Below, in pieces: positions 1 through 64,000 of a DNA stretch of 64,000 nt. This stretch comes from an uncultured Acidimicrobiales bacterium. GTDB lineage: Bacteria; Actinomycetota; Acidimicrobiia; Acidimicrobiales; Aldehydirespiratoraceae. Numbering within the stretch: the stretch's first letter is position 1; each line of letters begins with the position of its first letter. Made by a program: the position numbers and the translations under genes. Below the pieces are notes generated by a model. It was not told the DNA's origin, searched no databases, and saw only the letters and a list, made by a program, of their open reading frames with translations. The stretch spans positions 1,334,001 to 1,398,000 of the forward strand of contig CATOTC010000001.1 of assembly GCA_951812975.1 (NCBI GenBank), in the 5' to 3' direction.

Positions 1-152
1 GGAATCGACCTAGCGACCATCCGAAACGCAGTGTCAGAAGCGTAAGACGAACTCGAACTTGGACGTCGAACTCTCTGAACAACTCGATGCCCCGATCATC
101 ACCACGAACGGGTGACTCGCAGCAGCCGTCCCACGAGACGATACTCCCACCT
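1..152 (+). pseudogene. decayed copy of the antitoxin/PIN-toxin module
   Basis: Bases 1-65 match 3186-3250 (the antitoxin 3' end) almost exactly, and bases 63-152 match 3554-3645 (the toxin 3' end). The roughly 300 bp between those parts is missing, and the join falls on a shared ACG. The antitoxin frame is also broken by a TAA (the codon is AAA in the intact copy). This is therefore a deleted, non-functional duplicate of the module at 3027-3645, oriented the same way. Its left part may continue outside the window. Confidence 0.8.
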
Positions 153-196
153 GGTTGTCCGTCTTCAGGGACAAGCCAACATGCCCAAAAGAGACA

Positions 197-217
197 GCCC
201 CGGCATCAAGCCGGGGC
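197..217. terminator. GC-rich hairpin
   Basis: An 8-bp perfect stem (GCCCCGGC/GCCGGGGC) encloses a 5-nt loop in the non-coding stretch between the TA remnant and the next gene. No T-run follows, so its role as a terminator is uncertain. Nothing else recognisable lies between 153 and 385. Confidence 0.3.
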
Positions 218-385
218 CGTTGGCCCGGGGCTACTCACCCCGGGGGGGTCACAAGATGATATCGGCCGCGAGTTCGTCCCGCTGATCTCCAGACCACGAG
301 CAACCCGAGCTGTCGCTGCTCCCCGTCCAACACCGGCGCACAGCGTCGGCCTTGAACTCCTTTTCGAAACCTGTCGGGGACAATG

Positions 386-421
386 GTGGTCTGTGTTCTT
401 GTATTCAAGAACACAGACCAC
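386..421. promoter_or_regulatory. perfect 16-bp inverted repeat, candidate operator
   Basis: Bases 386-401 are the exact reverse complement of 406-421, with a TATT spacer. The repeat ends 13 bp before the GTG chosen for the downstream regulator and has no poly-T tail. This fits an operator for autoregulation, as TA-type HTH regulators often show, better than a terminator. It could also be a hairpin in the 5' leader. Confidence 0.55.
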
Positions 422-434
422 ATATAGTCCCAAC

Positions 435-1481
435 GTGACTCGACGAACCACCACCACGCTGCATCTGGACGCTGTCGCTGCTCTGTCGGAGGCCCTCAGT
501 CGAATCGGCGTCGTGGCCAACCTCCTGCCCCGAGAGTCGTCGGCCGACAAGGTGCTGATTGACGTGGTGACCGAAGCTGCCGGCCAGCGATTCGAGGTCG
601 AGGTCAAACCGGTAGTCACCGCCGCGCAAGGAGCACTGCTAACAGGAAGTGCGAGGCGGAATATACCGCTGCTCGTCATTGCCGACCGCATCGCCACCGA
701 CGCGAAGTGGTCACTTCGTGACGCGGGGGTCAACTTCTTCGACCGACGCGGGGAACTGCGAATCGTGAGCCAGGCCCTGTTCGTCGACACTCTTGTTGAA
801 CCCGCGTTCTCATTGGCCCGCGGTCGCAGCGGGTCACTCACCAGCCAGGTAGCCAAGGAAGTGGCGATCGTCTGCTTGATGACACCGAACCGGCGCCACG
901 GCGTCCGCGAGACCGCCCGCTACATCGATCGAGCTCCCAGCGCTGTTTCCAAAGCAATGGCAGGATTTAGAGACGACGGCCTTCTCACCTCCGCTGGTGA
1001 AGCTATGGTTCCGGATCTCTTCGTCGCGCTGCTGATGGCGTGGCGACGGCAACCCGTCGCGCTGCAGAGGCTCCCCGACCCCGAATCCCACCACGCACAG
1101 TTGCTCGGACTCGGCTGCGACAGGCCTGCAATCACAACCGGATGGGCGCTCACCGACACCCGCGCTGCCGCGTCCTGGGGCATACCGATCGTCGCATCCG
1201 GCGACTACCCGCCAGACTTCTACGTTCCCTCCGAGTCAGCCCTTCTCGCAGCACGCTCACAGCTGGGCGAAGCAACCAATCCCGTGTCTCGCGCCTGCAC
1301 CGTGGCCGTGGCGCCCGTCCGACTCGCATGTCTGCGCCGAATGGACCATTCCGGCACAACCGGGGAGCAATGGCCGGTGGCGAACCACATCATCGTCGCC
1401 CTCGACATCGCCCAAGACCAAGCCCGAGGACTCGAAGCGCTCGACCAGTGGAACCCCGAAGAGTTCTTCCGCGCCTGGTGA
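435..1481 (+). CDS. AbiEi-like winged-helix/nuclease-fold regulator
   Basis: 348-aa soluble protein. The N-terminal half (about residues 15-115) has the pattern of the AbiEi-type antitoxin/restriction-fold region: a strand with EVEVKP, then PLLVIADRI and a segment ending FFDRRGELRIV. Residues around 150-190 look like a winged helix (RETARYIDRAPSAVSKAM). The reading frame extends upstream to 87, but those residues are low-complexity and cross a perfect palindrome, so GTG 435 is the likelier start. No adjacent AbiEii-like nucleotidyltransferase toxin is seen, so it is either an orphan antitoxin-type regulator or a stand-alone DNA-binding protein. It lies between a TA remnant and an IS element, a mobile setting. 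The family call is from motif resemblance only. Confidence 0.55.
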   Translation: MTRRTTTTLHLDAVAALSEALSRIGVVANLLPRESSADKVLIDVVTEAAGQRFEVEVKPVVTAAQGALLTGSARRNIPLLVIADRIATDAKWSLRDAGVNFFDRRGELRIVSQALFVDTLVEPAFSLARGRSGSLTSQVAKEVAIVCLMTPNRRHGVRETARYIDRAPSAVSKAMAGFRDDGLLTSAGEAMVPDLFVALLMAWRRQPVALQRLPDPESHHAQLLGLGCDRPAITTGWALTDTRAAASWGIPIVASGDYPPDFYVPSESALLAARSQLGEATNPVSRACTVAVAPVRLACLRRMDHSGTTGEQWPVANHIIVALDIAQDQARGLEALDQWNPEEFFRAW

Positions 1482-1676
1482 GACGGTAGCCCTCCAGAGC
1501 GACTGGACAGGCCAGATCCGTTTCGGCAACTAGGGGTTGGCTTCGTTTTGTCGGCAACACGTCCGATTTCCACTCCAACGCATCGGCCGACTGGACAATG
1601 CGGCAGTCAATTTTCTGCGCGTCAACACCCTGCCTGTAGAGTGACGGTGACCGGACCCCATTTTTTGGTCCACTTG

Positions 1677-2537
1677 TTATGAGAGTTTTGTCTGGTTGTT
1701 GTTCGCCCATTGGTCCGCGTAATGGGCTGGTGTGAGCATCCCGAGCGCGGAGTGGGGGCGGTATGTGTTGTAGTCGTTTCTCCAGTCGGCGACAAGTACT
1801 TGGGCCTCCAGGAGGCTGTCGAACTGCTCGATCGCCAAGAGTTCGTCGCGCATTCGGCTGCTGTAGGACTCGACCCAGGGGTTCTGCCAGGGCGACCCGG
1901 GGTCGATGTAGCTCGTGTTCGTGTTGGTGAACCGGCACCAGTCGCGCAGCGCGTTTGCGGTGAGTTCGGGTCCGTTGTCGCAGCGCACGAACTCCGGGGC
2001 ACAACCCCGCACAGAGGCGACTTTGTCCAAACACGCCACCGTCGCGTCCGCGTCGATGCTGTAATCGACGACATCGGCGAGGGACTCCCGGGTGAACTCG
2101 TCAAGCACATGCAAGATCTTGAACCTGCGACCCGCCGCGGTGACGTCGAACTGGAAGTCCAGCGCCCACACATGATCGGGCCGCTCAGCTTCAAGCACAC
2201 CGGCGTCAATATCAGAGTCGCCGACACGCCGGCGTTTGCGCCGCTTTGGCGGAACCCGAAGGCCCTCCTCTCGCCACAGACGCTGGACCTTCTTGCGGTT
2301 CACCACCCACCCCCGCCGCCCCAGCACCGCATGCGCTCGCCGATACCCCCAGCGCGGACGCCTCTCAGCGAAACCGCGCAGCTCTGCTCGCAAGTCCCGG
2401 TCCGGGTCTGTCACCTTCGCCTGATAACGCTGCGTCGAGCGGTGCTGGCCCACGATCTGACAAGCCCGCCGCTGCGACACCCCCAGCCGCTGCTGAAGCA
2501 TCTCAACAGCTCCGCGCCGCTGTGACGGGCTCACCAT
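1677..2537 (-). CDS. IS3-family transposase OrfB (DDE integrase core)
   Basis: 286-aa catalytic subunit. The N-terminal part is an HTH_21-like region (LGVSQRRACQIVGQHRST). The rve integrase core follows with the acidic triad: Asp in HVWALDFQF, Asp in VRCDNGPEL, and Glu in NPWVESYSSRMRDE. The C-terminus ends in the typical YNTYRPHSALG motif. The start overlaps the orfA stop in the -1 frame, so it is made either by coupled initiation or as a frameshifted OrfAB fusion. The length is normal for the family and there are no internal stops. Confidence 0.92.
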   Translation of the reverse strand: MVSPSQRRGAVEMLQQRLGVSQRRACQIVGQHRSTQRYQAKVTDPDRDLRAELRGFAERRPRWGYRRAHAVLGRRGWVVNRKKVQRLWREEGLRVPPKRRKRRRVGDSDIDAGVLEAERPDHVWALDFQFDVTAAGRRFKILHVLDEFTRESLADVVDYSIDADATVACLDKVASVRGCAPEFVRCDNGPELTANALRDWCRFTNTNTSYIDPGSPWQNPWVESYSSRMRDELLAIEQFDSLLEAQVLVADWRNDYNTYRPHSALGMLTPAHYADQWANNNQTKLS

Positions 2538-2812
2538 TTTGTCCTGCTGATCTCCCGCAAAGCATCGATCTCGAGCTCCTTGTCGGCCACGATCCGCTTC
2601 AACCGGGCGTTCTCGACCTCCAGCGCCTTGAGCCGTTTCACATCATCAGCCTTCAAACCGCCGTACTGGTTGCGCCACCGATGAAACGTCTGCTCAGACA
2701 CCTCCAAACGCCGCGCCACATCCGCGATCACCGCGCCCTCACCCAAAAGCCGGTCCGCCTCCCGCAACTTACGCACAATCTGCTCAGGCGTATGCCTCCT
2801 GCGCCTCGCCAT
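2531..2812 (-). CDS. IS3-family transposase OrfA (HTH_Tnp_1)
   Basis: 93-aa DNA-binding subunit. It begins MARRRRHTPEQIVRKLREAD and has a helix-turn-helix (VARRLEVSEQTFHRWRNQYG) followed by a leucine-rich coiled coil (LKALEVENARLKRIVADKEL) for multimerisation. ATG 2812 was preferred because AGGAGG lies 9 nt upstream; ATG 2818 is only 3 nt from it. The gene recognises the IS ends and works with OrfB. Confidence 0.9.
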   Translation of the reverse strand: MARRRRHTPEQIVRKLREADRLLGEGAVIADVARRLEVSEQTFHRWRNQYGGLKADDVKRLKALEVENARLKRIVADKELEIDALREISRTKW

Positions 2813-2932
2813 AATCATGATCCTCCTTCCATCCAGCAATACTGGACAACGGACTCACACAACACGTGGACCAGTCTCAGGGGGTCATGCCAACGGCATA
2901 ACACCCTGAGTGCTTCGTCGCTCAGAACCCGG

Positions 2933-2953
2933 GGCCCCTCTGTGCGAGGGGCC
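2933..2953 (+). terminator. rho-independent-like hairpin
   Basis: An 8-bp stem GGCCCCTC/GAGGGGCC with a 5-nt loop is followed by TCTGTCATTTT. It lies between the right end of the IS and the TA promoter. It may insulate the TA operon from transcription out of the IS region. Confidence 0.45.
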
Positions 2954-3014
2954 TCTGTCATTTTCACGACGGCTATCAGTTCAGCATGCGGTGGCTGGCT
3001 CAACTGAGAGTGTG

Positions 3015-3020
3015 TATAGT
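3015..3020 (+). promoter_or_regulatory. -10 element TATAGT, probably leaderless TA promoter
   Basis: TATAGT ends 6 bp before ATG 3027, which is where a transcription start would be expected. No SD sequence precedes that ATG. The arrangement suggests a leaderless transcript, which is common in Actinomycetota. The -35 region is weak. Confidence 0.4.
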
Positions 3021-3026
3021 ATGTGT

Positions 3027-3254
3027 ATGGCTCGGGTGAATGTCTATCTGCCGGATGACCTCGCTGAGGTTGCGAGAGAATCAGGGCTCAATGTGTCACG
3101 TCTCACGCAAGAGGCCATACGCCGTGCTGTCGAAGCGCGGGACCTGGACCAATGGCTCGACGAGACAGCTGCGCTTCCCCCCACAGGAATCGACCTAGCG
3201 ACCATCCGAGACGCAGTGTCAGCAGCGAAAGACGAACTCGAACTTGGACGATGA
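3027..3254 (+). CDS. RHH antitoxin (CcdA/VapB-like)
   Basis: 75-aa antitoxin. The N-terminus MARVNVYLPDDLAEVARES followed by NVSRLTQEAIRRAV is a ribbon-helix-helix DNA-binding domain of the CcdA/CopG type. The C-terminal part is the acidic toxin-binding tail (IRDAVSAAKDELELG). It should neutralise the overlapping PIN toxin and repress its own promoter. ATG 3021, two codons earlier, is an alternative start. A damaged copy of the 3' end occurs at 1-65. Confidence 0.82.
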   Translation: MARVNVYLPDDLAEVARESGLNVSRLTQEAIRRAVEARDLDQWLDETAALPPTGIDLATIRDAVSAAKDELELGR

Positions 3255-3645
3255 ACCAGGCGGAACGCTAGTCCTTGACGCATCGGCAATCGTCGAGTTG
3301 CTCCTAGACACCCCCGCAACAGAACCAATTCGTCGGCGAATACGGGGCAACGAATTGCACGCCCCGGCCCACTTCGACGCCGAAGTCCTGTCGGCCCTCG
3401 GACGTATGCACCGCGGAGGCCGACTATCCGCAGACGATGTGTCCGCACGGTTGGAGCTGCTGCAAGATCTGCCAATCCGTCGACATCAGCTACCGCAGTT
3501 GCTCACAGCTGCCTGGGACCGACGCGGCAACCTCCGGCTCGTCGACGCACTCTACGTCGAACTCGCAGAACAACTCGGCGCCCCGATCATCACCACCGAC
3601 AGACGGCTAGCAGCAGCAGCCCCACGAGCCGAGACTCCCACCTAG
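3244..3645 (+). CDS. PIN-domain ribonuclease toxin (VapC-like)
   Basis: 133-aa toxin. The PIN signature is visible: LVLDASAIVE (first Asp, residue 12), a mid-protein Glu in HFDAEVLSALG, LRLVDALYVELAEQL, and PIITTDRRLAAAA for the final acidic residues. These coordinate Mg/Mn for RNA cleavage. The only start codon ahead of LVLDASA is TTG 3244, which overlaps the antitoxin by 11 bp, so translation is probably coupled. All core acidic residues are present and the gene looks functional. A broken copy of its 3' part is at 63-152. Confidence 0.85.
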   Translation: MDDEPGGTLVLDASAIVELLLDTPATEPIRRRIRGNELHAPAHFDAEVLSALGRMHRGGRLSADDVSARLELLQDLPIRRHQLPQLLTAAWDRRGNLRLVDALYVELAEQLGAPIITTDRRLAAAAPRAETPT

Positions 3646-3651
3646 ACATCC

Positions 3652-3707
3652 CCAAAGTGTTGAACGTAATCATCTCAAAGTGTTATATCAAACTACCTCA
3701 AAGTGTT
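3652..3707. repeat. three iteron-like direct repeats, 23-bp period
   Basis: The 10-mer TCAAAGTGTT occurs at 3675 and 3698, and as CCAAAGTGTT at 3652, spaced exactly 23 bp apart in an AT-rich patch. The regular spacing of about two helix turns suggests protein-binding sites. The 192-bp stretch from 3646 to 3837 holds no gene. Confidence 0.5.
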
Positions 3708-3837
3708 ATTCGCTTGTCAGGAGCAACACTGGCACCGGTCTCGGGCCGGCTTACCGTCGACCTGACGGAGTTCAAGTAGTCCCCATCACGACTCTCGGAC
3801 CCTAGTGACCATTTGTGATCGGTTGATGGTGCTGGGA

Positions 3838-4137
3838 TCAGGTGATCAGGCGGAGGGCGGCGGTCACTGACATGGAACCGACGATCACCACCAGCAGCGG
3901 GGCCTTTCGCCATACGGCCAGCGCGCCGACACCTACGCCGACGACCCGGGCGTCGAGCACCAGCTCACCTGCCGTCTCGAAGGTCATCACCACGATCAGC
4001 GCCGAGAACAGAACAGCCGGCAACAACGACACCAACGGCCCCAGCCTGCGCTCCACGACCGCGCCCAAAGCCGTCACACCCAAGACCTTCAAGCCGTAGG
4101 AACCCGCGGCGAGCACGATCATCAGGGGCCAGCTCAC
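3838..4137 (-). CDS. azlD: AzlD-family branched-chain amino-acid exporter subunit
   Basis: 99-aa membrane protein with about three to four hydrophobic segments (SWPLMIVLAAGSYGLKVLG, LVSLLPAVLFSALIVVMTF, and a C-terminal APLLVVIVGSMSVTAALRL). It pairs with AzlC to export branched-chain amino acids or analogues through the cytoplasmic membrane. GTG 4137 was chosen because it overlaps the azlC stop as GTGA; the open frame upstream is azlC shadow. Length is typical of the family. Confidence 0.85.
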   Translation of the reverse strand: MSWPLMIVLAAGSYGLKVLGVTALGAVVERRLGPLVSLLPAVLFSALIVVMTFETAGELVLDARVVGVGVGALAVWRKAPLLVVIVGSMSVTAALRLIT

Positions 4138-4883
4138 GGTCGACCCCCGGATTCGTTGCCGAGCAGCCCCTCGCTGTCGCTCGGCCACCGGTGGCGCACG
4201 TACAACGCCGGTATCACCGCAAACACAGCCAGCAGGATCGGGATGCCCGAGGCGCTGAACGGCACCGCCCCCAGAGCGACGGCGGCCGCAGCAACCGCCG
4301 CCACACGGCCGGCCACAGTACGGACATGAGTGGCGAGCAGCGCAACGAAGATCGCAGGGAAGGCCGCATCGAGCCCCCAGGTCTCCGGAGTGCTCAAGAC
4401 GCCGCCCAGAACAGCACCCGCCAACGAGCCCAGGTTCCAGCAGATCCACAGCGTCACGCCAGTGAACCAGAAAGCGTCCCACCCAGAGCGGCGGTCCGGT
4501 TGAGCAACGGCCATCGCAGTGGTCTCATCGATTACGAAGTGGGCTGCTCCCAGCCTCGGCAGAGGCGAGTCGGGCAGCATCTTGCGCACCACCGGCCCGT
4601 ACAACGCATTGCGGGTCGCCAACAACAGCGCCGATCCGACCGCGGCGCCGCCCGTCCCGCCGTCGTCGACCACGCCCACAGCCGCGAACTGCGAAGCCCC
4701 CGTGAACACCAGCGCCGACATCACCACGATCCGGGGCAGATCGAAGCCTGCCGCCTCGGCGAACACCCCGAAGGTCACCCCGATGACTCCGACCGCAAGG
4801 CTCACAACCAGGCAGTCGCGCCGCCGACGACGCCGTGCCCCGTCACCTGCGGGATCCATATTCTCGGTAGGCGGTCCAGCCAT
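4134..4883 (-). CDS. azlC: AzlC-family permease
   Basis: 249-aa integral membrane protein of the LIV-E/AzlC family, the large subunit of a two-component amino-acid exporter. Family features are GVTFGVFAEAAGFDLP, the ALVFTGASQFAAVG segment, and RNALYGPVV followed by HFVIDETTAMA. Several further hydrophobic helices follow. It is translationally coupled to azlD. The N-terminus carries a basic patch (residues about 17-23). It is divergent from the MDR reductase downstream on the plus strand, with 181 bp between the two starts. Confidence 0.88.
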   Translation of the reverse strand: MAGPPTENMDPAGDGARRRRRRDCLVVSLAVGVIGVTFGVFAEAAGFDLPRIVVMSALVFTGASQFAAVGVVDDGGTGGAAVGSALLLATRNALYGPVVRKMLPDSPLPRLGAAHFVIDETTAMAVAQPDRRSGWDAFWFTGVTLWICWNLGSLAGAVLGGVLSTPETWGLDAAFPAIFVALLATHVRTVAGRVAAVAAAAVALGAVPFSASGIPILLAVFAVIPALYVRHRWPSDSEGLLGNESGGRP

Positions 4884-5064
4884 CGTCCGTCCTGATCACC
4901 TCGGACTGCACGCCGAGCGAATACGCAAAGATACAACCGTGCCCGAAGCGCTCAAACCGCCACAGCACCCCAAAGCGGGGGCGCTATCATCCGCACGGGC
5001 CAGAGCGACAGACGCGACAGACGACACAACAGATGAGCAGGAGCCGAACCAGGTGGGCGAACCC

Positions 5065-6174
5065 ATGACAACGGACCAGGCGATGCCAGCAACAATGCGG
5101 GCCGCGCTGCTGCTCGGCACGGGTGGACCCGAAATGCTGGAAGTGCGCGACGACGTGCCCGTCCCCCGACCCGGCCCCGGCGACGTGCTGGTGCGGGTAT
5201 CGGCGTGCGGGGTCAACAACACCGACATCAACACCCGGGTCGGCTGGTACAGCCGATCGGTCTCAGCAGGCACATCCGGCGACGGTTTCGCCGAAGCGGA
5301 CCTCAACGATGTGGGCTGGGGCCGCGAGGGCCTCGCCTACCCCCGCATCCAGGGCGCGGACATCGCCGGGGTGGTCGTTGCGATCGGAGAAGACGCCGAC
5401 GACAGCCTGCTGGGCTCCCGAGTGCTGGTGGACCCCTGGATCCGGGACCGGCGCCTCCCCGACGACCGCGAACTCACCGGTTACCTGGGCAGCGAACGTG
5501 ACGGCGGCTTCGCGCAGTACTGCTCGGTGCCGAGCGAGAACACATATCCCGTCTCCACAGAGCTGTCCGATGTGGAGTTGGCCTCGTTCGCCTGCTCCTG
5601 GTCCACAGCCGAGCACATGCTGCAACGGATCGGCCTGAGCGCCGGCGAGACCATAGCGGTTCCGGGCGCGTCGGGCGGAGTCGGCAGCGCCCTCGTGCAA
5701 CTGGCCAAGCTGCGTGGTGCCCGTGTAGTGGCGGTGGCCGGTGCCTCCAAGCTGGAGCGAGTCCTCGAACTCGGGGCTGACGCGGCCGTCGCCCGCGAGA
5801 CCGATGACCCGGTCGCCGCGGCGGTAAGAACCAACCGGGGGCCCTTCGACGCGGTGGCCGACATCGTCGGCGGGGCCGACTTCGGAGGCTGGCTCGAAGG
5901 ACTCAAGCGAGGCGGTCGATACGTCACCTCCGGTGCGATAGCCGGCCCGATCGTGGACCTGGACCTGCGCACGCTCTACCTGCGCGACCTGCAACTCCAC
6001 GGTGCCACCGTCTACGAGCCGAGCGTCTTCGCCGATCTGGTCGGCTACATCGAAGCGGGCCACGTTCAACCGGTGGTCGGTCACACCTTCCCGCTCGACC
6101 AGATCCACGACGCACAAGAAGCGTTCGGCTCCAAGGACCACGTCGGAAGCATCGTCATCACGATCCCGGACTAG
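5065..6174 (+). CDS. MDR-superfamily zinc-less alcohol dehydrogenase/quinone reductase
   Basis: 369-aa NAD(P)H-dependent oxidoreductase. The GroES-like N-terminal domain (VLVRVSACGVNNTDINTR) is followed by a Rossmann domain with a nucleotide-binding AxGxxGxxG-type loop in PGASGGVGSALVQLAKLRGARV. There is no structural-zinc Cys cluster, so a quinone-reductase-like role is likelier than a zinc ADH. The substrate cannot be told. The frame is open upstream to 4519, but ATG 5065 gives the conserved N-terminus; preceding residues are antisense to azlC. The gene ends in a tandem-repeat intergenic region convergent with rlmB. Confidence 0.8.
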   Translation: MTTDQAMPATMRAALLLGTGGPEMLEVRDDVPVPRPGPGDVLVRVSACGVNNTDINTRVGWYSRSVSAGTSGDGFAEADLNDVGWGREGLAYPRIQGADIAGVVVAIGEDADDSLLGSRVLVDPWIRDRRLPDDRELTGYLGSERDGGFAQYCSVPSENTYPVSTELSDVELASFACSWSTAEHMLQRIGLSAGETIAVPGASGGVGSALVQLAKLRGARVVAVAGASKLERVLELGADAAVARETDDPVAAAVRTNRGPFDAVADIVGGADFGGWLEGLKRGGRYVTSGAIAGPIVDLDLRTLYLRDLQLHGATVYEPSVFADLVGYIEAGHVQPVVGHTFPLDQIHDAQEAFGSKDHVGSIVITIPD

Positions 6175-6190
6175 CCGGAACCGAACTAGT

Positions 6191-6335
6191 CGGACCTGGA
6201 CCAACTGCCAATCAGACGCGTACCAGCCAGACCCGGACCAACCACCAATCAGAACCACACCAGCCAGACCCGGACCAACCACCAGCCAGAACCACACCAG
6301 CCAGACCCCGACCAACCACCAATCAAACCCGGACT
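6191..6335. repeat. 37-bp tandem repeat between convergent genes
   Basis: Three near-identical 37-bp units occupy 6223-6259, 6260-6296 and 6297-6333, each starting CCAGCCAGAC or nearly so. A degenerate fourth unit precedes them from about 6191. The array fills the gap between two convergent genes. It has no spacers, so it is not CRISPR. Confidence 0.85.
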
Positions 6336-6371
6336 AGCCGCCAGTCGAAGCCGGGGTAGTCGAAACAGGCG

Positions 6372-7325
6372 CTATTCGCTCGGCTGGCCGGTGCGGCGCG
6401 ACAGGATCTCAAAGCAGGCGACCGCGGCAGCGGCTGAGACGTTGAGAGACCCGAGCGCACCCTGCAACGGAATCGAAGCCAGGGCGTCACAGCGCTGACG
6501 GACCAGGCGGCTCAACCCCGGGCCCTCCGCCCCCAACACGAGGGCAATCGGCTCATCCGCAACGGTCAGGCGATGAATCGACTGGTCACCAGCCGCATCA
6601 AGGCCGACGGTCCACACACCGTGGTCGCTCAACGTCAGCATCGCGGTCGGCAACCCTCCGACCAACGCCATGCGCAGATGCTCGATCGCGCCCGCAGCGG
6701 CCTTCGTCACCGACGGAGTGATGTGCGCCGCACGATGTCTAGGCAGCACCACCCCCGTCACCCCGGCACACTCCGCCGTGCGCAGGATCGCCCCGAGATT
6801 CTGAGGATCGGTAATGCCGTCGAGCAGCAGCAGGAACGGTTTGTCATCAGCTGAACCCTCCGAGAGCAGGTCGGCCAACTCGGTCGGCTGCAGCGGTGCC
6901 GCGGTCGCCAAAACACCCTGCGATGCGCCAGTACGCGTCATCGACTCGAACTTGCTCCGGGCCAACTCCCGGATCGGCACCTTGTTCTCATCGGCCAGGT
7001 CGATGATGTCTCCAAGGATCGGTGCCTCGTCGAGGTCGCCGGCCAGAACGACCTCGCGGGTACGTCGCGTTCCCGCCAACAGTAGCTCCCTGACCGCGTG
7101 ACGGCCCTCCACCTGATCCCCGCCCAGAGACGGCCCCCGGCCGCGGTTGATCGGGTCGTCGCGGTACGGCGTTGTTCCGCGTTGTCCCTGGCGACGATTC
7201 GGCCGACCACCCGAGGCGCTGCGCCGTTGACCCTTGGATCGCCCGGGCGTACCGGGCCCCGGTCGCCCGCCACCGCCACGAGGTCCGCGCCCCGGCCTGT
7301 TTCCCGAGTGCTTCTTCGGGCTCAT
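6372..7325 (-). CDS. rlmB: 23S rRNA Gm2251-type 2'-O-methyltransferase (SpoU/TrmH family)
   Basis: 317-aa RNA methyltransferase. An N-terminal Gly/Arg/Pro-rich disordered extension (about 1-65) precedes the substrate-binding domain (VEGRHAVRELLLAG). The SpoU knot carries all three motifs: NLGAILRTAECAG, LVLGAEGPGLS and IPLQGALGSLNVSAAAAV. It is predicted to methylate the 23S rRNA P-loop or a related site using SAM. Its start overlaps the ispF stop by 4 bp. cysS, common in this cluster in Actinobacteria, is absent here. Confidence 0.88.
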   Translation of the reverse strand: MSPKKHSGNRPGRGPRGGGGRPGPGTPGRSKGQRRSASGGRPNRRQGQRGTTPYRDDPINRGRGPSLGGDQVEGRHAVRELLLAGTRRTREVVLAGDLDEAPILGDIIDLADENKVPIRELARSKFESMTRTGASQGVLATAAPLQPTELADLLSEGSADDKPFLLLLDGITDPQNLGAILRTAECAGVTGVVLPRHRAAHITPSVTKAAAGAIEHLRMALVGGLPTAMLTLSDHGVWTVGLDAAGDQSIHRLTVADEPIALVLGAEGPGLSRLVRQRCDALASIPLQGALGSLNVSAAAAVACFEILSRRTGQPSE

Positions 7326-7810
7326 CTCGCCACCAGAGCGACCGCCCAGGCCGCCACACCCTCTCCCCTACCGAGAGCACCGACCCCTTCGGTTCGGCGG
7401 CCCGTGACAGAGACGGGCGCACCCACCGCAACAGACAGCTTCGACTCCATCGCAGACTTCACCGGAGCCAACGCAGGCCGATCAAGCACGACCGAACAGT
7501 CGACATTGCCCGGGGACCAACCAGCCTCACGCACTGCCTCGGCCGCCAGACGCAACAGGTCCACGCTGTCGGCATCAGCAAGCGCCGGGTCGGTGTCGGG
7601 GAACATCTGGCCGATGTCGCCCAAACCGGCGGCACTCAACAGGGCATCGGTGCAGACATGGGCGATCAAGTCCGCGTCGCTGTGGCCCTTCAGACCCCGC
7701 TCGCCAGGAAACGCAATTCCCCCAAGCACCAGCACGCGGTCCGGATCATCGGAGAAGGCATGGACATCGAACGCCTGGCCGACCCGATACGGAACCTCAA
7801 CACCGCTCAT
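7322..7810 (-). CDS. ispF: 2-C-methyl-D-erythritol 2,4-cyclodiphosphate synthase
   Basis: 162-aa enzyme of the MEP isoprenoid pathway. It cyclises CDP-ME-2-phosphate to MEcPP and works as a zinc trimer. Metal ligands are visible in GQAFDVHAF (Asp, His) and in the LKGHSDADLIAHVCTDALL segment. The usual ATTTEGLGFTGRGEG loop is present in altered form (GRRTEGVGALGRGEG). It overlaps ispD by 4 bp at its start and rlmB at its end, forming a tight operon. Confidence 0.93.
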   Translation of the reverse strand: MSGVEVPYRVGQAFDVHAFSDDPDRVLVLGGIAFPGERGLKGHSDADLIAHVCTDALLSAAGLGDIGQMFPDTDPALADADSVDLLRLAAEAVREAGWSPGNVDCSVVLDRPALAPVKSAMESKLSVAVGAPVSVTGRRTEGVGALGRGEGVAAWAVALVAR

Positions 7811-8487
7811 GATTCACCGTCGACGGAAAGCAGCAGGGAGGCCATCTCAAGATCGTAGGGGGTGGTCAGCTTTAGGTTGCGTTGCTCTCCGGGCACGAGT
7901 TCAACAACGCCTCCCGATTCGGAGACCAGGGTGACGTCGTCGGTGGCCTCTGGGCCGTCTCGGTGAACTCGCCTCAACAGCTCGGCCCTGAACGCCTGAG
8001 GCGTCTGCACCGCCACGATCTCATCACGGTCGACGACACCGCCCGAGCGATACCGGATGGTGTCGGTCACCGGCATCACCGGTGTGGCGGCATCAGCGCC
8101 GGTGCGCACCGCAGCGATGACATTCTCAAAGATCGAATCCGAAGCCAGAGGACGCGCCGCGTCATGGACCAGCACGATCCCGACGCCGTCGGGGATCTCC
8201 CCGAGGCCGTTGCGAACAGAACCCGAGCGAGTCGAGCCGCCGGCCACGACCCGCCACTCGACACCCTCAGCCAACCCGCCGGACTCGAAATCCCGAGACA
8301 GCCTGTCCAGCTCCGAAGCCGGCACGACTACCACCACACCGTCACTGTGGCGCGCCGCAGCCGACACCGAGCGGTCGAGCACACTCACACCCCCAAGTTC
8401 GCAGAACTGCTTGGCCGCTCCAAAACGGCTCCCGGACCCCGCGGCGACCACAATGGTCCAGATCTCGCCGTTGCCTTCAGATTTCAC
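7807..8487 (-). CDS. ispD: 2-C-methyl-D-erythritol 4-phosphate cytidylyltransferase
   Basis: 226-aa MEP-pathway enzyme that forms CDP-ME from MEP and CTP. Signature parts are VVAAGSGSRFGAAKQF (nucleotide-binding loop), VLVHDAARPL and AVQTPQAF, ending in a TTPYDLEMAS helix. GTG 8487 is suggested because homologues begin only a few residues before the TIVVAAG strand; the frame is open to ATG 8526. It is the first gene of ispD-ispF-rlmB and is divergent from the Crp-like regulator. Confidence 0.92.
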   Translation of the reverse strand: MKSEGNGEIWTIVVAAGSGSRFGAAKQFCELGGVSVLDRSVSAAARHSDGVVVVVPASELDRLSRDFESGGLAEGVEWRVVAGGSTRSGSVRNGLGEIPDGVGIVLVHDAARPLASDSIFENVIAAVRTGADAATPVMPVTDTIRYRSGGVVDRDEIVAVQTPQAFRAELLRRVHRDGPEATDDVTLVSESGGVVELVPGEQRNLKLTTPYDLEMASLLLSVDGES

Positions 8488-8595
8488 AGCTACAGCTTGG
8501 CAGCAGCAGATCGAATCACCCACCACCCACGCAACCGGATCCTTTGTCGCCGCAATTCAGAACCCGGTAAGGCCGCCAACTAGATTGAAGAAGCG

Positions 8596-9255
8596 ATGAC
8601 CGACATCAGTATTCTTCGTGCCACCGAGCTGTTCGCCAGCCTCTCCGAAGAATCCCTCGTCACCATCGCCGCCACCGGGGAGCCCCGGGATCTGCAAAGA
8701 GGCGACACGCTCTTCACAGAAGGCGACGAACCCGACTACATCTACATCGTCATCAGCGGACGCATCGCCATGGTCAATCGGTCGATCGACGGCCGCGAGT
8801 CTGTCGTCGCCCTGATGGAGACCGGCGACCTGTTCGGCGAGATGCCCCTGTTCGACGGGGGAATACGATCGGCCGGGGCTCGAGCACTCGAACCATCGGG
8901 TGTCATCGCCATCCCGTACGAGCCGGTCCGGGCGCTCTACACAGAGCACCCCGAAGAACTCTGGGGCGTGGTCAAGCTCCTGGTCGGCCGTCTGCGCGCA
9001 ACCGACAAGAGCCTGGCCGACAGCGTGTTCCTCGATGTCACCGGGAGGACCGCCAAACGCCTCCTCGAATTGGCGGGCGACGAGGACGAGTTCATCCTTC
9101 CCATCACCCAGGAGGAGCTCGCCGGCATGATCGGGGCCAGCCGCGAACGGGTCAACAAAGCGATCGCGTCGTTCGTGCGACTGAAATGGATCGACCAGTC
9201 CGACCGGCGCTACATCATCACCAACCGCGAACAACTCACCATCCGCGCTCGCTGA
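8596..9255 (+). CDS. Crp/Fnr-family transcriptional regulator
   Basis: 219-aa cytosolic regulator. The cyclic-nucleotide-binding jelly roll spans about residues 5-120 (RGDTLFTEGDEPDYIYIVISG and GDLFGEMPLFDGGIRSAGARA, close to the cAMP pocket motif). The C-terminal winged helix (about 145-210) has LPITQEELAGMIGASRERVNKAI as recognition unit. No Cys cluster for an Fe-S centre is seen, so it is CRP-like rather than FNR-like. It is transcribed divergently from ispD; the 100-bp gap probably holds its promoter. Confidence 0.9.
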   Translation: MTDISILRATELFASLSEESLVTIAATGEPRDLQRGDTLFTEGDEPDYIYIVISGRIAMVNRSIDGRESVVALMETGDLFGEMPLFDGGIRSAGARALEPSGVIAIPYEPVRALYTEHPEELWGVVKLLVGRLRATDKSLADSVFLDVTGRTAKRLLELAGDEDEFILPITQEELAGMIGASRERVNKAIASFVRLKWIDQSDRRYIITNREQLTIRAR

Positions 9256-9335
9256 GCTGCCAGAACCGCTGAGCTACTACCGCCACCGCGCTGCCAGAGC
9301 CTCTGAGCTACCAGAACGGCTGCGCTACCAGAGCC
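9252..9335. repeat. degenerate 17-20-bp tandem repeats
   Basis: About five imperfect units based on GCTGAGCTACCAGAACC run from the crp-like stop codon to the end of the convergent dienelactone hydrolase gene and into its last codons (the C-terminal ATDWLW). No other feature lies here. Confidence 0.65.
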
Positions 9336-9972
9336 AATCGGTCGCCTGCTGCCAGGCGTCGGCGGCGTCATCGGGGCGGTGCGCCGGACGGGCCGGGTCA
9401 TGGACGAATCCGTGTTCAGCCCCCGAATACTCAACGACCTGCGCTCCCGATTCGCGCAGCGCCACCACCGCTTCAGCAGGCGTATAGGGGTCTTCGGTGC
9501 CGACCACGGCCAGCAGCGTCGACGCATCGCCGTCACGCAGGTGCTCCAGAGGCTCACCCTGGCCCGGTCCCCGCCAATCCGCCGGCACATGAACCATCCC
9601 GTAGAACGACACGAGCCGATCGAAACGGCCGGTACTGACTGCCTTGTTGACATACATCCCGCCCATGCAGAACCCGATCACACCGACCGTCGCCGCTCCC
9701 GTCCGGTCGGCCGCCGCGACCATGTCGCCCAACACCCGGCCGTCATCGAGCGACGAGGCAGCGGCGAACCGACCCTGCAGGTCGAGGCTCTCATGGCCGG
9801 GATACAGCTCGGGGGCAACCACGGTGCACCGCCATTGGTCAGCCAGCCGCGCCGCCAGCTCATCGAAGAGCGGACGCAGCCCCATGATGTCGGGTACCAA
9901 AACGAGCCCCCTTTGAGCGCTGGAACCAACGACTTCAGCAGGCGAGCCCGACGGCAGTTCAATTCGCATCAA
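9325..9972 (-). CDS. dienelactone hydrolase family protein
   Basis: 215-aa alpha/beta hydrolase. The catalytic triad is readable: nucleophile Cys in GVIGFCMGGMY, Asp in VVGTEDPYTP, and His in GAEHGFVHDP. It should hydrolyse dienelactone-like or other small ester/lactone substrates in the cytosol. The Cys nucleophile is typical of the DLH family rather than general esterases. It lies 64 bp upstream of the lipoprotein-HAD gene's stop, on the same strand. Confidence 0.88.
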   Translation of the reverse strand: MMRIELPSGSPAEVVGSSAQRGLVLVPDIMGLRPLFDELAARLADQWRCTVVAPELYPGHESLDLQGRFAAASSLDDGRVLGDMVAAADRTGAATVGVIGFCMGGMYVNKAVSTGRFDRLVSFYGMVHVPADWRGPGQGEPLEHLRDGDASTLLAVVGTEDPYTPAEAVVALRESGAQVVEYSGAEHGFVHDPARPAHRPDDAADAWQQATDWLW

Positions 9973-10007
9973 TGTATCCTGTCACTCGTCGACCTCTCAG
10001 ACATTCG

Positions 10008-10040
10008 GGCACTCAGGCACTCGGACACTCAGGCACTCAG
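10008..10040. repeat. short CACTCAGG-type tandem repeats
   Basis: Four to five imperfect 8-10-bp units (CACTCAGG, CACTCGGA) fill the small gap between two same-strand genes and supply the stop codon region of the HAD fusion gene. This is another instance of the window-wide minisatellite pattern. Confidence 0.5.
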
Positions 10041-11512
10041 GTTCCACGGGTCTTCAGCAGGTCCTCGAATCCCAGCACGACCGTGTGGTCCGTGTCCGGG
10101 ATCGCGTCACTGCCCGACAGGAACAGCCCGGTGGCCATACCCAACTCCTCGGCCACATCAAGGTTGCCCGGGATGCTGCTCAGATAGAAGCAGTCGAACA
10201 GGTCAACGGACATCGTCCGCCGGGTCGCCTCGAACAGCGCCGGTTCAGGCAGGATCGAGCCGACGTCACCGCTGACCATCCACGACGAGATCGAGTCTTC
10301 AAGCGCTGCCATCCGCCGCAGCCGGTCACCCCACGCACGGGGCTGGTTGCCGATCGCCGCAACCGGCAGCCCGCTGTTCTTCATGCGGTCCAAGAACGGA
10401 TGCAGGCCCTGGTTCAGCCGGAATGATGCCAGGTACCTCGTCTCCATCAGTTCAGACACCGGGCTCAAATCAACCTCGCTCCAGAACTCCGAAGGCGACA
10501 CACGCCCCAACACCAGCAGACGGTGGAGCTCCCGAACACGCTCAGGGTCGATGTCAGGCTGTTCAGCCATGATCAACGGCAGCAGCGCCCCTTCGAGCGG
10601 ATTGGTGGGCCGGACCAGCACACCATGAACATCCACCACCAGGAGCCGCAACATTCGACGACGGGGGCGGCTCGCCTCCTGCGCACGGGTGGCCGCACGA
10701 TGCTGACGGCGCCGTATGTCTCGACGTCGGCGGCCCTTCGGCGTGCGCCACTTGGCCAGCAGGAAGCGAACCAGGTAGGAGAAGAGCAGCAGCACCAACA
10801 GGGCACCGGCGGAGAGGGCGACCATGGTCCAGACCCGCACGAGGATGCTCTCCGCCGACGAGTTCGCCTCGACATCGACAGCGCGGTCGCCGTAGCTCAT
10901 CGTCCAGATGACGGTTTCGTCGACCACCTCGCCGTTGGCCTCGCCGAGCGTCTCGGGCATCCGCACGGTAACCGTCAACCCGAGCGCGTCTTCGAAGCCG
11001 CCCTCGAAATCATCCTCGATCGCATCGGTGGACCGCCCCAACGGGGCAAGCCCACCAGCAAAAGCCCCGCCGAGCTGCTCGAAGTCGAACGTGGGATCGA
11101 CCGAGCCCCGCAGTGCGTAGTCGGTTCTCGCCGGGCCCAGCCCGATCACGTCGAAGTTGTGTCCCTTGACGAGCGTGAACCCCTCGAAGATCACATCCTC
11201 CCCGGCAATCTCAGCCAACACGGCACCGAGCGCGTCTGCTGACGGGAACCGTTTCGAGACGTTCACAGTCAATTCGCCGGCTCTGTCGACGGTGTTGGCG
11301 TTGACCGTCCAGCCCGCGTCGCTGAGATCGCCCAGCTGCAGACCATCGGGGGCGTCGGGGATGAGCGCAACCGCTTCAGCGTCGGCGACCACCTCCACAG
11401 TCACCTCGCCCGAGCCGTCGTCATCAACCCTGATGTCGACGGTGGTATCGACCCGGCATGCGCTTGCGAGCAGCAACAGGGCCACCACCGCGAGCACGCG
11501 CAACCGCATCAT
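10037..11512 (-). CDS. LppM-like lipoprotein domain fused to a HAD-like domain
   Basis: 491-aa membrane-anchored protein. Residues 1-19 are a lipoprotein signal peptide with lipobox LLASAC (Cys19). Residues 20-225 resemble the LppM domain (VDTTVDIRVDDDGSGEVTVEV). A TM helix spans about 229-252 and an Arg-rich linker about 256-287. Residues 288-491 form a HAD-like hydrolase with motif I region VVDVHGVLV (Asp294). The second Asp of the usual DxD motif is His296, so phosphatase activity is doubtful. The first half should be outside and the HAD part in the cytoplasm. The combination is unusual. It lies 93 bp downstream of clpC on the same strand. Confidence 0.75.
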   Translation of the reverse strand: MMRLRVLAVVALLLLASACRVDTTVDIRVDDDGSGEVTVEVVADAEAVALIPDAPDGLQLGDLSDAGWTVNANTVDRAGELTVNVSKRFPSADALGAVLAEIAGEDVIFEGFTLVKGHNFDVIGLGPARTDYALRGSVDPTFDFEQLGGAFAGGLAPLGRSTDAIEDDFEGGFEDALGLTVTVRMPETLGEANGEVVDETVIWTMSYGDRAVDVEANSSAESILVRVWTMVALSAGALLVLLLFSYLVRFLLAKWRTPKGRRRRDIRRRQHRAATRAQEASRPRRRMLRLLVVDVHGVLVRPTNPLEGALLPLIMAEQPDIDPERVRELHRLLVLGRVSPSEFWSEVDLSPVSELMETRYLASFRLNQGLHPFLDRMKNSGLPVAAIGNQPRAWGDRLRRMAALEDSISSWMVSGDVGSILPEPALFEATRRTMSVDLFDCFYLSSIPGNLDVAEELGMATGLFLSGSDAIPDTDHTVVLGFEDLLKTRGT

Positions 11513-11605
11513 CGTATGAACGCTAGACCGCTGAACACGTCACCGGGCCACACGACGGTATCTTCCGCTCCTGTTCGCTTCGCTCACGGGCCGCTCAGGC
11601 CGCGG

Positions 11606-14143
11606 CTAGAAGCTGTCGACCGCTTCTGCGAGTTCAACTTCGGGAGGAGTGAATCCCTCTATGGACCGGAACACGATCATCAGGTCGTCTGCGGCGGAGG
11701 GGTCGGCTTCGACGTCGACGATCACAATCTCGCCCGCCCGGAAATCCTTGTTGAGGAGCTTCTCGGAGAGGGGATCCTCGACCAGGCGCTGCAAAGCACG
11801 GCGCAACGGCCTCGCCCCGAGGGTCGGGTCGTAGCCCTCCGCGGACAGGAAGTCCTTGGCCGCATCGGTCAACTCCAGACCCATACCCTGACCGGCCAGC
11901 TGCTCCGCTGTCCGGGCCACCATGAGATCGACGATCTCCCGCACTTCGGGCCGGCTCAGCTCATGGAAGACGATCACGTCATCGATGCGGTTCAGGAACT
12001 CCGGCCGGAAATGCGCCTTGAGAGCATCGGTGACCTTCTCCTTCATGCGCTCATAGGTGACCGCCTCATCAACCTTCGTGAACCCGAGGTTGGCCTTGCG
12101 CAGGTCTTGAGTGCCCAGGTTGGAGGTCATGATCAGCACGGTGTTGCGGAAGTCGACGGAGCGGCCCTGGCTGTCGGTCAGGCGTCCTTCCTCGAGGATT
12201 TGCAGCAGCGTGTTGAAGACGTCCGGATGGGCCTTCTCCACCTCGTCGAACAGCACCACCGAGAAGGGCTTGCGACGAACCTGCTCGGTGAGCTGACCTC
12301 CCTCGTCATAGCCGATGAAACCGGGAGGCGAACCGATGAGGCGGCTGACAGTGTGCTTGTCCATGTACTCCGACATGTCGAGGCTGACCAGAGCACTCTC
12401 ATCACCGAACAGGAACTCGGCGAGAGTCTTGGCCAACTCGGTCTTGCCGACACCCGACGGACCCAGGAAAATGAACGAACCGCTCGGCCGCTTCGGATCC
12501 TTCAGGCCGGCCCGGGTGCGACGGATCGCCTGAGACACGGCGTGAACCGAGCTCTGCTGGCCGACGACCCGCTTGTGGAGCTCGTCCTCCATGCGCAGCA
12601 GCTTCTGCGTCTCCTCCTCGGTCAGCTTGTAGACGGGGATACCGGTCCACAGCGACAGGACCTCAGCAATCGCTTCCTCGTCGACCTCGTCGAAGAGGTC
12701 GACCCCTGACGCCTTGGCCTCGCCCTCCAGAGAATCACGCCGGGCGAGCAGCTCCTTCTCGCGGTCCCGCAGACGACCCGCCTCCTCGAACTGCTGAGAC
12801 TCCACGGCGTACTTCTTCTTCTGCACGACCTCGGCGATCTCCGCTTCGAGCTCCTTGTGCTCGGGCGGGGTGGCCATGCGCTTGATGCGCAGACGTGAAC
12901 CGGCCTCGTCGATCAGGTCGATGGCCTTGTCGGGCAGGAACCGGTCCGCGATGTACCGGTCCGCCAGATTGGCCGCAGCCACGACAGCTTGATCAGTGAT
13001 GGTCACCCGGTGGTGCGTCTCGTATCGGTCACGCAGCCCCTTGAGGATCTCGATCGTGTGCGGGACGGTCGGCTCGTCAACCACGACCCGCTGAAAACGC
13101 CGTTCCAGAGCGGCGTCCTTCTCGAAGTACTTGCGATACTCGTCGAGGGTCGTTGCGCCGATGGTTTGAAGTTCGCCGCGTGCCAGCATGGGTTTGAGGA
13201 TCGAGGCGGCGTCGATCGCGCCCTCGGCTGCACCCGCTCCGACCAGCGTGTGGATCTCGTCGACGAACAAGATGATGTCGCCGCGGGTTCGGATCTCCTT
13301 GAGCACCTTCTTGAGGCGTTCCTCGAAATCGCCGCGATAACGCGACCCGGCGACCAGAGCGCCCAGGTCGAGCGTGTACAGCTGCTTCTCGAAGAGGGTC
13401 TCGGGGACAGTGTCGTTGGCGATCGCCTGCGCCAGCCCCTCGACGATGGCGGTCTTGCCGACACCGGGCTCGCCCACCAGCACCGGATTGTTCTTGGTGC
13501 GGCGGCTGAGGACCTGCATCACCCGTTCGGTCTCACGGGCACGCCCGATCACCGGGTCAAGGCTCTTGTCCCGCGCCAACTGGGTGAGATTGCGGCCGAA
13601 CTGGTCGAGAACCAGCGAACCGGAAGCGCTGTCGCCCCCCGAGCCGCCGGTGACCGCACCGGCCCGCTCACGGGATGGACCAGACGACTGGTCGCCCGAA
13701 GGACCGCCGTAGCCCGAAAGAAGCTTGATGACCTGTTGGCGCACGCGACTGAGATCGGCCCCGAGCTTCACGAGAACCTGGGCCGCCACACCCTCGCCCT
13801 CCCGGATCAACCCCAACAGAATGTGTTCGGTGCCGATGTAGTTGTGCCCGAGCTGCAGCGCTTCACGAAGGCTGAGTTCGAGAACCTTCTTGGCACGCGG
13901 GGTGAAAGGGATGTGGCCGCTCGGTGAGGAGCCGCCCTGTCCGATGATCTCCTGCACCTGGTTGCGTACCGCCTCGAGGCTGATGCCCAGCGATTCGAGT
14001 GCCTTCGCCGCGACGCCCTCACCCTCATGGATGAGCCCCAAGAGGATGTGTTCGGTACCGATGTAGTTGTGGTTGAGCAGGCGCGCCTCCTCCTGCGCCA
14101 ACACCACCACTCGTCGAGCCCTGTCGGTAAACCGCTCGAACAT
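11606..14143 (-). CDS. clpC: ATP-dependent Clp protease ATPase subunit ClpC
   Basis: 845-aa Hsp100 unfoldase that feeds substrates to ClpP. Two Clp_N repeats (residues about 15-65 and 80-140) are followed by a linker and AAA-1 with Walker [18 protein letters not shown]/coiled-coil middle region ([18 protein letters not shown]) follows, then AAA-2 with [14 protein letters not shown] and the ClpB_D2-small domain. The length fits actinobacterial ClpC1. The SD sequence AGGAGGGG lies upstream of ATG 14143. It is divergent from the polyprenyl synthase. Confidence 0.96.
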
Positions 14144-14270
14144 CGGGTTTCCCCTCCTAGATATCGGGCTGTACGAGACTCAGTGTATAGGCACGCTTGC
14201 GACTAAGACCACGAAAGCACATCGCGGCTGATAATCGCCTACGACGAGATTGCGCAAGTAACCTCTCAGC

Positions 14271-15263
14271 GTGGCCGTCACTCCGCTCTCTCTGGTTCCC
14301 TCGATGCAGGACGATCTTCTCCGTGTCGAGGCCGAGCTTCTGCGGGTTGTCTCGGCAACCGACGACTTCCTCACCGAGGTCGCCAGCCACCTGATCAACG
14401 CGGGTGGGAAACGGGTCAGGCCCGGATTCTGCATCGCCGCCGCGGCCGTCCACGACTTTGACGGCGAGGCGGCTTCGATCGACGTGGTCCGCGGTGGTTG
14501 CGCGGTAGAGCTGGTGCATATCGGCTCGCTCTACCACGACGATGTCATGGACGGAGCCGCGACCCGCCGGGGCGTCAAGAGCATCAACGCCGAGTGGGGG
14601 AACCTTCGTGCGATTCTGGCCGGCGACTATCTGCTCGGGCGTGCCTCCGAGTTGGCGGCTGCGCTCGGCACCGAGGTGGCCGGGTTGCTGGCGACAACCA
14701 TCACCGAACTATGCACCGGCCAGATCCTCGAACTGGAGTCTGTGCACAACGCGGACCGCACCTTCGAGCAGTACCAACGGTCGATCTCCGGCAAGACGTC
14801 GTCATTGCTGGCGACTTCCTGCCGAATCGGTGGAATCGTGGCCGATATCCCCAGACCGACGATCGACGCTCTCAGCGAGTTCGGGCGCGCCTATGGGATG
14901 GCCTTCCAGATCGTGGACGACATCCTCGACATCATCGCCACAGACGAACAGCTCGGGAAACCCGCCGGAACCGACCTGCTCGAAGGGATCTACACGCTCC
15001 CTGTGATCTACTCGCTGGGCGACCCCGGAGTCGCCGCCGAACTCCGTTCGCTGCTGCGAAGCGGCATCACCGTCGAGGAGCGGGACCGGGCTCGTGAGCT
15101 GACACGCCTGGGCGGTGGGGTCGCGCTTGCTGTCGAGGTGGCCGAGACCTGGGCCAACAAAGCCGACGCCGCCCTTTCTGACCTTCCCGACACGACCGGC
15201 GCCGCAGCCCTGCGGGCGGCCGGGCACCACCTATTGGAACGCCTCAACGCCGTCCGCAGCTAG
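14271..15263 (+). CDS. long-chain polyprenyl diphosphate synthase
   Basis: 330-aa trans-isoprenyl synthase. The first Asp-rich motif reads LYHDDVMD and the second FQIVDDILD; GGKRVRPGF and GDYLLGRA are also family motifs. It condenses IPP with allylic diphosphates to a C30-C45 chain, probably for menaquinone. Product length cannot be fixed from sequence alone. GTG 14271 is the start, with only a weak SD. It ends in a perfect hairpin convergent with coaX. Confidence 0.9.
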   Translation: MAVTPLSLVPSMQDDLLRVEAELLRVVSATDDFLTEVASHLINAGGKRVRPGFCIAAAAVHDFDGEAASIDVVRGGCAVELVHIGSLYHDDVMDGAATRRGVKSINAEWGNLRAILAGDYLLGRASELAAALGTEVAGLLATTITELCTGQILELESVHNADRTFEQYQRSISGKTSSLLATSCRIGGIVADIPRPTIDALSEFGRAYGMAFQIVDDILDIIATDEQLGKPAGTDLLEGIYTLPVIYSLGDPGVAAELRSLLRSGITVEERDRARELTRLGGGVALAVEVAETWANKADAALSDLPDTTGAAALRAAGHHLLERLNAVRS

Positions 15264-15271
15264 CTGCCAAC

Positions 15272-15321
15272 GAAATCTGCGCGTTCAGCTACAAATAGTG
15301 TGGTTGAACGCGCAGATTTCG
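15272..15321. terminator. bidirectional hairpin between convergent genes
   Basis: Bases 15272-15288 are the perfect reverse complement of 15305-15321 (17 bp, with 16 nt between). The pair lies between the stop codons of the polyprenyl synthase and coaX. The stem is long and exact, but there is no T-run, and 17 perfect bases could also be a binding site. Confidence 0.6.
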
Positions 15322-15359
15322 GGGCTGTCCGTCAGCGGCCGTCCGTTGGGCGCTGTGTG

Positions 15360-16163
15360 CTAGCGGTTGTTGCGCTGGTTGCGCTGGTGGACAATGCGCA
15401 GGCCGTGGAGTGTCAGGAAGGGTTCAACGTTCTCGATCGTGCGAGCCACCGGTGCGATCAGGTGGGCGAGACCGCCGGTGGCCACCACGTTTATCTCACC
15501 CAACTCCTCTGCGAAGCGGTCGACCATGCCGTCGATCATCGCGGCGAAGCCGTACACCGTGCCCGACTGGATCGACTCGACAGTCGACTTTCCGACAACG
15601 CTGCGCGGCTCAACCAGTTCCACCGCTCGCAGCGCCGCGGCCCTGCCGAACAGCGCATCGAGGCTGATCTCGATACCGGGAGCGATCGCCCCTCCCAGGA
15701 ATTCACCGAACTCTGAGATGACATCGAAATTGTTGCCCGTGCCGAAGTCCACAACGATCGTTGGGCCGCCGTACAGGTCGAAGGCACCGATGGCGTTGGC
15801 GATCCGGTCCGCGCCGACCTCTTTGGGATTGTCATAGAGGATCGGGATGCCCGTCTTCACGCCCGGTTCGATGACGATCGGGTCGAACGGCAGGTAGCGC
15901 CCGACCATGTCGCGCAGCACCGCGAGGATCCGCGGCACGCCCGAACAGATGGCAGTGCCGGTCAAATCCGTTTCCAGACCGACCCCCACCGTGTCGAGCA
16001 ACGAACGAATGAGCACCGAGTACTCGTCAGGTGTTCGCTCGGCGTCCGTTGAGATGCGCCAGTGGTCGACCAGCCCGACCGAGGCGCCTTCGCCCAGATC
16101 GCTGTCAAGATCGTAGAGGCCGAGGACACTCTGGGTATTCCCGACGTCGATGGTTAGAAGCAC
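15360..16163 (-). CDS. coaX: type III pantothenate kinase
   Basis: 267-aa ASKHA-fold kinase, first step of CoA synthesis (pantothenate to 4'-phosphopantothenate). It begins MLLTIDVGNTQSVLGLYD (phosphate 1 motif, catalytic Asp6). It also has GADRIANAIGAFDLYG, VVDFGTGNNFDVI and VVATGGLAHLI. FGTGNNFDV departs from the more common FGTATTFD but keeps the fold motif. The panC gene lies 66 bp upstream, so two CoA-pathway genes are clustered. Confidence 0.93.
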   Translation of the reverse strand: MLLTIDVGNTQSVLGLYDLDSDLGEGASVGLVDHWRISTDAERTPDEYSVLIRSLLDTVGVGLETDLTGTAICSGVPRILAVLRDMVGRYLPFDPIVIEPGVKTGIPILYDNPKEVGADRIANAIGAFDLYGGPTIVVDFGTGNNFDVISEFGEFLGGAIAPGIEISLDALFGRAAALRAVELVEPRSVVGKSTVESIQSGTVYGFAAMIDGMVDRFAEELGEINVVATGGLAHLIAPVARTIENVEPFLTLHGLRIVHQRNQRNNR

Positions 16164-16229
16164 ACGATCACGCTATCGGCCCGGTGCTTCAGGTGCCTTA
16201 CGGCCGTATCGGGCGGATCACCGTAGCGA

Positions 16230-17075
16230 TCAGATCACCGCACCGTCGTTGTCGATGAGCCGGGCCCGCCCGAAGCGGGCCGCCACCAGAAGTCGCACTT
16301 CGCCGTGCAGGGGACCGTCGCTGACGAGCGAGTCTGCTTGGACGGCGGCCGCGTAGTCGAGCGAGGCGAGGTCGGCCCGATCGACGACGGCCTCCATAAC
16401 CGCTTCGACTGCCGCCGAATCCGTCTCCCCGGCACTGATCGCATCGAGCCCGGCATCGAGGGCCGCACGCAGGACCGGGGCCTGCGCTCTTTCCTCGGCG
16501 CTGAGGTAGACGTTGCGGCTAGACATCGCCAGGCCGTCGGGTTCGCGAACCGTTGGACACGCCACGACGTCGACCGGGATGCTCAGATCGCTGACCATGC
16601 GTCTGACCACGCAGACCTGCTGCCAGTCCTTCGACCCGAAGTAGGCACGGCAACCACCAACGATCGAGAACAGCTTGGCGACCACCGTCGCGACCCCTGC
16701 GAAGTGATGAGGACGCGCCACCCCCTCAAGGGGAGCCGCCACCGATGACACCTTGACGACCGTGGCAACCGGGCTTGGATACATCTCCTCAACTGACGGA
16801 ACGAAGAGATAATCAACTCCTAAGGCTTCGCACTGTGCACTGTCCGCGGCCAGATCCCGCGGATAGGAACCGAGGTCCTCGCCCTCGGCGAACTGCAGCG
16901 GATTCACGAAGATCGAAACGACTGCCACCGGGTTCTCTTTGACCGCGGTCTCCACCAGCGACAGGTGCCCGGGGTGCAAGTACCCCATGGTCGGCACAAA
17001 ACCGACCCCGCGGCCCGCCCGACGCTCCGCGTCGAGCCACTCCCTCACCTCAGGAATTGTCGTGATTGTCTCCAT
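16230..17075 (-). CDS. panC: pantothenate synthetase
   Basis: 281-aa ATP-dependent ligase joining pantoate and beta-alanine. It has the VPTMGYLHPGHLSLVE motif (HxGH) near residues 27-42, IFVNPLQF, YFGSKDWQQ, and MSSRN for the KMSKS-like loop. It is full length. It works directly before coaX, which is the next gene downstream. Confidence 0.96.
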   Translation of the reverse strand: METITTIPEVREWLDAERRAGRGVGFVPTMGYLHPGHLSLVETAVKENPVAVVSIFVNPLQFAEGEDLGSYPRDLAADSAQCEALGVDYLFVPSVEEMYPSPVATVVKVSSVAAPLEGVARPHHFAGVATVVAKLFSIVGGCRAYFGSKDWQQVCVVRRMVSDLSIPVDVVACPTVREPDGLAMSSRNVYLSAEERAQAPVLRAALDAGLDAISAGETDSAAVEAVMEAVVDRADLASLDYAAAVQADSLVSDGPLHGEVRLLVAARFGRARLIDNDGAVI

Positions 17076-17138
17076 AAGTTGTGGCTTCCATGGCCGAAGT
17101 GTCCGTACACAACCGCGAATCAGCCTAAGCGCGACAAC

Positions 17139-17966
17139 TCAACCGACGGTCATCAGGGTGGTGCCGGTCAACACGGTGGTGATGCCGATGATCTGCCACC
17201 AGCGGAGCCGGTCCTCGTCGAACAGCACCGCCAAAGCGATGGTGACGACCGGGAAGAGCGAACCCGCGACTGCGACCGCCCCGACCGGGCCTCTCTGTAG
17301 TCCGGCGATCAACGCAGCCATCCCTGCGCCACCGATTATCCCTCCGAACAGACCGGCGAGTCGAAGCGTGCGCGGCAGTACCTGCGGGATTCGCATCGCT
17401 CTTGTAGCGACCAGCATCAGCGTCGTAGCCACCAGCCGTTGGCTGACCGCTGGCCACATGCCACTGTCCAGGCTGGTACTGGCCAGAAGCACTGTCGCTA
17501 CCGCGAAGGCGGTGCCGGCCATTACTGCGAACGCGATGCCTGCTCGGAGACGTCCACCAAGATCGGGGACGATGACCGCGGCCAGCAGGCCGATAACAGC
17601 ACAAGCGATTCCCAGAGCCACGACGCCAGACGGCCGTTCGCCCGTAGCCAATCCGTACACCAGAGGCCCCAAAGCTGTGAATGCGGCCACAATGGGCGAC
17701 GCGACAGCCACCGACGATATGGCCATGCTGTGCCACATAGCCGAGAGCGCGAAAGCCATCAGTGCGCCCGAAGCAGCCCCCAACACGAGTGACTCATAGT
17801 GGATCGCGCTGGGCACGAAGTACAGCAGCACGGCCGTCATCCCGAGCCCCCCGATGAACGCCGTACCCACTGAGGTCATGGCGTGGGAGCGCCGGGCGCA
17901 ATACCGGCCGTAGTAGTCCGACACGCCGATAAACACCGACGCTAGAACTCCCAGAAGCACCGGCAT
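17139..17966 (-). CDS. EamA/DMT-family transporter
   Basis: 275-aa membrane protein with about ten hydrophobic helices arranged as two EamA repeats (about residues 1-135 and 145-275). The first repeat contains AISSVAVASPIVAAFTALGPLVYG and the second VGAVAVAGSLFPVVTIALAVLF. It is probably an exporter of a small metabolite; the substrate is unknown. It sits between panC and the DUF2520 gene on the same strand and separates two genes that are often neighbours. Confidence 0.82.
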   Translation of the reverse strand: MPVLLGVLASVFIGVSDYYGRYCARRSHAMTSVGTAFIGGLGMTAVLLYFVPSAIHYESLVLGAASGALMAFALSAMWHSMAISSVAVASPIVAAFTALGPLVYGLATGERPSGVVALGIACAVIGLLAAVIVPDLGGRLRAGIAFAVMAGTAFAVATVLLASTSLDSGMWPAVSQRLVATTLMLVATRAMRIPQVLPRTLRLAGLFGGIIGGAGMAALIAGLQRGPVGAVAVAGSLFPVVTIALAVLFDEDRLRWWQIIGITTVLTGTTLMTVG

Positions 17967-18118
17967 ACTCCCCGCACGCTAGCGGGCCCAGAAGCCGAGC
18001 GGGTGAGGGCGATTCATCACGATTCTGGCCATGCGCACACGTCCCGTGGCCCGAGCGGCCCGTGAGCGAACCGAACAAGAGCGGGAAGTGGAGCGCTCTC
18101 CGTGCCTGAGACCCGACT

Positions 18119-18826
18119 TCAGCTGTCGGCCAACCGTCTTGCCTCGTTGACGAGAGCCTCGTAGACCGCGCGTTCCTCGGCGGGCAGGGCCTTGAGATGG
18201 CGTGCGATCGTTGCGTCGTCGCCTCGTGCTGCAGGACCCGTGAGCGCGGCTGCGGGACCGAGTCGCCGGACGTTGTCGAGGGTGTCCCGCGCCAGATCGA
18301 GCATCACCTCGAGCGGTACGCCGGCCACCGCAGCAACCCGTTCGGCTTGGCCCAGCAGAGCCACCAGATGATTGGACGAAATCACCGCGGCGGCGTGGTA
18401 CAGGGGCCGTGAGTCATCGTCGATGGGGAACGAGCGGCCGCCGAGCGCCTTGACCAGCGAGTCGACTTCGGGGTCGCCCGCAATCGCGAACCAGGCGCCG
18501 CGCAGCCGCTCGGCGCCAAGTTCCGGCGACGGCAGCGACACCAGCGGATGCATCGCCGCGCGGCGCGGGTGCTCCTTGAGAACATCGAGGCCCAACGCCC
18601 CCGAGAGGTGGACCACCAGTGTCGAAGCCACGCTGCGGACCGACTCGGCGACGATCTCGATGGCGTCGTCGGGCGTGGCGATCACCAGCACGTCGGTGTC
18701 GGCGGCTGCCCCGCTCAGGTCGTCGCCTCGGCCCAGACAGCCCGACAGTTCCCAACCCGCAGACTCGAGCGCGGCACCCAGCGACCCTCCCGCACGTCCA
18801 CCACCGATGATGCGGACGCTCAACAT
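18119..18826 (-). CDS. Rossmann-like + DUF2520 protein
   Basis: 235-aa cytosolic protein. Residues 1-110 form an NAD(P)-binding Rossmann fold (VRIIGGGRAGGSLGAALESAGWE). The DUF2520 helical part (about 120-230) contains LYHAAAVISSNHLVALLGQAERVA, resembling the C-terminal domain of reductases such as ketopantoate or pyrroline-carboxylate reductase. The family often lies next to panC and folK in Actinobacteria. The reaction is unproven. Its stop lies 152 bp from the EamA start, and its start overlaps folK by 7 bp. Confidence 0.8.
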   Translation of the reverse strand: MLSVRIIGGGRAGGSLGAALESAGWELSGCLGRGDDLSGAAADTDVLVIATPDDAIEIVAESVRSVASTLVVHLSGALGLDVLKEHPRRAAMHPLVSLPSPELGAERLRGAWFAIAGDPEVDSLVKALGGRSFPIDDDSRPLYHAAAVISSNHLVALLGQAERVAAVAGVPLEVMLDLARDTLDNVRRLGPAAALTGPAARGDDATIARHLKALPAEERAVYEALVNEARRLADS

Positions 18827-19317
18827 GGGTCGCTCGACGGCACCAGATTGCCGAGACGGTCAAGGCGCACCACCTGATCTTCAAGACCGGCGCGCTCGAC
18901 ATTGAACCCTTCGGGGAGCAGGTCCGCGGCGAGGTCGCCCAGCGGGATGAGCACGAAACTGCGTTCGAACATCCGCGGGTGTGGGACGACGAGGTCGGGC
19001 TCGGTCAGCGTCTCGCCGTCGACCCAGAGCACGTCCACGTCGAGGGTGCGGGCACCCCAACGGACTTCACGTACCCTCTGAGCAGCACTTTCTAGGCTCT
19101 GACACACGCCGAGCAGCTCTCGTGCGCCCAACCGGGTCCTCAGTTGCACCACCAGGTTCAGATACGGACCCTGTTCGGGGCCGCCCACCGGAGCCGTCTC
19201 GTACACATCGGACACCCCGGCTAGATCTGGAACCGCGGCCACCGCTTCACGCAGGTAGCTGATCCGATCACCGAGGTTCGAACCGAGACCAAGGAACGCC
19301 CGGTGAGGTCCGGTCAT
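18820..19317 (-). CDS. folK: 6-hydroxymethyl-7,8-dihydropterin pyrophosphokinase
   Basis: 165-aa HPPK of folate synthesis. It transfers pyrophosphate from ATP to hydroxymethyl-dihydropterin. Motifs: FLGLGSNLGDR at the start, VSDVYETAPVG, NLVVQLRT, WGARTLDVDVLW (metal-binding Asps) and VPHPRMFERSFVL. It overlaps folB by 4 bp. Complete. Confidence 0.95.
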   Translation of the reverse strand: MTGPHRAFLGLGSNLGDRISYLREAVAAVPDLAGVSDVYETAPVGGPEQGPYLNLVVQLRTRLGARELLGVCQSLESAAQRVREVRWGARTLDVDVLWVDGETLTEPDLVVPHPRMFERSFVLIPLGDLAADLLPEGFNVERAGLEDQVVRLDRLGNLVPSSDPC

Positions 19318-19676
19318 CGCCGTCGGACGATCCGCACACCGCTCGAATCGAGGAACTGGGTGACCGGCGGGCGCAGCTTCTGAACCTCGACGGTGACTTC
19401 GGTGATTCGCTCATCGGTTAGAACAGCCTCCGCGACCCTTTGTGCCATACGTTCGAAGAGTTGGAACGACTCGTTGCGGGTTACCTCCTCAACCCGGGCG
19501 AGGATGGAACCGTAGTCGATCGTGTCGTCCAGTTCATCGGTTGTCGTGGCCGCAAGTTCAGCCACCACGTCGATGTCGAACTCGTAGGGCTGACGGCGCT
19601 CCTGTTCCTCGGGCAGGGCGCCGCAGACGCACGCCAGGCGCAGGCCCCGTAGTTGGATGACGTCAGGAGGCGCCAT
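19314..19676 (-). CDS. folB: dihydroneopterin aldolase
   Basis: 120-aa FolB, which converts dihydroneopterin to hydroxymethyl-dihydropterin. Conserved parts: IQLRGLRLACVCGALPEEQERRQ, DTIDYGSILARVEEV, QLFERMAQRVAEAVL and VEVQKLRPPV (catalytic Lys region). ATG 19676 gives the family N-terminus. Open codons further upstream overlap the preceding gene's acidic tail in another frame, so they are probably not translated. It overlaps the upstream gene's stop by 14 bp. Confidence 0.92.
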   Translation of the reverse strand: MAPPDVIQLRGLRLACVCGALPEEQERRQPYEFDIDVVAELAATTTDELDDTIDYGSILARVEEVTRNESFQLFERMAQRVAEAVLTDERITEVTVEVQKLRPPVTQFLDSSGVRIVRRR

Positions 19677-20301
19677 CGGACCCGCCATCGGACCCGCCTT
19701 CATCAGACCCGTCCTGGTCGCTCGTGTCTTCGCCAGAGCCATCCTCGTCGGACTCATCGACGATGTTCACAAATTCGCCCGTGGGCACCTCCTCCTGGGG
19801 ATCGCAGCGCTCCAACATCGCCACCATCTCGCGGCCGGTCGAAGTCAACTCCCGCTCGAAGAGCCGCTCGGTCACCATGATCGCCCGGGGACCGTCGGGC
19901 ACCAGACCCATCCACAGCAGGTACGCGCCGACCATGCCCGTGATCGTCTCGCCCAACTCCTCCCGGTGGATGACGATCTTGTGCCCGGCACGGACATGGT
20001 CACGGATCGCTGCCATCACCCGAGTCAGACCCAACGGCCCGTCGCTCAGACCTGCGAACGGCACATGGTGGTAGGGCAGACCGAGCTCTTCGTAGTTGTG
20101 AAGATTGTGCTTGGAGCCGATCAGCGAGACGACGAAGTGAAACCCCTGCTCGCGGAGCCAGATGATCTCCTCCAAACGGCGAACCTTGCGGTGGTCGAAA
20201 CCATAGCCGCCGGGCCTTTCACAAACGGCCACCTGGTCCTTGAGGACCCAGCGGAAGTGCCTCGGTTTGATGCCCTGTGCCCATCGGCCCCTCATTGCCA
20301 T
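19663..20301 (-). CDS. degenerate dual-specificity-phosphatase-like protein
   Basis: 212-aa protein of the tyrosine-phosphatase fold by pattern: FHFVVSLIGSK, NYEELGLPYHHVPFAGLSDG, then a P-loop-like IVIHREELGETITGMVGAYL. In active enzymes the loop is HCX5R followed by TG or TA. Here the Cys position is Arg113 and the Arg position Thr119, so it should not be catalytic. The C-terminal 35 residues are an acidic Asp/Ser/Gly repeat tail. It sits between folB and folP and may bind a phospho-ligand or partner. The fold call is inference from motif spacing. Confidence 0.55.
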   Translation of the reverse strand: MAMRGRWAQGIKPRHFRWVLKDQVAVCERPGGYGFDHRKVRRLEEIIWLREQGFHFVVSLIGSKHNLHNYEELGLPYHHVPFAGLSDGPLGLTRVMAAIRDHVRAGHKIVIHREELGETITGMVGAYLLWMGLVPDGPRAIMVTERLFERELTSTGREMVAMLERCDPQEEVPTGEFVNIVDESDEDGSGEDTSDQDGSDEGGSDGGSDGAS

Positions 20302-20329
20302 TTGTCGGTACCTATCACGTCGGTGCCCG

Positions 20330-21115
20330 TCACGGGGTCAGCAGGCTCAGGGCGTGGACTGTGGCGGCGACGTCGTGAACTCGGATCATGTCCACTCCAA
20401 GATACGCGCTCCATACGGCAATCCCCACGGAGCCTTCGAGCCGATCATCGGATCCAGTGATCGGGTCCTCGCCCTCCAGTCCATCGGAGCGCGCATGGAC
20501 CTGTCCGACGACGCTCTTGCGGCTCGCGCCGATGAGCACCGGCGCGATCTCCGTGAAACGATCGATGTTGGCCAAGAGTTCAAGGTTGTGTCGGGTCGTC
20601 TTGCCGAAGCCGATGCCCGGATCGATCCAGATGCGTTCCACTCCCGCTGCACGGCCGCGACTAACGGCGTCAGACAGGAAGACGGCGATGTCTTCCACCA
20701 CGTCGTCGTAGTGGGGATCGTCCTGCATGGTTGCGCTGTCGCCGAGGGCATGCATTGCGATCCATCCCGCACCGGTCGCGGCCGCAACGTCGCAGAGCGA
20801 AGCGGACACGTCGTTGATGATCGTCGCGCCCGCATCGACCGCGGCCCTCGCAACCTCGGGTTTGGTGGTGTCTATAGAGACCTCCACGCCTTTCGCAGCC
20901 ACTGCAGAAACGACGGGGATCGTGCGCTCCAATTCCGTGGCTTGATCGACCGGGCGAGACCCGGGCCGGGTGCTCTCACCGCCGATGTCTATGATGTCGG
21001 CACCCTGTGCGATCAGCGATTCGGCGTGGGCGATCGCCGCGTCCGTCTCGAGCCATAGCCCACCGTCAGAGAACGAGTCGGGGGTGACGTTGACAATACC
21101 CATGACCAGGGTCAT
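20330..21115 (-). CDS. folP: dihydropteroate synthase
   Basis: 261-aa TIM-barrel enzyme that joins pABA to the pterin pyrophosphate; the sulfonamide target. It begins MTLVMGIVNVTPDSFSDGG (pterin-pyrophosphate loop). It also contains DIGGESTRPGS, VSIDTTKPEVA, INDVSA, WIDPGIGFGKT and LIGASRKSV. ATG 21115 was preferred over the upstream open codons because it restores the conserved start and lies just after the folE stop. Complete. Confidence 0.96.
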   Translation of the reverse strand: MTLVMGIVNVTPDSFSDGGLWLETDAAIAHAESLIAQGADIIDIGGESTRPGSRPVDQATELERTIPVVSAVAAKGVEVSIDTTKPEVARAAVDAGATIINDVSASLCDVAAATGAGWIAMHALGDSATMQDDPHYDDVVEDIAVFLSDAVSRGRAAGVERIWIDPGIGFGKTTRHNLELLANIDRFTEIAPVLIGASRKSVVGQVHARSDGLEGEDPITGSDDRLEGSVGIAVWSAYLGVDMIRVHDVAATVHALSLLTP

Positions 21116-21119
21116 GTCT

Positions 21120-21737
21120 TCACCGACCAAGGAAACGCATGGCCTCGGCACGGGTAGCGACGTTCTCACGGAATATTCCGGTCACGCTCGACGTGACCGT
21201 TGTCGTGCCCGGCTTGCGAACGCCTCTCATCGACATGCAGAGGTGCTCGGCCTCGATCACCACCAGCACTCCGCGGGGCTGGAGCGACTCTTCGATCGCA
21301 TCGGCGATCTGGGTGGTGAGCCGTTCCTGCACCTGCGGGCGCTTGGCGTAGCCGTCGACGAGGCGGGCCAGCTTGGACAGCCCGGTGACCTGACCGGACC
21401 CGCTGGGGATGTACGCCACATGGGCGGTGCCCAGGAAAGGGATCATGTGGTGTTCGCACAGCGAGTAGAGGGGGATGTCGCGAACCATGACCATCTCGTC
21501 GTGACCCACCTCGAAGGTGGTCTTGAGATAGGTGACCGGGTCCTCGTGGAGCCCGGCGCACACCTCGGCATACATCCGGGCGACCCGATTGGGGGTTTCC
21601 AAAAGGCCCTCGCGGTCCGGGTCCTCACCGATCGCAGCCAGGATCTCCCGCACCGCAGCAGCGATTCTCGGCTGATCGATCTGAGGAGCGTGGCCCCCGT
21701 TGACCAGTGGCCGGAAGTAGTCGTCAGGTGGGTTCAC
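21120..21737 (-). CDS. folE: GTP cyclohydrolase I
   Basis: 205-aa type I enzyme, first step of tetrahydrofolate synthesis (GTP to dihydroneopterin triphosphate). The zinc site is visible in [10 protein letters not shown] and in [37 protein letters not shown] is the signature. The start overlaps the hpt stop by 4 bp. Often ftsH lies between hpt and folE in Actinobacteria; it is absent here. Confidence 0.97.
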
Positions 21738-22285
21738 GGTGGCAAGCTAGCTGAGTTTGCGGGCTCAAAGACACTTATGGAGTTGAGTTCGCGATAACGC
21801 TCGGCGACGTCGAGCCCGTAGCCGACGACGAAATCGTCCGGAATCGAGAACCCTACATACTCAATCTCTTCGGTGCTGGCACCGTCGCGTACCAGCAGGG
21901 CGCAGACCTTCAGACTGGCCGGCTGACGTTCATCGAGGAACCTCAGCAGGTAGCTCAGGGTCGACCCGGAATCGACGATGTCTTCGACCAACAGGACGTC
22001 ACGCCCCGCCACATCGAGGTCCAGATCCTTGACGATGCGGACCACGCCGCTCGACTTCGTGGACGCCCCGTACGAGGAGACCGCCATGAAGTCGATCTCG
22101 ACCGGCAGTCGGATCGCACGGGCCAGGTCGCTCATGAAGACGAACGCGCCCTTGAGCACGCCGACGAGCAGCGGGCTGCGCCCCGCGTAGTCCCTTGTAA
22201 TCTGCGCTCCGAGTTCTCGAACGCGCGCCGCTAGTTCCTCGGAGCCAACCAGAACTCGACCGATGCTCCCCTCCGGAACCGTCAT
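21734..22285 (-). CDS. hpt: hypoxanthine (guanine) phosphoribosyltransferase
   Basis: 183-aa purine salvage enzyme. The PRPP-binding loop is [17 protein letters not shown] and the substrate region contains [33 protein letters not shown] is the N-terminal family motif. ATG 22285 is suggested; GTG 22306, which would overlap tilS by 10 bp, is the alternative. It is co-directional with tilS and folE. Confidence 0.94.
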
Positions 22286-22296
22286 CGCCCCAAACC

Positions 22297-23181
22297 CTAC
22301 AAGCACTCCAGGCGGAGGCGACCGGCGGTGCGTGCTACTCGGTAGCCGCCCTCGACCTCGGTGGCACGGTGCGTTCCGTCTACCACAGCCATGACCCGAT
22401 CAATCGAGGCGGCGTCAACCGCGGTCGGGGAGCCGGTCTCAGACATCATCCACTGCCGCAGCGCTTCTGAGGCGACTGCTCTCGGGGCACTGCGCAACGC
22501 TGCGGTGTCGGTTGAGTCGAGAGCGGCGGCGGCGTCTTGAATGACCGCGAGTGCATCCGCGACGAGATCGGCGTGGCGGTTCAGCAGGGGAACCGGGTCT
22601 CTTCCCAGAGCCTCGGCAGCCAACGGCATCAGCCGATTTCGCACTGCGACACGGGCGAAGCGCTCGTCGTCGTTCATCGGGTCGTCAACCACCGCAACCC
22701 CTGCTGATTCGCACACCGCGCGGGTCTCTGCACGGCGCAGGCCGATGATCGGGCGACGCACACGAGAGAACGGGGCAGCCACACCGGCCAGACCCGCGCC
22801 GCGCAACAGATTGAGCAGTACCGTCTCGGCCCGGTCGTCGGCCGTGTGCGCAACACACACATCGGTTGGCAGCGCGCCATAACGAGCTTCCCGGGCGCGA
22901 GCCTCGAGATCCGGGCCGTCGGTCAGGTTGAGCCGGCGAAGCTCGAACCGTGCACCCAACGACGACGCCAGCTCCTCCACCGCCTCGGCTTCAGCAGCGC
23001 CTGATTCCCGAATGCCGTGGTCCACGTGCCAGATCGTGAACGACCGGCCGGCTCGAGCTGCCAGCAGAGCCATGGCCGTGCTGTCGGCGCCACCACTCAC
23101 CGCCAGCGCAAGCTCACGGTTCCCACCAAAATCACAGGCGGTACCGAAGTCACAGCGAGCCAGAAGCTCCGCAGTGTCCAT
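22297..23181 (-). CDS. tilS: tRNA(Ile)-lysidine synthase
   Basis: 294-aa ATP-dependent enzyme that makes lysidine at C34 of tRNA-Ile(CAU), changing its identity from Met to Ile. PP-loop SGGADS lies at residues 29-34, with [21 protein letters not shown] and [14 protein letters not shown] further on. It is short for the family and lacks a large C-terminal extension, as in many Actinobacteria. Complete. Confidence 0.92.
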
Positions 23182-23184
23182 CGT

Positions 23185-24258
23185 TCAAGCCGCAGCGTTG
23201 ACTGAAGACACCCGAGCGATCCACAGTTCCGGGTCGCGGATCTCCGCGATCGAGGGGACGTTGGCCGGCTCGGCCCAAGCACGATCAAGCAGCTCGGCCC
23301 CTCCGTGGCTCTCGACCACCGCGATGAAGTGCTCCCCTTCGGCGTACTGCTTCATTTTCGCCTCAAGCCCCGAGAGCCTCTGGAAGACCCTGGCGAATCC
23401 CCGGACATTCTGACGCCGGTTGCGGAGCACACGGGCGAAACGGGGCGCGGAGGGGACCAGGCCCAGACCCGCCCGGTCCATCGTCACATCGCCGTGACCC
23501 TCAAGGAGGCTCATCAGGCCCGCGACCTCGTTGATCACCACAAGTTGCTCGTCCGAGGCGAACAGGCCCATCACGCCGCCCTGGCCCATGATGTCCTCGC
23601 CGCGCCGGCGGGCCTCAAGCAGCCTGGAGACAGCCTCCACAACCCGCTTCGGGTCGGGATCGAGGCTCTCCATCGTCGACTCGATCAGCCCCAGGAAGTG
23701 CTGTCGCATCCAGGGCACCCCCGTGAACTGCGCCCGATGGGTCACCTCGTGCAACGCCAACCAGAGTCGGAACTCCTGGGGAGGGAAGGCGTAGCGACGT
23801 TCCAGTGACAGCACGTTCGGTGCCACGTAATAGACGATGTCCTGCTCATCGGGGTTCTCGTCCTCGATCACCAGAAGGTCGTACTGGCCGAGCACCCGCT
23901 TCGACATCCAGCCGAGCATCACCCCGAGCTCCGCACCGGCGATCTTGCCGCCCAAGCCGCGCATGGCGCCTTCGTCGACCTGGTCTCCCAGCTTGGTGAC
24001 AATCGGTCGCAGAAGCCGCTGGAACGATGCCAGATTCGCGTCGATCCAGCCTTTGCGGTCCGTTACCCGACCGCGAGCATTGCCGCTGAGCGAACGCAGG
24101 CCGGTGCACTGCGCGACGAGTTCCTCGGCCTGGCCGGTGTAGCGGTCGAAGTCCTCTTCAAGACCTGCGCGGTAGTGCGATGCCTGATAGGGGTCACGGC
24201 CCGCAGTCTTGTACGCGACGTTCTTGGCGATGTCCCAGTCGACGGGATCCGTTGACAC
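23185..24258 (-). CDS. DUF2342 zinc-dependent metalloprotease-like protein
   Basis: 357-aa protein of the actinobacterial DUF2342 family, annotated elsewhere as zinc-dependent metalloprotease or F420-biosynthesis-associated protein. A HEVTH zinc motif lies at residues 170-174 (WLALHEVTHRAQFTGVPWM), followed by LLEGHGDVTMD, which carries a likely third ligand. No signal peptide is seen. It starts at GTG 24258 and is the usual neighbour of tilS and hpt. Biochemical role unproven. Confidence 0.85.
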   Translation of the reverse strand: MSTDPVDWDIAKNVAYKTAGRDPYQASHYRAGLEEDFDRYTGQAEELVAQCTGLRSLSGNARGRVTDRKGWIDANLASFQRLLRPIVTKLGDQVDEGAMRGLGGKIAGAELGVMLGWMSKRVLGQYDLLVIEDENPDEQDIVYYVAPNVLSLERRYAFPPQEFRLWLALHEVTHRAQFTGVPWMRQHFLGLIESTMESLDPDPKRVVEAVSRLLEARRRGEDIMGQGGVMGLFASDEQLVVINEVAGLMSLLEGHGDVTMDRAGLGLVPSAPRFARVLRNRRQNVRGFARVFQRLSGLEAKMKQYAEGEHFIAVVESHGGAELLDRAWAEPANVPSIAEIRDPELWIARVSSVNAAA

Positions 24259-24271
24259 CGGGTCGTCCTGT

Positions 24272-24400
24272 TCAGTCTCGGGGGTAACGGGTGGCGGTGA
24301 CCTTGTTGAGGTAACCCACGATCGTCGCGATCACGGCCACGACGGCCCCGAAGGCGAGCGGGACTGCGATCCAGAAGTGCCACACAACTGCGAGAGTCAT
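24272..24400 (-). CDS. small single-pass membrane protein (42 aa)
   Basis: A short open frame reads MTLAVVWHFWIAVPLAFGAV and continues to a basic C-terminus ending TATRYPRD. One TM helix covers about residues 8-32. It ends 13 bp before the metalloprotease start on the same strand, as a first gene of that operon would. It is too short for ordinary ORF callers. Function unknown; coding status is judged from composition, position and a clean start and stop. Confidence 0.55.
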   Translation of the reverse strand: MTLAVVWHFWIAVPLAFGAVVAVIATIVGYLNKVTATRYPRD

Positions 24401-24464
24401 GCTCGCCAGTGTAAGCCCCATGTCTGCGGTTTGTAAGCCCAATGGGGCCGCTGAGCAGAAAACG

Positions 24465-24537
24465 AGCCCGAGAGGAGGATTGAACTCCTGACCTACGCTT
24501 TACGAGAGCGTCGCTCTACCGACTGAGCTACTCGGGC
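24465..24537 (-). tRNA. tRNA-Thr(CGU)
   Basis: 73-nt cloverleaf on the minus strand. The acceptor stem is GCCCGAG/CTCGGGC, the D-arm AGCTCAGTCGGTAGAGC, and the anticodon stem-loop ACGCT-CTCGTAA-AGCGT gives anticodon CGT (reads ACG, Thr). The T-arm contains GTTCAATCC. CCA is not encoded. Confidence 0.95.
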
Positions 24538-24604
24538 AAGACACCGAAAGGTACCAATCTACCGCAGCCCTTCCACAGCGAAATGCTGCAAAGCCTGCCC
24601 TGGC

Positions 24605-25687
24605 CTATCTGTCGAGGGGGGACAGTTTCAACAGCAGTGCCTGCAGCAGCAGGGACTCGTTGGGGTTGCGGACCAACGCATCGGTGCTTCGGGCCAGGTG
24701 ATCCACCGCTTCGAGAGCTGCCTCGGAACCCTCGTCGACTCCCTCGTCCGACGGGATCATCTCGCGGTAGCGAGAGGCCAGCGTGGCGAAACCGAACCGC
24801 AGTTCCTCGGTCCGGAACTGGCGGAGCTCACGCCGCTGCCGGGTCTCGACAGTACGGCGGCCAGAGCCGCGAGTCCCCATCTGCTCTTCACGCTGAGCCA
24901 ACTCCTCGAGTTCCCGCTGATGCTGGGCATCCTTGACCGCGGCCACCTCGTCAATCAGACCTCTGAGTTCATCGACCAGCTCCGCCACCGCGGCACCGGA
25001 ACCATTGAGACGGTCCGGGACCGACCACCAAGCATCGCGGCGGATGGCCAGGCGTTCATCGAGCACCAGCAGACGGGCCCGGTCAACGCTGCCGTTCGCC
25101 GCCGCCGCAACGACTTGCGCACGTTCAGCATCGGCCAGATCTCCTGCGACCAGCGTCTCCGCGATGGCTTCGGCACTGACGGGAGGAAAATCGACCCTCA
25201 GACAGCGCGACTCGATCGTCGCCTGATGCGGCGGCACATCGCTGGCCAACAGAACGAAGATCGTTGTCTGCGGCGGTTCCTCCACCAGTTTCAGCAGAGC
25301 AGACGAGGCCGGGGCGTCCGCCGACTGGAACTGCTCGACGACGACCACCTTGCGGCTGCCCTCAGTCGGTGACCGCGACGCCTCACCGATGATCGCGGGG
25401 ATCTCGCCCGGGTCGCTGCGCGAACCGAGGCGCAGGTTGTTGCCCGACGGGGCGAAGACGACGACGTCGGCATGGGTCGAGTTGAGTGCCAAGCGCCGGT
25501 GGCGACTCGCACCGGTGGGGTCGGCTTCGGCGAGCAGCTCTCCGGCGAAAATCCGTGCAGCCAGACTCTTGCCGACACCTGCGGGGCCGACGAACAGGTA
25601 GGCATGGACCGGCGACGATACCGCTGCACGCAGACGGCGTGCGGCTTCCGGTTGGCCGATCAGCGACTCCCAAGGGTCAGTCGTCAT
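24605..25687 (-). CDS. holB: DNA polymerase III delta' subunit
   Basis: 360-aa clamp-loader subunit. Walker A is LFVGPAGVGKSLAARIFAGE, and the sensor-like region LLKLVEEPPQTTIFVLLAS with IESRCLRVDF follows; the C-terminal half is helical. ATG 25687 forms an ATGA overlap with the tmk stop, making it the best start over ATG 25705. The tmk-holB pairing is conserved widely. Confidence 0.93.
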   Translation of the reverse strand: MTTDPWESLIGQPEAARRLRAAVSSPVHAYLFVGPAGVGKSLAARIFAGELLAEADPTGASRHRRLALNSTHADVVVFAPSGNNLRLGSRSDPGEIPAIIGEASRSPTEGSRKVVVVEQFQSADAPASSALLKLVEEPPQTTIFVLLASDVPPHQATIESRCLRVDFPPVSAEAIAETLVAGDLADAERAQVVAAAANGSVDRARLLVLDERLAIRRDAWWSVPDRLNGSGAAVAELVDELRGLIDEVAAVKDAQHQRELEELAQREEQMGTRGSGRRTVETRQRRELRQFRTEELRFGFATLASRYREMIPSDEGVDEGSEAALEAVDHLARSTDALVRNPNESLLLQALLLKLSPLDR

Positions 25688-26292
25688 GGGTTCTGAGACA
25701 GCCAATCATCGACCACCGACGCAACACGGGCGGCTACTTCGTCGACAGAGCCCTCCGCGTCGACCACGACCCAGGAGTCGGGGTGTTGCGCGGCGAGCTC
25801 GAGGTAGCCGTCTCTGACCCGCTGAAAGAACTCGATGCCTGTGCTCTCGATGCGGTCGTGCTGATCACCCAGCCGCTCGCGCGCCGCGGCGACATTGATA
25901 TCGAGCAGCACCGTGAGGTCCGGCTCCAACCCCTGGGTAGCGAACTGCATCATCTCGTCGAGGAGCCGCAGGTCGAGGCCGCGGCCGTAACCCTGGTAGG
26001 CCAGAGTCGAAGCACAGTAGCGGTCCGAGAGGACGGTGCGTCCGCTGTCGAGAGCAGGGCGCACGATCTCGCTCACATGCTGGGCCTTGTCGGCGATGAT
26101 CAACAGGGCTTCAGTTCGATCATCGAGATGGCCGTTGGTCGGATCAAGGAGAATCGAACGGATGGCCCCACCCACCTCCGTCGCCCCGAACTGGAAGGTC
26201 ACATCGAAATCGTGACCCTGGGCGAACCTGCGGATCTGGGTGGACTTGCCTGATCCGTCGATCCCCTCGAACACGATCAGACGCCCGCTCAC
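25684..26292 (-). CDS. tmk: thymidylate kinase
   Basis: 202-aa dTMP kinase. P-loop is IVFEGIDGSGKSTQIRRFA, the DR(Y/H) motif is VLSDRYCASTLAYQG, and the lid region is DQHDRIESTGIEFFQRVRDGY. GTG 26292 overlaps the MFS stop as GTGA and gives the family N-terminus; upstream open codons are rejected. It sits between the MFS gene and holB in an overlapping operon. Confidence 0.94.
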   Translation of the reverse strand: MSGRLIVFEGIDGSGKSTQIRRFAQGHDFDVTFQFGATEVGGAIRSILLDPTNGHLDDRTEALLIIADKAQHVSEIVRPALDSGRTVLSDRYCASTLAYQGYGRGLDLRLLDEMMQFATQGLEPDLTVLLDINVAAARERLGDQHDRIESTGIEFFQRVRDGYLELAAQHPDSWVVVDAEGSVDEVAARVASVVDDWLSQNP

Positions 26293-27728
26293 CTGCTGTC
26301 TCCACTCGGCGCTGCTTCGGTTGACTCGGACTCGACACCTCTGGCACGGAGACTCCAGGACGCGAGCACTCCGGCCGCGACAACCGTGATCGCTGAGAGC
26401 CACATAGTGAGACGGACCCCGGGCACCGCGATGGTCAACCCGAAGAAGTCCCAATCGGAGTCCCACCAACGCTCCGACAGCACATCGAAACCCTCCGCCA
26501 GCAACGGTGCCACCGCAAGTGCCATCAACAGACAGAAGCGCACGAGCACCAGCAGCGCGGCGAAGACACGGCCCCGCAACTCATCGTCGACATGCTCATG
26601 CAACAGCGTGAAGCCCAGAACGTAGATAGGCCCCGCGGCGAACCCTGCAACCCCGATCACGGGAACCACGATCCCGAGCAGGGAGGACGAGCCCGAGACG
26701 AGCAGGGCACCGCCCGCCAGGAACAGCGCCATCGGGAACACAGCGGAGCGGTTGATACGGTTCTGCAACGCGGAAGCGGTAATCACACCGAGCGCCATGC
26801 CAAGTCCGAGCGAGAAGAGAATGAGATTGAAATCGGCTTCGTCGCCCGAGATGACATCGTTGACGAACAGCGCGCCGAGCGGCACCAGCATCCCCCCGCC
26901 GATCACCCCGACAGCCAGACCAACGTTCACCGCCCGCACGATCGGGTTCACAGCAATGAACTGCCAGCCCTCACGCAACTCGCGCACAGCACCGCCGAGC
27001 TCCCAGTTGTCCCTTTGAGACCCTTTGCGCTCCTCACGGCTGCGGCGCGGAAAGGCGATGGTCGAGACGATCAGTGCTGTCGCCAGGAACGAGAGACCGT
27101 CGACATAGAACGCCAGACCCTCCTGATTCAGCCGGAACGTGTTGACCCAGCCCTCATCGCTGAAGGACTCGGCGAGCTTGGCCAACAACGCGGCGATCCC
27201 GGCAGCAACCGGAAACATGCCGTATGCAGCCGCCACGTTCAAGGAGTTCGCGGTCGTGAGCTTCTCGGTCGGGACGATGTTGGGAACCACCGCCTCCTTT
27301 GCCGGCGACCACATCATCGTGCAGATCTCCAGAATGAACGAGGCGATGATCAGCCCCACGAGGCTGTCGACGAAGGGAAGCGAGAAGAGCACCAGGGCCC
27401 GAGAGACGTCACAGACCAGCATCACCCGCTTCCTGTCGAGCCGGTCGACAAGAACCCCCGCAGCCGTTGCCAGGAAGAACCCCGGCGCTATCCGTGCCGC
27501 GAGCACCAGAGCGATGGCCGTGCCCTCGGAACCCTCGCTCAGCCGATCGGCCAACGCCACGATCGCGATGAGCCCCAGCCAGTCGCCGGTGGCGGAGATG
27601 ACCTGCGCGATCCACAGCCGGAAGAACTCCCGTGAACCGAACATCGTTTCGATGGGACCCGGATCGCGGCGCGCTCTGAGCGCCTCCCCCAACCGGGTGG
27701 CACTGCTCGAAGGGATCTGCTCGTCCAC
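26289..27728 (-). CDS. MFS transporter (EntS-like)
   Basis: 479-aa membrane protein with about 12 helices. The loop between TM2 and TM3 carries AGVLVDRLDRKRVML, the MFS signature A region. The N-terminal motif FFRLWIAQVISATGDWLGLIAI and FVNDVISGDEADFNLILFSLGLGMALG resemble EntS-type exporters and actinobacterial MFS proteins next to tmk. Substrate unknown. It heads the MFS-tmk-holB operon. Confidence 0.85.
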   Translation of the reverse strand: MDEQIPSSSATRLGEALRARRDPGPIETMFGSREFFRLWIAQVISATGDWLGLIAIVALADRLSEGSEGTAIALVLAARIAPGFFLATAAGVLVDRLDRKRVMLVCDVSRALVLFSLPFVDSLVGLIIASFILEICTMMWSPAKEAVVPNIVPTEKLTTANSLNVAAAYGMFPVAAGIAALLAKLAESFSDEGWVNTFRLNQEGLAFYVDGLSFLATALIVSTIAFPRRSREERKGSQRDNWELGGAVRELREGWQFIAVNPIVRAVNVGLAVGVIGGGMLVPLGALFVNDVISGDEADFNLILFSLGLGMALGVITASALQNRINRSAVFPMALFLAGGALLVSGSSSLLGIVVPVIGVAGFAAGPIYVLGFTLLHEHVDDELRGRVFAALLVLVRFCLLMALAVAPLLAEGFDVLSERWWDSDWDFFGLTIAVPGVRLTMWLSAITVVAAGVLASWSLRARGVESESTEAAPSGDSR

Positions 27729-27770
27729 CGCGCGAGACTAGACCGTCATGGCTTGAATGCGCCCAAACCT

Positions 27771-30476
27771 TTAGGTCGCGCGCTTCTTAGCCACCTTCTT
27801 GGTGGTCTTCTTGGATGTTTTCTTGGTGGTCTTCTTGGTCGCCTTCTTGCGGCTCGAGGCTCGTTTGGTTGCCTTCTTGGCAGGGCCCCGCAAGCGTCTC
27901 TCCGCCAGCAGCTCCGCGGCGCGTTCGATCGTCAACGCCTCGACCGCATCTCCCTTTCGGAGGGACGCGTTGTACTCACCGTCGGTTACGTACGGGCCGA
28001 AACGGCCGTCCTTCACAACCATCGCCTTGCCGGTCTCCGGATCCTCCCCCATCTCACGCAACGGCGGTTTGGGGGTCTGCCCACGACGCCGTCTAGGTTG
28101 CGCGAACAGGGCCAGGCACTCCTCGAGTGTCACGCTGAAGATCTGTTCCTCGTTGTCGAGGCTGCGACTGTCCGAACCCTTGCTGACGTAGGGGCCGTAA
28201 CGACCGTTCTGAGCGGTGATGGCCTGTCCGTCCGCTGGATCGGTGCCGACAGTGCGCGGCAGGGTCAGCAACTGGAGTGCATCGTCGAGGGTGACCCGCT
28301 CCAGAGTCATCGTCGCGAACAACGACGCCGACTTCGGTTTCTGGTCCTGCTCGTCGCTGTTGCCGACTTGCACGTACGGGCCGAAACGGCCCGCTCTGGC
28401 GTAGATGTTCATGCCGGTCTCGGGATCGGTGCCCAGCACGCGCCCCTCCCTCGGCGTCTCCAGATACTCGAGGGCCTTCTCGAGGGTCAGCTCATCGGGG
28501 GGAAGATCCTCGGGGATCGACGCGGTGTTGCCGTTCGTGGCGCCGTTCTCATCGACCTCGCCACGCTGCACATAGGGGCCGTAGCGGCCGACGCGCACGG
28601 CGATCGGCTGACCGTCGTCGCTCATCCCCAAAGGAACCGTGTTGATCGCCCGGGCGTCGATATCGGCCAGGCGGGTCGATACCTTCTCCTTCAGTCCGGG
28701 TTCGGTGCCCTCACCCCCTCCGAAATAGAAACGCGTCAACCAGGGTTCGGACTCCTCGGTGCCCCTGGCGATCTTGTCGAGGTCGTCCTCCATCTGGGCG
28801 GTGAAGCGATAGTCGACAAGGTTCGGAAAGTGCCTCTCCATCAGGTTGACCACCGCGAACGCGGTGAATGTGGGAACCAGGGCTGATCCCTTCTTCCAGA
28901 CGTAGCCACGGTCCAGGATGGTGCCGATGATCGACGCATAGGTGGAGGGACGACCGACGCCGAGTTCCTCGAGCCGTTTCACCAGTGAAGCTTCGGTGTA
29001 TCGCGCCGGAGGGCTGGTCTCGTGCCCCTCGGGTTCCAGAGGACCGGTCGCACGAGCCTCGTCTCCCCCGTCGATCGCAGGCAGGCGCCGCTCTTCGTTC
29101 TCGTCGCCGGCCCCGTCGGAGGCCTCCTCGTACACCTCGCGGAAACCACGGTGCGAGATCACCGTGCCGCTGGCGGCGAACACTACGTCGGTGTCGGTGC
29201 GGCTCGTGGCCCCGAGCCGAAGCTGCACGGTCTCGCCGGTGCAGTCCGTCATCTGGGAGGCGACGGTTCGTTTCCAGATCAGCTCATAGGCCCGCGCCTC
29301 GGAGCGGGGAACCTCTCTGGAGACCTCCTCAGGGGACCGGAACGATCCACCGGCGGGGCGGATCGCTTCGTGCGCCTCCTGGGCGTTCTTCGACTTCTTC
29401 GTGTACCGCCTGGGGGAGTCCGGCAGGTACCGCGCTCCGTAGCGGTTCTTGATCGTGGTGCGGGCCGCCTGCAGCGCGGTTTCCGACAGCGTCGTGCTGT
29501 CGGTCCGCATGTAGGTGATGTAGCCCTTCTCGTAGAGTCCCTGCGCGGCGCGCATCGCCATCTGAGCCGACATCTTCAGCTTCCGGCCGGCCTCCTGCTG
29601 ATAGGTCGACGTGATGAACGGTGCTGCGGGACGCCGGCGGTAGGGCTTGGACTCGCGGGACCGCACGACATAGGACACCCCCTCCAGATCACCGACGAGT
29701 GCCGCTGCCGCGGCGCCGTCGAGCACAGTCGCGTCCTCACGGGCCAGTCGGCCGTCGTCGCCGAAGTCTCGGCCGCCGGCCAGCCTCACACCGTCGATGG
29801 TCGACAGCGACGCCGAGAACTCTCGTGTGTCGCCTTCAACCGCGGCGAAAGTACCGCTCACGCTCCAGTAGCTCGCAGCGCGGAAAGCCATCCTCTCGCG
29901 CTCACGGTGGACCACGATCCGGGTGGCGACGCTCTGCACCCGCCCCGCAGAAAGCTGCGGCAGCACCTTCTTCCAAAGCACCGGGGACACTTCATAGCCG
30001 TAGAGCCGGTCGAGGATGCGACGAGCCTCCTGCGCGTCGACCATCTTGCGGTCGAGCTCGCGCGGAGAGTCCACCGCCGCGGCGATCGCAGCGGGCGTGA
30101 TCTCGTGGAACACCATCCGCTTGACCGGGATCTGCGGATTGAGCACCTCAATGAGGTGCCAGGCGATCGCCTCGCCCTCGCGGTCCTCGTCTGTCGCCAG
30201 GTACAGCTCGTCGCTGTTCTTCACCAACTGCTTCAGGAGCCGGATATGGGACCGTTTGTCGGCGCTCTCCACGTACAGCGGTTTGAACCCGTCGTCGACA
30301 TTGATCCCGGTGCGGGCCCAGGGCTCGTTCTTGTAGGCCTTGGGGACCTCAGCGGCGTTGCGCGGAAGGTCGCGGATATGACCGATCGACGATTCGACGG
30401 TGTAGCCGGCACCGAGGAACTCCGCGATCTTCTTGGCCTTGGCAGGCGATTCGACAATAACGAGTGCGTTAGTCAC
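27771..30476 (-). CDS. topA: DNA topoisomerase I
   Basis: 901-aa type IA topoisomerase. The Toprim domain starts ALVIVESPAKAKKI and has ATDEDREGEAIAWH. The catalytic Tyr lies in GYITYMRTDSTTLS. The C-terminal half holds about four topo C-terminal repeats, each with a GRYGPYV-like core. The tail (about 865-901) is a Lys/Arg/Thr low-complexity DNA-binding extension typical of Actinobacteria. It relaxes negative supercoils. Confidence 0.97.
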   Translation of the reverse strand: MTNALVIVESPAKAKKIAEFLGAGYTVESSIGHIRDLPRNAAEVPKAYKNEPWARTGINVDDGFKPLYVESADKRSHIRLLKQLVKNSDELYLATDEDREGEAIAWHLIEVLNPQIPVKRMVFHEITPAAIAAAVDSPRELDRKMVDAQEARRILDRLYGYEVSPVLWKKVLPQLSAGRVQSVATRIVVHRERERMAFRAASYWSVSGTFAAVEGDTREFSASLSTIDGVRLAGGRDFGDDGRLAREDATVLDGAAAAALVGDLEGVSYVVRSRESKPYRRRPAAPFITSTYQQEAGRKLKMSAQMAMRAAQGLYEKGYITYMRTDSTTLSETALQAARTTIKNRYGARYLPDSPRRYTKKSKNAQEAHEAIRPAGGSFRSPEEVSREVPRSEARAYELIWKRTVASQMTDCTGETVQLRLGATSRTDTDVVFAASGTVISHRGFREVYEEASDGAGDENEERRLPAIDGGDEARATGPLEPEGHETSPPARYTEASLVKRLEELGVGRPSTYASIIGTILDRGYVWKKGSALVPTFTAFAVVNLMERHFPNLVDYRFTAQMEDDLDKIARGTEESEPWLTRFYFGGGEGTEPGLKEKVSTRLADIDARAINTVPLGMSDDGQPIAVRVGRYGPYVQRGEVDENGATNGNTASIPEDLPPDELTLEKALEYLETPREGRVLGTDPETGMNIYARAGRFGPYVQVGNSDEQDQKPKSASLFATMTLERVTLDDALQLLTLPRTVGTDPADGQAITAQNGRYGPYVSKGSDSRSLDNEEQIFSVTLEECLALFAQPRRRRGQTPKPPLREMGEDPETGKAMVVKDGRFGPYVTDGEYNASLRKGDAVEALTIERAAELLAERRLRGPAKKATKRASSRKKATKKTTKKTSKKTTKKVAKKRAT

Positions 30477-30544
30477 GGGGAACGGTCAATCCAAACAGAG
30501 AAACGTGTCGGGCAATGTAGCCCTCGAATCTAATCACGCAACAT

Positions 30545-31915
30545 TCACGGGCTGGACGTACCCACCAACATTGGATCGTCCGTCTCGATCTCCTCGACTG
30601 GTTTCGTGCGCAGCAGAATCAAGGTCCCGATGACCGCGGCGACGACCGAAGCGCCGAAAATACCGATCTTCGCTTCGGTCAAAAGCGGGTCGCTGAAGGC
30701 CAGACCAGCGATGAACAGCGACACCGTGAAGCCGATACCCGCGGTGGCCGCCAGCCCGACGACGTGGGTCCAGGTGGCCGACTCCGGCAGTGACGTCAGC
30801 CCCGACTTCACGCTGAGCCAGGTGGCGAGCGTGACGCCGATCATCTTGCCGAAGACCAAGCCCGCGGCGATGCCGAGCGTGATCGGACTCGTGGCGGCGT
30901 CGACGATGGTCTCGGTCGACAGGTCGATCCCGGCGTTGGCCAGAGCGAAGATCGGGATGATCAGAAAACTCGAGACTGGATGGAGCAGGTCCTCCAGCCG
31001 TTCCACGACCGAGACCTGGTCCTTCAACTCGAAGTTCGCACGGCGGACGACCATCGCGTTCGCATCGCCGCGCAGCGCGCTCAGGACCGGCTCCTCGTCG
31101 GGATCCACCTCGTTGAGCGGAATAGCCGGCGTGAGCAGGCCCAGGATGACCCCGGCGATCGTGGCGTGAATCCCCGATTCATGCACCGCGAACCACAGGA
31201 AGAACCCCACGACCAGATAAGCGGGAGTCCACCCGACCCCGGCTCGACGCATGCCGATCACCGCGAAAATCGCCCCGACCGCGGCCAACAGCCACCCACC
31301 GGAGAGATCGCTCGTATAGAAGATCGCAATGACCGCGATCGCGCCGATGTCGTCGACGATGGCAAGGGTCAACAAGAACACCTTCATGACGCTCGGCACG
31401 CGGTCGCCGAGCAACGACACCACACCGACAGCGAAGGCGATGTCGGTGGCCATGGGAATACCCCAACCGTCGGACGCCATGCCGCTGGGATTGAAGGAGA
31501 AGTAGATCGCGGCCGGAAGGACCATCCCGCCGATGGCGGCGATCGCCGGCAGGGCGGCCGCACGCGGGTCTCGGAGTGTCCCGACGACGAACTCGCGTTT
31601 GATCTCCAGGCCGACGACGAAGAAGAAGATGGCCATCAGGGCGTCGTTGATCCAAGCATGGAGCGCCAGATCCAAAAGCACATGGGATCCGATCTCAATG
31701 GAGATGTGCGTCTCGAGAATCTCGTGGTACGTGTCGCTGTAAGCCGAATTGGCCCAGATCAGGGCAATGACCGTGGCTCCGAGCAGCAGGATGCCACCCG
31801 CGGCCTGGATGCGCAGGAACCTGCGCAGCGGGCGACCCAGCGCCCTCACAAACCTAAGTTCGCGGCTTCGCCGCTTGGGCGACGACCGTTGTGGGGATTC
31901 CTCAGACATGACCAT
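30545..31915 (-). CDS. nhaA: Na+/H+ antiporter NhaA
   Basis: 456-aa membrane antiporter. Family motifs: RFLRIQAAGGILLLGATVIALIWANS, IFFFVVGLEIKREF, ATDIAFAVGVVSLLGDRVP (the paired Asp region is TLAIVDDIGAIAVIAIFY) and GIGFTVSLFIAGLAF. About 11-12 helices. It uses the proton gradient to expel Na+, consistent with a saline habitat but not diagnostic. Basic N-terminal extension. Confidence 0.95.
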   Translation of the reverse strand: MVMSEESPQRSSPKRRSRELRFVRALGRPLRRFLRIQAAGGILLLGATVIALIWANSAYSDTYHEILETHISIEIGSHVLLDLALHAWINDALMAIFFFVVGLEIKREFVVGTLRDPRAAALPAIAAIGGMVLPAAIYFSFNPSGMASDGWGIPMATDIAFAVGVVSLLGDRVPSVMKVFLLTLAIVDDIGAIAVIAIFYTSDLSGGWLLAAVGAIFAVIGMRRAGVGWTPAYLVVGFFLWFAVHESGIHATIAGVILGLLTPAIPLNEVDPDEEPVLSALRGDANAMVVRRANFELKDQVSVVERLEDLLHPVSSFLIIPIFALANAGIDLSTETIVDAATSPITLGIAAGLVFGKMIGVTLATWLSVKSGLTSLPESATWTHVVGLAATAGIGFTVSLFIAGLAFSDPLLTEAKIGIFGASVVAAVIGTLILLRTKPVEEIETDDPMLVGTSSP

Positions 31916-31923
31916 GCGAGACG

Positions 31924-32460
31924 CTACCCGCCTAAAGCGGCGCGTCTACGCTTGGATCCGTAGAAAACCAGGCGAACACATGTCCCCGATGAGGATGGTC
32001 GGATCTCTGTCTCGTCTGCCAGCATCCGCATGAGCCGAAGCCCCATCCCGGACTCGTGGAGAAGCCGTTCGGGGGAGTCTGGATCAGGGAGGTTCGGGAG
32101 GGCGTCGGGGTCGAACCCCTTGCCGTGATCGCGGACAGTCACTTCAATCTGCTCTTCGGTGACGTTGCAGGTGAGTTGGATCTGCGCGGCGGAGTCGACC
32201 CCCTCGTGGGACCGGATGGCATTGGTCGTCGCCTCCGAGACAGCAACTCGAAGGTCCTCGACACGTTCAGACTCGAAGTAGGGGTGCAGCTGCGCCGCGC
32301 CGGACACCACCAGGCGCACGAGCGACACGAACTCCATCTGCGCCGGGATCTCGAGAACCACCTCACCGGTGTAGACAGCGGCAGAGTCGGGGCTCTTGTG
32401 GCGGGGTGCCGCGGGGAGGTCTTGGCCTGGGGTCATCGGTTCATAGGGTCTTACGGTCAT
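31924..32460 (-). CDS. anti-sigma regulatory factor (RsbW-like ATPase/kinase)
   Basis: 178-aa HATPase_c protein. The N box is DLRVAVSEATTNAIRSH and the G1/G2 regions are VRDHGKGFDPDALP and ESGMGLRLMRML. Such proteins bind a sigma factor and phosphorylate a STAS antagonist. ATG 32460 forms an ATGA overlap with the STAS gene stop. Residues 1-25 are Pro-rich and poorly conserved. The sigma partner is unknown; no SigB-like gene is adjacent. Confidence 0.85.
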   Translation of the reverse strand: MTVRPYEPMTPGQDLPAAPRHKSPDSAAVYTGEVVLEIPAQMEFVSLVRLVVSGAAQLHPYFESERVEDLRVAVSEATTNAIRSHEGVDSAAQIQLTCNVTEEQIEVTVRDHGKGFDPDALPNLPDPDSPERLLHESGMGLRLMRMLADETEIRPSSSGTCVRLVFYGSKRRRAALGG

Positions 32461-32792
32461 TGGGTCGAGACCGCTTCTTGCACTGTCTTGTGCAACTTGA
32501 ACACTCGGTCCAGGTCGCACACCTCAAAGACTCTACGAATCCGCGGCGCAGGTACAACCACTCGCAGGTCCCCATCGAGGAGTCGAGTGCGTTTCAAGGC
32601 GCCGACGATGACTCCGAGCCCGAACGAGTCGATGAAGTCGACTCCGCTGAGATCGAGCACCAGACGACTGCTGCCCTCGCCGACCTGTGCCATCACGTGT
32701 TGTCGCAACTCCGGCCCGCCGACGACGTCGAGCTCTCCCACGACCGCGGTTATAGACCACGGCCCCTCGTGGAACGTCTCAACCAGGTGCAC
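32457..32792 (-). CDS. STAS anti-anti-sigma factor
   Basis: 111-aa STAS-domain protein. The conserved loop LDLSGVDFIDSFGLGVIVGA contains the Ser expected to be phosphorylated by the overlapping RsbW-like kinase. Together they form a partner-switching module downstream of the tad pilus genes; regulation of the pilus is possible but only inferred from location. Confidence 0.88.
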   Translation of the reverse strand: MHLVETFHEGPWSITAVVGELDVVGGPELRQHVMAQVGEGSSRLVLDLSGVDFIDSFGLGVIVGALKRTRLLDGDLRVVVPAPRIRRVFEVCDLDRVFKLHKTVQEAVSTQ

Positions 32793-32851
32793 CCCAGAAA
32801 CCGTACCGGACCAGCACGCTCGGCTAGCGCACCCATCGTCGATTCAGGCGC

Positions 32852-33223
32852 TCACTGTTCTCGGTACATGGCGGCGACCGACGACATCTCGGGGTCGTTG
32901 AGGAGCGCTCCCACGACTGAGATATCGGTCCGCATCACGTAGACGAGCAGCACCCTGACCACCGTGGCGTCCCGGGTAACGGCAACCGTGAGCTGTGCGG
33001 GGTCCAGCGAACCCGCATCGACGACCGCGGCTGTGACCTCGGCGTCCGATCCTCCGACCGCTGCGATCCGGACTCCCTCCCGAGCAGCGTGGGTGACCAT
33101 GACCCGGGTGCGGACCACCAGTCCGATCTGTGCGACCACCAGCAGTGCAACCACCGCCACGGGTAGCAGCAGGGCGAACTCGACGGTCGCCTGACCTCTG
33201 CTCTCGCGACAGCGTCGTCTCAC
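32852..33223 (-). CDS. TadE-like minor pilin
   Basis: 123-aa protein with a short basic N-terminus, the GQATVEFALLLPVAVVALLVVAQ segment (TadE signature with prepilin-type Glu), and one TM helix. It belongs to the Tad secretion/pilus locus. It overlaps the upstream pilin by 4 bp. Confidence 0.85.
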   Translation of the reverse strand: MRRRCRESRGQATVEFALLLPVAVVALLVVAQIGLVVRTRVMVTHAAREGVRIAAVGGSDAEVTAAVVDAGSLDPAQLTVAVTRDATVVRVLLVYVMRTDISVVGALLNDPEMSSVAAMYREQ

Positions 33224-33447
33224 GAAACCCGATCTGCTATCGAGTTGACGACCTTGTTGAGCAGCGACGAGATCTTGCCTGTGGACGTGGCCCAGGCGAT
33301 CAACATCATCGCTACCGTGGCCGCACCGAGCACCACCAGCGCATACTCGGCGGTTGCCTGACCTCTGTCATCGGTCAGCCGCGATTTTACCTCGGCTGCA
33401 GCTGTGAGCATGGCGACCTCGATCGCGATCCATAGACGCAACAACAT
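33220..33447 (-). CDS. DUF4244/Flp-like major pilin
   Basis: 75-aa pilin candidate. DRGQATAEYALVVLGAATVA is the DUF4244 motif, with Gly before the hydrophobic helix and an acidic residue at +5 as in class III prepilins. ATG 33447 has SD AGGAGGTA just upstream and was chosen over a long spurious frame to 33579. It is probably the main subunit of the Tad pilus. Prepilin peptidase is not in the window. Confidence 0.82.
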   Translation of the reverse strand: MLLRLWIAIEVAMLTAAAEVKSRLTDDRGQATAEYALVVLGAATVAMMLIAWATSTGKISSLLNKVVNSIADRVS

Positions 33448-33514
33448 CGGGTACCTCCTGTTTCGTTCGATCTGTTGTCTTGTTCTGGGGGAAGCGAGAA
33501 CCCGCGGCCGCAGC

Positions 33515-34243
33515 TCAGACGACCACACCAAGGTCGCTGAGAGAACCGAGCACCAGCGGTACCAGGGTGAGCAGCGCAAACGAGGGGAGCACGCACAACA
33601 GCAGCGGCCCGAGCATGGCGACGGGCACGCGGCGCGCGCGTTCCTGCGCTGCTACGCGGCGCAGACGACGGGCTTCGTCGCTCACTCGCAGCAATCCGCC
33701 GGCCAGCATCGAACCGTCGCGTTCGCCAGCATTGAGGGCGGTGACCAGGGGCCGGACCCGATCCCCGAGCGGGGTCATCGCCCGGTCGAGCGCGTCCGCG
33801 AAGGTGGCCCCTGCCGATGCTCTCGAAAGCGCTCTGTGCACGGCCGTTGCGAACGGGTCGGGCAGCCAGGCTTGGCACCGCTGCAACGTTTCTCTCGGTG
33901 TGAGGCCCGCACCAACGCCGACCAGCAGCAGATCCACGACCTCGGGCAGCGTCTTGGCCACGACCGCGTCGCCGTCGGTGGAGGCTCGGCGGCCTCGGAT
34001 CACCACGACCGCGTAGATGAAGACCAGCGGGACGACCAACACGGGTTGCGTCAACCCCACGATCACCGCACCGAAGACCACCACGCCGAGCAGCACGCGC
34101 TGCGCGGCTGACCCTCGCGATGATCCCGTGGCGATGCTCCGTTTTTCGGGCAGGGTCTCGACCAGTGGCCGAGGGCGGACACGCCAGGGGCGAAACCAGA
34201 CCGCACTGAGAACACAGCAACCGACGACCAGCGCGATCCTCAT
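33515..34243 (-). CDS. TadC-like pilus assembly membrane protein
   Basis: 242-aa T2SSF-family protein. The T2SSF region includes LPEVVDLLLVGVGAGLTPRETLQRC and LVTALNAGERDGSMLAGGLLRVSDEARRLRR. Flanking hydrophobic helices lie at the N-terminus, about 50-85, and the C-terminus. It forms the inner-membrane platform with TadB. Confidence 0.82.
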   Translation of the reverse strand: MRIALVVGCCVLSAVWFRPWRVRPRPLVETLPEKRSIATGSSRGSAAQRVLLGVVVFGAVIVGLTQPVLVVPLVFIYAVVVIRGRRASTDGDAVVAKTLPEVVDLLLVGVGAGLTPRETLQRCQAWLPDPFATAVHRALSRASAGATFADALDRAMTPLGDRVRPLVTALNAGERDGSMLAGGLLRVSDEARRLRRVAAQERARRVPVAMLGPLLLCVLPSFALLTLVPLVLGSLSDLGVVV

Positions 34244-34265
34244 CGCGCACCGCCGATCATCGGGT

Positions 34266-34335
34266 CAACCACCGCGTCACCACCAACCACCGCGTCACCA
34301 GTCACCGCACGCCCAACCACCGCGTCACCAGTCAT
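34266..34335. repeat. CAACCACCGCGTCACCA direct repeats
   Basis: The 17-mer CAACCACCGCGTCACCA occurs at 34266, 34284 and 34314, in the 106-bp gap between tadC and tadB. Spacing is irregular (18 and 30 bp), with related GTCATCGGGTCA flanks at both sides. Confidence 0.7.
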
Positions 34336-34349
34336 CACCCCACCGGCGG

Positions 34350-35045
34350 TCATCGGGTCACCGAGGCGGCGAGACGGCGCATCCACGCGAAACCGACGAC
34401 GTTGAGCAGCAGACCCAACACCACGCATATCTGGCCCGTACCGGTAGTGAAGACTGCCGCGCTGCTCGCAGGATCGAGGGTCAGAAGCAGAACCAGGAAC
34501 CCGATCGGCGCCACGAACAGCACCATCGCCGAGGCCCTCGTCTGTGCGGTCAACACCCGGACCTCGTCGACAAGCCCGGCACGTTCACGCAGAGTCAACG
34601 CGGCGCGCTCCATCGAGCCGGCCAGCGCGCCGCCTGTGACCGAGCCGAGGCTCACAACAGCCCGAACCAGATCACCGTCGGGATGATTCAACTCACCGGC
34701 CCAACGGTCGAGCGCCTCCACCAGCCGCTCACCGGAAGCGAAACGAGTCACCAGAGTGTCGAGCCCCAGACCACGCAGCGACGACAACGCCGAGGCCGTC
34801 TGGATCGCTTCGTGCAGGTTGCGTCCACCTCGCAGTTCACGCGCCAACACGTCGAGCATCTCTGGAAGCTGCCCGATCGCCGAAAGCCGCCGACGCTGCT
34901 CAGCACGACTCACAGTCACTCCCCTCGCCGCCGTCACTCCCCTCGCCGCCGTCACTCCCCTCGCCGCCGTCACTCCCCTCGCCGCCGTCACTCCCCTCGC
35001 CGCCGTCGCTCCCCTCGCCGGATCCTCATTGCCCCTCACAGCCAT
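34350..35045 (-). CDS. TadB-like pilus assembly membrane protein
   Basis: 231-aa T2SSF-family protein. The core includes LPEMLDVLARELRGGRNLHEAIQ, SVTGGALAGSMERAALTLRERA and two C-terminal helices. Residues about 9-44 are a tandem hexapeptide AARGVT repeated about five times, encoded by an 18-bp DNA repeat; this part is outside the family domain. ATG 35045 overlaps the cpaF stop (TGATG). The repeat number could vary between strains. Confidence 0.82.
   Translation of the reverse strand: MAVRGNEDPARGATAARGVTAARGVTAARGVTAARGVTAARGVTVSRAEQRRRLSAIGQLPEMLDVLARELRGGRNLHEAIQTASALSSLRGLGLDTLVTRFASGERLVEALDRWAGELNHPDGDLVRAVVSLGSVTGGALAGSMERAALTLRERAGLVDEVRVLTAQTRASAMVLFVAPIGFLVLLLTLDPASSAAVFTTGTGQICVVLGLLLNVVGFAWMRRLAASVTR
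34913..35020. repeat. 18-bp in-frame tandem repeat in tadB
   Basis: About six 18-bp units (consensus on plus strand CCCCTCGCCGCCGTCACT), with exact copies at 34921, 34939, 34957 and 34975 and a one-base variant at 34993. Being a multiple of three, copy-number change would keep the reading frame. Confidence 0.92.
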
Positions 35046-36112
35046 CACTCTCCGCACCAGAGGGGACGCACCGTCTCCCCGTCGACCACCTCAACGACCG
35101 CGGCTACCTCACGTGCCCCCGATGGTGTGCGTTCAACCTGCACAACAACATCGAGCGCAGAACCGATCTGGGTGCGGACCACGTCATGGGGCAGGCCGGT
35201 TCCGGCCGACATCACCAACGACGCCAGCCTTCGCAGGGCATCGGTGGGGGAGTTCGCATGGATCGTCGACAGGCACCCCGAATGCCCGGTGTTGAGCGCC
35301 TGAACCAGATCGAGCGCTTCGGGGCCGCGCACCTCGCCGAGCACGATGCGATCGGGACGCATCCGCAGCGCGTTGCGCAGAAGGTCACGGATCTCCACGG
35401 CCCCGACCCCTTCGATGCCGTCGGTTCGAGCCTCCAGGCGCACCACATGGGGATGGCGGAGGCGGAGCTCAGCCGCATCCTCGATGGTGATCACCCGAGC
35501 TTCGGTCGCCACATGCGCAGCCAAAGCGTTGAGCAGCGAGGTCTTGCCCGCGCCCGTACCGCCGCTGACGATGATGCTGCGCCGCTCAGTGACCAACTCC
35601 GCGAGCATCGAAGCAACCGATGGCGGTCCGAAATCGGCCACGTCCTCGGCTCGGAGCACGAACCGGCGGATGGTGACGTAGGGGCCGTCGATGGCGACGG
35701 GCGCGGCCACGATATTGACTCGGCTGCCGTCGGCGAGGCGCCCGTCGACCCAGGGCCGCCGTGGGTCCACGATCCGGCCGATCGGCGCGACTATCCGTTC
35801 GACGAGCAACTCCAGTTCAGCGTCGTTGAGCACCACCCCGCTGGACTCGATCCGCCCGTGGCGCTCGAACCAGACCACGCCGGGCCCGTTAATCATGATC
35901 TCGCTGATCTCACGGTCTACGAGCAACGGTTCGATGGGACCGAGCCCGGCCAGACGGGCCGTGACCTGCCGGTGCAGCGACTCCCGTTCACGGGCACCCA
36001 ACAATGGGGCGTGGCGGGAGATGGCGGGGAAGATCTCCGCGGCACCACCGCCCTGGTCCAAGAGGTCGCCGTGGACCGTTGCGGCGAGATCGACCATCAG
36101 CGCTTCAGCCAT
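35045..36112 (-). CDS. CpaF/TadA-family pilus ATPase
   Basis: 355-aa secretion ATPase. N-terminal region: LGPIEPLLVDREISEIMINGP. Walker A is VSGGTGAGKTSLLNAL. Asp boxes and Walker B lie in VITIEDAAELRL and RPDRIVLGEVRGPEALDLVQA, with GHSGCLSTIHANSP as the His box. It powers Tad pilus assembly from the cytoplasmic face. It overlaps the cpaE-like gene by 8 bp. Confidence 0.93.
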   Translation of the reverse strand: MAEALMVDLAATVHGDLLDQGGGAAEIFPAISRHAPLLGARERESLHRQVTARLAGLGPIEPLLVDREISEIMINGPGVVWFERHGRIESSGVVLNDAELELLVERIVAPIGRIVDPRRPWVDGRLADGSRVNIVAAPVAIDGPYVTIRRFVLRAEDVADFGPPSVASMLAELVTERRSIIVSGGTGAGKTSLLNALAAHVATEARVITIEDAAELRLRHPHVVRLEARTDGIEGVGAVEIRDLLRNALRMRPDRIVLGEVRGPEALDLVQALNTGHSGCLSTIHANSPTDALRRLASLVMSAGTGLPHDVVRTQIGSALDVVVQVERTPSGAREVAAVVEVVDGETVRPLWCGE

Positions 36113-36758
36113 CGAGCACCTCGCTCAAGCGGTTCAGCGACCGTGGCATCCGGTGCGCGAGCAGGCCCGAGTCGACTGCTCGCGAGACCGCCGGGTCCCA
36201 GGGCACGGCAAGGACTTTGTGTCCGTTGAACACTGCTGTCACATCGGACAGTCGCAGAGCCCTACCGGGTTCTTCCACCACGACGACCGAGCTCCCCAAC
36301 GCCAACGGTCGTGCAAGGGCAGCCTGAATACCCAGGTAGCAGGCTCGAATCACCATGACGGCACGGGTGCCGTGCACCAGCCAGGGATCGGGAGGGCCCG
36401 CGCTGCCCGCATCGACCACAACCCAGCGTGCAGACCGCGACAGTAGTTCCGCCGCCAACACGGTCCGCTCGGGATCGATCGCTGCCTGCGTTGCGTTTCC
36501 TGCGCCGAGGAGTTGCAGCCTCTCGCCTACGGGCATCTCGAGCAGCGACAACGCATCGGCAGACACGTCTGAGGGCGCGAGCAGCCAGTCAGACAGTCCG
36601 TCGCCCGTGCCGGGCGGCAGGCCGAGCACCATCGGAAGATCGCCGACAGTGTCGACTAGCAGGGTTTCACGGCCTGACGAGGCAATCGTCAGACCCAGCG
36701 CGGCGGCTACGACTGAGGTACCTGATCCACCCTTGGGCGACCAGCAAACAATACACAC
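36105..36758 (-). CDS. CpaE/MinD-like ATPase of the Tad locus
   Basis: 217-aa P-loop protein with a deviant Walker A CWSPKGGSGTSVVAAALG at the very N-terminus, a Walker B-like WVVVDAGSAG, and a C-terminal part resembling CpaE localisation factors. The T in GSGTS replaces the usual KT/KS, as in many CpaE proteins. It heads the tad operon and lacks the N-terminal receiver-like domain of larger CpaE proteins. Confidence 0.78.
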   Translation of the reverse strand: MCIVCWSPKGGSGTSVVAAALGLTIASSGRETLLVDTVGDLPMVLGLPPGTGDGLSDWLLAPSDVSADALSLLEMPVGERLQLLGAGNATQAAIDPERTVLAAELLSRSARWVVVDAGSAGPPDPWLVHGTRAVMVIRACYLGIQAALARPLALGSSVVVVEEPGRALRLSDVTAVFNGHKVLAVPWDPAVSRAVDSGLLAHRMPRSLNRLSEVLDG

Positions 36759-36819
36759 GACAACTCCCGGAACTCGATGTTCGACGGGGGAAGTCGTTCA
36801 ACGGGGAAGTCGTATTCAC

Positions 36820-36847
36820 ACCCTAGTGGGCAAAATAGCGCTGTCAA
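36820..36847 (-). promoter_or_regulatory. candidate promoter of the tad operon
   Basis: On the minus strand TTGACA (36847-36842) and TAGGGT (36825-36820) are spaced 16 bp. The expected start is near 36813, about 55 bp ahead of the cpaE-like gene. Flanking DNA is unusually AT-rich for this genome. Confidence 0.45.
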
Positions 36848-36925
36848 CTACGAAATGTTGTCAGATACCTTACCGAAGGGAACGCTCTTTAAGCGGCCGG
36901 TCTGCTCAGCCCCCGTTCGTCTTCG

Positions 36926-37066
36926 TCAGTCGGCTGTTACGGCGCTGTCAATGATGTCGGCCCACTCTGTGGCAGTGAACGCCTTGGGAAGACCCTCGTC
37001 GGGTAGCCGTACTCGGTCTTTGTAACGACCGCAGATACCGGGCGCCTCTGATGTGACCGGCGGCAT
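36926..37066 (-). CDS. small hypothetical protein (46 aa)
   Basis: An open frame that reads MPPVTSEAPGICGRYKDRVR and ends EWADIIDSAVTAD. Composition is balanced and hydrophilic, unlike antisense shadow frames, and it lies between the 26-aa membrane peptide and the tad promoter on the same strand. GTG 37078 is an alternative start. No family recognised. Confidence 0.45.
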   Translation of the reverse strand: MPPVTSEAPGICGRYKDRVRLPDEGLPKAFTATEWADIIDSAVTAD

Positions 37067-37086
37067 CAATATCGACACGGGCCGGT

Positions 37087-37167
37087 TCAGACGTCTTTGA
37101 TCTTGCGACCCAGAAGCACCAGCAGCACGATCAGGACGACACCTAAAAACAAACGGTTCTTTGACAT
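37087..37167 (-). CDS. small hydrophobic peptide (26 aa)
   Basis: The frame MSKNRLFLGVVLIVLLVLLG plus RKIKDV codes for one TM helix with positive residues at both ends, a plausible single-pass peptide. It stops 20 bp before the next small ORF. No clear SD, so coding is uncertain. Confidence 0.4.
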   Translation of the reverse strand: MSKNRLFLGVVLIVLLVLLGRKIKDV

Positions 37168-37240
37168 GCCGATGACGCTATCGAGTGACGACCGATCCCG
37201 CACCGTCGAGAGTTTCCTGTTTGGCTGTAGCGTCTGGTGT

Positions 37241-37336
37241 GGAGGTGTCCGAGCGCCTGGTGGGCTCCCCCGCCTTCAAAGCGGGTGGGATGGGTGATCC
37301 CCGTCCGGCGGGTTCGATTCCCGTCCACCTCCGCCA
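37241..37336 (+). tRNA. selC: tRNA-Sec(UCA), selenocysteine tRNA
   Basis: A 96-nt tRNA including encoded CCA (37334-37336). The acceptor strand GGAGGTG pairs with CACCTCC. The anticodon stem-loop is CCCGC-CTTCAAA-GCGGG with anticodon TCA. The long variable arm (GGGAT...ATCCC) and T-arm GGGTTCGATTCCC fit bacterial tRNA-Sec. No tRNA with anticodon UCA other than Sec (or a suppressor) is expected. No selA, selB or selD lies in this window. The DNA just downstream is an accessory island. Confidence 0.95.
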
Positions 37337-37504
37337 CACAAGAAGGTGCGGTCCGTGCTGAAGGCCGTGCTGTCGGTGTGGGCCGACCGGACAGAGACAA
37401 TGCGATACGCCGATCCGTCCTGGTAGCCGAGTTCTCAATTGCTATCCATGGAACGCTCGGAGGATTTCGTTCCTGCGACACTGTAGCCGAACCGAAGAGC
37501 CGTT

Positions 37505-38623
37505 TCAGTCTAAAGTGATTCCATCATACCGGCGTAGAAGAACAGCAAGATCACTTGCAATATCGTTTTTCATTATTCGTAGGCTTTCTCTTGATATAGC
37601 CTTAGGTTCAGTATGCGCTATTTGACCGAATCGGCCCGAAGATGTTCGATATCGAACATGCTCTTTGTCGATAATCCAAGCTCGGTCGACATTCTTTGAA
37701 AGGTGAGCTACAGCCGAAATGTGAGTCATTCTCGACAATGGATCGAAACAATCTAGGTCAAGAATATCAAGCGATATACTGAGACTGTTGGCAATCTTAC
37801 CGGCCAGTTCATCAACGGAGACAAGCGATTGACCTGTGGGTGTTCGTATCTCATCCGAAACAGCATCCTGCGCTATTTGCACTGATCCCCATTCATCAAC
37901 AACCAAAAGATACTGGGACTGTTCAATTAACAGACGATCAGACATCACTCTAAATTCTAAAGGCCCTGCAGAATGAATTTGTCCTTGAGGGGTGCGCGGT
38001 ATGGCTCGCTGAAGAGTTCGGCGGAACTCAGGACTCTCAAGCGTTGAGGGTCGTATGATCTGTTGACGGGGTCCGCCCGCAACAGCAACTCCTAACAGTC
38101 CGCCTGAAGTGCTACTCTGCAAACCGCCCGTTACGATAACGAGATTTTGCGCGCGGTAAAATATTTCAATTTCGTTCACAGGAGTGCTCGCTTCCGACAG
38201 CATGAGATTGTGTAGCGCCTTGATCACCCGGTTCCTCAGATTTTCGACACTCTCAAAGCGATCTCCCAGGCGTCCCTTCGACCATTCGCTGACCTCCTCA
38301 ATGAATCTCTGTTGTGCGACTTCTTTGGCTTCAATTTTCTCGATGAATACAAGGATATGCCTATTTTCCTTGACGGCCTCTCTCCATTCCTCATGAGTGG
38401 CTGACAACCCTGATTCTTGAGGTGTTCCATACCGCTCACCAAGCAGGAACACGACGACATCGCTTTTGCGAACAGCTTCGAGGCATGTCTTTTGTGATGT
38501 CAAAGGCCGCGCACAGAAGTCTTCTGACCGTGTCAACTCAATGTCAAAGAGCTTCGCAGTGGATTCGACCGCGTCTCGGTACTCCGCGTAGCCGTAGATC
38601 ACGGAAGAGATGAAGACTCTCAT
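37505..38623 (-). CDS. DUF4062 domain protein, AT-rich island gene
   Basis: 372-aa protein. Residues 1-100 match the DUF4062 pattern: MRVFISSVIYGYAEYRDAVE, SDVVVFLLGERYGTPQESGLSATHEEWREA, ILVFIEKIE. The rest is unrecognised. DUF4062 has a TIR-like/nucleotide-binding-related architecture and is often found in NTPase or defence proteins; no such effector is evident here. Codon use is strikingly AT-rich against all neighbours, a sign of recent transfer. It is the first island gene after tRNA-Sec. Confidence 0.75.
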   Translation of the reverse strand: MRVFISSVIYGYAEYRDAVESTAKLFDIELTRSEDFCARPLTSQKTCLEAVRKSDVVVFLLGERYGTPQESGLSATHEEWREAVKENRHILVFIEKIEAKEVAQQRFIEEVSEWSKGRLGDRFESVENLRNRVIKALHNLMLSEASTPVNEIEIFYRAQNLVIVTGGLQSSTSGGLLGVAVAGGPRQQIIRPSTLESPEFRRTLQRAIPRTPQGQIHSAGPLEFRVMSDRLLIEQSQYLLVVDEWGSVQIAQDAVSDEIRTPTGQSLVSVDELAGKIANSLSISLDILDLDCFDPLSRMTHISAVAHLSKNVDRAWIIDKEHVRYRTSSGRFGQIAHTEPKAISRESLRIMKNDIASDLAVLLRRYDGITLD

Positions 38624-38774
38624 GATTCTAGCTTAGACAGTCGGTCATCTCGCGCGCAGAATACTAGACATGATGGTCTCGTCTCGTTTCCCACATGGCT
38701 CTTCGTATCAGCCGCACTAGTCAATGATCGACCTACTAGCCGAATCGAGATGGCCTTGCGAGCACGAGGCGGAC

Positions 38775-40223
38775 TCAAGGCTGATCTTCGCGAACGAGGG
38801 TGGGCGATAGGGCTTCGGTTAGGGCTTGGATTTCGGTTAGGGCGGATTGGAGGTCTTCGGCGATCTCGGCGGCGAGGATGGCCGGGGGCGGGAGGTTGTC
38901 AGCGTCTTCGAGGCTCTCGTCTCGGAGCCAGAACAGGTCGAGGCTGACCTTGTCGCGGGTGATCAGTTCGTCGTAGGTGTAGCGCTTGAACCGTTCGGAC
39001 TCTGCACGTTGGTGACGAGCGTCGGCCCGGTAGCAGGCGACGAAATCGTTGAGGTCGGCCCTCGTGAGCGGGTTCTGCTTCAGGGTGAAGTGCTTGTTGG
39101 TGCGCAGGTCGTACACCCACAGCTCACGGGTCCAGGCGTCCTCGGCGCCCTCTCGGCGGCGGAAGAACAGCACGTTGGCCTTCACGCCCTGCGCATAGAA
39201 GATCCCTGTCGGCAGCCGCAGCAGCGTGTGGACCTCGCAGTCGTGCAACAAGCGGCGGCGGATCGTCTCGCCCGCACCCGCCTCGAACAGCACGTTGTCG
39301 GGCACCACCACGGCCGCGTCCCCGCCGATCTTCAGCAAGCTCACCACATGCTGGACGAAGTTGAGTTGCTTGTTCTTCGTCGTTGCCCAGAAGTCCTCCC
39401 GCTCGTAGCTGTCCGACGACGACCGGCCGAACGGCGGATTGGTCAAAACCATGTCGAACGGCCTGCCCGGAGAGTCCCGCAGAGCGTCGTCGACCACGAT
39501 CGGTGAGTCGGATTCGGGGCTCTCGATGCCGTGCAGCAGCATGTTCATGGCGCACAACCGGGCCGGCAGGTCGGCGATCTCCCAACCATTGAACGCACCC
39601 GAGCGCAGGTGAGCGACCTGGTCGGGTTCCAGATGCGGGAACCGCTCGACAATCGACCGGTATGCGCCCAGGAAGAACCCTCCGGTGCCGCAGGCAGGGT
39701 CACAGATGCGGTCGTCGGGCTCGGGCTGCATCACATCGACGATGGCGTTGATGAGCGCCCTGGGCGTGAAGTACTGGCCCGCTCCCCTGGCACCCTCCTG
39801 GGCGGTCTTCTCGATCAGGCCCTCGTAGGCGTCGCCTTTGAGGTCGGCGTCGTAGCTCATCCACTCGTGCTGGTCGATGAACTCCTTGATGAGCTGTTCC
39901 AGCTTGGCGGGCGTCTGGATTCGGTTGCGGGCCTTGTGGAAGACCACGCCGAGCATGTCCTCACCAGCGCCGAGCGCGGCCAGCACATCACTGTAGTGGG
40001 ATTCAAGTTCCGCACCCGACCGGTTGAGCAACGACTGCCAGCCGTGCTCGATGGGCACGATGCGGACGCCTCCGAGCATCTCCTGCTGCTCGTCGGCCAT
40101 CTTGAGGAACAGCAGATAGGTGAGCTGTTCCAGGTAGTCGCCGTAGGACAGGCCGTCGTCGCGCAGCACGTCGCAGAAGTCCCACAACTTCTGCACCATC
40201 GCCTTCGGATCCTGTGCGGTCAC
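38775..40223 (-). CDS. hsdM: type I restriction-modification DNA methyltransferase subunit
   Basis: 482-aa N6-adenine methyltransferase. The N-terminal HsdM_N region (KLWDFCDVLRDDGLSYGDYLEQL) precedes the N6_Mtase core. SAM motif I is CDPACGTGGFF and catalytic motif IV is VLTNPPFG. GTG 40223 was selected over ATG 40250 because HsdM proteins begin TAQDPxAMVxKLW. It should methylate the target with HsdS. It is separated from hsdS by about 4 kb of plus-strand genes. A decayed copy of its C-terminal coding sequence lies at 48953-49022. Confidence 0.92.
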   Translation of the reverse strand: MTAQDPKAMVQKLWDFCDVLRDDGLSYGDYLEQLTYLLFLKMADEQQEMLGGVRIVPIEHGWQSLLNRSGAELESHYSDVLAALGAGEDMLGVVFHKARNRIQTPAKLEQLIKEFIDQHEWMSYDADLKGDAYEGLIEKTAQEGARGAGQYFTPRALINAIVDVMQPEPDDRICDPACGTGGFFLGAYRSIVERFPHLEPDQVAHLRSGAFNGWEIADLPARLCAMNMLLHGIESPESDSPIVVDDALRDSPGRPFDMVLTNPPFGRSSSDSYEREDFWATTKNKQLNFVQHVVSLLKIGGDAAVVVPDNVLFEAGAGETIRRRLLHDCEVHTLLRLPTGIFYAQGVKANVLFFRRREGAEDAWTRELWVYDLRTNKHFTLKQNPLTRADLNDFVACYRADARHQRAESERFKRYTYDELITRDKVSLDLFWLRDESLEDADNLPPPAILAAEIAEDLQSALTEIQALTEALSPTLVREDQP

Positions 40224-40250
40224 CGGCGCGCCCTCACAATGACCGATCAA

Positions 40251-40713
40251 TCACATCGTCAATATCAGATCGAAGTTTCACGGGGTCAGCATAAGGAAGG
40301 TGACACCAACGTTCGAGCAATGTCGAAGCATCCGCTTGAACGGTTGAGAGCGGCAGTTCCGCCGTCGGATGCCCAGACTGTCCAGCCACGGACCGATCAC
40401 CCGATTCCGCACGATGCACGACATCGCCGGATGGTTGCTGTTCTGGCCGACGACCACCTTGTCCCATGACCCCAATGTATGCCACATGACGCATCAGAGG
40501 CGTCTCTAATGGCAGTGGCGGGGTGACGGAGCCCGCGCCGGGCCGGTAGGTTGCAATGCGCGCGAATGCAAACCATTGCGACGTGCGTTATGCCAAAACC
40601 TAAAGCGCAAAACACGCGCAAACGACGTCAAGCACGCCGCGGCCGCGCTCACCGGTAACGTTGCGAAGCTTCGATGAGACCGGGGATCAGCCACTGCTAG
40701 CGTGGTTTGCGCG
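40251..40713. other. gene-free stretch between hsdM and the ImmA cassette
   Basis: About 460 bp without a convincing gene on either strand. Open frames here are antisense or low quality. GC content and composition shift along the stretch (several CGCG-rich pieces near 40520-40660), as expected at a recombination seam. No repeats or tRNA fragments recognised. Confidence 0.5.
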
Positions 40714-40742
40714 GCGACAGCAGCAACGACGCTACCTAGGAT
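40714..40742 (+). promoter_or_regulatory. candidate promoter for the XRE-ImmA cassette
   Basis: GCGACA (40714-40719) and TAGGAT (40737-40742) are 17 bp apart. Transcription would start near 40749, just ahead of the SD and ATG of the short upstream ORF. Confidence 0.35.
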
Positions 40743-40756
40743 GCAGGGGAACGACC

Positions 40757-40828
40757 ATGAACGATCCACGCTCCGTCGTGTCTTGCACCACAACGTCCGC
40801 GGGTCGTAAACCCCGTCTGCCAGCATGA
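40757..40828 (+). CDS. 23-codon upstream ORF coupled to the XRE-ImmA gene
   Basis: ATG 40757 follows an AGGGGA sequence 5 nt upstream, and its TGA overlaps the next ATG as ATGA (40825-40828). The peptide reads MNDPRSVVSCTTTSAGRKPR then LPA. The main gene lacks an SD of its own, so re-initiation from this uORF probably sets its expression. Confidence 0.5.
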   Translation: MNDPRSVVSCTTTSAGRKPRLPA

Positions 40829-42003
40829 ACTCCGAAACCCACACCGAACCCAAGCGGGCAACGAAGCCGCTCCGCGTCAAGGTCGATCCGTCGCTGTATT
40901 CGTGGGCGGCTGAACGTTCGCGGCTCGGCTTGGACGAACTCTCAGACCGTTTCCCGAAACTGAGCGAGTGGATGGCCGGCCACCGTTCGCCCACGCTGAA
41001 GCAGGTTGAGGATTTTGCGCGCGCCACCGGCACGGCGATCGGGTACTTCTTCCTCGCAGAACCACCAGACGAGCATCTACCGATCCCGGATTTTCGAACG
41101 GTAGGTGACCGTCCGGTAGCCCGACCGAGCGGCAACCTGCTTGACACGATCTACCAGTGCCAGCAGCGCCAAGACTGGTATCGCGACTATGTGCGCAGTT
41201 CGGGGATGAGAGAGCTTGAGTGGGTTGCTTCACTGCAACCGAACACCCCTCCAGAGGATGCAGCACAACGAATGCGCAGCGCGCTGTCGTTCAACGTGCA
41301 GCAGAGGGGTGCCGACTACCAGGAAGCGTTCAGGGTATTGAGGCAACGGGCCGAGGAACTTGGCGTGATGGTCATGGTGAGCGGCGTGGTCGGAAGCAAC
41401 ACGCGCAGGAAGCTTGATCCCCAAGAGTTCAGGGGCTTCGCTCTCGCGGACCGGTTCGCGCCGCTGGTGTTCGTGAACGGCTCGGACACACGCGCAGCCC
41501 AGATCTTCACGCTCGCCCATGAATTGGCTCACATCTGGTTGGGTGAGAGCGCGCTGGACAGTGTCGATCTAGGGGCGAGGGCCACCAACGACATCGAACG
41601 CTGGTGCAACCGGGTAGCAGCGGAGATCCTCGTTCCGCTTCAGGAGATTCAGGCAGAGTTCAACCCCCGAGTGGGAATACCGACCGAACTGCAGCGCCTT
41701 GCGCGCCGGTTCAAGACGAGCAGGCTGGTCGTGCTCCGGCGGCTCCACGAGTGCAAGTTCCTAACCTGGGACGAGTACCAGCAGACTTTCCAGACAGAAT
41801 ACGAGCAGGCCCTGGAACGGGTCACCGGCACTGGCGGCGACTTCTACAGGACCCAACCAGCCCGTGTCGGCACGACTTTCGCCCAAGCTGTCATCGCGAG
41901 CACTCTTGAGGGTGACACCTCGTACACCGACGCGTTCCAAATGCTCGGCTTCAAGAAAGCCTCAACGTTTTATGAGTTGGCTGATCGACTCGGTGTGACG
42001 TGA
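40825..42003 (+). CDS. XRE-type HTH plus ImmA/IrrE metallopeptidase
   Basis: 392-aa protein. The N-terminal 75 residues resemble an XRE/Xre-like helix-turn-helix (LDELSDRFPKLSEWMAGHRSPTLKQVEDFARATG). The ImmA/IrrE domain contains the zinc motif HELAH at residues 232-236 (FTLAHELAHIW). Such proteins cleave repressors or act as antitoxins. Here the stop overlaps the downstream DUF4411 gene as GTGA, which is a known TA-like pairing. All metal ligands of HExxH are present. Confidence 0.88.
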   Translation: MNSETHTEPKRATKPLRVKVDPSLYSWAAERSRLGLDELSDRFPKLSEWMAGHRSPTLKQVEDFARATGTAIGYFFLAEPPDEHLPIPDFRTVGDRPVARPSGNLLDTIYQCQQRQDWYRDYVRSSGMRELEWVASLQPNTPPEDAAQRMRSALSFNVQQRGADYQEAFRVLRQRAEELGVMVMVSGVVGSNTRRKLDPQEFRGFALADRFAPLVFVNGSDTRAAQIFTLAHELAHIWLGESALDSVDLGARATNDIERWCNRVAAEILVPLQEIQAEFNPRVGIPTELQRLARRFKTSRLVVLRRLHECKFLTWDEYQQTFQTEYEQALERVTGTGGDFYRTQPARVGTTFAQAVIASTLEGDTSYTDAFQMLGFKKASTFYELADRLGVT

Positions 42004-42491
42004 CGGTCTACCTGCTCGACACGGACACCCTCATCAGAGCCAAGAACGAGCACTACGGCTTCGATCTCTGTCCAGGCTACTGGAATTGGCTCGACAACGA
42101 GCACGCGGCAGGGAAGGTGTTCAGCGTTCGCAAGGTCTACGACGAACTCCTTGCTGGTCAGGACGAACTCAGCGACTGGGCCAAGCAACGGAAGGGCTTC
42201 TTCTTGGAGCCGAACGACGCCACGCGAGCAAGCCTCGAGGAGGTCAGTGCGTGGGCTTACGGCGCGCGATACCAGCCAAATGCTGTGAGTCTGTTCATGC
42301 AGAAAGCCGACTATTTCTTGGTTGCGGAAGGGCACGCATCGCAAAAGACGGTCATCACCTACGAGAGGTCGGCACCAAACTCTCTCAGCTCAATCAAGAT
42401 CCCCGATGCCTGCAATGCAATGGGCGTTGACTGGATAGCTCCACACAGGATGTTACGCGCGGAGGGCGCGCAGTTCGATCTCCGTTCCTGA
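42000..42491 (+). CDS. DUF4411 PIN-like putative toxin
   Basis: 163-aa protein. It begins with a PIN-like strand VYLLDTDTLIRAKNEHYGFDLCPGYW, which matches the DUF4411 signature, and continues KVYDELLAG and KIPDACNAMGVDWI for further acidic residues. It is probably a ribonuclease toxin. It starts at GTG 42000, coupled to the ImmA gene. Together they form a TA-like unit placed between hsdM and hsdS. Confidence 0.8.
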   Translation: MTVYLLDTDTLIRAKNEHYGFDLCPGYWNWLDNEHAAGKVFSVRKVYDELLAGQDELSDWAKQRKGFFLEPNDATRASLEEVSAWAYGARYQPNAVSLFMQKADYFLVAEGHASQKTVITYERSAPNSLSSIKIPDACNAMGVDWIAPHRMLRAEGAQFDLRS

Positions 42492-42633
42492 TTCTGAGGG
42501 ACGGTCTTTTCGAGAATCCGTGTCATCCAGCACGACAGAATCGAAGGGGTAGCGGTCGACGCACCAATACCACCGAGGGCAGCGACTCGTCAACGCGCCT
42601 CATCGATGCCAAGAACTACGCTTCAACCGACTG

Positions 42634-43494
42634 ATGATGGCCCGAGCAAGGGCAGAATTGCAACCGGTGACACCAGAGGACTTCTTCAAGGACGACTTCG
42701 TCTCAGACAGGCATTTGCTCAACCACGAGCTATTGGACCGTGTGCGCGCTGGTACATACAACGAGCGGTCTGATGTCGAGGTCGCCGTCGCGTTGCTGCG
42801 GTTGGCCCATGACGAGCTTGAGGCTTATGGCACGAACGGAGAGCAGCGCACCGATAAGCACGACATTCGGCTCATTTTGAGAACGAGTCTGCAACTGCTG
42901 AACCGCCTAGGCGTAGTCCTCGACCTGCCGTTCAGCGACTATGGCACGTTTCGGTCTCATTGGATGGCCAACGGTGCACACGGCAACTGGCAGGCTCGGC
43001 GCGACATACTGAATGAACTCTTTGAGCCGGTCCACCTTCAACTCGCGGACCTGGAGAACGACGAACTCGGATCGGAGCTGGCAAAGCCTGTCACAAGCCA
43101 TCCGGGCACAGGTTGGTCCCGTGTTGATATCGAGATCAACGAAGTGCGACGCCATTTCGGGTCCGCTCGGAGCCCGCAGGACTACCGCAATGTCGGTAAC
43201 GACTGTGTCGCGGTTCTGGAACGGCTCAGCGAGGTGGTGTTCGATCCTGAGTTCCACCTCAGGGAAGGCGAGCAGGAGCCACCGGTCGCTAATACGAAGG
43301 ATCGGCTCGGCAGGTTCGTGGACAACGCCGCTTCCGGACCAGCGAATGCGGAGATCAGAAAAGTCGCCCGGGCAACCATTGAGCTAGCCCAAGCCATCAA
43401 GCACCAAGGTGAGCCGACGCGGAGGAATGCAGGGATCGCCGCAGACTCGGTGATCCTGCTCGCGAATCTTCTCCGCCGACTTGCTGAGAAATAA
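42634..43494 (+). CDS. unknown island protein (286 aa)
   Basis: A soluble, mostly helical protein. The middle (about 150-210) reads GTGWSRVDIEINEVRRHFGSA and YRNVGNDCVAVLERLSEVVF. The C-terminal half resembles the abortive-infection C-terminal type of helical bundles (VARATIELAQAIKHQGEPTRR), but I cannot name a family. It follows the ImmA/DUF4411 pair at 142 bp on the same strand, with nothing recognised in between. A role in defence is inferred only from location. Confidence 0.7.
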   Translation: MMARARAELQPVTPEDFFKDDFVSDRHLLNHELLDRVRAGTYNERSDVEVAVALLRLAHDELEAYGTNGEQRTDKHDIRLILRTSLQLLNRLGVVLDLPFSDYGTFRSHWMANGAHGNWQARRDILNELFEPVHLQLADLENDELGSELAKPVTSHPGTGWSRVDIEINEVRRHFGSARSPQDYRNVGNDCVAVLERLSEVVFDPEFHLREGEQEPPVANTKDRLGRFVDNAASGPANAEIRKVARATIELAQAIKHQGEPTRRNAGIAADSVILLANLLRRLAEK

Positions 43495-43531
43495 CCCCTG
43501 CTCAAAGTGCTTACATCACGCGGACCGACAA

Positions 43532-44284
43532 CTAGGACTTGTCGTCGCCCAACGACGGAGCCAATCGGCCTGGCAACGCGTCAATCAATTTGCGGATCTC
43601 GCCCAGTTCCTTGTGTTGCGCCTTGGTTGCCTGAGTTATCTCATCGAACGGCGTCGCAGTGACCTCTGACATTGATCTACGCGCACCGGAACCGCCGAAA
43701 CGCATGTCGGATCTCCACCTACGAATGCCCCAAGTGCTCTCGTGGGAGACCTCAAATCTGGTCTGGTCCAGAACTTCGACAGTCTGTTCCGACGCATTTC
43801 CGAAGTTTCACACGTAGCGCTGGTCTGGAGTCATGTCACTAAGATTCTCAATCGGACCGAAAAGAAACTCTCGAGTGTTGCCCTCGTCAGGAGTGATGCC
43901 AGTCTCGTGCCACGCAATCGGCGGGGTGCACTTGACCTGCACCTCCTTCGCGACTCGGTTTCCGGTATTCGTCAGTTCAAGATAGAGGCCGCCACTGAAC
44001 AGCAACCGCAGATTCACTCGTGGACGGCTTCGTTAAGCCCAATACCAGAGCGCCCCTAGTGCAGCGACTCCTTAAACGATCGCCTCGCTCCATTCGGACC
44101 CGACACACCACACCAGCAAGATTGCGAGTGCAGCTCCGACTGCGACAACTAGCCACCACACAACTCGCTTCACTTGCGACCTCCGTTCCATTGATTTCTT
44201 CTCTTCAACATCGCCGCTGGTTGTCTGCCTGAAGAACCTACTCGGCGTTACGAATGCACTGGACCAAATCTGAGGCTGGCTCAT
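43532..44284 (-). pseudogene. membrane protein broken by three in-frame stops
   Basis: One minus-strand frame from ATG 44284 (ATGA overlap with hsdS) to TAG 43534-43532 would encode about 250 aa. It reads MSQPQIWSSAFVTPSRFFRQ, a TM helix VVWWLVVAVGAALAILLVW, then a beta-rich part (GLYLELTNTGNRVAKEVQVK) and a helical tail. It is cut by TAA 44074-44072, TAA 44035-44033 and TGA 43810-43808, yet no frameshift is seen. The first 70 codons alone could still give a small membrane protein. Family unknown. Confidence 0.6.
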
Positions 44285-45510
44285 TGCCCGGGGGCTCTTG
44301 GGGGACAAGCTGACGCGAAGGCTCGCGACAAGATTGAGCGTCGGAGCGCTGCCGCTGTCACTTGACACCGGTCCAAGGAACCGGCGCATGACGCGACCAC
44401 GTATCTCGTCTCGTCGGCGACTCGCACGATCTGACGCTGGATGTCGAGCGGTGGGACCGGAAGCTCGACAGCACCGATCATCGATTGGTTGACCTTGTAG
44501 ATGCCAGCGGTCGTCCGAGCCTGCGATTCAAGTTGGCCCCTTACCTTGCGACTGTGCCAGACCAAGCTCAGGTATCTCGGATTCAGTCGTGACTCGTCGA
44601 CGCGTGCTCGAATCATTGTGTCGGGAAACGCCACAGGGGGCGCATCCTCGGACACAAGGCCGCCGCGTCCAACGAGTCTCAGAGAACCGTTGCCCCGTGC
44701 GATAAGAAAGTCATCAGGGGCTATTGCGAAACGGTTGGGGTCCGTGTCACCAAAGTCACCTTGTTTCGTCTCGGCCGGATCGATGAAACCTTCCTTTATC
44801 GCAGTCAGTCGGAGTACCGGATCGCCACCGCTGGGGGCTGTCCGCACAGAGCGGCCATTCGTCAGGGGTTCCGTCAGGAGTTCGCTCAACGGTTGACTCC
44901 GAGCATCCGCGAGTCGGAGCTGATCATCGACGACACGTTGTAGAAGCCGTGTGGTTCGGATGACAGCCGAAGCCAGTCCCGCATCGACAGCATCGAGGCG
45001 GGAGAAGTGCTCTTCAACGGCGGCGACGATTCGTTCCTGCTCCTGCTCGGAAGTAATGCGGACGCTCATGGCTCGAACATCGCCGTCCCTCACCGCCGGA
45101 TAACTGGTTCCGGTTTGCTGTTCGCTAAGCCGTTCAACAAAGTCATCGCTGAGGAGTTGGTGAAGGATGAACCGTGAGTTCACTCCGCGGTTGGGGCGGA
45201 GCACGCAGAATCCCGTAGATGCAATGGCTCCATCAAGCGAGGGCGACACAATCGCTGTCTTGCGTTGATATGTCCTCACGGTCGACAGGACGACGTCCCC
45301 GGTGCGCACGCGCTGACGAGCACGGGACGGCGCGTCACACCCTCGCAGACGTTTAGTGACCTCGATGCGACCAGATCCCGGGTGAATACCCCCGATGTCG
45401 ATGTAATCGAAGAATGCGTCTGGGGCTTCTCGAGGATCCACCTTCTCCACAGGGGTGCAGCACTCACCCAGCGTTGCGAGATACCAACCGGGGGGTAAGT
45501 CAGATGTCAT
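44281..45510 (-). CDS. hsdS: type I restriction-modification specificity subunit
   Basis: 409-aa DNA-recognition subunit. Two target-recognition domains are each followed by a helical spacer (EQERIVAAVEEHFSRLDAVDAGL and PPLDIQRQIVRVADETRYVVAS). First TRD starts LPPGWYLATLGECC. ATG 45510 was chosen because it overlaps the hsdR stop as ATGA; the frame upstream is not conserved. It directs HsdM and HsdR to a bipartite site. Confidence 0.9.
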   Translation of the reverse strand: MTSDLPPGWYLATLGECCTPVEKVDPREAPDAFFDYIDIGGIHPGSGRIEVTKRLRGCDAPSRARQRVRTGDVVLSTVRTYQRKTAIVSPSLDGAIASTGFCVLRPNRGVNSRFILHQLLSDDFVERLSEQQTGTSYPAVRDGDVRAMSVRITSEQEQERIVAAVEEHFSRLDAVDAGLASAVIRTTRLLQRVVDDQLRLADARSQPLSELLTEPLTNGRSVRTAPSGGDPVLRLTAIKEGFIDPAETKQGDFGDTDPNRFAIAPDDFLIARGNGSLRLVGRGGLVSEDAPPVAFPDTMIRARVDESRLNPRYLSLVWHSRKVRGQLESQARTTAGIYKVNQSMIGAVELPVPPLDIQRQIVRVADETRYVVASCAGSLDRCQVTAAALRRSILSRAFASACPPRAPGQ

Positions 45511-48344
45511 GCGGCTAGAGCCTGAGTGAGTTCGTCTAATAGGGCGTCGAGATCGGCGCCGAAGAGGTTGCGGGCTTTGCCTAGGCCGCCTTGGGTGCTG
45601 AAGGGTGGTCCCATCAATTGTGCAGGCGTGATACCGAGGTTGGTGGCGATGCGGGCTTTGATCAGGTCCAAGTAGGCAACCTGCTCCTCTGAGAACGAGC
45701 GGCCGGCGTTCGATTGCTGCAGCAGCCATGTCTCGAAGCGGTCGTTTACTAGCTCGGGGAAGGCGACCAACTCGTCAGCTTCGCCAAGTGCGTACCTCAC
45801 GAGGCTCACCAAGTCGGTGCTGACTCGGTGAGCCGAACCTCGCACCTTCGAGGCGTCGAGTGTCTCGTAGGCCTGCCACAGTGCCTCCGGGGTCCAACGA
45901 TGCGGAGGACGTGAAATCGCGTTGGCTAACTCCTTGATGTCCTTGTAGCTGAGGCCCCCGCCGTACGGCTGGCTGTAGAGCACCTCCAGCGCGGTGATCT
46001 CGTCCCTGTTGTCCTCGATGAACTGCTGCCACGACTCGACCTGGGACCGGGCACGGTCCGCCGCCTCCCGAGAGAACTCGTCTGAGATCACCCGATCCTG
46101 CGACGCCGTGTCGATCACCTGCTCGTAGCTGCGCCTCACATCGATCAGCTTCTCCCGCAGCGCCGAATTGCCTGCCAGCGGTTGCAACGCCTCACGGATC
46201 ATCGTCTTGCCGGCAGCCTTGACCTGATCAGGTGTGGGATCACCGTCAGCTTCAGCCTTGGCCGCCGCGTACTGTCGGTCGATGTCGAGCGCGTCCACCA
46301 TGCCGCGCACCAACTCCGTCAGCCCGACTCCGGCCACCTCCTCCACCTCTGCTCGATCCCCTGGCGTCATCTTCCGGTGAAGCCGGGTGAGCCGAGACGC
46401 CACCGACGACACCACTTCTGGATCGACCGAGCCGATGCCGATCTGGTTCAACAGCCGGTCGAAGCTCACGCCACGCTTGCGTTCGAGCGGCACAGTGTCG
46501 TGCAGTTCAGCTTCGGTGACACCCACGGCATCCACGATCACGAATCGGTCCTTGACCACGGCATCGGGCGTGACTGCACGCAGTTGATCGTTGTCCATCA
46601 CCCGCACACCACGCCCCTTCATCTGCTCGAAGAAGTTGCGGCTGCGCACCATGCGCATGAACACCACACACTCGATCGGCTTCACATCGGTGCCGGTGGC
46701 GATCATGTCCACCGTCACCGCGATTCGGGTCTGGTAGCTGGTGCGGAACTGCTGCAACAACTCCTCAGGCTTGTTGCCGGCGTCTCCCGAGCGGTAGGTG
46801 ATCTTCACCGCCCCCTCGTTGCCGAGCCCGAACTCCTCCCGGACAATCTGCACGATGTCGTCCGCGTGACTGTCGTCCTTGGCGAAGATCAACGTCTTTG
46901 GCACATGGGCCAGCAGACCGTCGTCACGACGCTCCCGGTCGTCGAAGATCACCGGAAGGGAGTCGCGCAGGGTGCGAACCACGGTGCGGATCTGGTCGGG
47001 GGCCACCACCTTGCGGTCCAGTTCGGCGGCGCTGTAGTCGATGTCCTCATCGACTTTCTCCAGACGGAGCTGACGGGTCTCGCGGTCGCGGAACTCGGTT
47101 ACGAACTCCGCGGGGACCGTGCCGCCGGACTCAGTGATCTCGGTGCGGATGCGGAAGATATCGAAGTCCACGTTCACCCGGTCGGCCACCGCCTGGGCAT
47201 GGCCGTACTCCATCACGATGTTCCGGTCGAAGAAGGCGAACGTCTGGATACCCGGCGTGGCCGTGAGCCCCACCAAGAAAGCGTCGAAGTACTCGAGAAC
47301 CTGGCGCCACACGCCATAGATCGAACGGTGGCACTCATCGATGATGATCAGGTCGTAGGACTCGATCGGCACCGACGGGTTGTAGGCCACATTCACCGGC
47401 ACGGCCGGAGCGGTCTCGAAGCCGCTCTGCTCATCGACCGCTTCGTCGAGTTCGTCATCACCCTTCAGGATCGAATGAAGCCTCTGAATCGTGCAGATGT
47501 GGACCTTCGTTGCCGCCTCGTCCGCCATGTCAAGCCGCGAAGACGTGAGATGGCGGACGTTGTAGAGCTCAGTGAACTTGCGCCTGTCATCGGGGGTGGC
47601 GAACCCCTGGAACTCCCGAAGCGCCTGACGACCAAGATTCGCCCGGTCAACCAGGAAGAGAATCCGCTGGGCTCCCGCGTGTTCCAACAGGCGATAACAG
47701 ACATTGGCGGCAGCGAACGTCTTGCCAGAACCGGTGGCCATCTGGATCAGGGCCCGGGGACGGTTCTCCCGGAACGACCGCTCAAGATTCCCGATGGCTT
47801 CGGCTTGTGCAGGCCACAGGTGCGCTGTGCCTGCACCCGCATCGAGAGCGGGCAGGAGCGGGACACCGGCACGCAGACCAGCGCCACGGCCGTTGACATA
47901 GTCCTCCTGCCAGCGGGCCAGTGTCTCGGGTTGATGGAAGGTGTAGACCCGTCGACTCGCCGGCACAGGGTCCAACCCACTCGTAAACCGAGTCTCAGCA
48001 CCGGTCGACTCGTAGCCGAACGGCAGCGCACCACCAACCTCAAAGGCCGGCAGTTCATCGGGGTAAGCGGTGCGATACTTGCGGGTCTGGAACTCAACCC
48101 CGGTCAATGTGCTCCCAGCCTTCTTGGCCTCGATCACCCCCACCGCCTGGCTGTCCACGAACAGCACATAGTCGGCCGGACCCGACTCGGTAGGAACTTC
48201 ACGAACGGCAACACCCTGAGCCGCGGCCACCGCAGCGCTCCGGTAGTCCTGCACAACCCACCCACAAGCCGCGAGTTGCTCATCAATCTTCTCCCGAGCC
48301 TGACCCTCAGGCGTGGAATAGTCAGATGAACCAGTCTCAGACAC
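45507..48344 (-). CDS. hsdR: type I restriction endonuclease motor subunit
   Basis: 945-aa HsdR. The N-terminal nuclease region has ADYVLFVDSQAVGVIEAKKAG (the ExK part of a PD-ExK core). Walker A is QMATGSGKTFAAANVC and the DEAD-like box IIDECHRSIYG; helicase motif VI-like MKGRGVRVMD follows. The C-terminal part is helical (EcoEI_R_C type). GTG 48344 gives an N-terminus MSETGSSDYSTPEGQAREKI; the upstream frame is low quality. Intact, so restriction may be active. Confidence 0.92.
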   Translation of the reverse strand: MSETGSSDYSTPEGQAREKIDEQLAACGWVVQDYRSAAVAAAQGVAVREVPTESGPADYVLFVDSQAVGVIEAKKAGSTLTGVEFQTRKYRTAYPDELPAFEVGGALPFGYESTGAETRFTSGLDPVPASRRVYTFHQPETLARWQEDYVNGRGAGLRAGVPLLPALDAGAGTAHLWPAQAEAIGNLERSFRENRPRALIQMATGSGKTFAAANVCYRLLEHAGAQRILFLVDRANLGRQALREFQGFATPDDRRKFTELYNVRHLTSSRLDMADEAATKVHICTIQRLHSILKGDDELDEAVDEQSGFETAPAVPVNVAYNPSVPIESYDLIIIDECHRSIYGVWRQVLEYFDAFLVGLTATPGIQTFAFFDRNIVMEYGHAQAVADRVNVDFDIFRIRTEITESGGTVPAEFVTEFRDRETRQLRLEKVDEDIDYSAAELDRKVVAPDQIRTVVRTLRDSLPVIFDDRERRDDGLLAHVPKTLIFAKDDSHADDIVQIVREEFGLGNEGAVKITYRSGDAGNKPEELLQQFRTSYQTRIAVTVDMIATGTDVKPIECVVFMRMVRSRNFFEQMKGRGVRVMDNDQLRAVTPDAVVKDRFVIVDAVGVTEAELHDTVPLERKRGVSFDRLLNQIGIGSVDPEVVSSVASRLTRLHRKMTPGDRAEVEEVAGVGLTELVRGMVDALDIDRQYAAAKAEADGDPTPDQVKAAGKTMIREALQPLAGNSALREKLIDVRRSYEQVIDTASQDRVISDEFSREAADRARSQVESWQQFIEDNRDEITALEVLYSQPYGGGLSYKDIKELANAISRPPHRWTPEALWQAYETLDASKVRGSAHRVSTDLVSLVRYALGEADELVAFPELVNDRFETWLLQQSNAGRSFSEEQVAYLDLIKARIATNLGITPAQLMGPPFSTQGGLGKARNLFGADLDALLDELTQALAA

Positions 48345-48472
48345 CCCGGTGATCCTACGTGCCCAAGTAACTCCCGGCCATCTCTCCGGTCTCGGCTGGG
48401 TGTGACAGGGCCCCTGGTCCACGTGGCAGCGCTACCTGGATGATGTCGCGATGCTGATATGTTCTGCTGACC

Positions 48473-48733
48473 ATGACGAAGACCACAATCTCACTGGATC
48501 AGCGACTCGCCGAGCGAGTGCGACGCGAAGCAGACACGCGTGGGATGAGCATGAGCGCCTTCGTTGCTTCGACGCTCGATGATGCTCTCAAACGCAGCAA
48601 ACCATTCGAGCAGCCTCCCTTCCGGCTGATCACAGTGCGCTGCTCTCGAGGAAGTGCACAAGTTGATCTCGACCGGCCGAGGACGCTCGACGCGCAAGAA
48701 GACCAAGCCAAGTTCAATCACGCGGGTCGGTAG
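48473..48733 (+). CDS. orphan RHH antitoxin (VapB-like)
   Basis: 86-aa protein beginning MTKTTISLDQRLAERVRREA, with RGMSMSAFVASTLDDALKR as the second RHH helix and a C-terminal VDLDRPRTLDAQED motif as in many VapB antitoxins. No toxin gene follows; the next element is another, broken antitoxin. It may be a leftover from a lost TA pair or an anti-addiction antitoxin. Confidence 0.7.
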   Translation: MTKTTISLDQRLAERVRREADTRGMSMSAFVASTLDDALKRSKPFEQPPFRLITVRCSRGSAQVDLDRPRTLDAQEDQAKFNHAGR

Positions 48734-48753
48734 CCCTGATCTGACGTGGCGTC

Positions 48754-48952
48754 ATGCGTATACACATCGATCTTGAGACCGAACAGCGACCACTCGCCAA
48801 ACGCAAGGCCGTCGATCTGGCATCAGCATGGCCGAGTACATCCACCGCTTCGGAGAGCAAGACCTCGCTCAGGCGGGTCCTTAAACTCCGACATCTCCGC
48901 CATCTTCGGTATCGGGGACGCCGGCGGTAGCGAATCCACGCATGAGGGAGCC
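48754..48952 (+). pseudogene. frameshifted antitoxin fragment
   Basis: Three successive frames spell one VapB-like antitoxin: MRIHIDLETEQRPLAKRKAV, then GISMAEYIHRFGEQDLAQAG, then NSDISAIFGIGDAGGSE. Two frameshifts (near 48820 and 48884) are needed to join them. The fragment ends where an hsdM remnant begins. No toxin follows. Confidence 0.65.
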
Positions 48953-49022
48953 CGTCTCGCAACCAGAACAGATCGAAGCTAACGTTGTCGCTGGCGACCA
49001 GCTCGACGTAGGCCTAGCGCTG
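48953..49022 (-). pseudogene. remnant of an hsdM C-terminal region
   Basis: The minus strand reads YVELVASDNVSFDLFWLRDG, matching YDELITRDKVSLDLFWLRDE of the intact HsdM, and the DNA aligns with plus-strand 38920-38990. A stop codon precedes it. It is a scar of a second or earlier hsdM copy next to the upstream side of hsdR. Confidence 0.7.
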
Positions 49023-49035
49023 CCACGGCACCCAG

Positions 49036-49064
49036 TTGATGTTCTGTATAGAATTCTGTACAAT
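49036..49064 (+). promoter_or_regulatory. promoter and probable operator of the Phd/ParE-type TA
   Basis: TTGATG (49036-49041) and TACAAT (49059-49064) are separated by 17 bp. The spacer holds TTCTGTATAGAA and TTCTGTAC, a palindromic plus directly repeated element, as expected for TA autoregulation. An SD (AGGAG) lies 6 nt before ATG 49103. Confidence 0.6.
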
Positions 49065-49102
49065 ACTGCCCCGACCACACCCACGGACCGCAGGAGAGCC
49101 AC

Positions 49103-49339
49103 ATGACGCCACTAACCGAAGCCCGTAGTCGCCTTAGCGAAATTGTCGACGAAGTGGCCTCGACCGGCTCGACGATCGAGATCTCCCGCCACGGACGACC
49201 CCTGGCGGTCGTCGTGGGCTACGAGGAGTACGAATCGCTGCTCGAAACGCTGAACATCCTCGCCGATGAGACAACCATGGACGCTATTGCCGAGGCCGAG
49301 CGTGATATTGCCTCTGGCGACCTGACTGATCTCGACTGA
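49103..49339 (+). CDS. Phd/YefM-family antitoxin
   Basis: 78-aa antitoxin. LTEARSRLSEIVDEVASTGS and ISRHGRPLAVVVGYEEYESL are the Phd/YefM DNA-binding fold signatures. The acidic C-terminal tail (AEAERDIASGDLTDLD) should bind the toxin. Pairs with the RelE/ParE toxin 7 bp downstream. Confidence 0.9.
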   Translation: MTPLTEARSRLSEIVDEVASTGSTIEISRHGRPLAVVVGYEEYESLLETLNILADETTMDAIAEAERDIASGDLTDLD

Positions 49340-49346
49340 GGGCGCT

Positions 49347-49589
49347 GTGGCCCAACTGGCGCGCCGCGCCAAGAAGGACCTTGAGAACTTGCCGACCCCG
49401 CTGGCGGACAAAGCCAGGACGATCATCAGGCGCCTCGACAACGAACCCCACTTGGGCAAGAAGCTCGTTGGCCCGCTGCAGGGCAAGCGCTCAGCTCACC
49501 TCGGACGGTCCCACCGCATCATCTACACAGCAAGCGACGGACACATCGTCGTTCTAACGATCTCGCACAGAAGGGACGCCTACCGTTGA
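49347..49589 (+). CDS. RelE/ParE-family toxin
   Basis: 80-aa toxin starting at GTG 49347. RRAKKDLENLP, GKKLVGPLQGKRSAHLGRSH, RIIYTASDGHIVVLTISHR and DAYR are RelE-fold hallmarks, with the C-terminal His/Arg catalytic set HRRDAYR present. It probably cleaves mRNA in the ribosome. Looks intact. Confidence 0.9.
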   Translation: MAQLARRAKKDLENLPTPLADKARTIIRRLDNEPHLGKKLVGPLQGKRSAHLGRSHRIIYTASDGHIVVLTISHRRDAYR

Positions 49590-49905
49590 TCCCCTCCGAT
49601 GCTCCCGAACCGCCGCAGGAATCCTCGCTGCGGGTCCGTCTTGGTTCTCAAACCTCGGATTCGAGGGTCCCCGCGCGCCAAGGATGGGACGTCTTCCTTC
49701 GTCTACGACGTGGGTTCAGGAGGCTTCCAGCAATCGGGGCAGCCGTGCCATCTCATCGTCGAGATCACGCTGGAACCAACTCGGATGCAGGACCCCAAAG
49801 ATGCGAAAGGGAACACGGAACGCCAGTTCGAACTCAACCCTTTTCCCGCCTGCGGTAGCAAAACATCCGTTGTTGTGTCCACCTCCGATAGAGAATACTG
49901 ATGAC
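49590..49905. other. gene-free stretch at the island edge
   Basis: No gene is convincing here. On the minus strand 49718-49860 could encode a fragment (FELAFRVPFRIFGVLHPSWF) that resembles the C-terminus of SRPBCC-type proteins, but it has no proper start. An 11-bp copy of the tRNA-Sec 3' end lies at 49877-49887. Confidence 0.4.
49877..49887 (+). repeat. candidate att site, repeat of the tRNA-Sec 3' end
   Basis: GTCCACCTCCG at 49877-49887 equals 37323-37333 within the T-arm/acceptor end of tRNA-Sec. A chance match to a given 11-mer in 12.5 kb is unlikely but not excluded. It sits where accessory genes end and ordinary genes resume. No integrase is present. Confidence 0.4.
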
Positions 49906-50382
49906 GTGACCAGCACCTGCGCCGTACGGATCCGACACGCTTCAGCAGCAGATGAATCGGGTGTGCGGGCCTGTGTCGACGCGGCCTACGGCCCCTACGT
50001 CAAGCGAATCGGCAAGCCGCCGGCTCCCATGCTCGATGACTACGCGGCCCTGATAAAGAGCGACGTCGTCCATGTCGCCACCAGCGATGGCCGGCTCGTC
50101 GGGCTAATCGTGATGTGGCCACAGGAGGGCCACCTCTACATCGACAACATCGCTGTCCTCCCCGAGGCGCAGGGCATAGGCGTTGGCGGTGCCCTCTTGG
50201 GCTTTGCCGATCAGGAGGCTCAGCGAGTCGGCCTCAGCGAGATCCGCCTCTACACGCACGCAAAGATGACCGAGAACATCCAGTACTACCCGCGCAAGGG
50301 ATTCCGCGAGACCCATCGAGCCACGGATGCGGGCTATCAGCGAGTCTACTTCTCACGCTCCCTCAATCCCCATCGGAGGTAG
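49906..50382 (+). CDS. GNAT-family acetyltransferase
   Basis: 158-aa N-acetyltransferase. The acetyl-CoA loop is LPEAQGIGVGGALLGFADQEA (Q/RxxGxG/A), preceded by YIDNIAVLPE and followed by EIRLYTHAKMTENIQYYPRKGF. GTG 49906 was chosen as the start; substrate unknown. It converges with the LysR gene. Confidence 0.88.
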   Translation: MTSTCAVRIRHASAADESGVRACVDAAYGPYVKRIGKPPAPMLDDYAALIKSDVVHVATSDGRLVGLIVMWPQEGHLYIDNIAVLPEAQGIGVGGALLGFADQEAQRVGLSEIRLYTHAKMTENIQYYPRKGFRETHRATDAGYQRVYFSRSLNPHRR

Positions 50383-50447
50383 CGGTCACACCGCCCGGAC
50401 CCTTCGGCGTTGGATCAGCAACGATTCGGCGACGGAGAGATCCCGGG

Positions 50448-51380
50448 TCAGGACGGTCTTGAAGGCTCCTGGACGGACCCTGGTCGGAGCGAGTTCGTGA
50501 GCAACGATATGAAGGCCCGAACGTGTGGCGGAGTCGCGCGGTTCTTCGGAAGGTAGGCATTGATCGCGTTCGGGTGCGGCATCATGAGGTCGGTCAGGGC
50601 GACGAGCAGCCCGGCGTCGATGCGCGGTTGGACGGATCGGGCCCAGCCCAGGGCGACACCCTCCCCGCGTTCGGCGACATCGAGGCACACCTGGTAGGAG
50701 GTAAACGTCATTCCGCTGACCGGCGACGGGCTGTCGATGTCAAACGAAGCGAGGAACCGGGACCAGTCGGTCCAATCCTTGTTGTCGTAGGCAACGTGGA
50801 GCAGCGGGAGATCCCCGAGGCCGGCGCCCGACAGCTCGGCAGGCAGTCGGTCGGCGAAGCTGGGCGAGCACACCGGGTACACCGAGTCGTCGCCAATCGG
50901 CTCGACATTGTACGGGTTGGGCCCGCTGCGCCAGTACTGCAGGCCGACATCGAAGTCCTCGGTGGTGGTCTCGATCGGTTCGAAGGAAGACAGCAAGCGG
51001 ATCACCAGATCAGGGTTCGCCCGTTGGAAGTCGCCGAGAACTGGCGCTACGAGACTTGTCGCCAGGGACAGATCCGAGAAGATCGTCATGCTCGACGCGT
51101 CGGTGCGACGACGCAGCAGATCGGTCGTTCGGGAGATCTCGCCGAGCGCGAGACGCACTGACGCGGCGAGCGCTTCGGCATCGGGGGTCGGGACAACGTC
51201 GTACCTTTGGCGTTCGAACAGCGTGACCCCGAGATCGGCCTCCAGTTCTGCGATTCGTCGACTCACGGTGGTTTGGGAGTAGTGGAGTTCCTCGGCGGCG
51301 CGAGTGAAGTTCTGCAGGCGACATGCGGCCTCGAAGGGCACCAGCGTGGAGAGGGGTGGCAGTCCTGGTGATTCAGACAT
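50448..51380 (-). CDS. LysR-family transcriptional regulator
   Basis: 310-aa LTTR of the GcvA-like kind. HTH: FEAACRLQNFTRAAEELHYSQTTVSRRIAELEADLGVTLFER. The co-inducer domain follows. It is divergent from a PNPOx gene and an EamA transporter (75-bp gap between starts), which are the probable targets. Confidence 0.92.
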   Translation of the reverse strand: MSESPGLPPLSTLVPFEAACRLQNFTRAAEELHYSQTTVSRRIAELEADLGVTLFERQRYDVVPTPDAEALAASVRLALGEISRTTDLLRRRTDASSMTIFSDLSLATSLVAPVLGDFQRANPDLVIRLLSSFEPIETTTEDFDVGLQYWRSGPNPYNVEPIGDDSVYPVCSPSFADRLPAELSGAGLGDLPLLHVAYDNKDWTDWSRFLASFDIDSPSPVSGMTFTSYQVCLDVAERGEGVALGWARSVQPRIDAGLLVALTDLMMPHPNAINAYLPKNRATPPHVRAFISLLTNSLRPGSVQEPSRPS

Positions 51381-51455
51381 GCTTATTCTGCATTCCTGAG
51401 TTGCAATCCGCAGCTCTGATTAGGGATTTCATCGTTAGTTGAGAGCATACAGTGA

Positions 51456-52070
51456 ATGACTGATGGGATCGATGTCGATGCGGCGATTGAACAGCGAAGG
51501 TGGTCTGTCCGTGTCAGCGAAGCCGTGAAGTGGCTGACACCGGGGCAGATCGAGTTCATCCGATCCCAACCGGTGTTCTTCGTGGCGACCGCGGCACGTG
51601 AGGGCAGGGTGAACGTGTCGCCCAAGGGGATGGACTCTCTCCGAGTTCTTGACCCCCGGCGAGTGGTGTGGCTCAACCTGACTGGAAGCGGCAACGAGAC
51701 CGCGGCCCATGTAGCGGCGAGTGATCGAATGACGTTGATGTTCATGTCGGTCTCGGCGTCGTCGCTGATCGTTCGCGTCTACGGTCGTGCGCGGGTCGTG
51801 CACCCGCGCGAAACCGAGTGGAACGAACTCGTCAGATTGTTCCCGCCGATGGCAGGCTCCCGGCAGATCTTCGACCTCATGGTCGATGACGTATCTTCGT
51901 CGTGCGGTTCAGGGGTCCCAATCATGACCGTCGACGCGATCCGGGGGAAAGACGAGCTTGAGCCGTTCTATGCGGCGATGTCCGATGAGCAGCTCCATGA
52001 CTACTGGTCGCGCAAGAACGTCACCAGCATCGATGGGCTCCCGACGGGAATCTTCGAGGACGATGCGTAG
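51456..52070 (+). CDS. pyridoxamine 5'-phosphate oxidase-family protein
   Basis: 204-aa FMN-binding split-barrel protein. FFVATAAREGRVNVSPKGMDSLRVLD is the PNPOx-like N-terminal sheet; GSGNETAAHV and RVYGRARVVH complete the barrel. Such proteins may bind FMN, F420 or heme; the exact role is not fixed. Divergent from LysR and 39 bp upstream of the EamA gene. Confidence 0.87.
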   Translation: MTDGIDVDAAIEQRRWSVRVSEAVKWLTPGQIEFIRSQPVFFVATAAREGRVNVSPKGMDSLRVLDPRRVVWLNLTGSGNETAAHVAASDRMTLMFMSVSASSLIVRVYGRARVVHPRETEWNELVRLFPPMAGSRQIFDLMVDDVSSSCGSGVPIMTVDAIRGKDELEPFYAAMSDEQLHDYWSRKNVTSIDGLPTGIFEDDA

Positions 52071-52109
52071 GGACCGTTGGTCGACGATTGTCAGCACGGA
52101 AGACGGGCC

Positions 52110-53051
52110 GTGAACAGAGCCGGACACGTCGGAGCGGCCTCGGCGCGCAGTGGTGCGAGCGGGGCCGCGCTGATTGCGCTGTCAGCAGCGAGCTACAGCA
52201 CGGCGGGCCTGTTCACGCGGGTGATTTCAACCGACTTGTGGACCATGTTGTTCTTCCGTGGAATGTTCGCATCCCTGTTCTTGGCGCTGTATCTGGCATG
52301 CGTCTACCGCGGCCGCTCCCGCGACGTTCTCGGCCAGATCAGCTGGCCGACCTTCGCGGCGACGGCTGCCAGTACCGCGGCCATGATCTGCAACCTGGGC
52401 GCGTACCGGAACACGTCGGTCGCGAACGTGGTGGTGATCTACGCAATGGCACCCTTCGTGGCCGCGACGATCGCCTGGATCGTGCTGAAGGAGCCTTTCA
52501 AGCGTCATACCTTGATTGCCAGCATCGTGTCCCTCGTCGGCGTCACCATCATGGTGCTCGGATCTATCGCCGGCGGTGGTCTGTTCGGTGACCTTCTGGC
52601 TTTCGGGATGACGTTTCTTATGTCGTGCATGATTGTCGCCATCCGATTCGGCGGAAAGCTGGACATGATTCCTTCGGCTCTGTTCTCTTCTATCCTTTCG
52701 ATGGTTGTCACGGCTCCGCTCGCCAGCATCACGAGCGTGCCTGCCGATGATCTCGGATACCTCGCCGTCTTCGGAGTCACACAACTCGGGCTCGGGCTGC
52801 TGTTCCTGACTGAGGGGTCCCGGCGCATCTCGCCGCCGTCCGTCGCGCTCATCGGCTCGCTCGACATTCCGTTCGCGATGCTCTGGGTCTGGCTCTGGTT
52901 CTCAGAAGTGCCTGCGGTCCAGACATTCTGGGGCGGGTGCATCATTCTTCTTGCGGTTGCATGGCACATGAAGAAGGACTTCGAGTTCGACGCAGGCTCA
53001 AAGACGTCGATGCGCAAAAGGCGAACCGCGACCGAAAGTACGACACGCTAG
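52110..53051 (+). CDS. EamA/DMT-family transporter
   Basis: 313-aa membrane protein with about ten helices in two EamA repeats. NTSVANVVVIYAMAPFVAATIAWIVLKEPF and ISPPSVALIGSLDIPFAMLWVWLWFSEVP are the ends of the two repeats. GTG 52110 was preferred over GTG 52077; the Ala/Ser-rich N-terminus leads directly to TM1. Basic C-terminal tail. Probably an exporter co-regulated with the PNPOx gene. Confidence 0.85.
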   Translation: MNRAGHVGAASARSGASGAALIALSAASYSTAGLFTRVISTDLWTMLFFRGMFASLFLALYLACVYRGRSRDVLGQISWPTFAATAASTAAMICNLGAYRNTSVANVVVIYAMAPFVAATIAWIVLKEPFKRHTLIASIVSLVGVTIMVLGSIAGGGLFGDLLAFGMTFLMSCMIVAIRFGGKLDMIPSALFSSILSMVVTAPLASITSVPADDLGYLAVFGVTQLGLGLLFLTEGSRRISPPSVALIGSLDIPFAMLWVWLWFSEVPAVQTFWGGCIILLAVAWHMKKDFEFDAGSKTSMRKRRTATESTTR

Positions 53052-53204
53052 GGAGATCTGTTGTCCAACCTTTCTTGGCCGCGGCAGGTTCGCTCTGGCG
53101 TGCCCCGCCACCGTCTCACAGCGTTCACACCGTCCAAGAATGAACGATTCCCAACACCCTTGCACACCGCGGCGATTGCACCGTCGTAAACACCGACTCC
53201 GACT

Positions 53205-53396
53205 TCAGCCGATTCCCAGACCTTCGATGGCGTCACCCGCTCGCCCGCGCAGAGTCTTAGCGCTCTGTTCTCCGATACTGGTCAGCGTTATCACACCTGG
53301 CGGCAATCGACGGCGGAGCAACACAGCCACCGGTCGGCGGTGCTTGTCGGGAACTTTGCACCGCCAGACTTCGCCCCTCTACGGCAAGACGTTCAC
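53205..53396 (-). pseudogene. decayed MazF/PemK toxin
   Basis: GTG 53396 overlaps the antitoxin stop as GTGA, and the frame reads VNVLP, then TAG (53383-53381), then RGEVWRCKVPDKHRRPVAVL, the start of a MazF/PemK toxin. No start codon lies between the stop and RGEVW. The C-terminal part is short and degenerate, ending in TGA 53207-53205. Bases 53052-53204 hold no other gene. Confidence 0.7.
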
Positions 53397-53629
53397 GATC
53401 CCTCAGCTGATTCCAGGAACTCTGCCAAGTTTCCCCATCCGTCTTCCGTGTCGAGCGGGAACTCATCGAAGACCCTGTAAGAACGGTCAACTTCAGCAGC
53501 ACGATGCTCGGCACACAAAGCCGAGAGAGCAAGATCCAATAGAGCCGCGTCGTCGAGATCGGGAAGGGCTGAGCGGGCCTCGGCCAACAAGGAGTCGCTC
53601 ACTGTCGTGCTGATCCTGACCCTTGGCAC
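53393..53629 (-). CDS. MazE-like antitoxin
   Basis: 78-aa RHH-type antitoxin. VRISTTVSDSLLAEARSALPDLDDAALLDLALSAL resembles MazE-type antitoxins of Actinobacteria, with an acidic toxin-binding tail DTEDGWGNLAEFLES. Its partner toxin is a pseudogene, so it is now an orphan. Intact. Confidence 0.75.
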   Translation of the reverse strand: MPRVRISTTVSDSLLAEARSALPDLDDAALLDLALSALCAEHRAAEVDRSYRVFDEFPLDTEDGWGNLAEFLESAEGS

Positions 53630-53709
53630 AGCACAAATGTAGTCTGACTATGGCACACTGATCCTGGACCGACCGTCCGGCCGGGTGGATCGGCTACCGC
53701 GGAGAAAAC

Positions 53710-54864
53710 GTGATCATCATCGCAAACGGCAAGACGAAGGGGTTCCTCCAGCGCACCGACGACACGGAGGCCCTGTGGGTGCGGCTCGGCGAACTCCCCG
53801 ACGCCACCGGCTGGCAGATGAAGCCGCAGGGCGCGTGCCTCGGCGAGCTGTGCGTACCGCTCCCGGAGAGCAAGCGTGAGGACTGGATCGCGGACGCCGA
53901 CGACTGGGTGTGGCTCAACTACTCGGAGTTCGCCGACATGATCGGCCAGAAATACGTGCGCGACGGCAACGTGTGGAGCCTCGGCACCATACCCGCAGTC
54001 CGGCAGACCGGGCTGGAGTGCGGCGTCGCGCCCGACTTCGAGGTGACCGACCGAAACGGCGACCCGTTCAAGCTCTCGGAGTTGCGCGGCCACAAGGTGG
54101 TGCTGTTCACCTGGTCATCCTGGTGAGGCTGCCGTGTCAGCCTGCCGGTCTGGCAGGAACTCTACGAATCGATCGGGCCGGACCGGTTCAAACTGGTCAG
54201 CGTCGCCCAGGACTCAGGGGGCCCCGCCGCGGTGGACAAATGGCTCAACCGGGCCTCGCCGACCTACCGGTGCATCATCGACCCGACCCACGAGATCAGC
54301 TCGCTGTTCGGATGGGTCAACGTGCCGGCGGCTGCCTGGATCGACGAGGACGGCCAGATCGTTCGCAGCAACGAGGGCGTGCACCCCGCAGAGACGATCA
54401 TCAGGTTCGGCCTGGGCAAGATCCGAATGGGCGACAACTCGTTCGCCGATGCGACCCGCGACTGGATCGAGCGGGGCGCCGACAGCGAGCACGTCTGGTC
54501 GAGCAGTGAACTCGCCGAGCGGCTAAAACCCGTCGACGATGACAAGCTGCTCGCCGAGGCGACCTTCAAGCTGGCGCTGCACTTCGAGGCCACCGACGAC
54601 AGCGAACGGGCACTGAAGCACTTCACAGCAGCCCAGGAGCTGGCACCCGACAACTGGAACTACCAGCGCCAGGGCTGGAACCACAAGGGTACGGCCTATG
54701 CCGCATTCAAGGTGCTGAAGCGTACGAGCAACCTGCGAAAGAACACCGACAAGAGCTTCTACGACCCCACCGGGCTGCCCGGCGAGAACCATCGCCGGTT
54801 CACCGAACCCGAAATGCTGTGGACACCAGCCGTGAATCGGGTCAAGCAACTGCTCCGCCGCTAG
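53710..54864 (+). CDS. redoxin-fold selenoprotein, Sec139 at in-frame TGA (ResA-like UGC motif)
   Basis: Read through the TGA at 54124-54126, this is one 384-aa protein; read conventionally it would be two broken ORFs ending and beginning in the middle of a redoxin domain. Residues 1-100 are a unique N-terminal part with Cys43 and Cys48. Residues 105-260 form a TlpA/ResA-like thioredoxin fold: VAPDFEVTDRNGDPFKLSEL, VVLFTWSSW, then Sec139-Gly-Cys141-Arg, and VNVPAAAWIDEDGQIV. The U-G-C spacing is one residue shorter than the usual CxxC. The rest (about 285-384) is helical with a TPR-like ALKHFTAAQELAPDNWNYQR. No signal peptide. GTG 53710 has GGAG 5 nt upstream. A DAO oxidoreductase follows at 100 bp. 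Confidence 0.88.
54141..54157 (+). promoter_or_regulatory. bacterial SECIS hairpin
   Basis: CCTGCC-GGTCT-GGCAGG forms a perfect 6-bp stem with a 5-nt GGTCT loop. The loop starts 20 nt after the TGA, close to the 18 nt in E. coli fdhF, whose SECIS has the same GGUCU loop. The hairpin is also coding (SLPVWQEL). It should recruit SelB to insert Sec at codon 139. Confidence 0.9.
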
Positions 54865-54964
54865 AGGGGGCGGGTGTAGACCGGGTCCGCCGTTCCCAGG
54901 GTCGCGGCGGTCAAGCCCCAGGGTGAAGCGAAACTGAGAATCGCTGCATGGATATGATTCCCCG

Positions 54965-56302
54965 ATGAGCCTCAGTCCGCACTCAGGCCGCACCGACCGC
55001 AGCGACAGCTGCGACGCGGTCGTCATCGGCGCCGGCATCATCGGCGCAGCCACGACACTGGAACTCGCACGGCGCGGCTGGCGGGTACTCTGCGTCGACA
55101 AAGCCCCGGCCGCCGGAGCGGGATCGACCCTGAACTCCTGTGCGATCGTGCGGTTCAGCTACTCCACAAGACCAGGAGTCCTGCTGGCCTGGGAAGGCCT
55201 CCACTACTGGCTCAACTGGCGCGACTACATCGGTGTCGCAGACGAGCTGGGACTGATCGAGTACCGCCAGTGCGGGCAGGTGCTGCTGCTCAGCGACGAC
55301 ACCGACCACCCCCAACGGGTACGTGCACTGTGGCAGGAACTCGGCATTCCCTTCCAGGACTGGACTCCCGAGGACCTCGCCCGTCACCTGCCGATCTTCG
55401 ACCAGGGATGCCACGGCCCGCCCAAACTGCCGTCCGACGATGAGTTCTGGAAAGAGCCGGACCAGCAGCTCAGCGGCGCGATCCACTCGCCGGAGGCCGG
55501 ATATGTGAACGACCCGCAACTGTCGGTCCACAACCTGCAGCGGGCCGCAGAGGCTTCAGGCGCGCGCTTCAGGTTCAAGGCGCAGGTCGTAAGCATCCTG
55601 CGCTCGTCGCAACGGGTCACCGGTGTCACGCTCGACGACGGCACCACGATCACCGCGCCGGTGGTGGTGAACGTCGCAGGCCCCCACTCGTATGTGATCA
55701 ACAAGATGGCCGGGGTCTACGACTCGATGAAGATAAAGACCCGGGCGCTGCGCCACGAGGTGCATCACGTGCCCGCGCCGGAGGGGTTCGACTACGAGGC
55801 GCAGGGCTTCGCCGCCACCGACGACGACGCCGGGGTCTACTACCGGCCCGAGGTCGGCAACCACATTCTGATCGGCAGCGGCGACCCGACCTGCGATGAA
55901 CAGCAGTGGGTCGACCCCGACGACTACGACGACCGGATCAGCGACAGTCAGTGGGAGGCCCAGGTGCTCCGCGCCGGCCGACGGATCCCCGGCCTCGGAA
56001 TCCCGCACCAGAAGAAGGGCGTCGTCGACCTCTACGACGTCAGCGACGACTGGGTCCCGATCTATGACCGCACCGACCTCGACGGGTTCTACGTCGCCAT
56101 CGGTACCAGCGGCAACCAGTACAAGAACGGACCCGTCGCCGGGCACGTGATGGCCGAGCTGATCACCGCAGTCGAAGGAGGCCTCGACCACGACAACGAC
56201 CCGCTCGTCGTGCAGGGCCGATACACCTCCATGCCCATCGAAGTCGGATTCTTCAGCCGAAACCGCGAGGCAGCCGCAACTTCAATGACCGTCCACGGCT
56301 GA
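54965..56302 (+). CDS. DAO-family FAD-dependent oxidoreductase
   Basis: 445-aa flavoprotein. The FAD-binding dinucleotide motif AVVIGAGIIGAATTLELARRGWRVLCVDK starts at about residue 18. Further DAO features are NSCAIVRFSYS, VVNVAGPHSYVINKMAG and FYVAIGTSGNQYKNGPVAGH. It resembles sarcosine/glycine-type oxidases or dehydrogenases; substrate unknown. It may be co-transcribed with the selenoprotein. Confidence 0.88.
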   Translation: MSLSPHSGRTDRSDSCDAVVIGAGIIGAATTLELARRGWRVLCVDKAPAAGAGSTLNSCAIVRFSYSTRPGVLLAWEGLHYWLNWRDYIGVADELGLIEYRQCGQVLLLSDDTDHPQRVRALWQELGIPFQDWTPEDLARHLPIFDQGCHGPPKLPSDDEFWKEPDQQLSGAIHSPEAGYVNDPQLSVHNLQRAAEASGARFRFKAQVVSILRSSQRVTGVTLDDGTTITAPVVVNVAGPHSYVINKMAGVYDSMKIKTRALRHEVHHVPAPEGFDYEAQGFAATDDDAGVYYRPEVGNHILIGSGDPTCDEQQWVDPDDYDDRISDSQWEAQVLRAGRRIPGLGIPHQKKGVVDLYDVSDDWVPIYDRTDLDGFYVAIGTSGNQYKNGPVAGHVMAELITAVEGGLDHDNDPLVVQGRYTSMPIEVGFFSRNREAAATSMTVHG

Positions 56303-56317
56303 ACCCACCGGGTGGGT
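56303..56317. terminator. hairpin between convergent genes
   Basis: ACCCAC-CGG-GTGGGT, a perfect 6-bp stem immediately after the oxidoreductase stop, followed by a second GACCCG/CGGGT pairing. No T-run. It separates convergent genes. Confidence 0.35.
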
Positions 56318-56350
56318 AACTGGAGACCCGACGGGTGCGGGCCCGGGCGG

Positions 56351-57283
<933 letters not shown>

Positions 57284-57371
57284 GGACGTCCCTCTCGTCG
57301 CTTCAGCCCTGTTCGGGTTTACGATACCGATGGTTTGCTCTTATACAACCGAACGATGATTCGTATCCGCC

Positions 57372-57965
57372 TCAGCGAAGCACTCCCGCCGGTACGAGCC
57401 CGCCCGCCGAAACGAGTTGCCTCTCGGCTTCCATCACCCCTTCGCTGATCTGTTCGTCGACGCTGGAGTCGCGCAATGACCCGAGGAGAAGCCCGCCCGC
57501 CTCACGATCATTGCGAAGGTCGAGCAGCAGGAAACCGACCGCGCGCAGCAGCGGCGCGTCCGCATGCGGCTCGGCCAGCCGTTGCACGGACTCGCAAGAT
57601 TCGGACAGTCGGGCGACAAGCACGCTCTGCGCGATCGCCAGCCGCACGACCGATCCGCTCACCCTGCGAACGGCCTTGAGAGCGCCTTCGGACTCTGGAG
57701 ACGGAGCACCCAGCACCGTCAGATCGTCGAGAAGCACCGAATCGGGCATCAACGCCCTCAGATTCTCAGCCTGCTCACCCAGGTGACGTCCCGTGGACGA
57801 CAACCACACGGCAACATCGCCGTGTTCAGGCTCAACTTCACCGGCCCAGGCAACGAACAACTTGAACAGGCTCGTACAAGCCCAGTGAAGATCACGCAGC
57901 ACGGTCGCAGTCGCAGCGACAGTCAAGAACCCTTCTTCGTTCATGGCGCGGTGCTCATCGTTCAT
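57372..57965 (-). CDS. unknown helical protein (197 aa)
   Basis: No family recognised. It is mostly helical (TVLRDLHWACTSLFKLFVAWAG; RRVSGSVVRLAIAQSVLVARLSE), with no TM segment or signal peptide and a pattern like helical-bundle regulators. Two ATGs (57965 and 57944) are possible. The start lies 58 bp before the nadE stop, on the same strand and in a patch of short CTCATCGTTCAT repeats. Confidence 0.6.
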   Translation of the reverse strand: MNDEHRAMNEEGFLTVAATATVLRDLHWACTSLFKLFVAWAGEVEPEHGDVAVWLSSTGRHLGEQAENLRALMPDSVLLDDLTVLGAPSPESEGALKAVRRVSGSVVRLAIAQSVLVARLSESCESVQRLAEPHADAPLLRAVGFLLLDLRNDREAGGLLLGSLRDSSVDEQISEGVMEAERQLVSAGGLVPAGVLR

Positions 57966-58023
57966 AGCTCATCGTTCATCGCGGGGTGCTCACGGCAGGT
58001 TTGTCCTCACGGCACTGTGCCCC

Positions 58024-59796
58024 TCACGCCCTGTAGCGGTTGACGATCGGCATACGGCGGTCACGACCGAACGCCTTGTTGGAGACACGGGCCCCGATCG
58101 GCGTCTGGCGCCGCTTGAACTCGGCGATGTCGACAAGGCGGCAGACCTGCTGTACGAGCTCACGGTCTCCCAGACCCCGCTCAACGATCTCCGCCACCCC
58201 CAGATCAGCCTCCACGTAGCCCCGCAGGATCGGGTCGAGCACTTCATAGGGCGGCAGCGACTGGTCGTCACGCTGGTCCGGTTTGAGCTCGGCCGACGGG
58301 GCCTTGTCGAGTACGGAATCGGGAATCACCGGAGCACCCTGGCTGTTGCGCCAGCGGCACAGCTCATAGACAGTGAGTTTCCAGACGTCCTTGATCACCG
58401 CATAGGCACCCGCCGTGTCGCCGTAGAGGGTCGAGTATCCGACCGCTGCCTCCGACTTGTTGCCGGTCGTCAAGACCAACCAGCCGTGTTCATTGGCCAG
58501 CGCCATCAACAGCACGCCACGGATCCGCGACTGCATGTTCTGATCGGTCAGATCGCCGAGATTCCCCGGAGTGGCGGAGTCGCCCGACAGCATCTCTGTG
58601 AACGCCGCATGGACAGGCTCGATCTCGACCATGCGAGTGTCGATGCCGAGATTGGCGGCCAGGGCCTCCGCATCGGCGATGGAATGGTCACTCGAGTACC
58701 GCGAGGGCATCAGCACCCCGTGAACATGGCTTGCGCCGAGTGCATCAGCCGCAATGGTCGCGGTGATCGAGGAGTCGACCCCGCCTGAAAGGCCGACACA
58801 GACGTCGCTGAACCCGCTCTTGTGGACGTAGTCGCGGGTGGCGAGCTCCAACGCCCGCCACTGTTCGGCCAACTCAGTCAAGGGCTCCACGAGAGGCACC
58901 GTGAGCTGATCGCGCCGTCGAGGGCTTGCGGCCGAGACCACAACCACCGAAGCCTCCTCGGTGCTCTCACGAGGACTCGGCAACTCGATATCGATCACCT
59001 CGACGCGCTCCGCGAAACGCTCACAGCGAGCCGTAACCTCCGGCCCCTGTGGCGTCGGGCTCACAACGAACGAGCCGCCGTCGAAAACCAGTTCGTCCTG
59101 CCCGCCGACCAGGTTGGCGTACAGGACAGGAACCCCCGCCTCGGCCACACGCTCGCTGATGACCTGTTCGCGCACCTGCTGCTTGCCGGTGCGGAACGGC
59201 GAGCCGTTGACGTTGACCACAACCCGGGCCCCGGCGGAAGCGAGCCTCGAAACAGGGCCGTCGGGGATCCACGAGTCCTCGCACACGGTCACACCCACAG
59301 CCACACCGCCGATCTCGTAGAGAGTGAGCGGGTCATCGCCGTGTTGGAAGTAGCGCAGTTCGTCGAACACGTCGTAGTTGGGAAGGTGGCGCTTGTAATA
59401 GGTCCCGACGACGCGACCCCCGGCACAGATCGCCAGGGCGTTCCACACGCCGCTGTTGTAACCGAACCCGTCGTCGTCGACGACAGCAAGGTCGGCCACC
59501 TCGCGCTCCGCTGAGGGATCTCCGTCGGCGAACCCGACCACGGCCGCGCACCGCGAGGTCTGCGTCGCGAACTTCTCCACCGTGGCTTGACAGTCAGCCA
59601 CGAAACCGGGTCTCAACACGAGATCCTCGGGGGGATAGCCCGTGATTGCCATCTCCGGCATGACTGCAACGTCGGCATCGGCCTCCTCGGCTTCAGCGAG
59701 CGCTGCCAACGCGAGCGCCATGTTGCCTTCGAGGTCGCCCACAGTCGGGTTCATGTGGCACACGGCAACTCGCAGGACATTACTGCCAGACGTCAT
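58024..59796 (-). CDS. nadE: glutamine-dependent NAD+ synthetase
   Basis: 590-aa enzyme. The N-terminal nitrilase-type amidase has the Glu-Lys-Cys triad in MPEMAITGYPPEDL, YYKRHLPNY and VTVCEDSWIP. The C-terminal synthetase has PP-loop GLSGGVDSSITATIAADAL and LTTGNKSEAAVGYSTLYGD. It converts deamido-NAD+ to NAD+. ATG 59796 gives the family start; the frame to 59844 is not conserved. Confidence 0.95.
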   Translation of the reverse strand: MTSGSNVLRVAVCHMNPTVGDLEGNMALALAALAEAEEADADVAVMPEMAITGYPPEDLVLRPGFVADCQATVEKFATQTSRCAAVVGFADGDPSAEREVADLAVVDDDGFGYNSGVWNALAICAGGRVVGTYYKRHLPNYDVFDELRYFQHGDDPLTLYEIGGVAVGVTVCEDSWIPDGPVSRLASAGARVVVNVNGSPFRTGKQQVREQVISERVAEAGVPVLYANLVGGQDELVFDGGSFVVSPTPQGPEVTARCERFAERVEVIDIELPSPRESTEEASVVVVSAASPRRRDQLTVPLVEPLTELAEQWRALELATRDYVHKSGFSDVCVGLSGGVDSSITATIAADALGASHVHGVLMPSRYSSDHSIADAEALAANLGIDTRMVEIEPVHAAFTEMLSGDSATPGNLGDLTDQNMQSRIRGVLLMALANEHGWLVLTTGNKSEAAVGYSTLYGDTAGAYAVIKDVWKLTVYELCRWRNSQGAPVIPDSVLDKAPSAELKPDQRDDQSLPPYEVLDPILRGYVEADLGVAEIVERGLGDRELVQQVCRLVDIAEFKRRQTPIGARVSNKAFGRDRRMPIVNRYRA

Positions 59797-59844
59797 GCCT
59801 TCATCGTAGGACCTTACGTTCGCAGGGCCATACGCCGAGACCAC

Positions 59845-60003
59845 CGCAGTCGCCCGAATCCGCAGTCACCGTGGGCGCAGTCGCCCGAACCCGCAGTCGC
59901 CCGAACCCGCAGTCGCCCGAGCTCACACCACCGCAGGCGCCCGAGCCCGCAATCGCCCGAGTCCGCAATCATCCGAGCCCGCAGTCGCCGGAGCACGCAA
60001 TCA
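59845..60003. repeat. CGCAGTCGCCCGAAC tandem repeats
   Basis: About ten imperfect 15-16-bp units (consensus CGCAGTCGCCCGAAC) fill the gap between the divergent nadE and MDR genes. The first five are nearly identical and later units diverge (GCAATCGCCCGAG). It leaves about 50 bp for promoters on the right side. Confidence 0.8.
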
Positions 60004-60053
60004 TCACCTGCCGCTTGACTAGGTGATTCGGAAATACGCGATACTCACCACCC

Positions 60054-61091
60054 ATGGACGCACCACGCGTGAATCGACAGGTCGTCTTGCGGCGTCGACC
60101 GCAGGGAATGCTCACCAACACCGACGTCGAGATCGTCGAAGCGCCGATCCGCGAACTCGAAGACGGTGAGATCCTGATCAAGATGGTCTGGCTGCAGATG
60201 GACGCGGCGGTCCGGTCCTGGCTCGACGAGGGCGAGGGTTACCTGCCCGCAGTGAAGATCGGCGAACCGGTCCGAGGGGGCGGAATGGGGCGGGTGATCG
60301 CCAGCAGGCACCCGAACATCGCAGTCGGGATGTGGTGCGGCGGCGGGCTGCCGGGATGGCAGGAATACGCCATCGCTCAAGGCGACAGCCCGATCGTCAA
60401 CCCCTATCCACCGGACTGGGACGTGCTGTTCCAGCTCGCGGTGATCAGCTCACCAGCGGCCACCGCATACTTCGGTCTGAAGGAACTCGGCGAGCTGCAA
60501 CCCGGCGATTCTGTGCTTGTCTCCGCGGCGGCGGGGTCCACAGGTTCTGTGGCGGTCCAGACGGCGCTCAATCTCGGTGCCTCGGTGGTGGGCATAGCCG
60601 GGTCCGACGAGAAGTGCCGGTGGGTCGAGGAACTGGGCGCCGAAGCGTGCCTCAACCGTCGCAGCGACGACCTGGCGGCCCGTCTCAAAGAACTGCGCCC
60701 CAAAGGGTTCGACATCTACTTCGACAATGTCGGCGGTCCCATCCTCGACCTGGCCCTGCGACGCCTGGCCATCGGTGGCCGGGTGGTGATAATCGGCGCG
60801 ATCTCGATGTACAACCAGGGCGGACGGCCACCCGGACCGTCGAACTACCTCAACCTCATCAACCGGCAGGCCAAAATGGTCGGCTACCAGGGCATGGCCT
60901 ATGTCAGCCGCTACGACGAAGCCTGGAACCAGATGTGGGCATGGAAGGCGGAGGGCAGGATGCGCTACCGCACCGAGATGGCACAAGGTCTTGAGAACTG
61001 TGTCGACCAGCTCAACATGCTTTTCACCGGCGGAAACACCGGCAAGGCGATGGTCCAGCTGTGCGAAGACCCCGGCCCGGGACCCTACTAG
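60054..61091 (+). CDS. NADP-dependent MDR oxidoreductase (PTGR/CurA-like)
   Basis: 345-aa enzyme. NRQVVLRRRPQGMLTNTDVEI and MDAAVRSWLDEGEGYLPAV are typical of leukotriene B4 12-hydroxydehydrogenase/CurA enzymes. The Rossmann motif is AAAGSTGSVAVQTALNLGA, and FDIYFDNVGGPILDLAL is another signature. It reduces enones using NADPH. Convergent with glnII, which ends 9 bp away. Confidence 0.88.
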   Translation: MDAPRVNRQVVLRRRPQGMLTNTDVEIVEAPIRELEDGEILIKMVWLQMDAAVRSWLDEGEGYLPAVKIGEPVRGGGMGRVIASRHPNIAVGMWCGGGLPGWQEYAIAQGDSPIVNPYPPDWDVLFQLAVISSPAATAYFGLKELGELQPGDSVLVSAAAGSTGSVAVQTALNLGASVVGIAGSDEKCRWVEELGAEACLNRRSDDLAARLKELRPKGFDIYFDNVGGPILDLALRRLAIGGRVVIIGAISMYNQGGRPPGPSNYLNLINRQAKMVGYQGMAYVSRYDEAWNQMWAWKAEGRMRYRTEMAQGLENCVDQLNMLFTGGNTGKAMVQLCEDPGPGPY

Positions 61092-61100
61092 TTCGACGAA

Positions 61101-62114
61101 CTAAGCCAGAGCGGCACAGATTGTGTCGGTCATCAGCGCGGCGACCACGTAGGGGTCGGCGTTGGCGTTGGGGCGACGATCCTCGATGTAGCCCTTGCCG
61201 TTCTGCACCACCTGCCAGGGAATGCGGACCGATGCACCGCGGTCGGAGGGAGCGTACGAGAACGTGTCGAACCGCTCCGTCTCATGTGCTCCGGTCAGTC
61301 GATCCTCGATACCCACGCCGTATCCGGCGATGTGGCGCGCAGGTACCCCGTCGGCCCCCAGCGACTCGCAGGCCGCGATGATCGGGTCGAAAGACTCGCG
61401 CATGGCCCTCGTGGAGAAGTTCGTGTGCATGCCCGCACCGTTCCAGTCGCCCTTCATCGGTTTGGCCTCGAGGGAGACCTCAACTCCGAACTCTTCGGCC
61501 AGACGGTACAGGAGGTAACGGGCGACCCACATCTCGTCGCCGATCGCCATGGTGTCGATCGGGCCGATCTGGAACTCCCACTGACCGGGCATGACCTCGG
61601 CGTTGGTGCCCGAGATGTTCAGACCGGCTTCGATGCAGGCGGTGGTGTGGCGCTCGATCAGTTCACGACCGTGGATCTTCACCGCGCCCACACCGCAGTA
61701 GTACGGGCCCTGGGGAGCGGGAAAACCGTTCGGCGGGAATCCCGCAGGCCAGCCTGTCGTGCGGTCGAGCAGGGTGTACTCCTGCTCCATCCCGAAGATG
61801 GGTTCCTGATCGGCGTAACGCTCATACGCCTTGCGGGCTTGACGGCGGGTGTTGCTCGGGTGCGGTGCCAGAGTCCCGGTCAGCTGCGTTTCGCACATGA
61901 CGAGGATGTTGTCGCCGCCGCGGATCGGGTCCGGGCACTGGAACACAGGGTCAAGGACGACATCAGAATCGTTGCCGGCAGCTTGATTGGTGCTGGAACC
62001 GTCAAAACCCCAGATCTCCGGCTCTTCGCCATCGGCCAGAACCTTCGTCTTGGAACGAATCTCGTTGGTCGGCTCGGTCCCGTCGATCCACAGATATTCA
62101 GCTCGGTAAGCCAC
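61101..62114 (-). CDS. glnII: type II (eukaryote-like) glutamine synthetase
   Basis: 337-aa GSII. AEYLWIDGTEPTNEIRSKTKVL, WGFDGSSTNQA, PIFGMEQEYTLLD, PGQWEFQIGP, KGDWNGAGMHTNFST and GRGASVRIP-type (DRGASVRIPWQV) motifs are present. GTG 62114 is the start, with AGGAAA upstream. It makes glutamine from glutamate and ammonia, in parallel with the GSI gene on the opposite side. Confidence 0.95.
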   Translation of the reverse strand: MAYRAEYLWIDGTEPTNEIRSKTKVLADGEEPEIWGFDGSSTNQAAGNDSDVVLDPVFQCPDPIRGGDNILVMCETQLTGTLAPHPSNTRRQARKAYERYADQEPIFGMEQEYTLLDRTTGWPAGFPPNGFPAPQGPYYCGVGAVKIHGRELIERHTTACIEAGLNISGTNAEVMPGQWEFQIGPIDTMAIGDEMWVARYLLYRLAEEFGVEVSLEAKPMKGDWNGAGMHTNFSTRAMRESFDPIIAACESLGADGVPARHIAGYGVGIEDRLTGAHETERFDTFSYAPSDRGASVRIPWQVVQNGKGYIEDRRPNANADPYVVAALMTDTICAALA

Positions 62115-62284
62115 TAGATTTCCTCTCTCGAAGATTGTTGCTCTTGAAGAATGTTGCCGACTTCTGGATAGCCGCGGGGCCGCGACTGCTACGGCAATCG
62201 ACAACAGGCTACCCAGATGAACAGCCCGAACAGCCCCTAGCGTCCAGGCAACAGATTTCTCAACGATTGCCCAATTGTTAAATG

Positions 62285-62307
62285 TGTGTGAACGGTCAGG
62301 TCACACA
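62285..62307 (+). promoter_or_regulatory. TGTGTGA-N9-TCACACA inverted repeat
   Basis: A perfect 7-bp inverted repeat with a 9-bp spacer ends 36 bp before the glnA start codon in the glnII/glnA divergent region. Half sites resemble CRP-type TGTGA/TCACA but with longer spacing. Candidate operator for nitrogen control. The rest of 62115-62342 holds no other feature I can name. Confidence 0.45.
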
Positions 62308-62342
62308 GCGAAATCCAGGCATCGGCGTGGCAACGTTGGCGG

Positions 62343-63680
62343 ATGGAAAGGGACCAGCAGTACGTGCTTCGCAGCGTGGAAGAACGCGGCGTTCGGCTGA
62401 TCCGGCTCTGGTTCACCGACGTGCTCGGGAAACTCAAGTCGGTCGCCATAACTCCAGCCGAACTCGAAGCAGCGTTCGACGAGGGCGTGCAGTTCGACGG
62501 CAGCTCGATCGACGGTTTCTCACGCGTGCACGAATCCGACGTTCTCGCCCGCCCCGACGCCACCTCCTTTGAACTGCTCCCGTGGGCAACGCACGACGAG
62601 CCGTCGGCTCGAATGTTCTGCGACATCCAGAACCTTGACGAGACCCCCTTTGACGGCGACCCTCGCCAGGTCCTTCGCCGCAACCTCGACGAGGCCCGGG
62701 CCAAGGGCTACTCGTTCTTCGCCGCCCCGGAGGTCGAGTTCTTCTACTTCGCCTCGGGCGACCCGTCTCTGGGAAAGCCCCAGCCCCTCGACCGCGCCTC
62801 CTACTTCGACCTCACGACCGCCGATGTCTCGAGCAACCTCCGCAAACGGACCATCCACATGCTCGAGGCCATGGGGATACCCGTCGAATACTCGTTCCAC
62901 GAGGACAGCCCGAGCCAGCACGAGATCGACCTTCGCTACACCGAGGCGCTCGACGTGGCCGACAATCTTATGACGTTGCGGCTGGTCGTGAAGAAGATCG
63001 CCATGGAGGGCGACACCTATGCCTCGTTCATGCCCAAGCCGCTCAACGGCGTGCAGGGCTCGGGGATGCACGTTCACATGTCGCTGTTCTGTGGCGACAC
63101 CAACATCTTCCACGACGGTGACGACCCCTACGGACTCTCAGCAACCGGACGCCAGTTCACCGCCGGCGTTCTGCACCATGCCCGGGAGATCACCGCGGTC
63201 ACCAACCAGCTGGTCAACAGCTACAAGCGACTCTCGGAGAAGTCCGAGGCTCCCCCGTATGTGGCCTGGGCGCGCAACAACCGGTCGGCCCTGGTGAGGG
63301 TGCCGGTTCGCAGACAGGGCAAACCGACCTCGGCTCGGATCGAGTACCGCTCCCCGGACCCGGCCTGTAATCCCTATCTGGCATTCTCGCTGGTGCTCGC
63401 CGCTGGACTGCGCGGCGTCAGCGAGGGCTACGAACTGCCCGCCGAGACACGCACCAACCTCCACGAGCTCAACCCGCACGAGATCGCCGAGTTGGGGGTG
63501 GAGCCGCTGCCCCGTTCGCTCGACGAGGCACTGGACCTGATGGAGGGATCCGACCTCGTCCGTGCAACGCTCGGCGACCACATCTTCGAGTGGTTCCTGC
63601 GCAATAAACGCTCAGAGTGGGACCAGTACCAGTCAACTGTCACACCGTTTGAACTCGAGCGCTATCTGCCCACCTGGTAG
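62343..63680 (+). CDS. glnA: type I glutamine synthetase
   Basis: 445-aa GSI. VQFDGSSIDGFSRVHESDVLARPD, EVEFFYF, GSGMHVHMSLF and RIEYRSPDPACNPYLAFSLVLAAG are the ATP/ammonium/glutamate-site motifs. The C-terminal adenylylation-type Tyr site KLxxxExYE is absent, so it is a GSI-alpha-like, shorter form. ATG 62343 follows a weak SD. It lies divergent from glnII and upstream of a response-regulator-like gene. Confidence 0.94.
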   Translation: MERDQQYVLRSVEERGVRLIRLWFTDVLGKLKSVAITPAELEAAFDEGVQFDGSSIDGFSRVHESDVLARPDATSFELLPWATHDEPSARMFCDIQNLDETPFDGDPRQVLRRNLDEARAKGYSFFAAPEVEFFYFASGDPSLGKPQPLDRASYFDLTTADVSSNLRKRTIHMLEAMGIPVEYSFHEDSPSQHEIDLRYTEALDVADNLMTLRLVVKKIAMEGDTYASFMPKPLNGVQGSGMHVHMSLFCGDTNIFHDGDDPYGLSATGRQFTAGVLHHAREITAVTNQLVNSYKRLSEKSEAPPYVAWARNNRSALVRVPVRRQGKPTSARIEYRSPDPACNPYLAFSLVLAAGLRGVSEGYELPAETRTNLHELNPHEIAELGVEPLPRSLDEALDLMEGSDLVRATLGDHIFEWFLRNKRSEWDQYQSTVTPFELERYLPTW

Positions 63681-63682
63681 CA

Positions 63683-63760
63683 ATGCCCGACGTAGACATG
63701 CCCGACGTAGACATGCCCGACGTCGCAGCCGAGCCCGACTTGATAGACATGAAGCAATGA
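63683..63760 (+). CDS. repeat-encoded short ORF coupled to the next gene
   Basis: 25-codon ORF starting 3 bp after glnA. Three 15-bp repeats (units ATGCCCGACGTAGAC at 63683, 63698 and a variant at 63713) encode MPDVDMPDVDMPDVAAEPDL then IDMKQ. Its TGA overlaps the next gene's ATG as ATGA. It may act only as a translational coupler. Confidence 0.45.
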   Translation: MPDVDMPDVDMPDVAAEPDLIDMKQ

Positions 63761-64000
63761 GACCGCTGCTCGTCTTTCCCGACCCGGTACCGCCGGAGTT
63801 GGCTCAGACCCTCGACATCGGGGGCTGGGCGTGGAAGGCCGCGGCCGACACCGAAGCAGCCCGGTCCGACGAACCCGCAGACGGATGGGTCGGGGCCATT
63901 GTCATGGCCGGTCTGGATCTGGAACCAGCGCTGCGGTTCTGTCGATCGGTCCACAACGGCGACGTGAACGTCGGTTCGCTGCTGCTGCTCGTCAACGGCG
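63757..64000 (+). CDS. partial response-regulator-like gene, cut by window end
   Basis: The first 81 codons read MRPLLVFPDPVPPELAQTLD and AIVMAGLDLEPALRFCRSVH, and resemble the N-terminal domain of the winged-helix response-regulator-like proteins that follow glnA in Actinobacteria. The DNA-binding part would be beyond the window. The start is ATG 63757, in overlap with the short ORF stop. Confidence 0.6.
   Translation, partial: MRPLLVFPDPVPPELAQTLDIGGWAWKAAADTEAARSDEPADGWVGAIVMAGLDLEPALRFCRSVHNGDVNVGSLLLLVNG

Follow-up and report, generated by a model that had tools for sequence, protein, structure and literature searches.

The gene at positions 37241-37336 (plus strand) of the window, by which we mean the whole 64,000-nucleotide stretch analysed here, is almost certainly selC, the tRNA-Sec gene of an Acidimicrobiia genome with a complete selenocysteine (Sec) system. 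A complete and conserved Sec-decoding system, of a kind that is already well known, is documented here for the Acidimicrobiia. While Sec use in Actinobacteria generally has long been known (PMC1794560, PMC5029168), a full-text literature search found no account of it in Acidimicrobiia, a weak negative given that subscription papers mostly fall outside the coverage of such a search. Three papers that name the group do mention selenocysteine, one to three times each. In practical terms, reading UGA as Sec is justified in the annotation of Acidimicrobiia genomes, where selD, fdhA and several thiol oxidoreductases otherwise look truncated.

Identity and fold of the tRNA-Sec gene

Identification of the gene is based on ARAGORN, the Rfam model RF01852, the predicted fold and conservation. 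Run on the window, ARAGORN called tRNA-SeC with anticodon tca at 37241-37336 (+), so that the first-pass annotation, made from the letters alone, had placed the gene exactly to the base. RF01852 matched 37241-37332 over the complete model (1-91) with 65.5 bits against a gathering threshold of 47 (E 4.3e-11). The features on which the earlier identification had relied are all present: a long variable arm, the anticodon TCA (37276-37278) within the loop CTTCAAA, a CCA encoded at 37334-37336, and an acceptor stem, supported by fold and conservation, in which GGAGGTG (37241-37247) pairs with CACCTCC (37326-37332). The variable arm comprises 7 bp (37288-37294/37300-37306), and the D stem comprises 6 bp with a 4-nt loop and one bulge at index 15, which the Rfam alignment shows as an insertion. 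The discriminator G (G73) lies at 37333 and is a G in all 105 order-level copies.

For the transcript the folding energy is -51.7 kcal/mol, compared with -41.9 kcal/mol for shuffled sequences (z -2.6). All pairs of this fold are present in 47 of 47 distinct order-level copies, with two-sided, compensating changes found mostly in the variable arm and the D stem. Since pairing is kept in every distinct copy despite such changes, the fold is not due to chance.

In its UCA anticodon within CUUCAAA, long variable arm, G73 and encoded CCA, the gene resembles bacterial tRNA-Sec of the E. coli 8/5 type (RF01852), as it does in the 6-bp D stem, the 4-nt loop and the 13-nt 3' strand of the acceptor/T helix. 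It differs from the E. coli type in the single bulged base that interrupts its D stem and in U8, which is unpaired with C66, a 7+6 arrangement via G48-C66 being possible instead. A simple scan around the gene found neither a sigma-70-like promoter nor an intrinsic terminator, consensus elements that Actinomycetota possibly do not follow; these absent matches, together with the absent eighth acceptor pair, count against a functional selC.

A long variable arm is also common to tRNA-Ser, and such genes match RF01852 weakly, the second-best match listed for the same genome reaching 43.2 bits and thus remaining below the gathering threshold. The gene might be a tRNA-Ser, or else a suppressor tRNA for UGA (selC-star tRNA-Cys or allo-tRNA kind), that merely resembles tRNA-Sec. 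This reading is opposed by the TCA anticodon, the discriminator G and the 3' strand of the acceptor/T helix, which is 13 nt long here as against 12 in allo-tRNAs (PMC7609411). A call of tRNA-Ser or non-tRNA by a covariance model had been named beforehand as an outcome that would speak against selC; the model named tRNA-Sec, at 65.5 bits. In addition, the gene co-occurs strongly with selA, which was present in 45 of the 46 genomes with tRNA-Sec. On the covariance score and this co-occurrence, both the tRNA-Ser and the suppressor-tRNA readings were rejected, and we regard their probability as negligible.

Sec machinery and UGA-containing genes

Absence of Sec machinery from the genome, the other outcome named as adverse, was likewise not what we observed. 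In the genome to which the window belongs (3.02 Mb in 6 contigs, 93% complete), the suggested search for selA, selB, selD and other selenoproteins recovered all three genes above their curated cut-offs, plus a formate dehydrogenase. The selA gene (C1:1,408,767-1,409,885) scored 406 bits against a cut-off of 267.9, and selB, starting from C1:1,409,909, scored 278 bits against 242, with 299 bits for the full ORF. The two are adjacent, about 11 kb beyond the right end of the window, and their ORFs meet end to start (10638-11903 and 11903-13648 within locus L041). On contig 3, selD (C3:215187-216113) scored 356 bits against a cut-off of 125 and is itself a UGA gene, its active-site position (SHGAGUGCKL) being an in-frame TGA.

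At least five genes of this genome carry an in-frame UGA at redox sites, a minimum because only family-based searches of the genome were made. Besides selD, these are FdhA, the formate dehydrogenase alpha subunit (C5:100548-102446, motif NRTUHAPSV), and three proteins of the AhpC/TSA type: a ResA-like protein within the window, a second ResA-like protein (C1:875681-876502, motif ASWUGC, recorded at C1:875,957) and a WAPWUPAC thioredoxin-like protein (C1:150693-151025).

The ResA-like gene of the window (53662..54864, plus strand, 5' end putative; PF00578, PF08534) is the selenoprotein gene that the first-pass annotation had reported about 17 kb away. It contains one in-frame TGA (54124-54126), 16.8 kb from tRNA-Sec, within the motif WSSWUGCR, and the UGA is kept in relatives. 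Its product matches NF041054 (ResA-like WAxxUGC, WAxxUGC_long) over 305 residues with Sec at the motif (266.6 bits, E 3.6e-79), but differs from that family in its WSSWUGC motif and in scoring under the equivalog cut-off of 300. Conserved linkage between tRNA-Sec and this selenoprotein gene was considered and rejected, as the selenoprotein was found in none of the 14 tRNA-Sec neighbourhoods of relatives.

The UGA is followed by a SECIS-like hairpin, CCTGCC-GGTCT-GGCAGG (54141..54157, plus strand), which starts 17 nt past the first base of the codon. Its stem is kept in UGA homologues despite varying codons nearby and is broken in Cys homologues, and its loop is GGTCT in the window gene and near homologues and CGGGT or CGTGT in remoter ones. 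Of the window positions, 0.016% show a GGTCT pentaloop on a stem of at least five pairs at such spacing. The UGA of FdhA in the same genome is also followed by a hairpin with a GGTCT loop. The E. coli fdhF hairpin has the same GGUCU loop.

Because relatives share ancestry, the following counts represent non-independent events: among 61 relatives, with 58 bits as the lower limit for scoring tRNA-Sec as present, 45 had both tRNA-Sec and selA, 11 had neither, one had the tRNA only and four had selA only (Fisher p 4e-8), while ResA-like homologues carried TGA in 33 genomes, all 33 with selA, and a Cys codon (TGT/TGC) in three genomes, none with selA. Three of the four selA-only relatives are drafts in at least 380 contigs. 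The single relative with a strong tRNA-Sec in which selA was not found (G054, locus L012) may have lost the trait, or selA may be missing from its assembly.

We read UGA as Sec in this genome because tRNA-Sec and selA agree in their occurrence, the UGA/Cys split follows selA and a hairpin lies after the UGA. That the genes are present, that UGA and Cys codons are split in this way and that a hairpin follows can all be read directly from the sequence. The first-pass annotation had considered the tRNA itself to show that UGA is decoded as Sec; decoding is backed by the machinery, the UGA/Cys split and the hairpin, whereas a tRNA gene alone is insufficient for this conclusion. By analogy with the established bacterial pathway, we posit that SerRS would charge the selC tRNA with serine and that SelA would convert Ser-tRNA to Sec-tRNA using selenophosphate from SelD. 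SelB would then carry Sec-tRNA to UGA codons that have a SECIS hairpin after them, and Sec would thereby enter a few redox proteins: at least three thiol oxidoreductases of the AhpC/TSA type, as well as SelD and formate dehydrogenase alpha.

Pairing between the acceptor stem and the T arm

Bacterial tRNA-Sec is described as 8/5, with SelB recognising it mainly through its 8-bp acceptor stem (PMC5330540, PMC7609411). In the window gene the eighth acceptor pair is absent, position 8 being a T (37248) that is not complementary to the C at position 66 (37325), and U8/C66 was found in all 105 parsed copies (30 order-level copies and 75 from genome_contigs). The T arm (37307..37325, plus strand; GGCGGG/CCCGTC) reaches 6 bp if G48 (37307) pairs with C66. 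This pair, which the minimum-energy fold picks, would give 7+6 = 13 stacked base pairs of acceptor and T stem.

A mismatch at this position departs from the 8-bp acceptor stem and might be taken as a sign that Sec decoding is being lost from the lineage and that its tRNA-Sec gene is decaying, a possibility to which the relative with tRNA-Sec and no detectable selA (G054) also lends itself. Opposed to this are the sharing of the mismatch by all order-level copies with otherwise perfect pairing, its occurrence in copies from other classes, and the persistence of five UGA genes in the genome. We therefore consider decay very improbable and retain the reading of an apparently functional selC.

How the junction is paired can be viewed in two ways, which we regard as equal: a tolerated U8/C66 mismatch within the 8/5 frame, or a 7+6 architecture via G48-C66. 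Among 106 distinct tRNA-Sec sequences of the phylum, a sample weighted heavily to the window's own order, 82 could form only the 48-66 pair, 13 only the 8-66 pair, one both and ten neither. G48 was invariant in the sampled tRNA-Sec, including those with G or A at position 66, and covariation is therefore unable to prove G48-C66.

The acceptor stem of 7 bp is shared with the 7/5 tRNA-Sec known from the Cloacimonetes type, Rubrobacter and others, which has a 12-bp acceptor/T helix (PMC5330540). Unlike these, the window tRNA keeps eight bases between the 5-bp T stem and G73, and its stack can therefore be 13 rather than 12 bp. It is conceivable, but in our view rather doubtful, that most sampled Actinomycetota tRNA-Sec are 7+6 and not 8+5, the G48-C66 pair adding to the T stem; their SelB and SelA would then have to gauge the 13-bp stack, or some other feature, instead of the 8-bp acceptor stem reported for E. 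coli. In the literature searched we found no description of 7+6 pairing in tRNA-Sec, our own tRNA comparison covering the Actinomycetota. The unpaired eighth acceptor position offers a natural test of what SelB measures.

Distribution and genomic neighbourhood

In a sample of 396 genomes from the phylum Actinomycetota, 206 had a tRNA-Sec match reaching E 1e-9. Within the order, selA was present in 36 of 37 genomes of the window's family and in 13 of 24 from the other families. The earlier description of Sec use as patchy in Actinomycetota thus holds for the phylum and the order, but not for the family of the window. The conserved tRNA-Sec stretch matches at least 118 stretches of genome_contigs, and nearly all of the 80 matches listed are metagenome-assembled genomes (MAGs) labelled Acidimicrobiia, Acidimicrobiales, Acidimicrobiaceae, Microthrix or plain Actinomycetota. 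An Acidimicrobiia-type tRNA-Sec also lies on a contig of a Gammaproteobacteria MAG (L060, VXNP01000078.1), which is probably a misnamed or mixed bin. Two tRNA-Sec matches were seen in some Actinomycetota genomes (G151, G162, G194 and several of family f48).

To the left of tRNA-Sec are tad-type secretion genes (T2SSE, T2SSF), which are kept in most relatives. On the other side, a sigma-70 factor (56351-57283) follows 19 kb from the tRNA. In relatives (L192, L195-L198, L200-L204), a sigma-70 factor 86-99% identical lies past tRNA-Sec at distances from less than 100 bases to about 8 kb. A DUF4062 gene and an IrrE-domain/DUF4411 pair share the 19-kb interval of the window with the selenoprotein gene and with a complete type I restriction-modification set. 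The set consists of HsdM (38775-40250), HsdS (44281-45729) and HsdR (45507-48422), all on the minus strand, and together with the DUF4062 and IrrE-domain/DUF4411 genes it forms an island (37505-48422) directly right of tRNA-Sec, where G+C immediately drops to 0.48. A relative of the same genus (G003, L192) is without the restriction-modification set at this site.

The interval between tRNA-Sec and the sigma-70 factor thus looks like a variable cargo site. In E. coli, the site next to selC is well known to be variable in this way. An integrated element marked by an att-type repeat of the tRNA 3' end was rejected, as a search allowing up to three mismatches found the tRNA itself only, and no gene scanned to its right was recognised as an integrase. 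With neither att repeat nor integrase, the term inserted island is a synteny argument only. In one relative (G004, L193) an AbiEii-type gene lies in the interval past tRNA-Sec, and in another (G013, L197) the tRNA-Sec gene lies in reversed orientation with respect to the genes on either side. Close to the tad-type genes of the window, an 18-base minisatellite, GTCACTCCCCTCGCCGCC, is repeated in about six copies (34897-35038).

Follow-up and report, generated by a model that had tools for sequence, protein, structure and literature searches.

The window, i.e. the whole stretch of 64,000 nucleotides that was analysed, contains the Type I restriction-modification (RM) genes hsdR, hsdS and hsdM on the minus strand. 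About 530 bp separate the hsdR start from an upstream, hsdM-like scrap of 69 nt on the strand common to these three genes. The scrap is wedged between a truncated vapB-like antitoxin pseudogene on the left and an intact phd-parE pair on the right. The relevant features are:

37241..37336, plus strand, tRNA-Sec (ARAGORN, Rfam); its 3' end is the limit of congener homology
38775..40250, minus strand, resident hsdM, open frame (Pfam N6_Mtase, HsdM_N)
44281..45504, minus strand, hsdS, open frame (Pfam Methylase_S)
45507..48422, minus strand, hsdR, open frame (Pfam ResIII, EcoEI_R_C; relatives)
48473..48733, plus strand, ribbon-helix-helix antitoxin-like ORF (Pfam RHH_1, E 4.4e-4, exactly at the 20.5-bit cut-off)
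48736..48939, plus strand, vapB-like antitoxin pseudogene; the frame breaks and the next toxin frame is absent
48953..49021, minus strand, hsdM relic (translation, local score, blastn/tblastn, match ends)
49103..49339, plus strand, phd/yefM antitoxin (Pfam PhdYeFM_antitox, E 6.8e-19)
49347..49589, plus strand, parE/relE-type toxin (Pfam ParE_toxin, E 1.6e-9)

The scrap runs from 49021 to 48953 and corresponds to about codons 422–444 of HsdM. Minus-strand translation of 48953–49022 gives QR*AYVELVASDNVSFDLFWLRD, with an in-frame stop in front of the HsdM residues and the C-terminal HsdM segment (Y)xEL...D..S.DLFWLRD present in frame. The sequence-only reading had described a 70-bp HsdM remnant with a stop in front. 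Both the identity and the stop are confirmed, but strand (minus), aligned length (69 nt, 48953–49021) and residues had to be corrected: the quoted YDELIxRDxVSxDLFWLRD is partly the wording of the resident hsdM, and the actual residues of the scrap are AYVELVASDNVSFDLFWLRD. Compared with the resident gene, 56 of 69 nt are identical without gaps. The local alignment score of this pair is 43 and the best of 500 shuffles reached 20, while a tile scan of the window (410 tile-strands, hsdM excluded) yielded 43 and 30 for the tiles of the scrap and 22 for the next one, which rules out a chance match. Identity to HsdM is thus far above chance, and the outcome named beforehand as contrary to the assignment, an identity no better than random, was not observed. 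Among the fetched loci, blastn of the scrap against the resident hsdM gave an E value of 2.7e-13. A tblastn search of the window with HsdM found the scrap (E 5.6e-4) and no further convincing hsdM piece (next hit E 0.67). When the own genome was searched with HsdM, six matches were obtained, of which the scrap is the weakest and contains one stop. Against HsdM in 93 locus rows, with some loci represented twice, 7–16 of the last 23 positions are identical. On the plus strand of 48953–49022, no HsdM-like residues appeared in the one frame tried. A plus-strand gene was also considered and rejected, since a six-frame reading of 48430–49130 by eye revealed no coding-looking plus frame across the scrap. 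A query of 48940–49040 against a plasmid collection returned six records at chance level (E 0.2–0.8).

Among 72 matches over the scrap in the fetched loci (some loci counted twice), 59 begin at 48953, 47 finish at 49021 and 41 do both. Longer matches to distant HsdM (loci L149 and L159, reaching 49029; L145, 103 nt at 72%) were inspected by eye and set aside. Sequence flanking this segment in hsdM is absent on either side. An HsdM protein is defined by an open reading frame and an N6-adenine methyltransferase domain with cofactor and catalytic motifs; the scrap lacks this domain and has a stop inside the segment. In comparison with HsdM of Type I RM systems (Pfam HsdM_N / N6_Mtase), it shares the C-terminal segment AYVEL...SFDLFWLRD, but with only 69 nt, a stop, no catalytic domain and no flanks it is a relic. 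Homology to an RM gene, a broken frame and lost flanks, the features of an RM pseudogene or relic, are all found. Because of the in-frame stop and the missing flanks, the scrap is dead.

Its position does not fit the operon next to it. On the same strand, hsdR precedes hsdM in 61 of 61 locus rows carrying both genes (loci L045 and up, matches of over 150 residues to HsdR as well as to HsdM, first-listed match of each; five row pairs are the same contig, judged by its length, so that 56 remain). Hence, an hsdM tail in front of hsdR is no native part of this operon. The scrap has the direction of hsdR-hsdS-hsdM, as expected for the remainder of a second operon placed in tandem ahead of this one. 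A tblastn search of the window for remnants of a second hsdR or hsdS, with the own HsdR and HsdS, HsdR of G035, G009 and G018, HsdS of G035 and G003, and HsdM of G018 as queries, found nothing convincing; the best stray hit had an E value of 0.010 near 23.8 kb.

The antitoxin block to the left (48736–48933) is 70–88% identical to blocks in relatives, and by eye their similarity to the vapB-like pseudogene stops near 48939. In eight of eight aligned relatives the antitoxin frame continues and a second, PIN-like frame starts (PIN by eye). The window departs near 48939 and has neither this continuation nor the PIN-like frame. The label 'vapB-like' rests on the neighbouring PIN-like frame and on inspection by eye, and a Pfam scan of the joined reading of the pseudogene matched no family. 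The preceding ribbon-helix-helix ORF has a 70% DNA match in G001, and no toxin partner was seen for it. To the right, the phd block including its upstream region begins near 49031 and is present in G065, G072, G003, G001 and G084. Between the scrap and the adjoining modules lie 13 nt and 9 nt of unplaced sequence. The phd-parE pair is found directly behind hsdM in G065 and G072 (L084, 6839–8898; L085, 3167–1172) and elsewhere away from hsdM. It is possibly a small mobile pair.

On a larger scale, backbone homology to the congeners G001, G003, G004 and G005 stops at 37336/37337, i.e. at the 3' end of tRNA-Sec (the G001 contig ends 124–125 nt past this stop). It returns at the antitoxin block (48736) in G003 and at an oxidoreductase gene (54993) in G001 and G003. 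The content between tRNA-Sec and the conserved oxidoreductase gene differs among congeners; in G003 this distance is about 1.9 kb, with toxin-antitoxin-like frames inside (by eye). DUF4062, ImmA/IrrE-like and DUF4411 genes (Pfam) accompany the hsd genes in the window, and the gap in congener homology identifies all of these as cargo between tRNA-Sec and the old antitoxin gene. An ORF of 286 aa in the same interval (42634–43494) has no Pfam match. The upstream region of the window's 36105–36758 gene was noticed as a copy in G001 (L100, 1895–2419); this copy adjoins the ribbon-helix-helix ORF about 4 kb before the oxidoreductase gene.

Genomic islands anchored at tRNA genes and defence islands are a known class and were used for comparison. 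Like these, the window carries variable DNA that starts at a tRNA 3' end, with RM and toxin-antitoxin cargo. It differs from tRNA-anchored islands in that a flanking repeat of the tRNA end, as expected for an attachment site, was not detected: the last 24 nt of tRNA-Sec have no second copy in the window at up to 7 mismatches. No integrase is among the 18 proteins scanned with Pfam. The boundaries given here come from the congener comparison. A rearrangement of the locus, as claimed from the sequence alone, is borne out by the hsdR-before-hsdM order in 61 of 61 rows, the differing congener content and the truncation of the vapB-like gene beside the scrap.

The source of the scrap was addressed with related alleles. 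The nearest are three distinct ones (that of G005, L108 and L110) with 59 of 69 identical nt. The exact source within the family, which the earlier reading had hoped to determine by aligning hsdM of relatives, lies beyond the resolution of 69 nt. From the majority base of 34 alleles, i.e. the distinct family alleles without a stop across this stretch (the G005 gene is broken elsewhere), the scrap departs at 12 positions, of which 8 occur in some allele and 4 are private. Hence, judged from these bases, it looks like an inherited distinct allele that later acquired a few changes. A tree was built from the scrap and 43 hsdM rows, and its bootstrap replicates were rooted on a single distant row. 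In 825 of 1000 replicates the sister of the scrap lay within L104/L107–L110/L135/L141/L143; in 139 it was L106, and in 34 it took in this eight-row group without the resident gene. On these 69 nt, the sister excluded the resident hsdM in 998 of 1000 trees; the resident gene was inside it in 2 and its sole member in 1. Branch support directly beside the scrap is 32 and 34 (values after re-rooting). The G005 allele (L051/L128/L184), nearest by identity, was left out of the tree since its match is split. The nearest named hsdM loci belong to metagenome-assembled genomes (MAGs) labelled Acidimicrobiia, Acidimicrobiaceae or similar. At least three MAGs (jk18x9bins.27, jk18x40bins.18 and jk18x11bins.54) each have two related hsdM loci, some of them partial, and bins can mix strains. 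As far as 69 nt allow, these comparisons favour a source different from the resident hsdM.

The scrap differs from ten alleles at 9–13 nucleotides, and 6–8 codons are changed in these comparisons. For 258 pairs of open alleles at 9–13 differences the mean is 3.4 changed codons and the maximum 7. In a wider set (74 69-mers), 50 of 596 pairs, which are non-independent, have at least 7 changed codons. This may indicate a modest signal of relaxed constraint in the scrap. None of the 26 columns that are invariant in the 34 alleles is changed (P ~0.006 for ten changes at random), which argues against long neutral decay. The scrap has probably not passed through a long period of decay.

Pieces of hsdM are also found in relatives. 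G035 contains an hsdM fragment behind several ORFs downstream of its hsdM (L045, about 14534–14671), G072 an hsdM tail fragment behind phd-parE downstream of its own hsdM (L085, 424–357), and G004 a fragment in which codons 112–139 and 432–482 are fused (L054, within 6592–6349). Other pieces lie in L063, L061 and L120. A search of 51 genomes with the hsdM 3' end scored at most 14 candidates for each; it misses short pieces, including the scrap of the window, and thus gives no frequency. Inspection by eye revealed further details of these loci. Of the several ORFs between hsdM and the displaced tail in G035 (L045, 11355–14575), some resemble a ubiquitin-like conjugation cassette, and the fused fragment of G004 stands among small ORFs like MazF-type and PIN-type toxins (L054, 5715–7817). 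The hsdM of G005 (L051, 10369–11910) is split over several frames, and a small portion of its 3' part is repeated within it.

According to the passages of PMC3874152 on RM mobility, extensive rearrangements often accompany the movement of RM systems (citing Furuta et al. 2010), some systems duplicate roughly 100 bp of the target when they insert, single RM component genes can appear mobile, and type I systems are less mobile than type II. In contrast to the insertions with duplications described there, no target duplication is demonstrable at the scrap.

Most likely, the scrap is ordinary genomic debris. It is probably what is left, within a rearranged defence island, of a second hsdM that belonged to the same Type I RM family as the resident gene. 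We infer that a longer hsdM once lay at this site and that it had not been copied from the resident gene; the sequence of events given here is likewise inferred. An earlier hsdM-bearing insertion would have stood distal to the vapB-like antitoxin gene, its near junction cutting this gene and removing the toxin frame behind. The phd-parE pair would have replaced the far side of the insertion, leaving 69 nt of hsdM as a seam at the island's distal edge. Turnover of the island presumably spans the interval from the 3' end of tRNA-Sec (37336) to the oxidoreductase gene (54993). Insertions at the tRNA end may displace older pieces to the outside, which is where the scrap lies. It is presumably non-coding, and we propose no function for it. 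The earlier claim that another hsdM once lay here stands insofar as a non-resident source is favoured within 69 nt; a whole second hsdM is unproven. The same holds for a replacement by a related RM system, which is plausible, but the queries used revealed no second hsdR or hsdS remnant, and a captured fragment would look alike.

Partial duplication of the resident gene, with the copy placed upstream of hsdR in a rearrangement and decayed since, would account for a same-strand piece in the same genome with 56 of 69 identical nt. We regard it as unlikely: alleles of relatives are nearer (59 of 69), 8 of the 12 minority bases also exist as variants among other alleles, and the resident gene hardly ever enters the sister group of the scrap in the bootstrap trees, a result limited by the length of the alignment. 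The scrap could also have arrived with phd-parE, since in G065 and G072 phd starts about 50–75 nt behind the hsdM end on the same strand, and G072 even retains a piece of the hsdM tail beyond the pair. The scrap of the window, however, runs away from phd, opposite to the arrangement in both relatives, and an extra local inversion would be needed; moreover, G001, G003 and G084 have the pair without an hsdM match beside it (the G003 contig starts 188 nt before the block). Such a joint passage is improbable.

The very short length, the mostly abrupt ends and the 13 nt and 9 nt of unplaced sequence are consistent with filler DNA, i.e. a short stretch of hsdM picked up by a broken end during junction repair, without any whole second hsdM. 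Even then the piece must stem from an hsdM allele other than the resident one, and we consider this origin quite improbable. Very improbable is a retained functional element, such as a small peptide, an antisense site or a regulatory site of phd: the unchanged 26 invariant columns and the proximity to the phd upstream region would agree with it, but the frame carries a stop, the conserved phd upstream block starts near 49031 and thus outside the scrap, and no scrap-like match was found beside phd-parE of G001, G003 and G084.

The tails seen in relatives would allow a more general proposal, in which members of this bacterial family repeatedly exchange defence and toxin-antitoxin cassettes at a seam in hsdM, mainly in the 3' part of the gene; as it stands, this is unlikely. 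The tails would then be footprints of such swaps, behind cargo in G035 and G072, by other small modules in G004 and, in the window, in inverted orientation beside phd-parE, an assignment that is likewise rather unlikely.

By itself, the scrap documents turnover only. It helps, however, to order the layers of the defence island that starts at tRNA-Sec. Taken with the hsdM fragments of relatives, it gives a hint that cassettes may preferentially be exchanged at hsdM ends.
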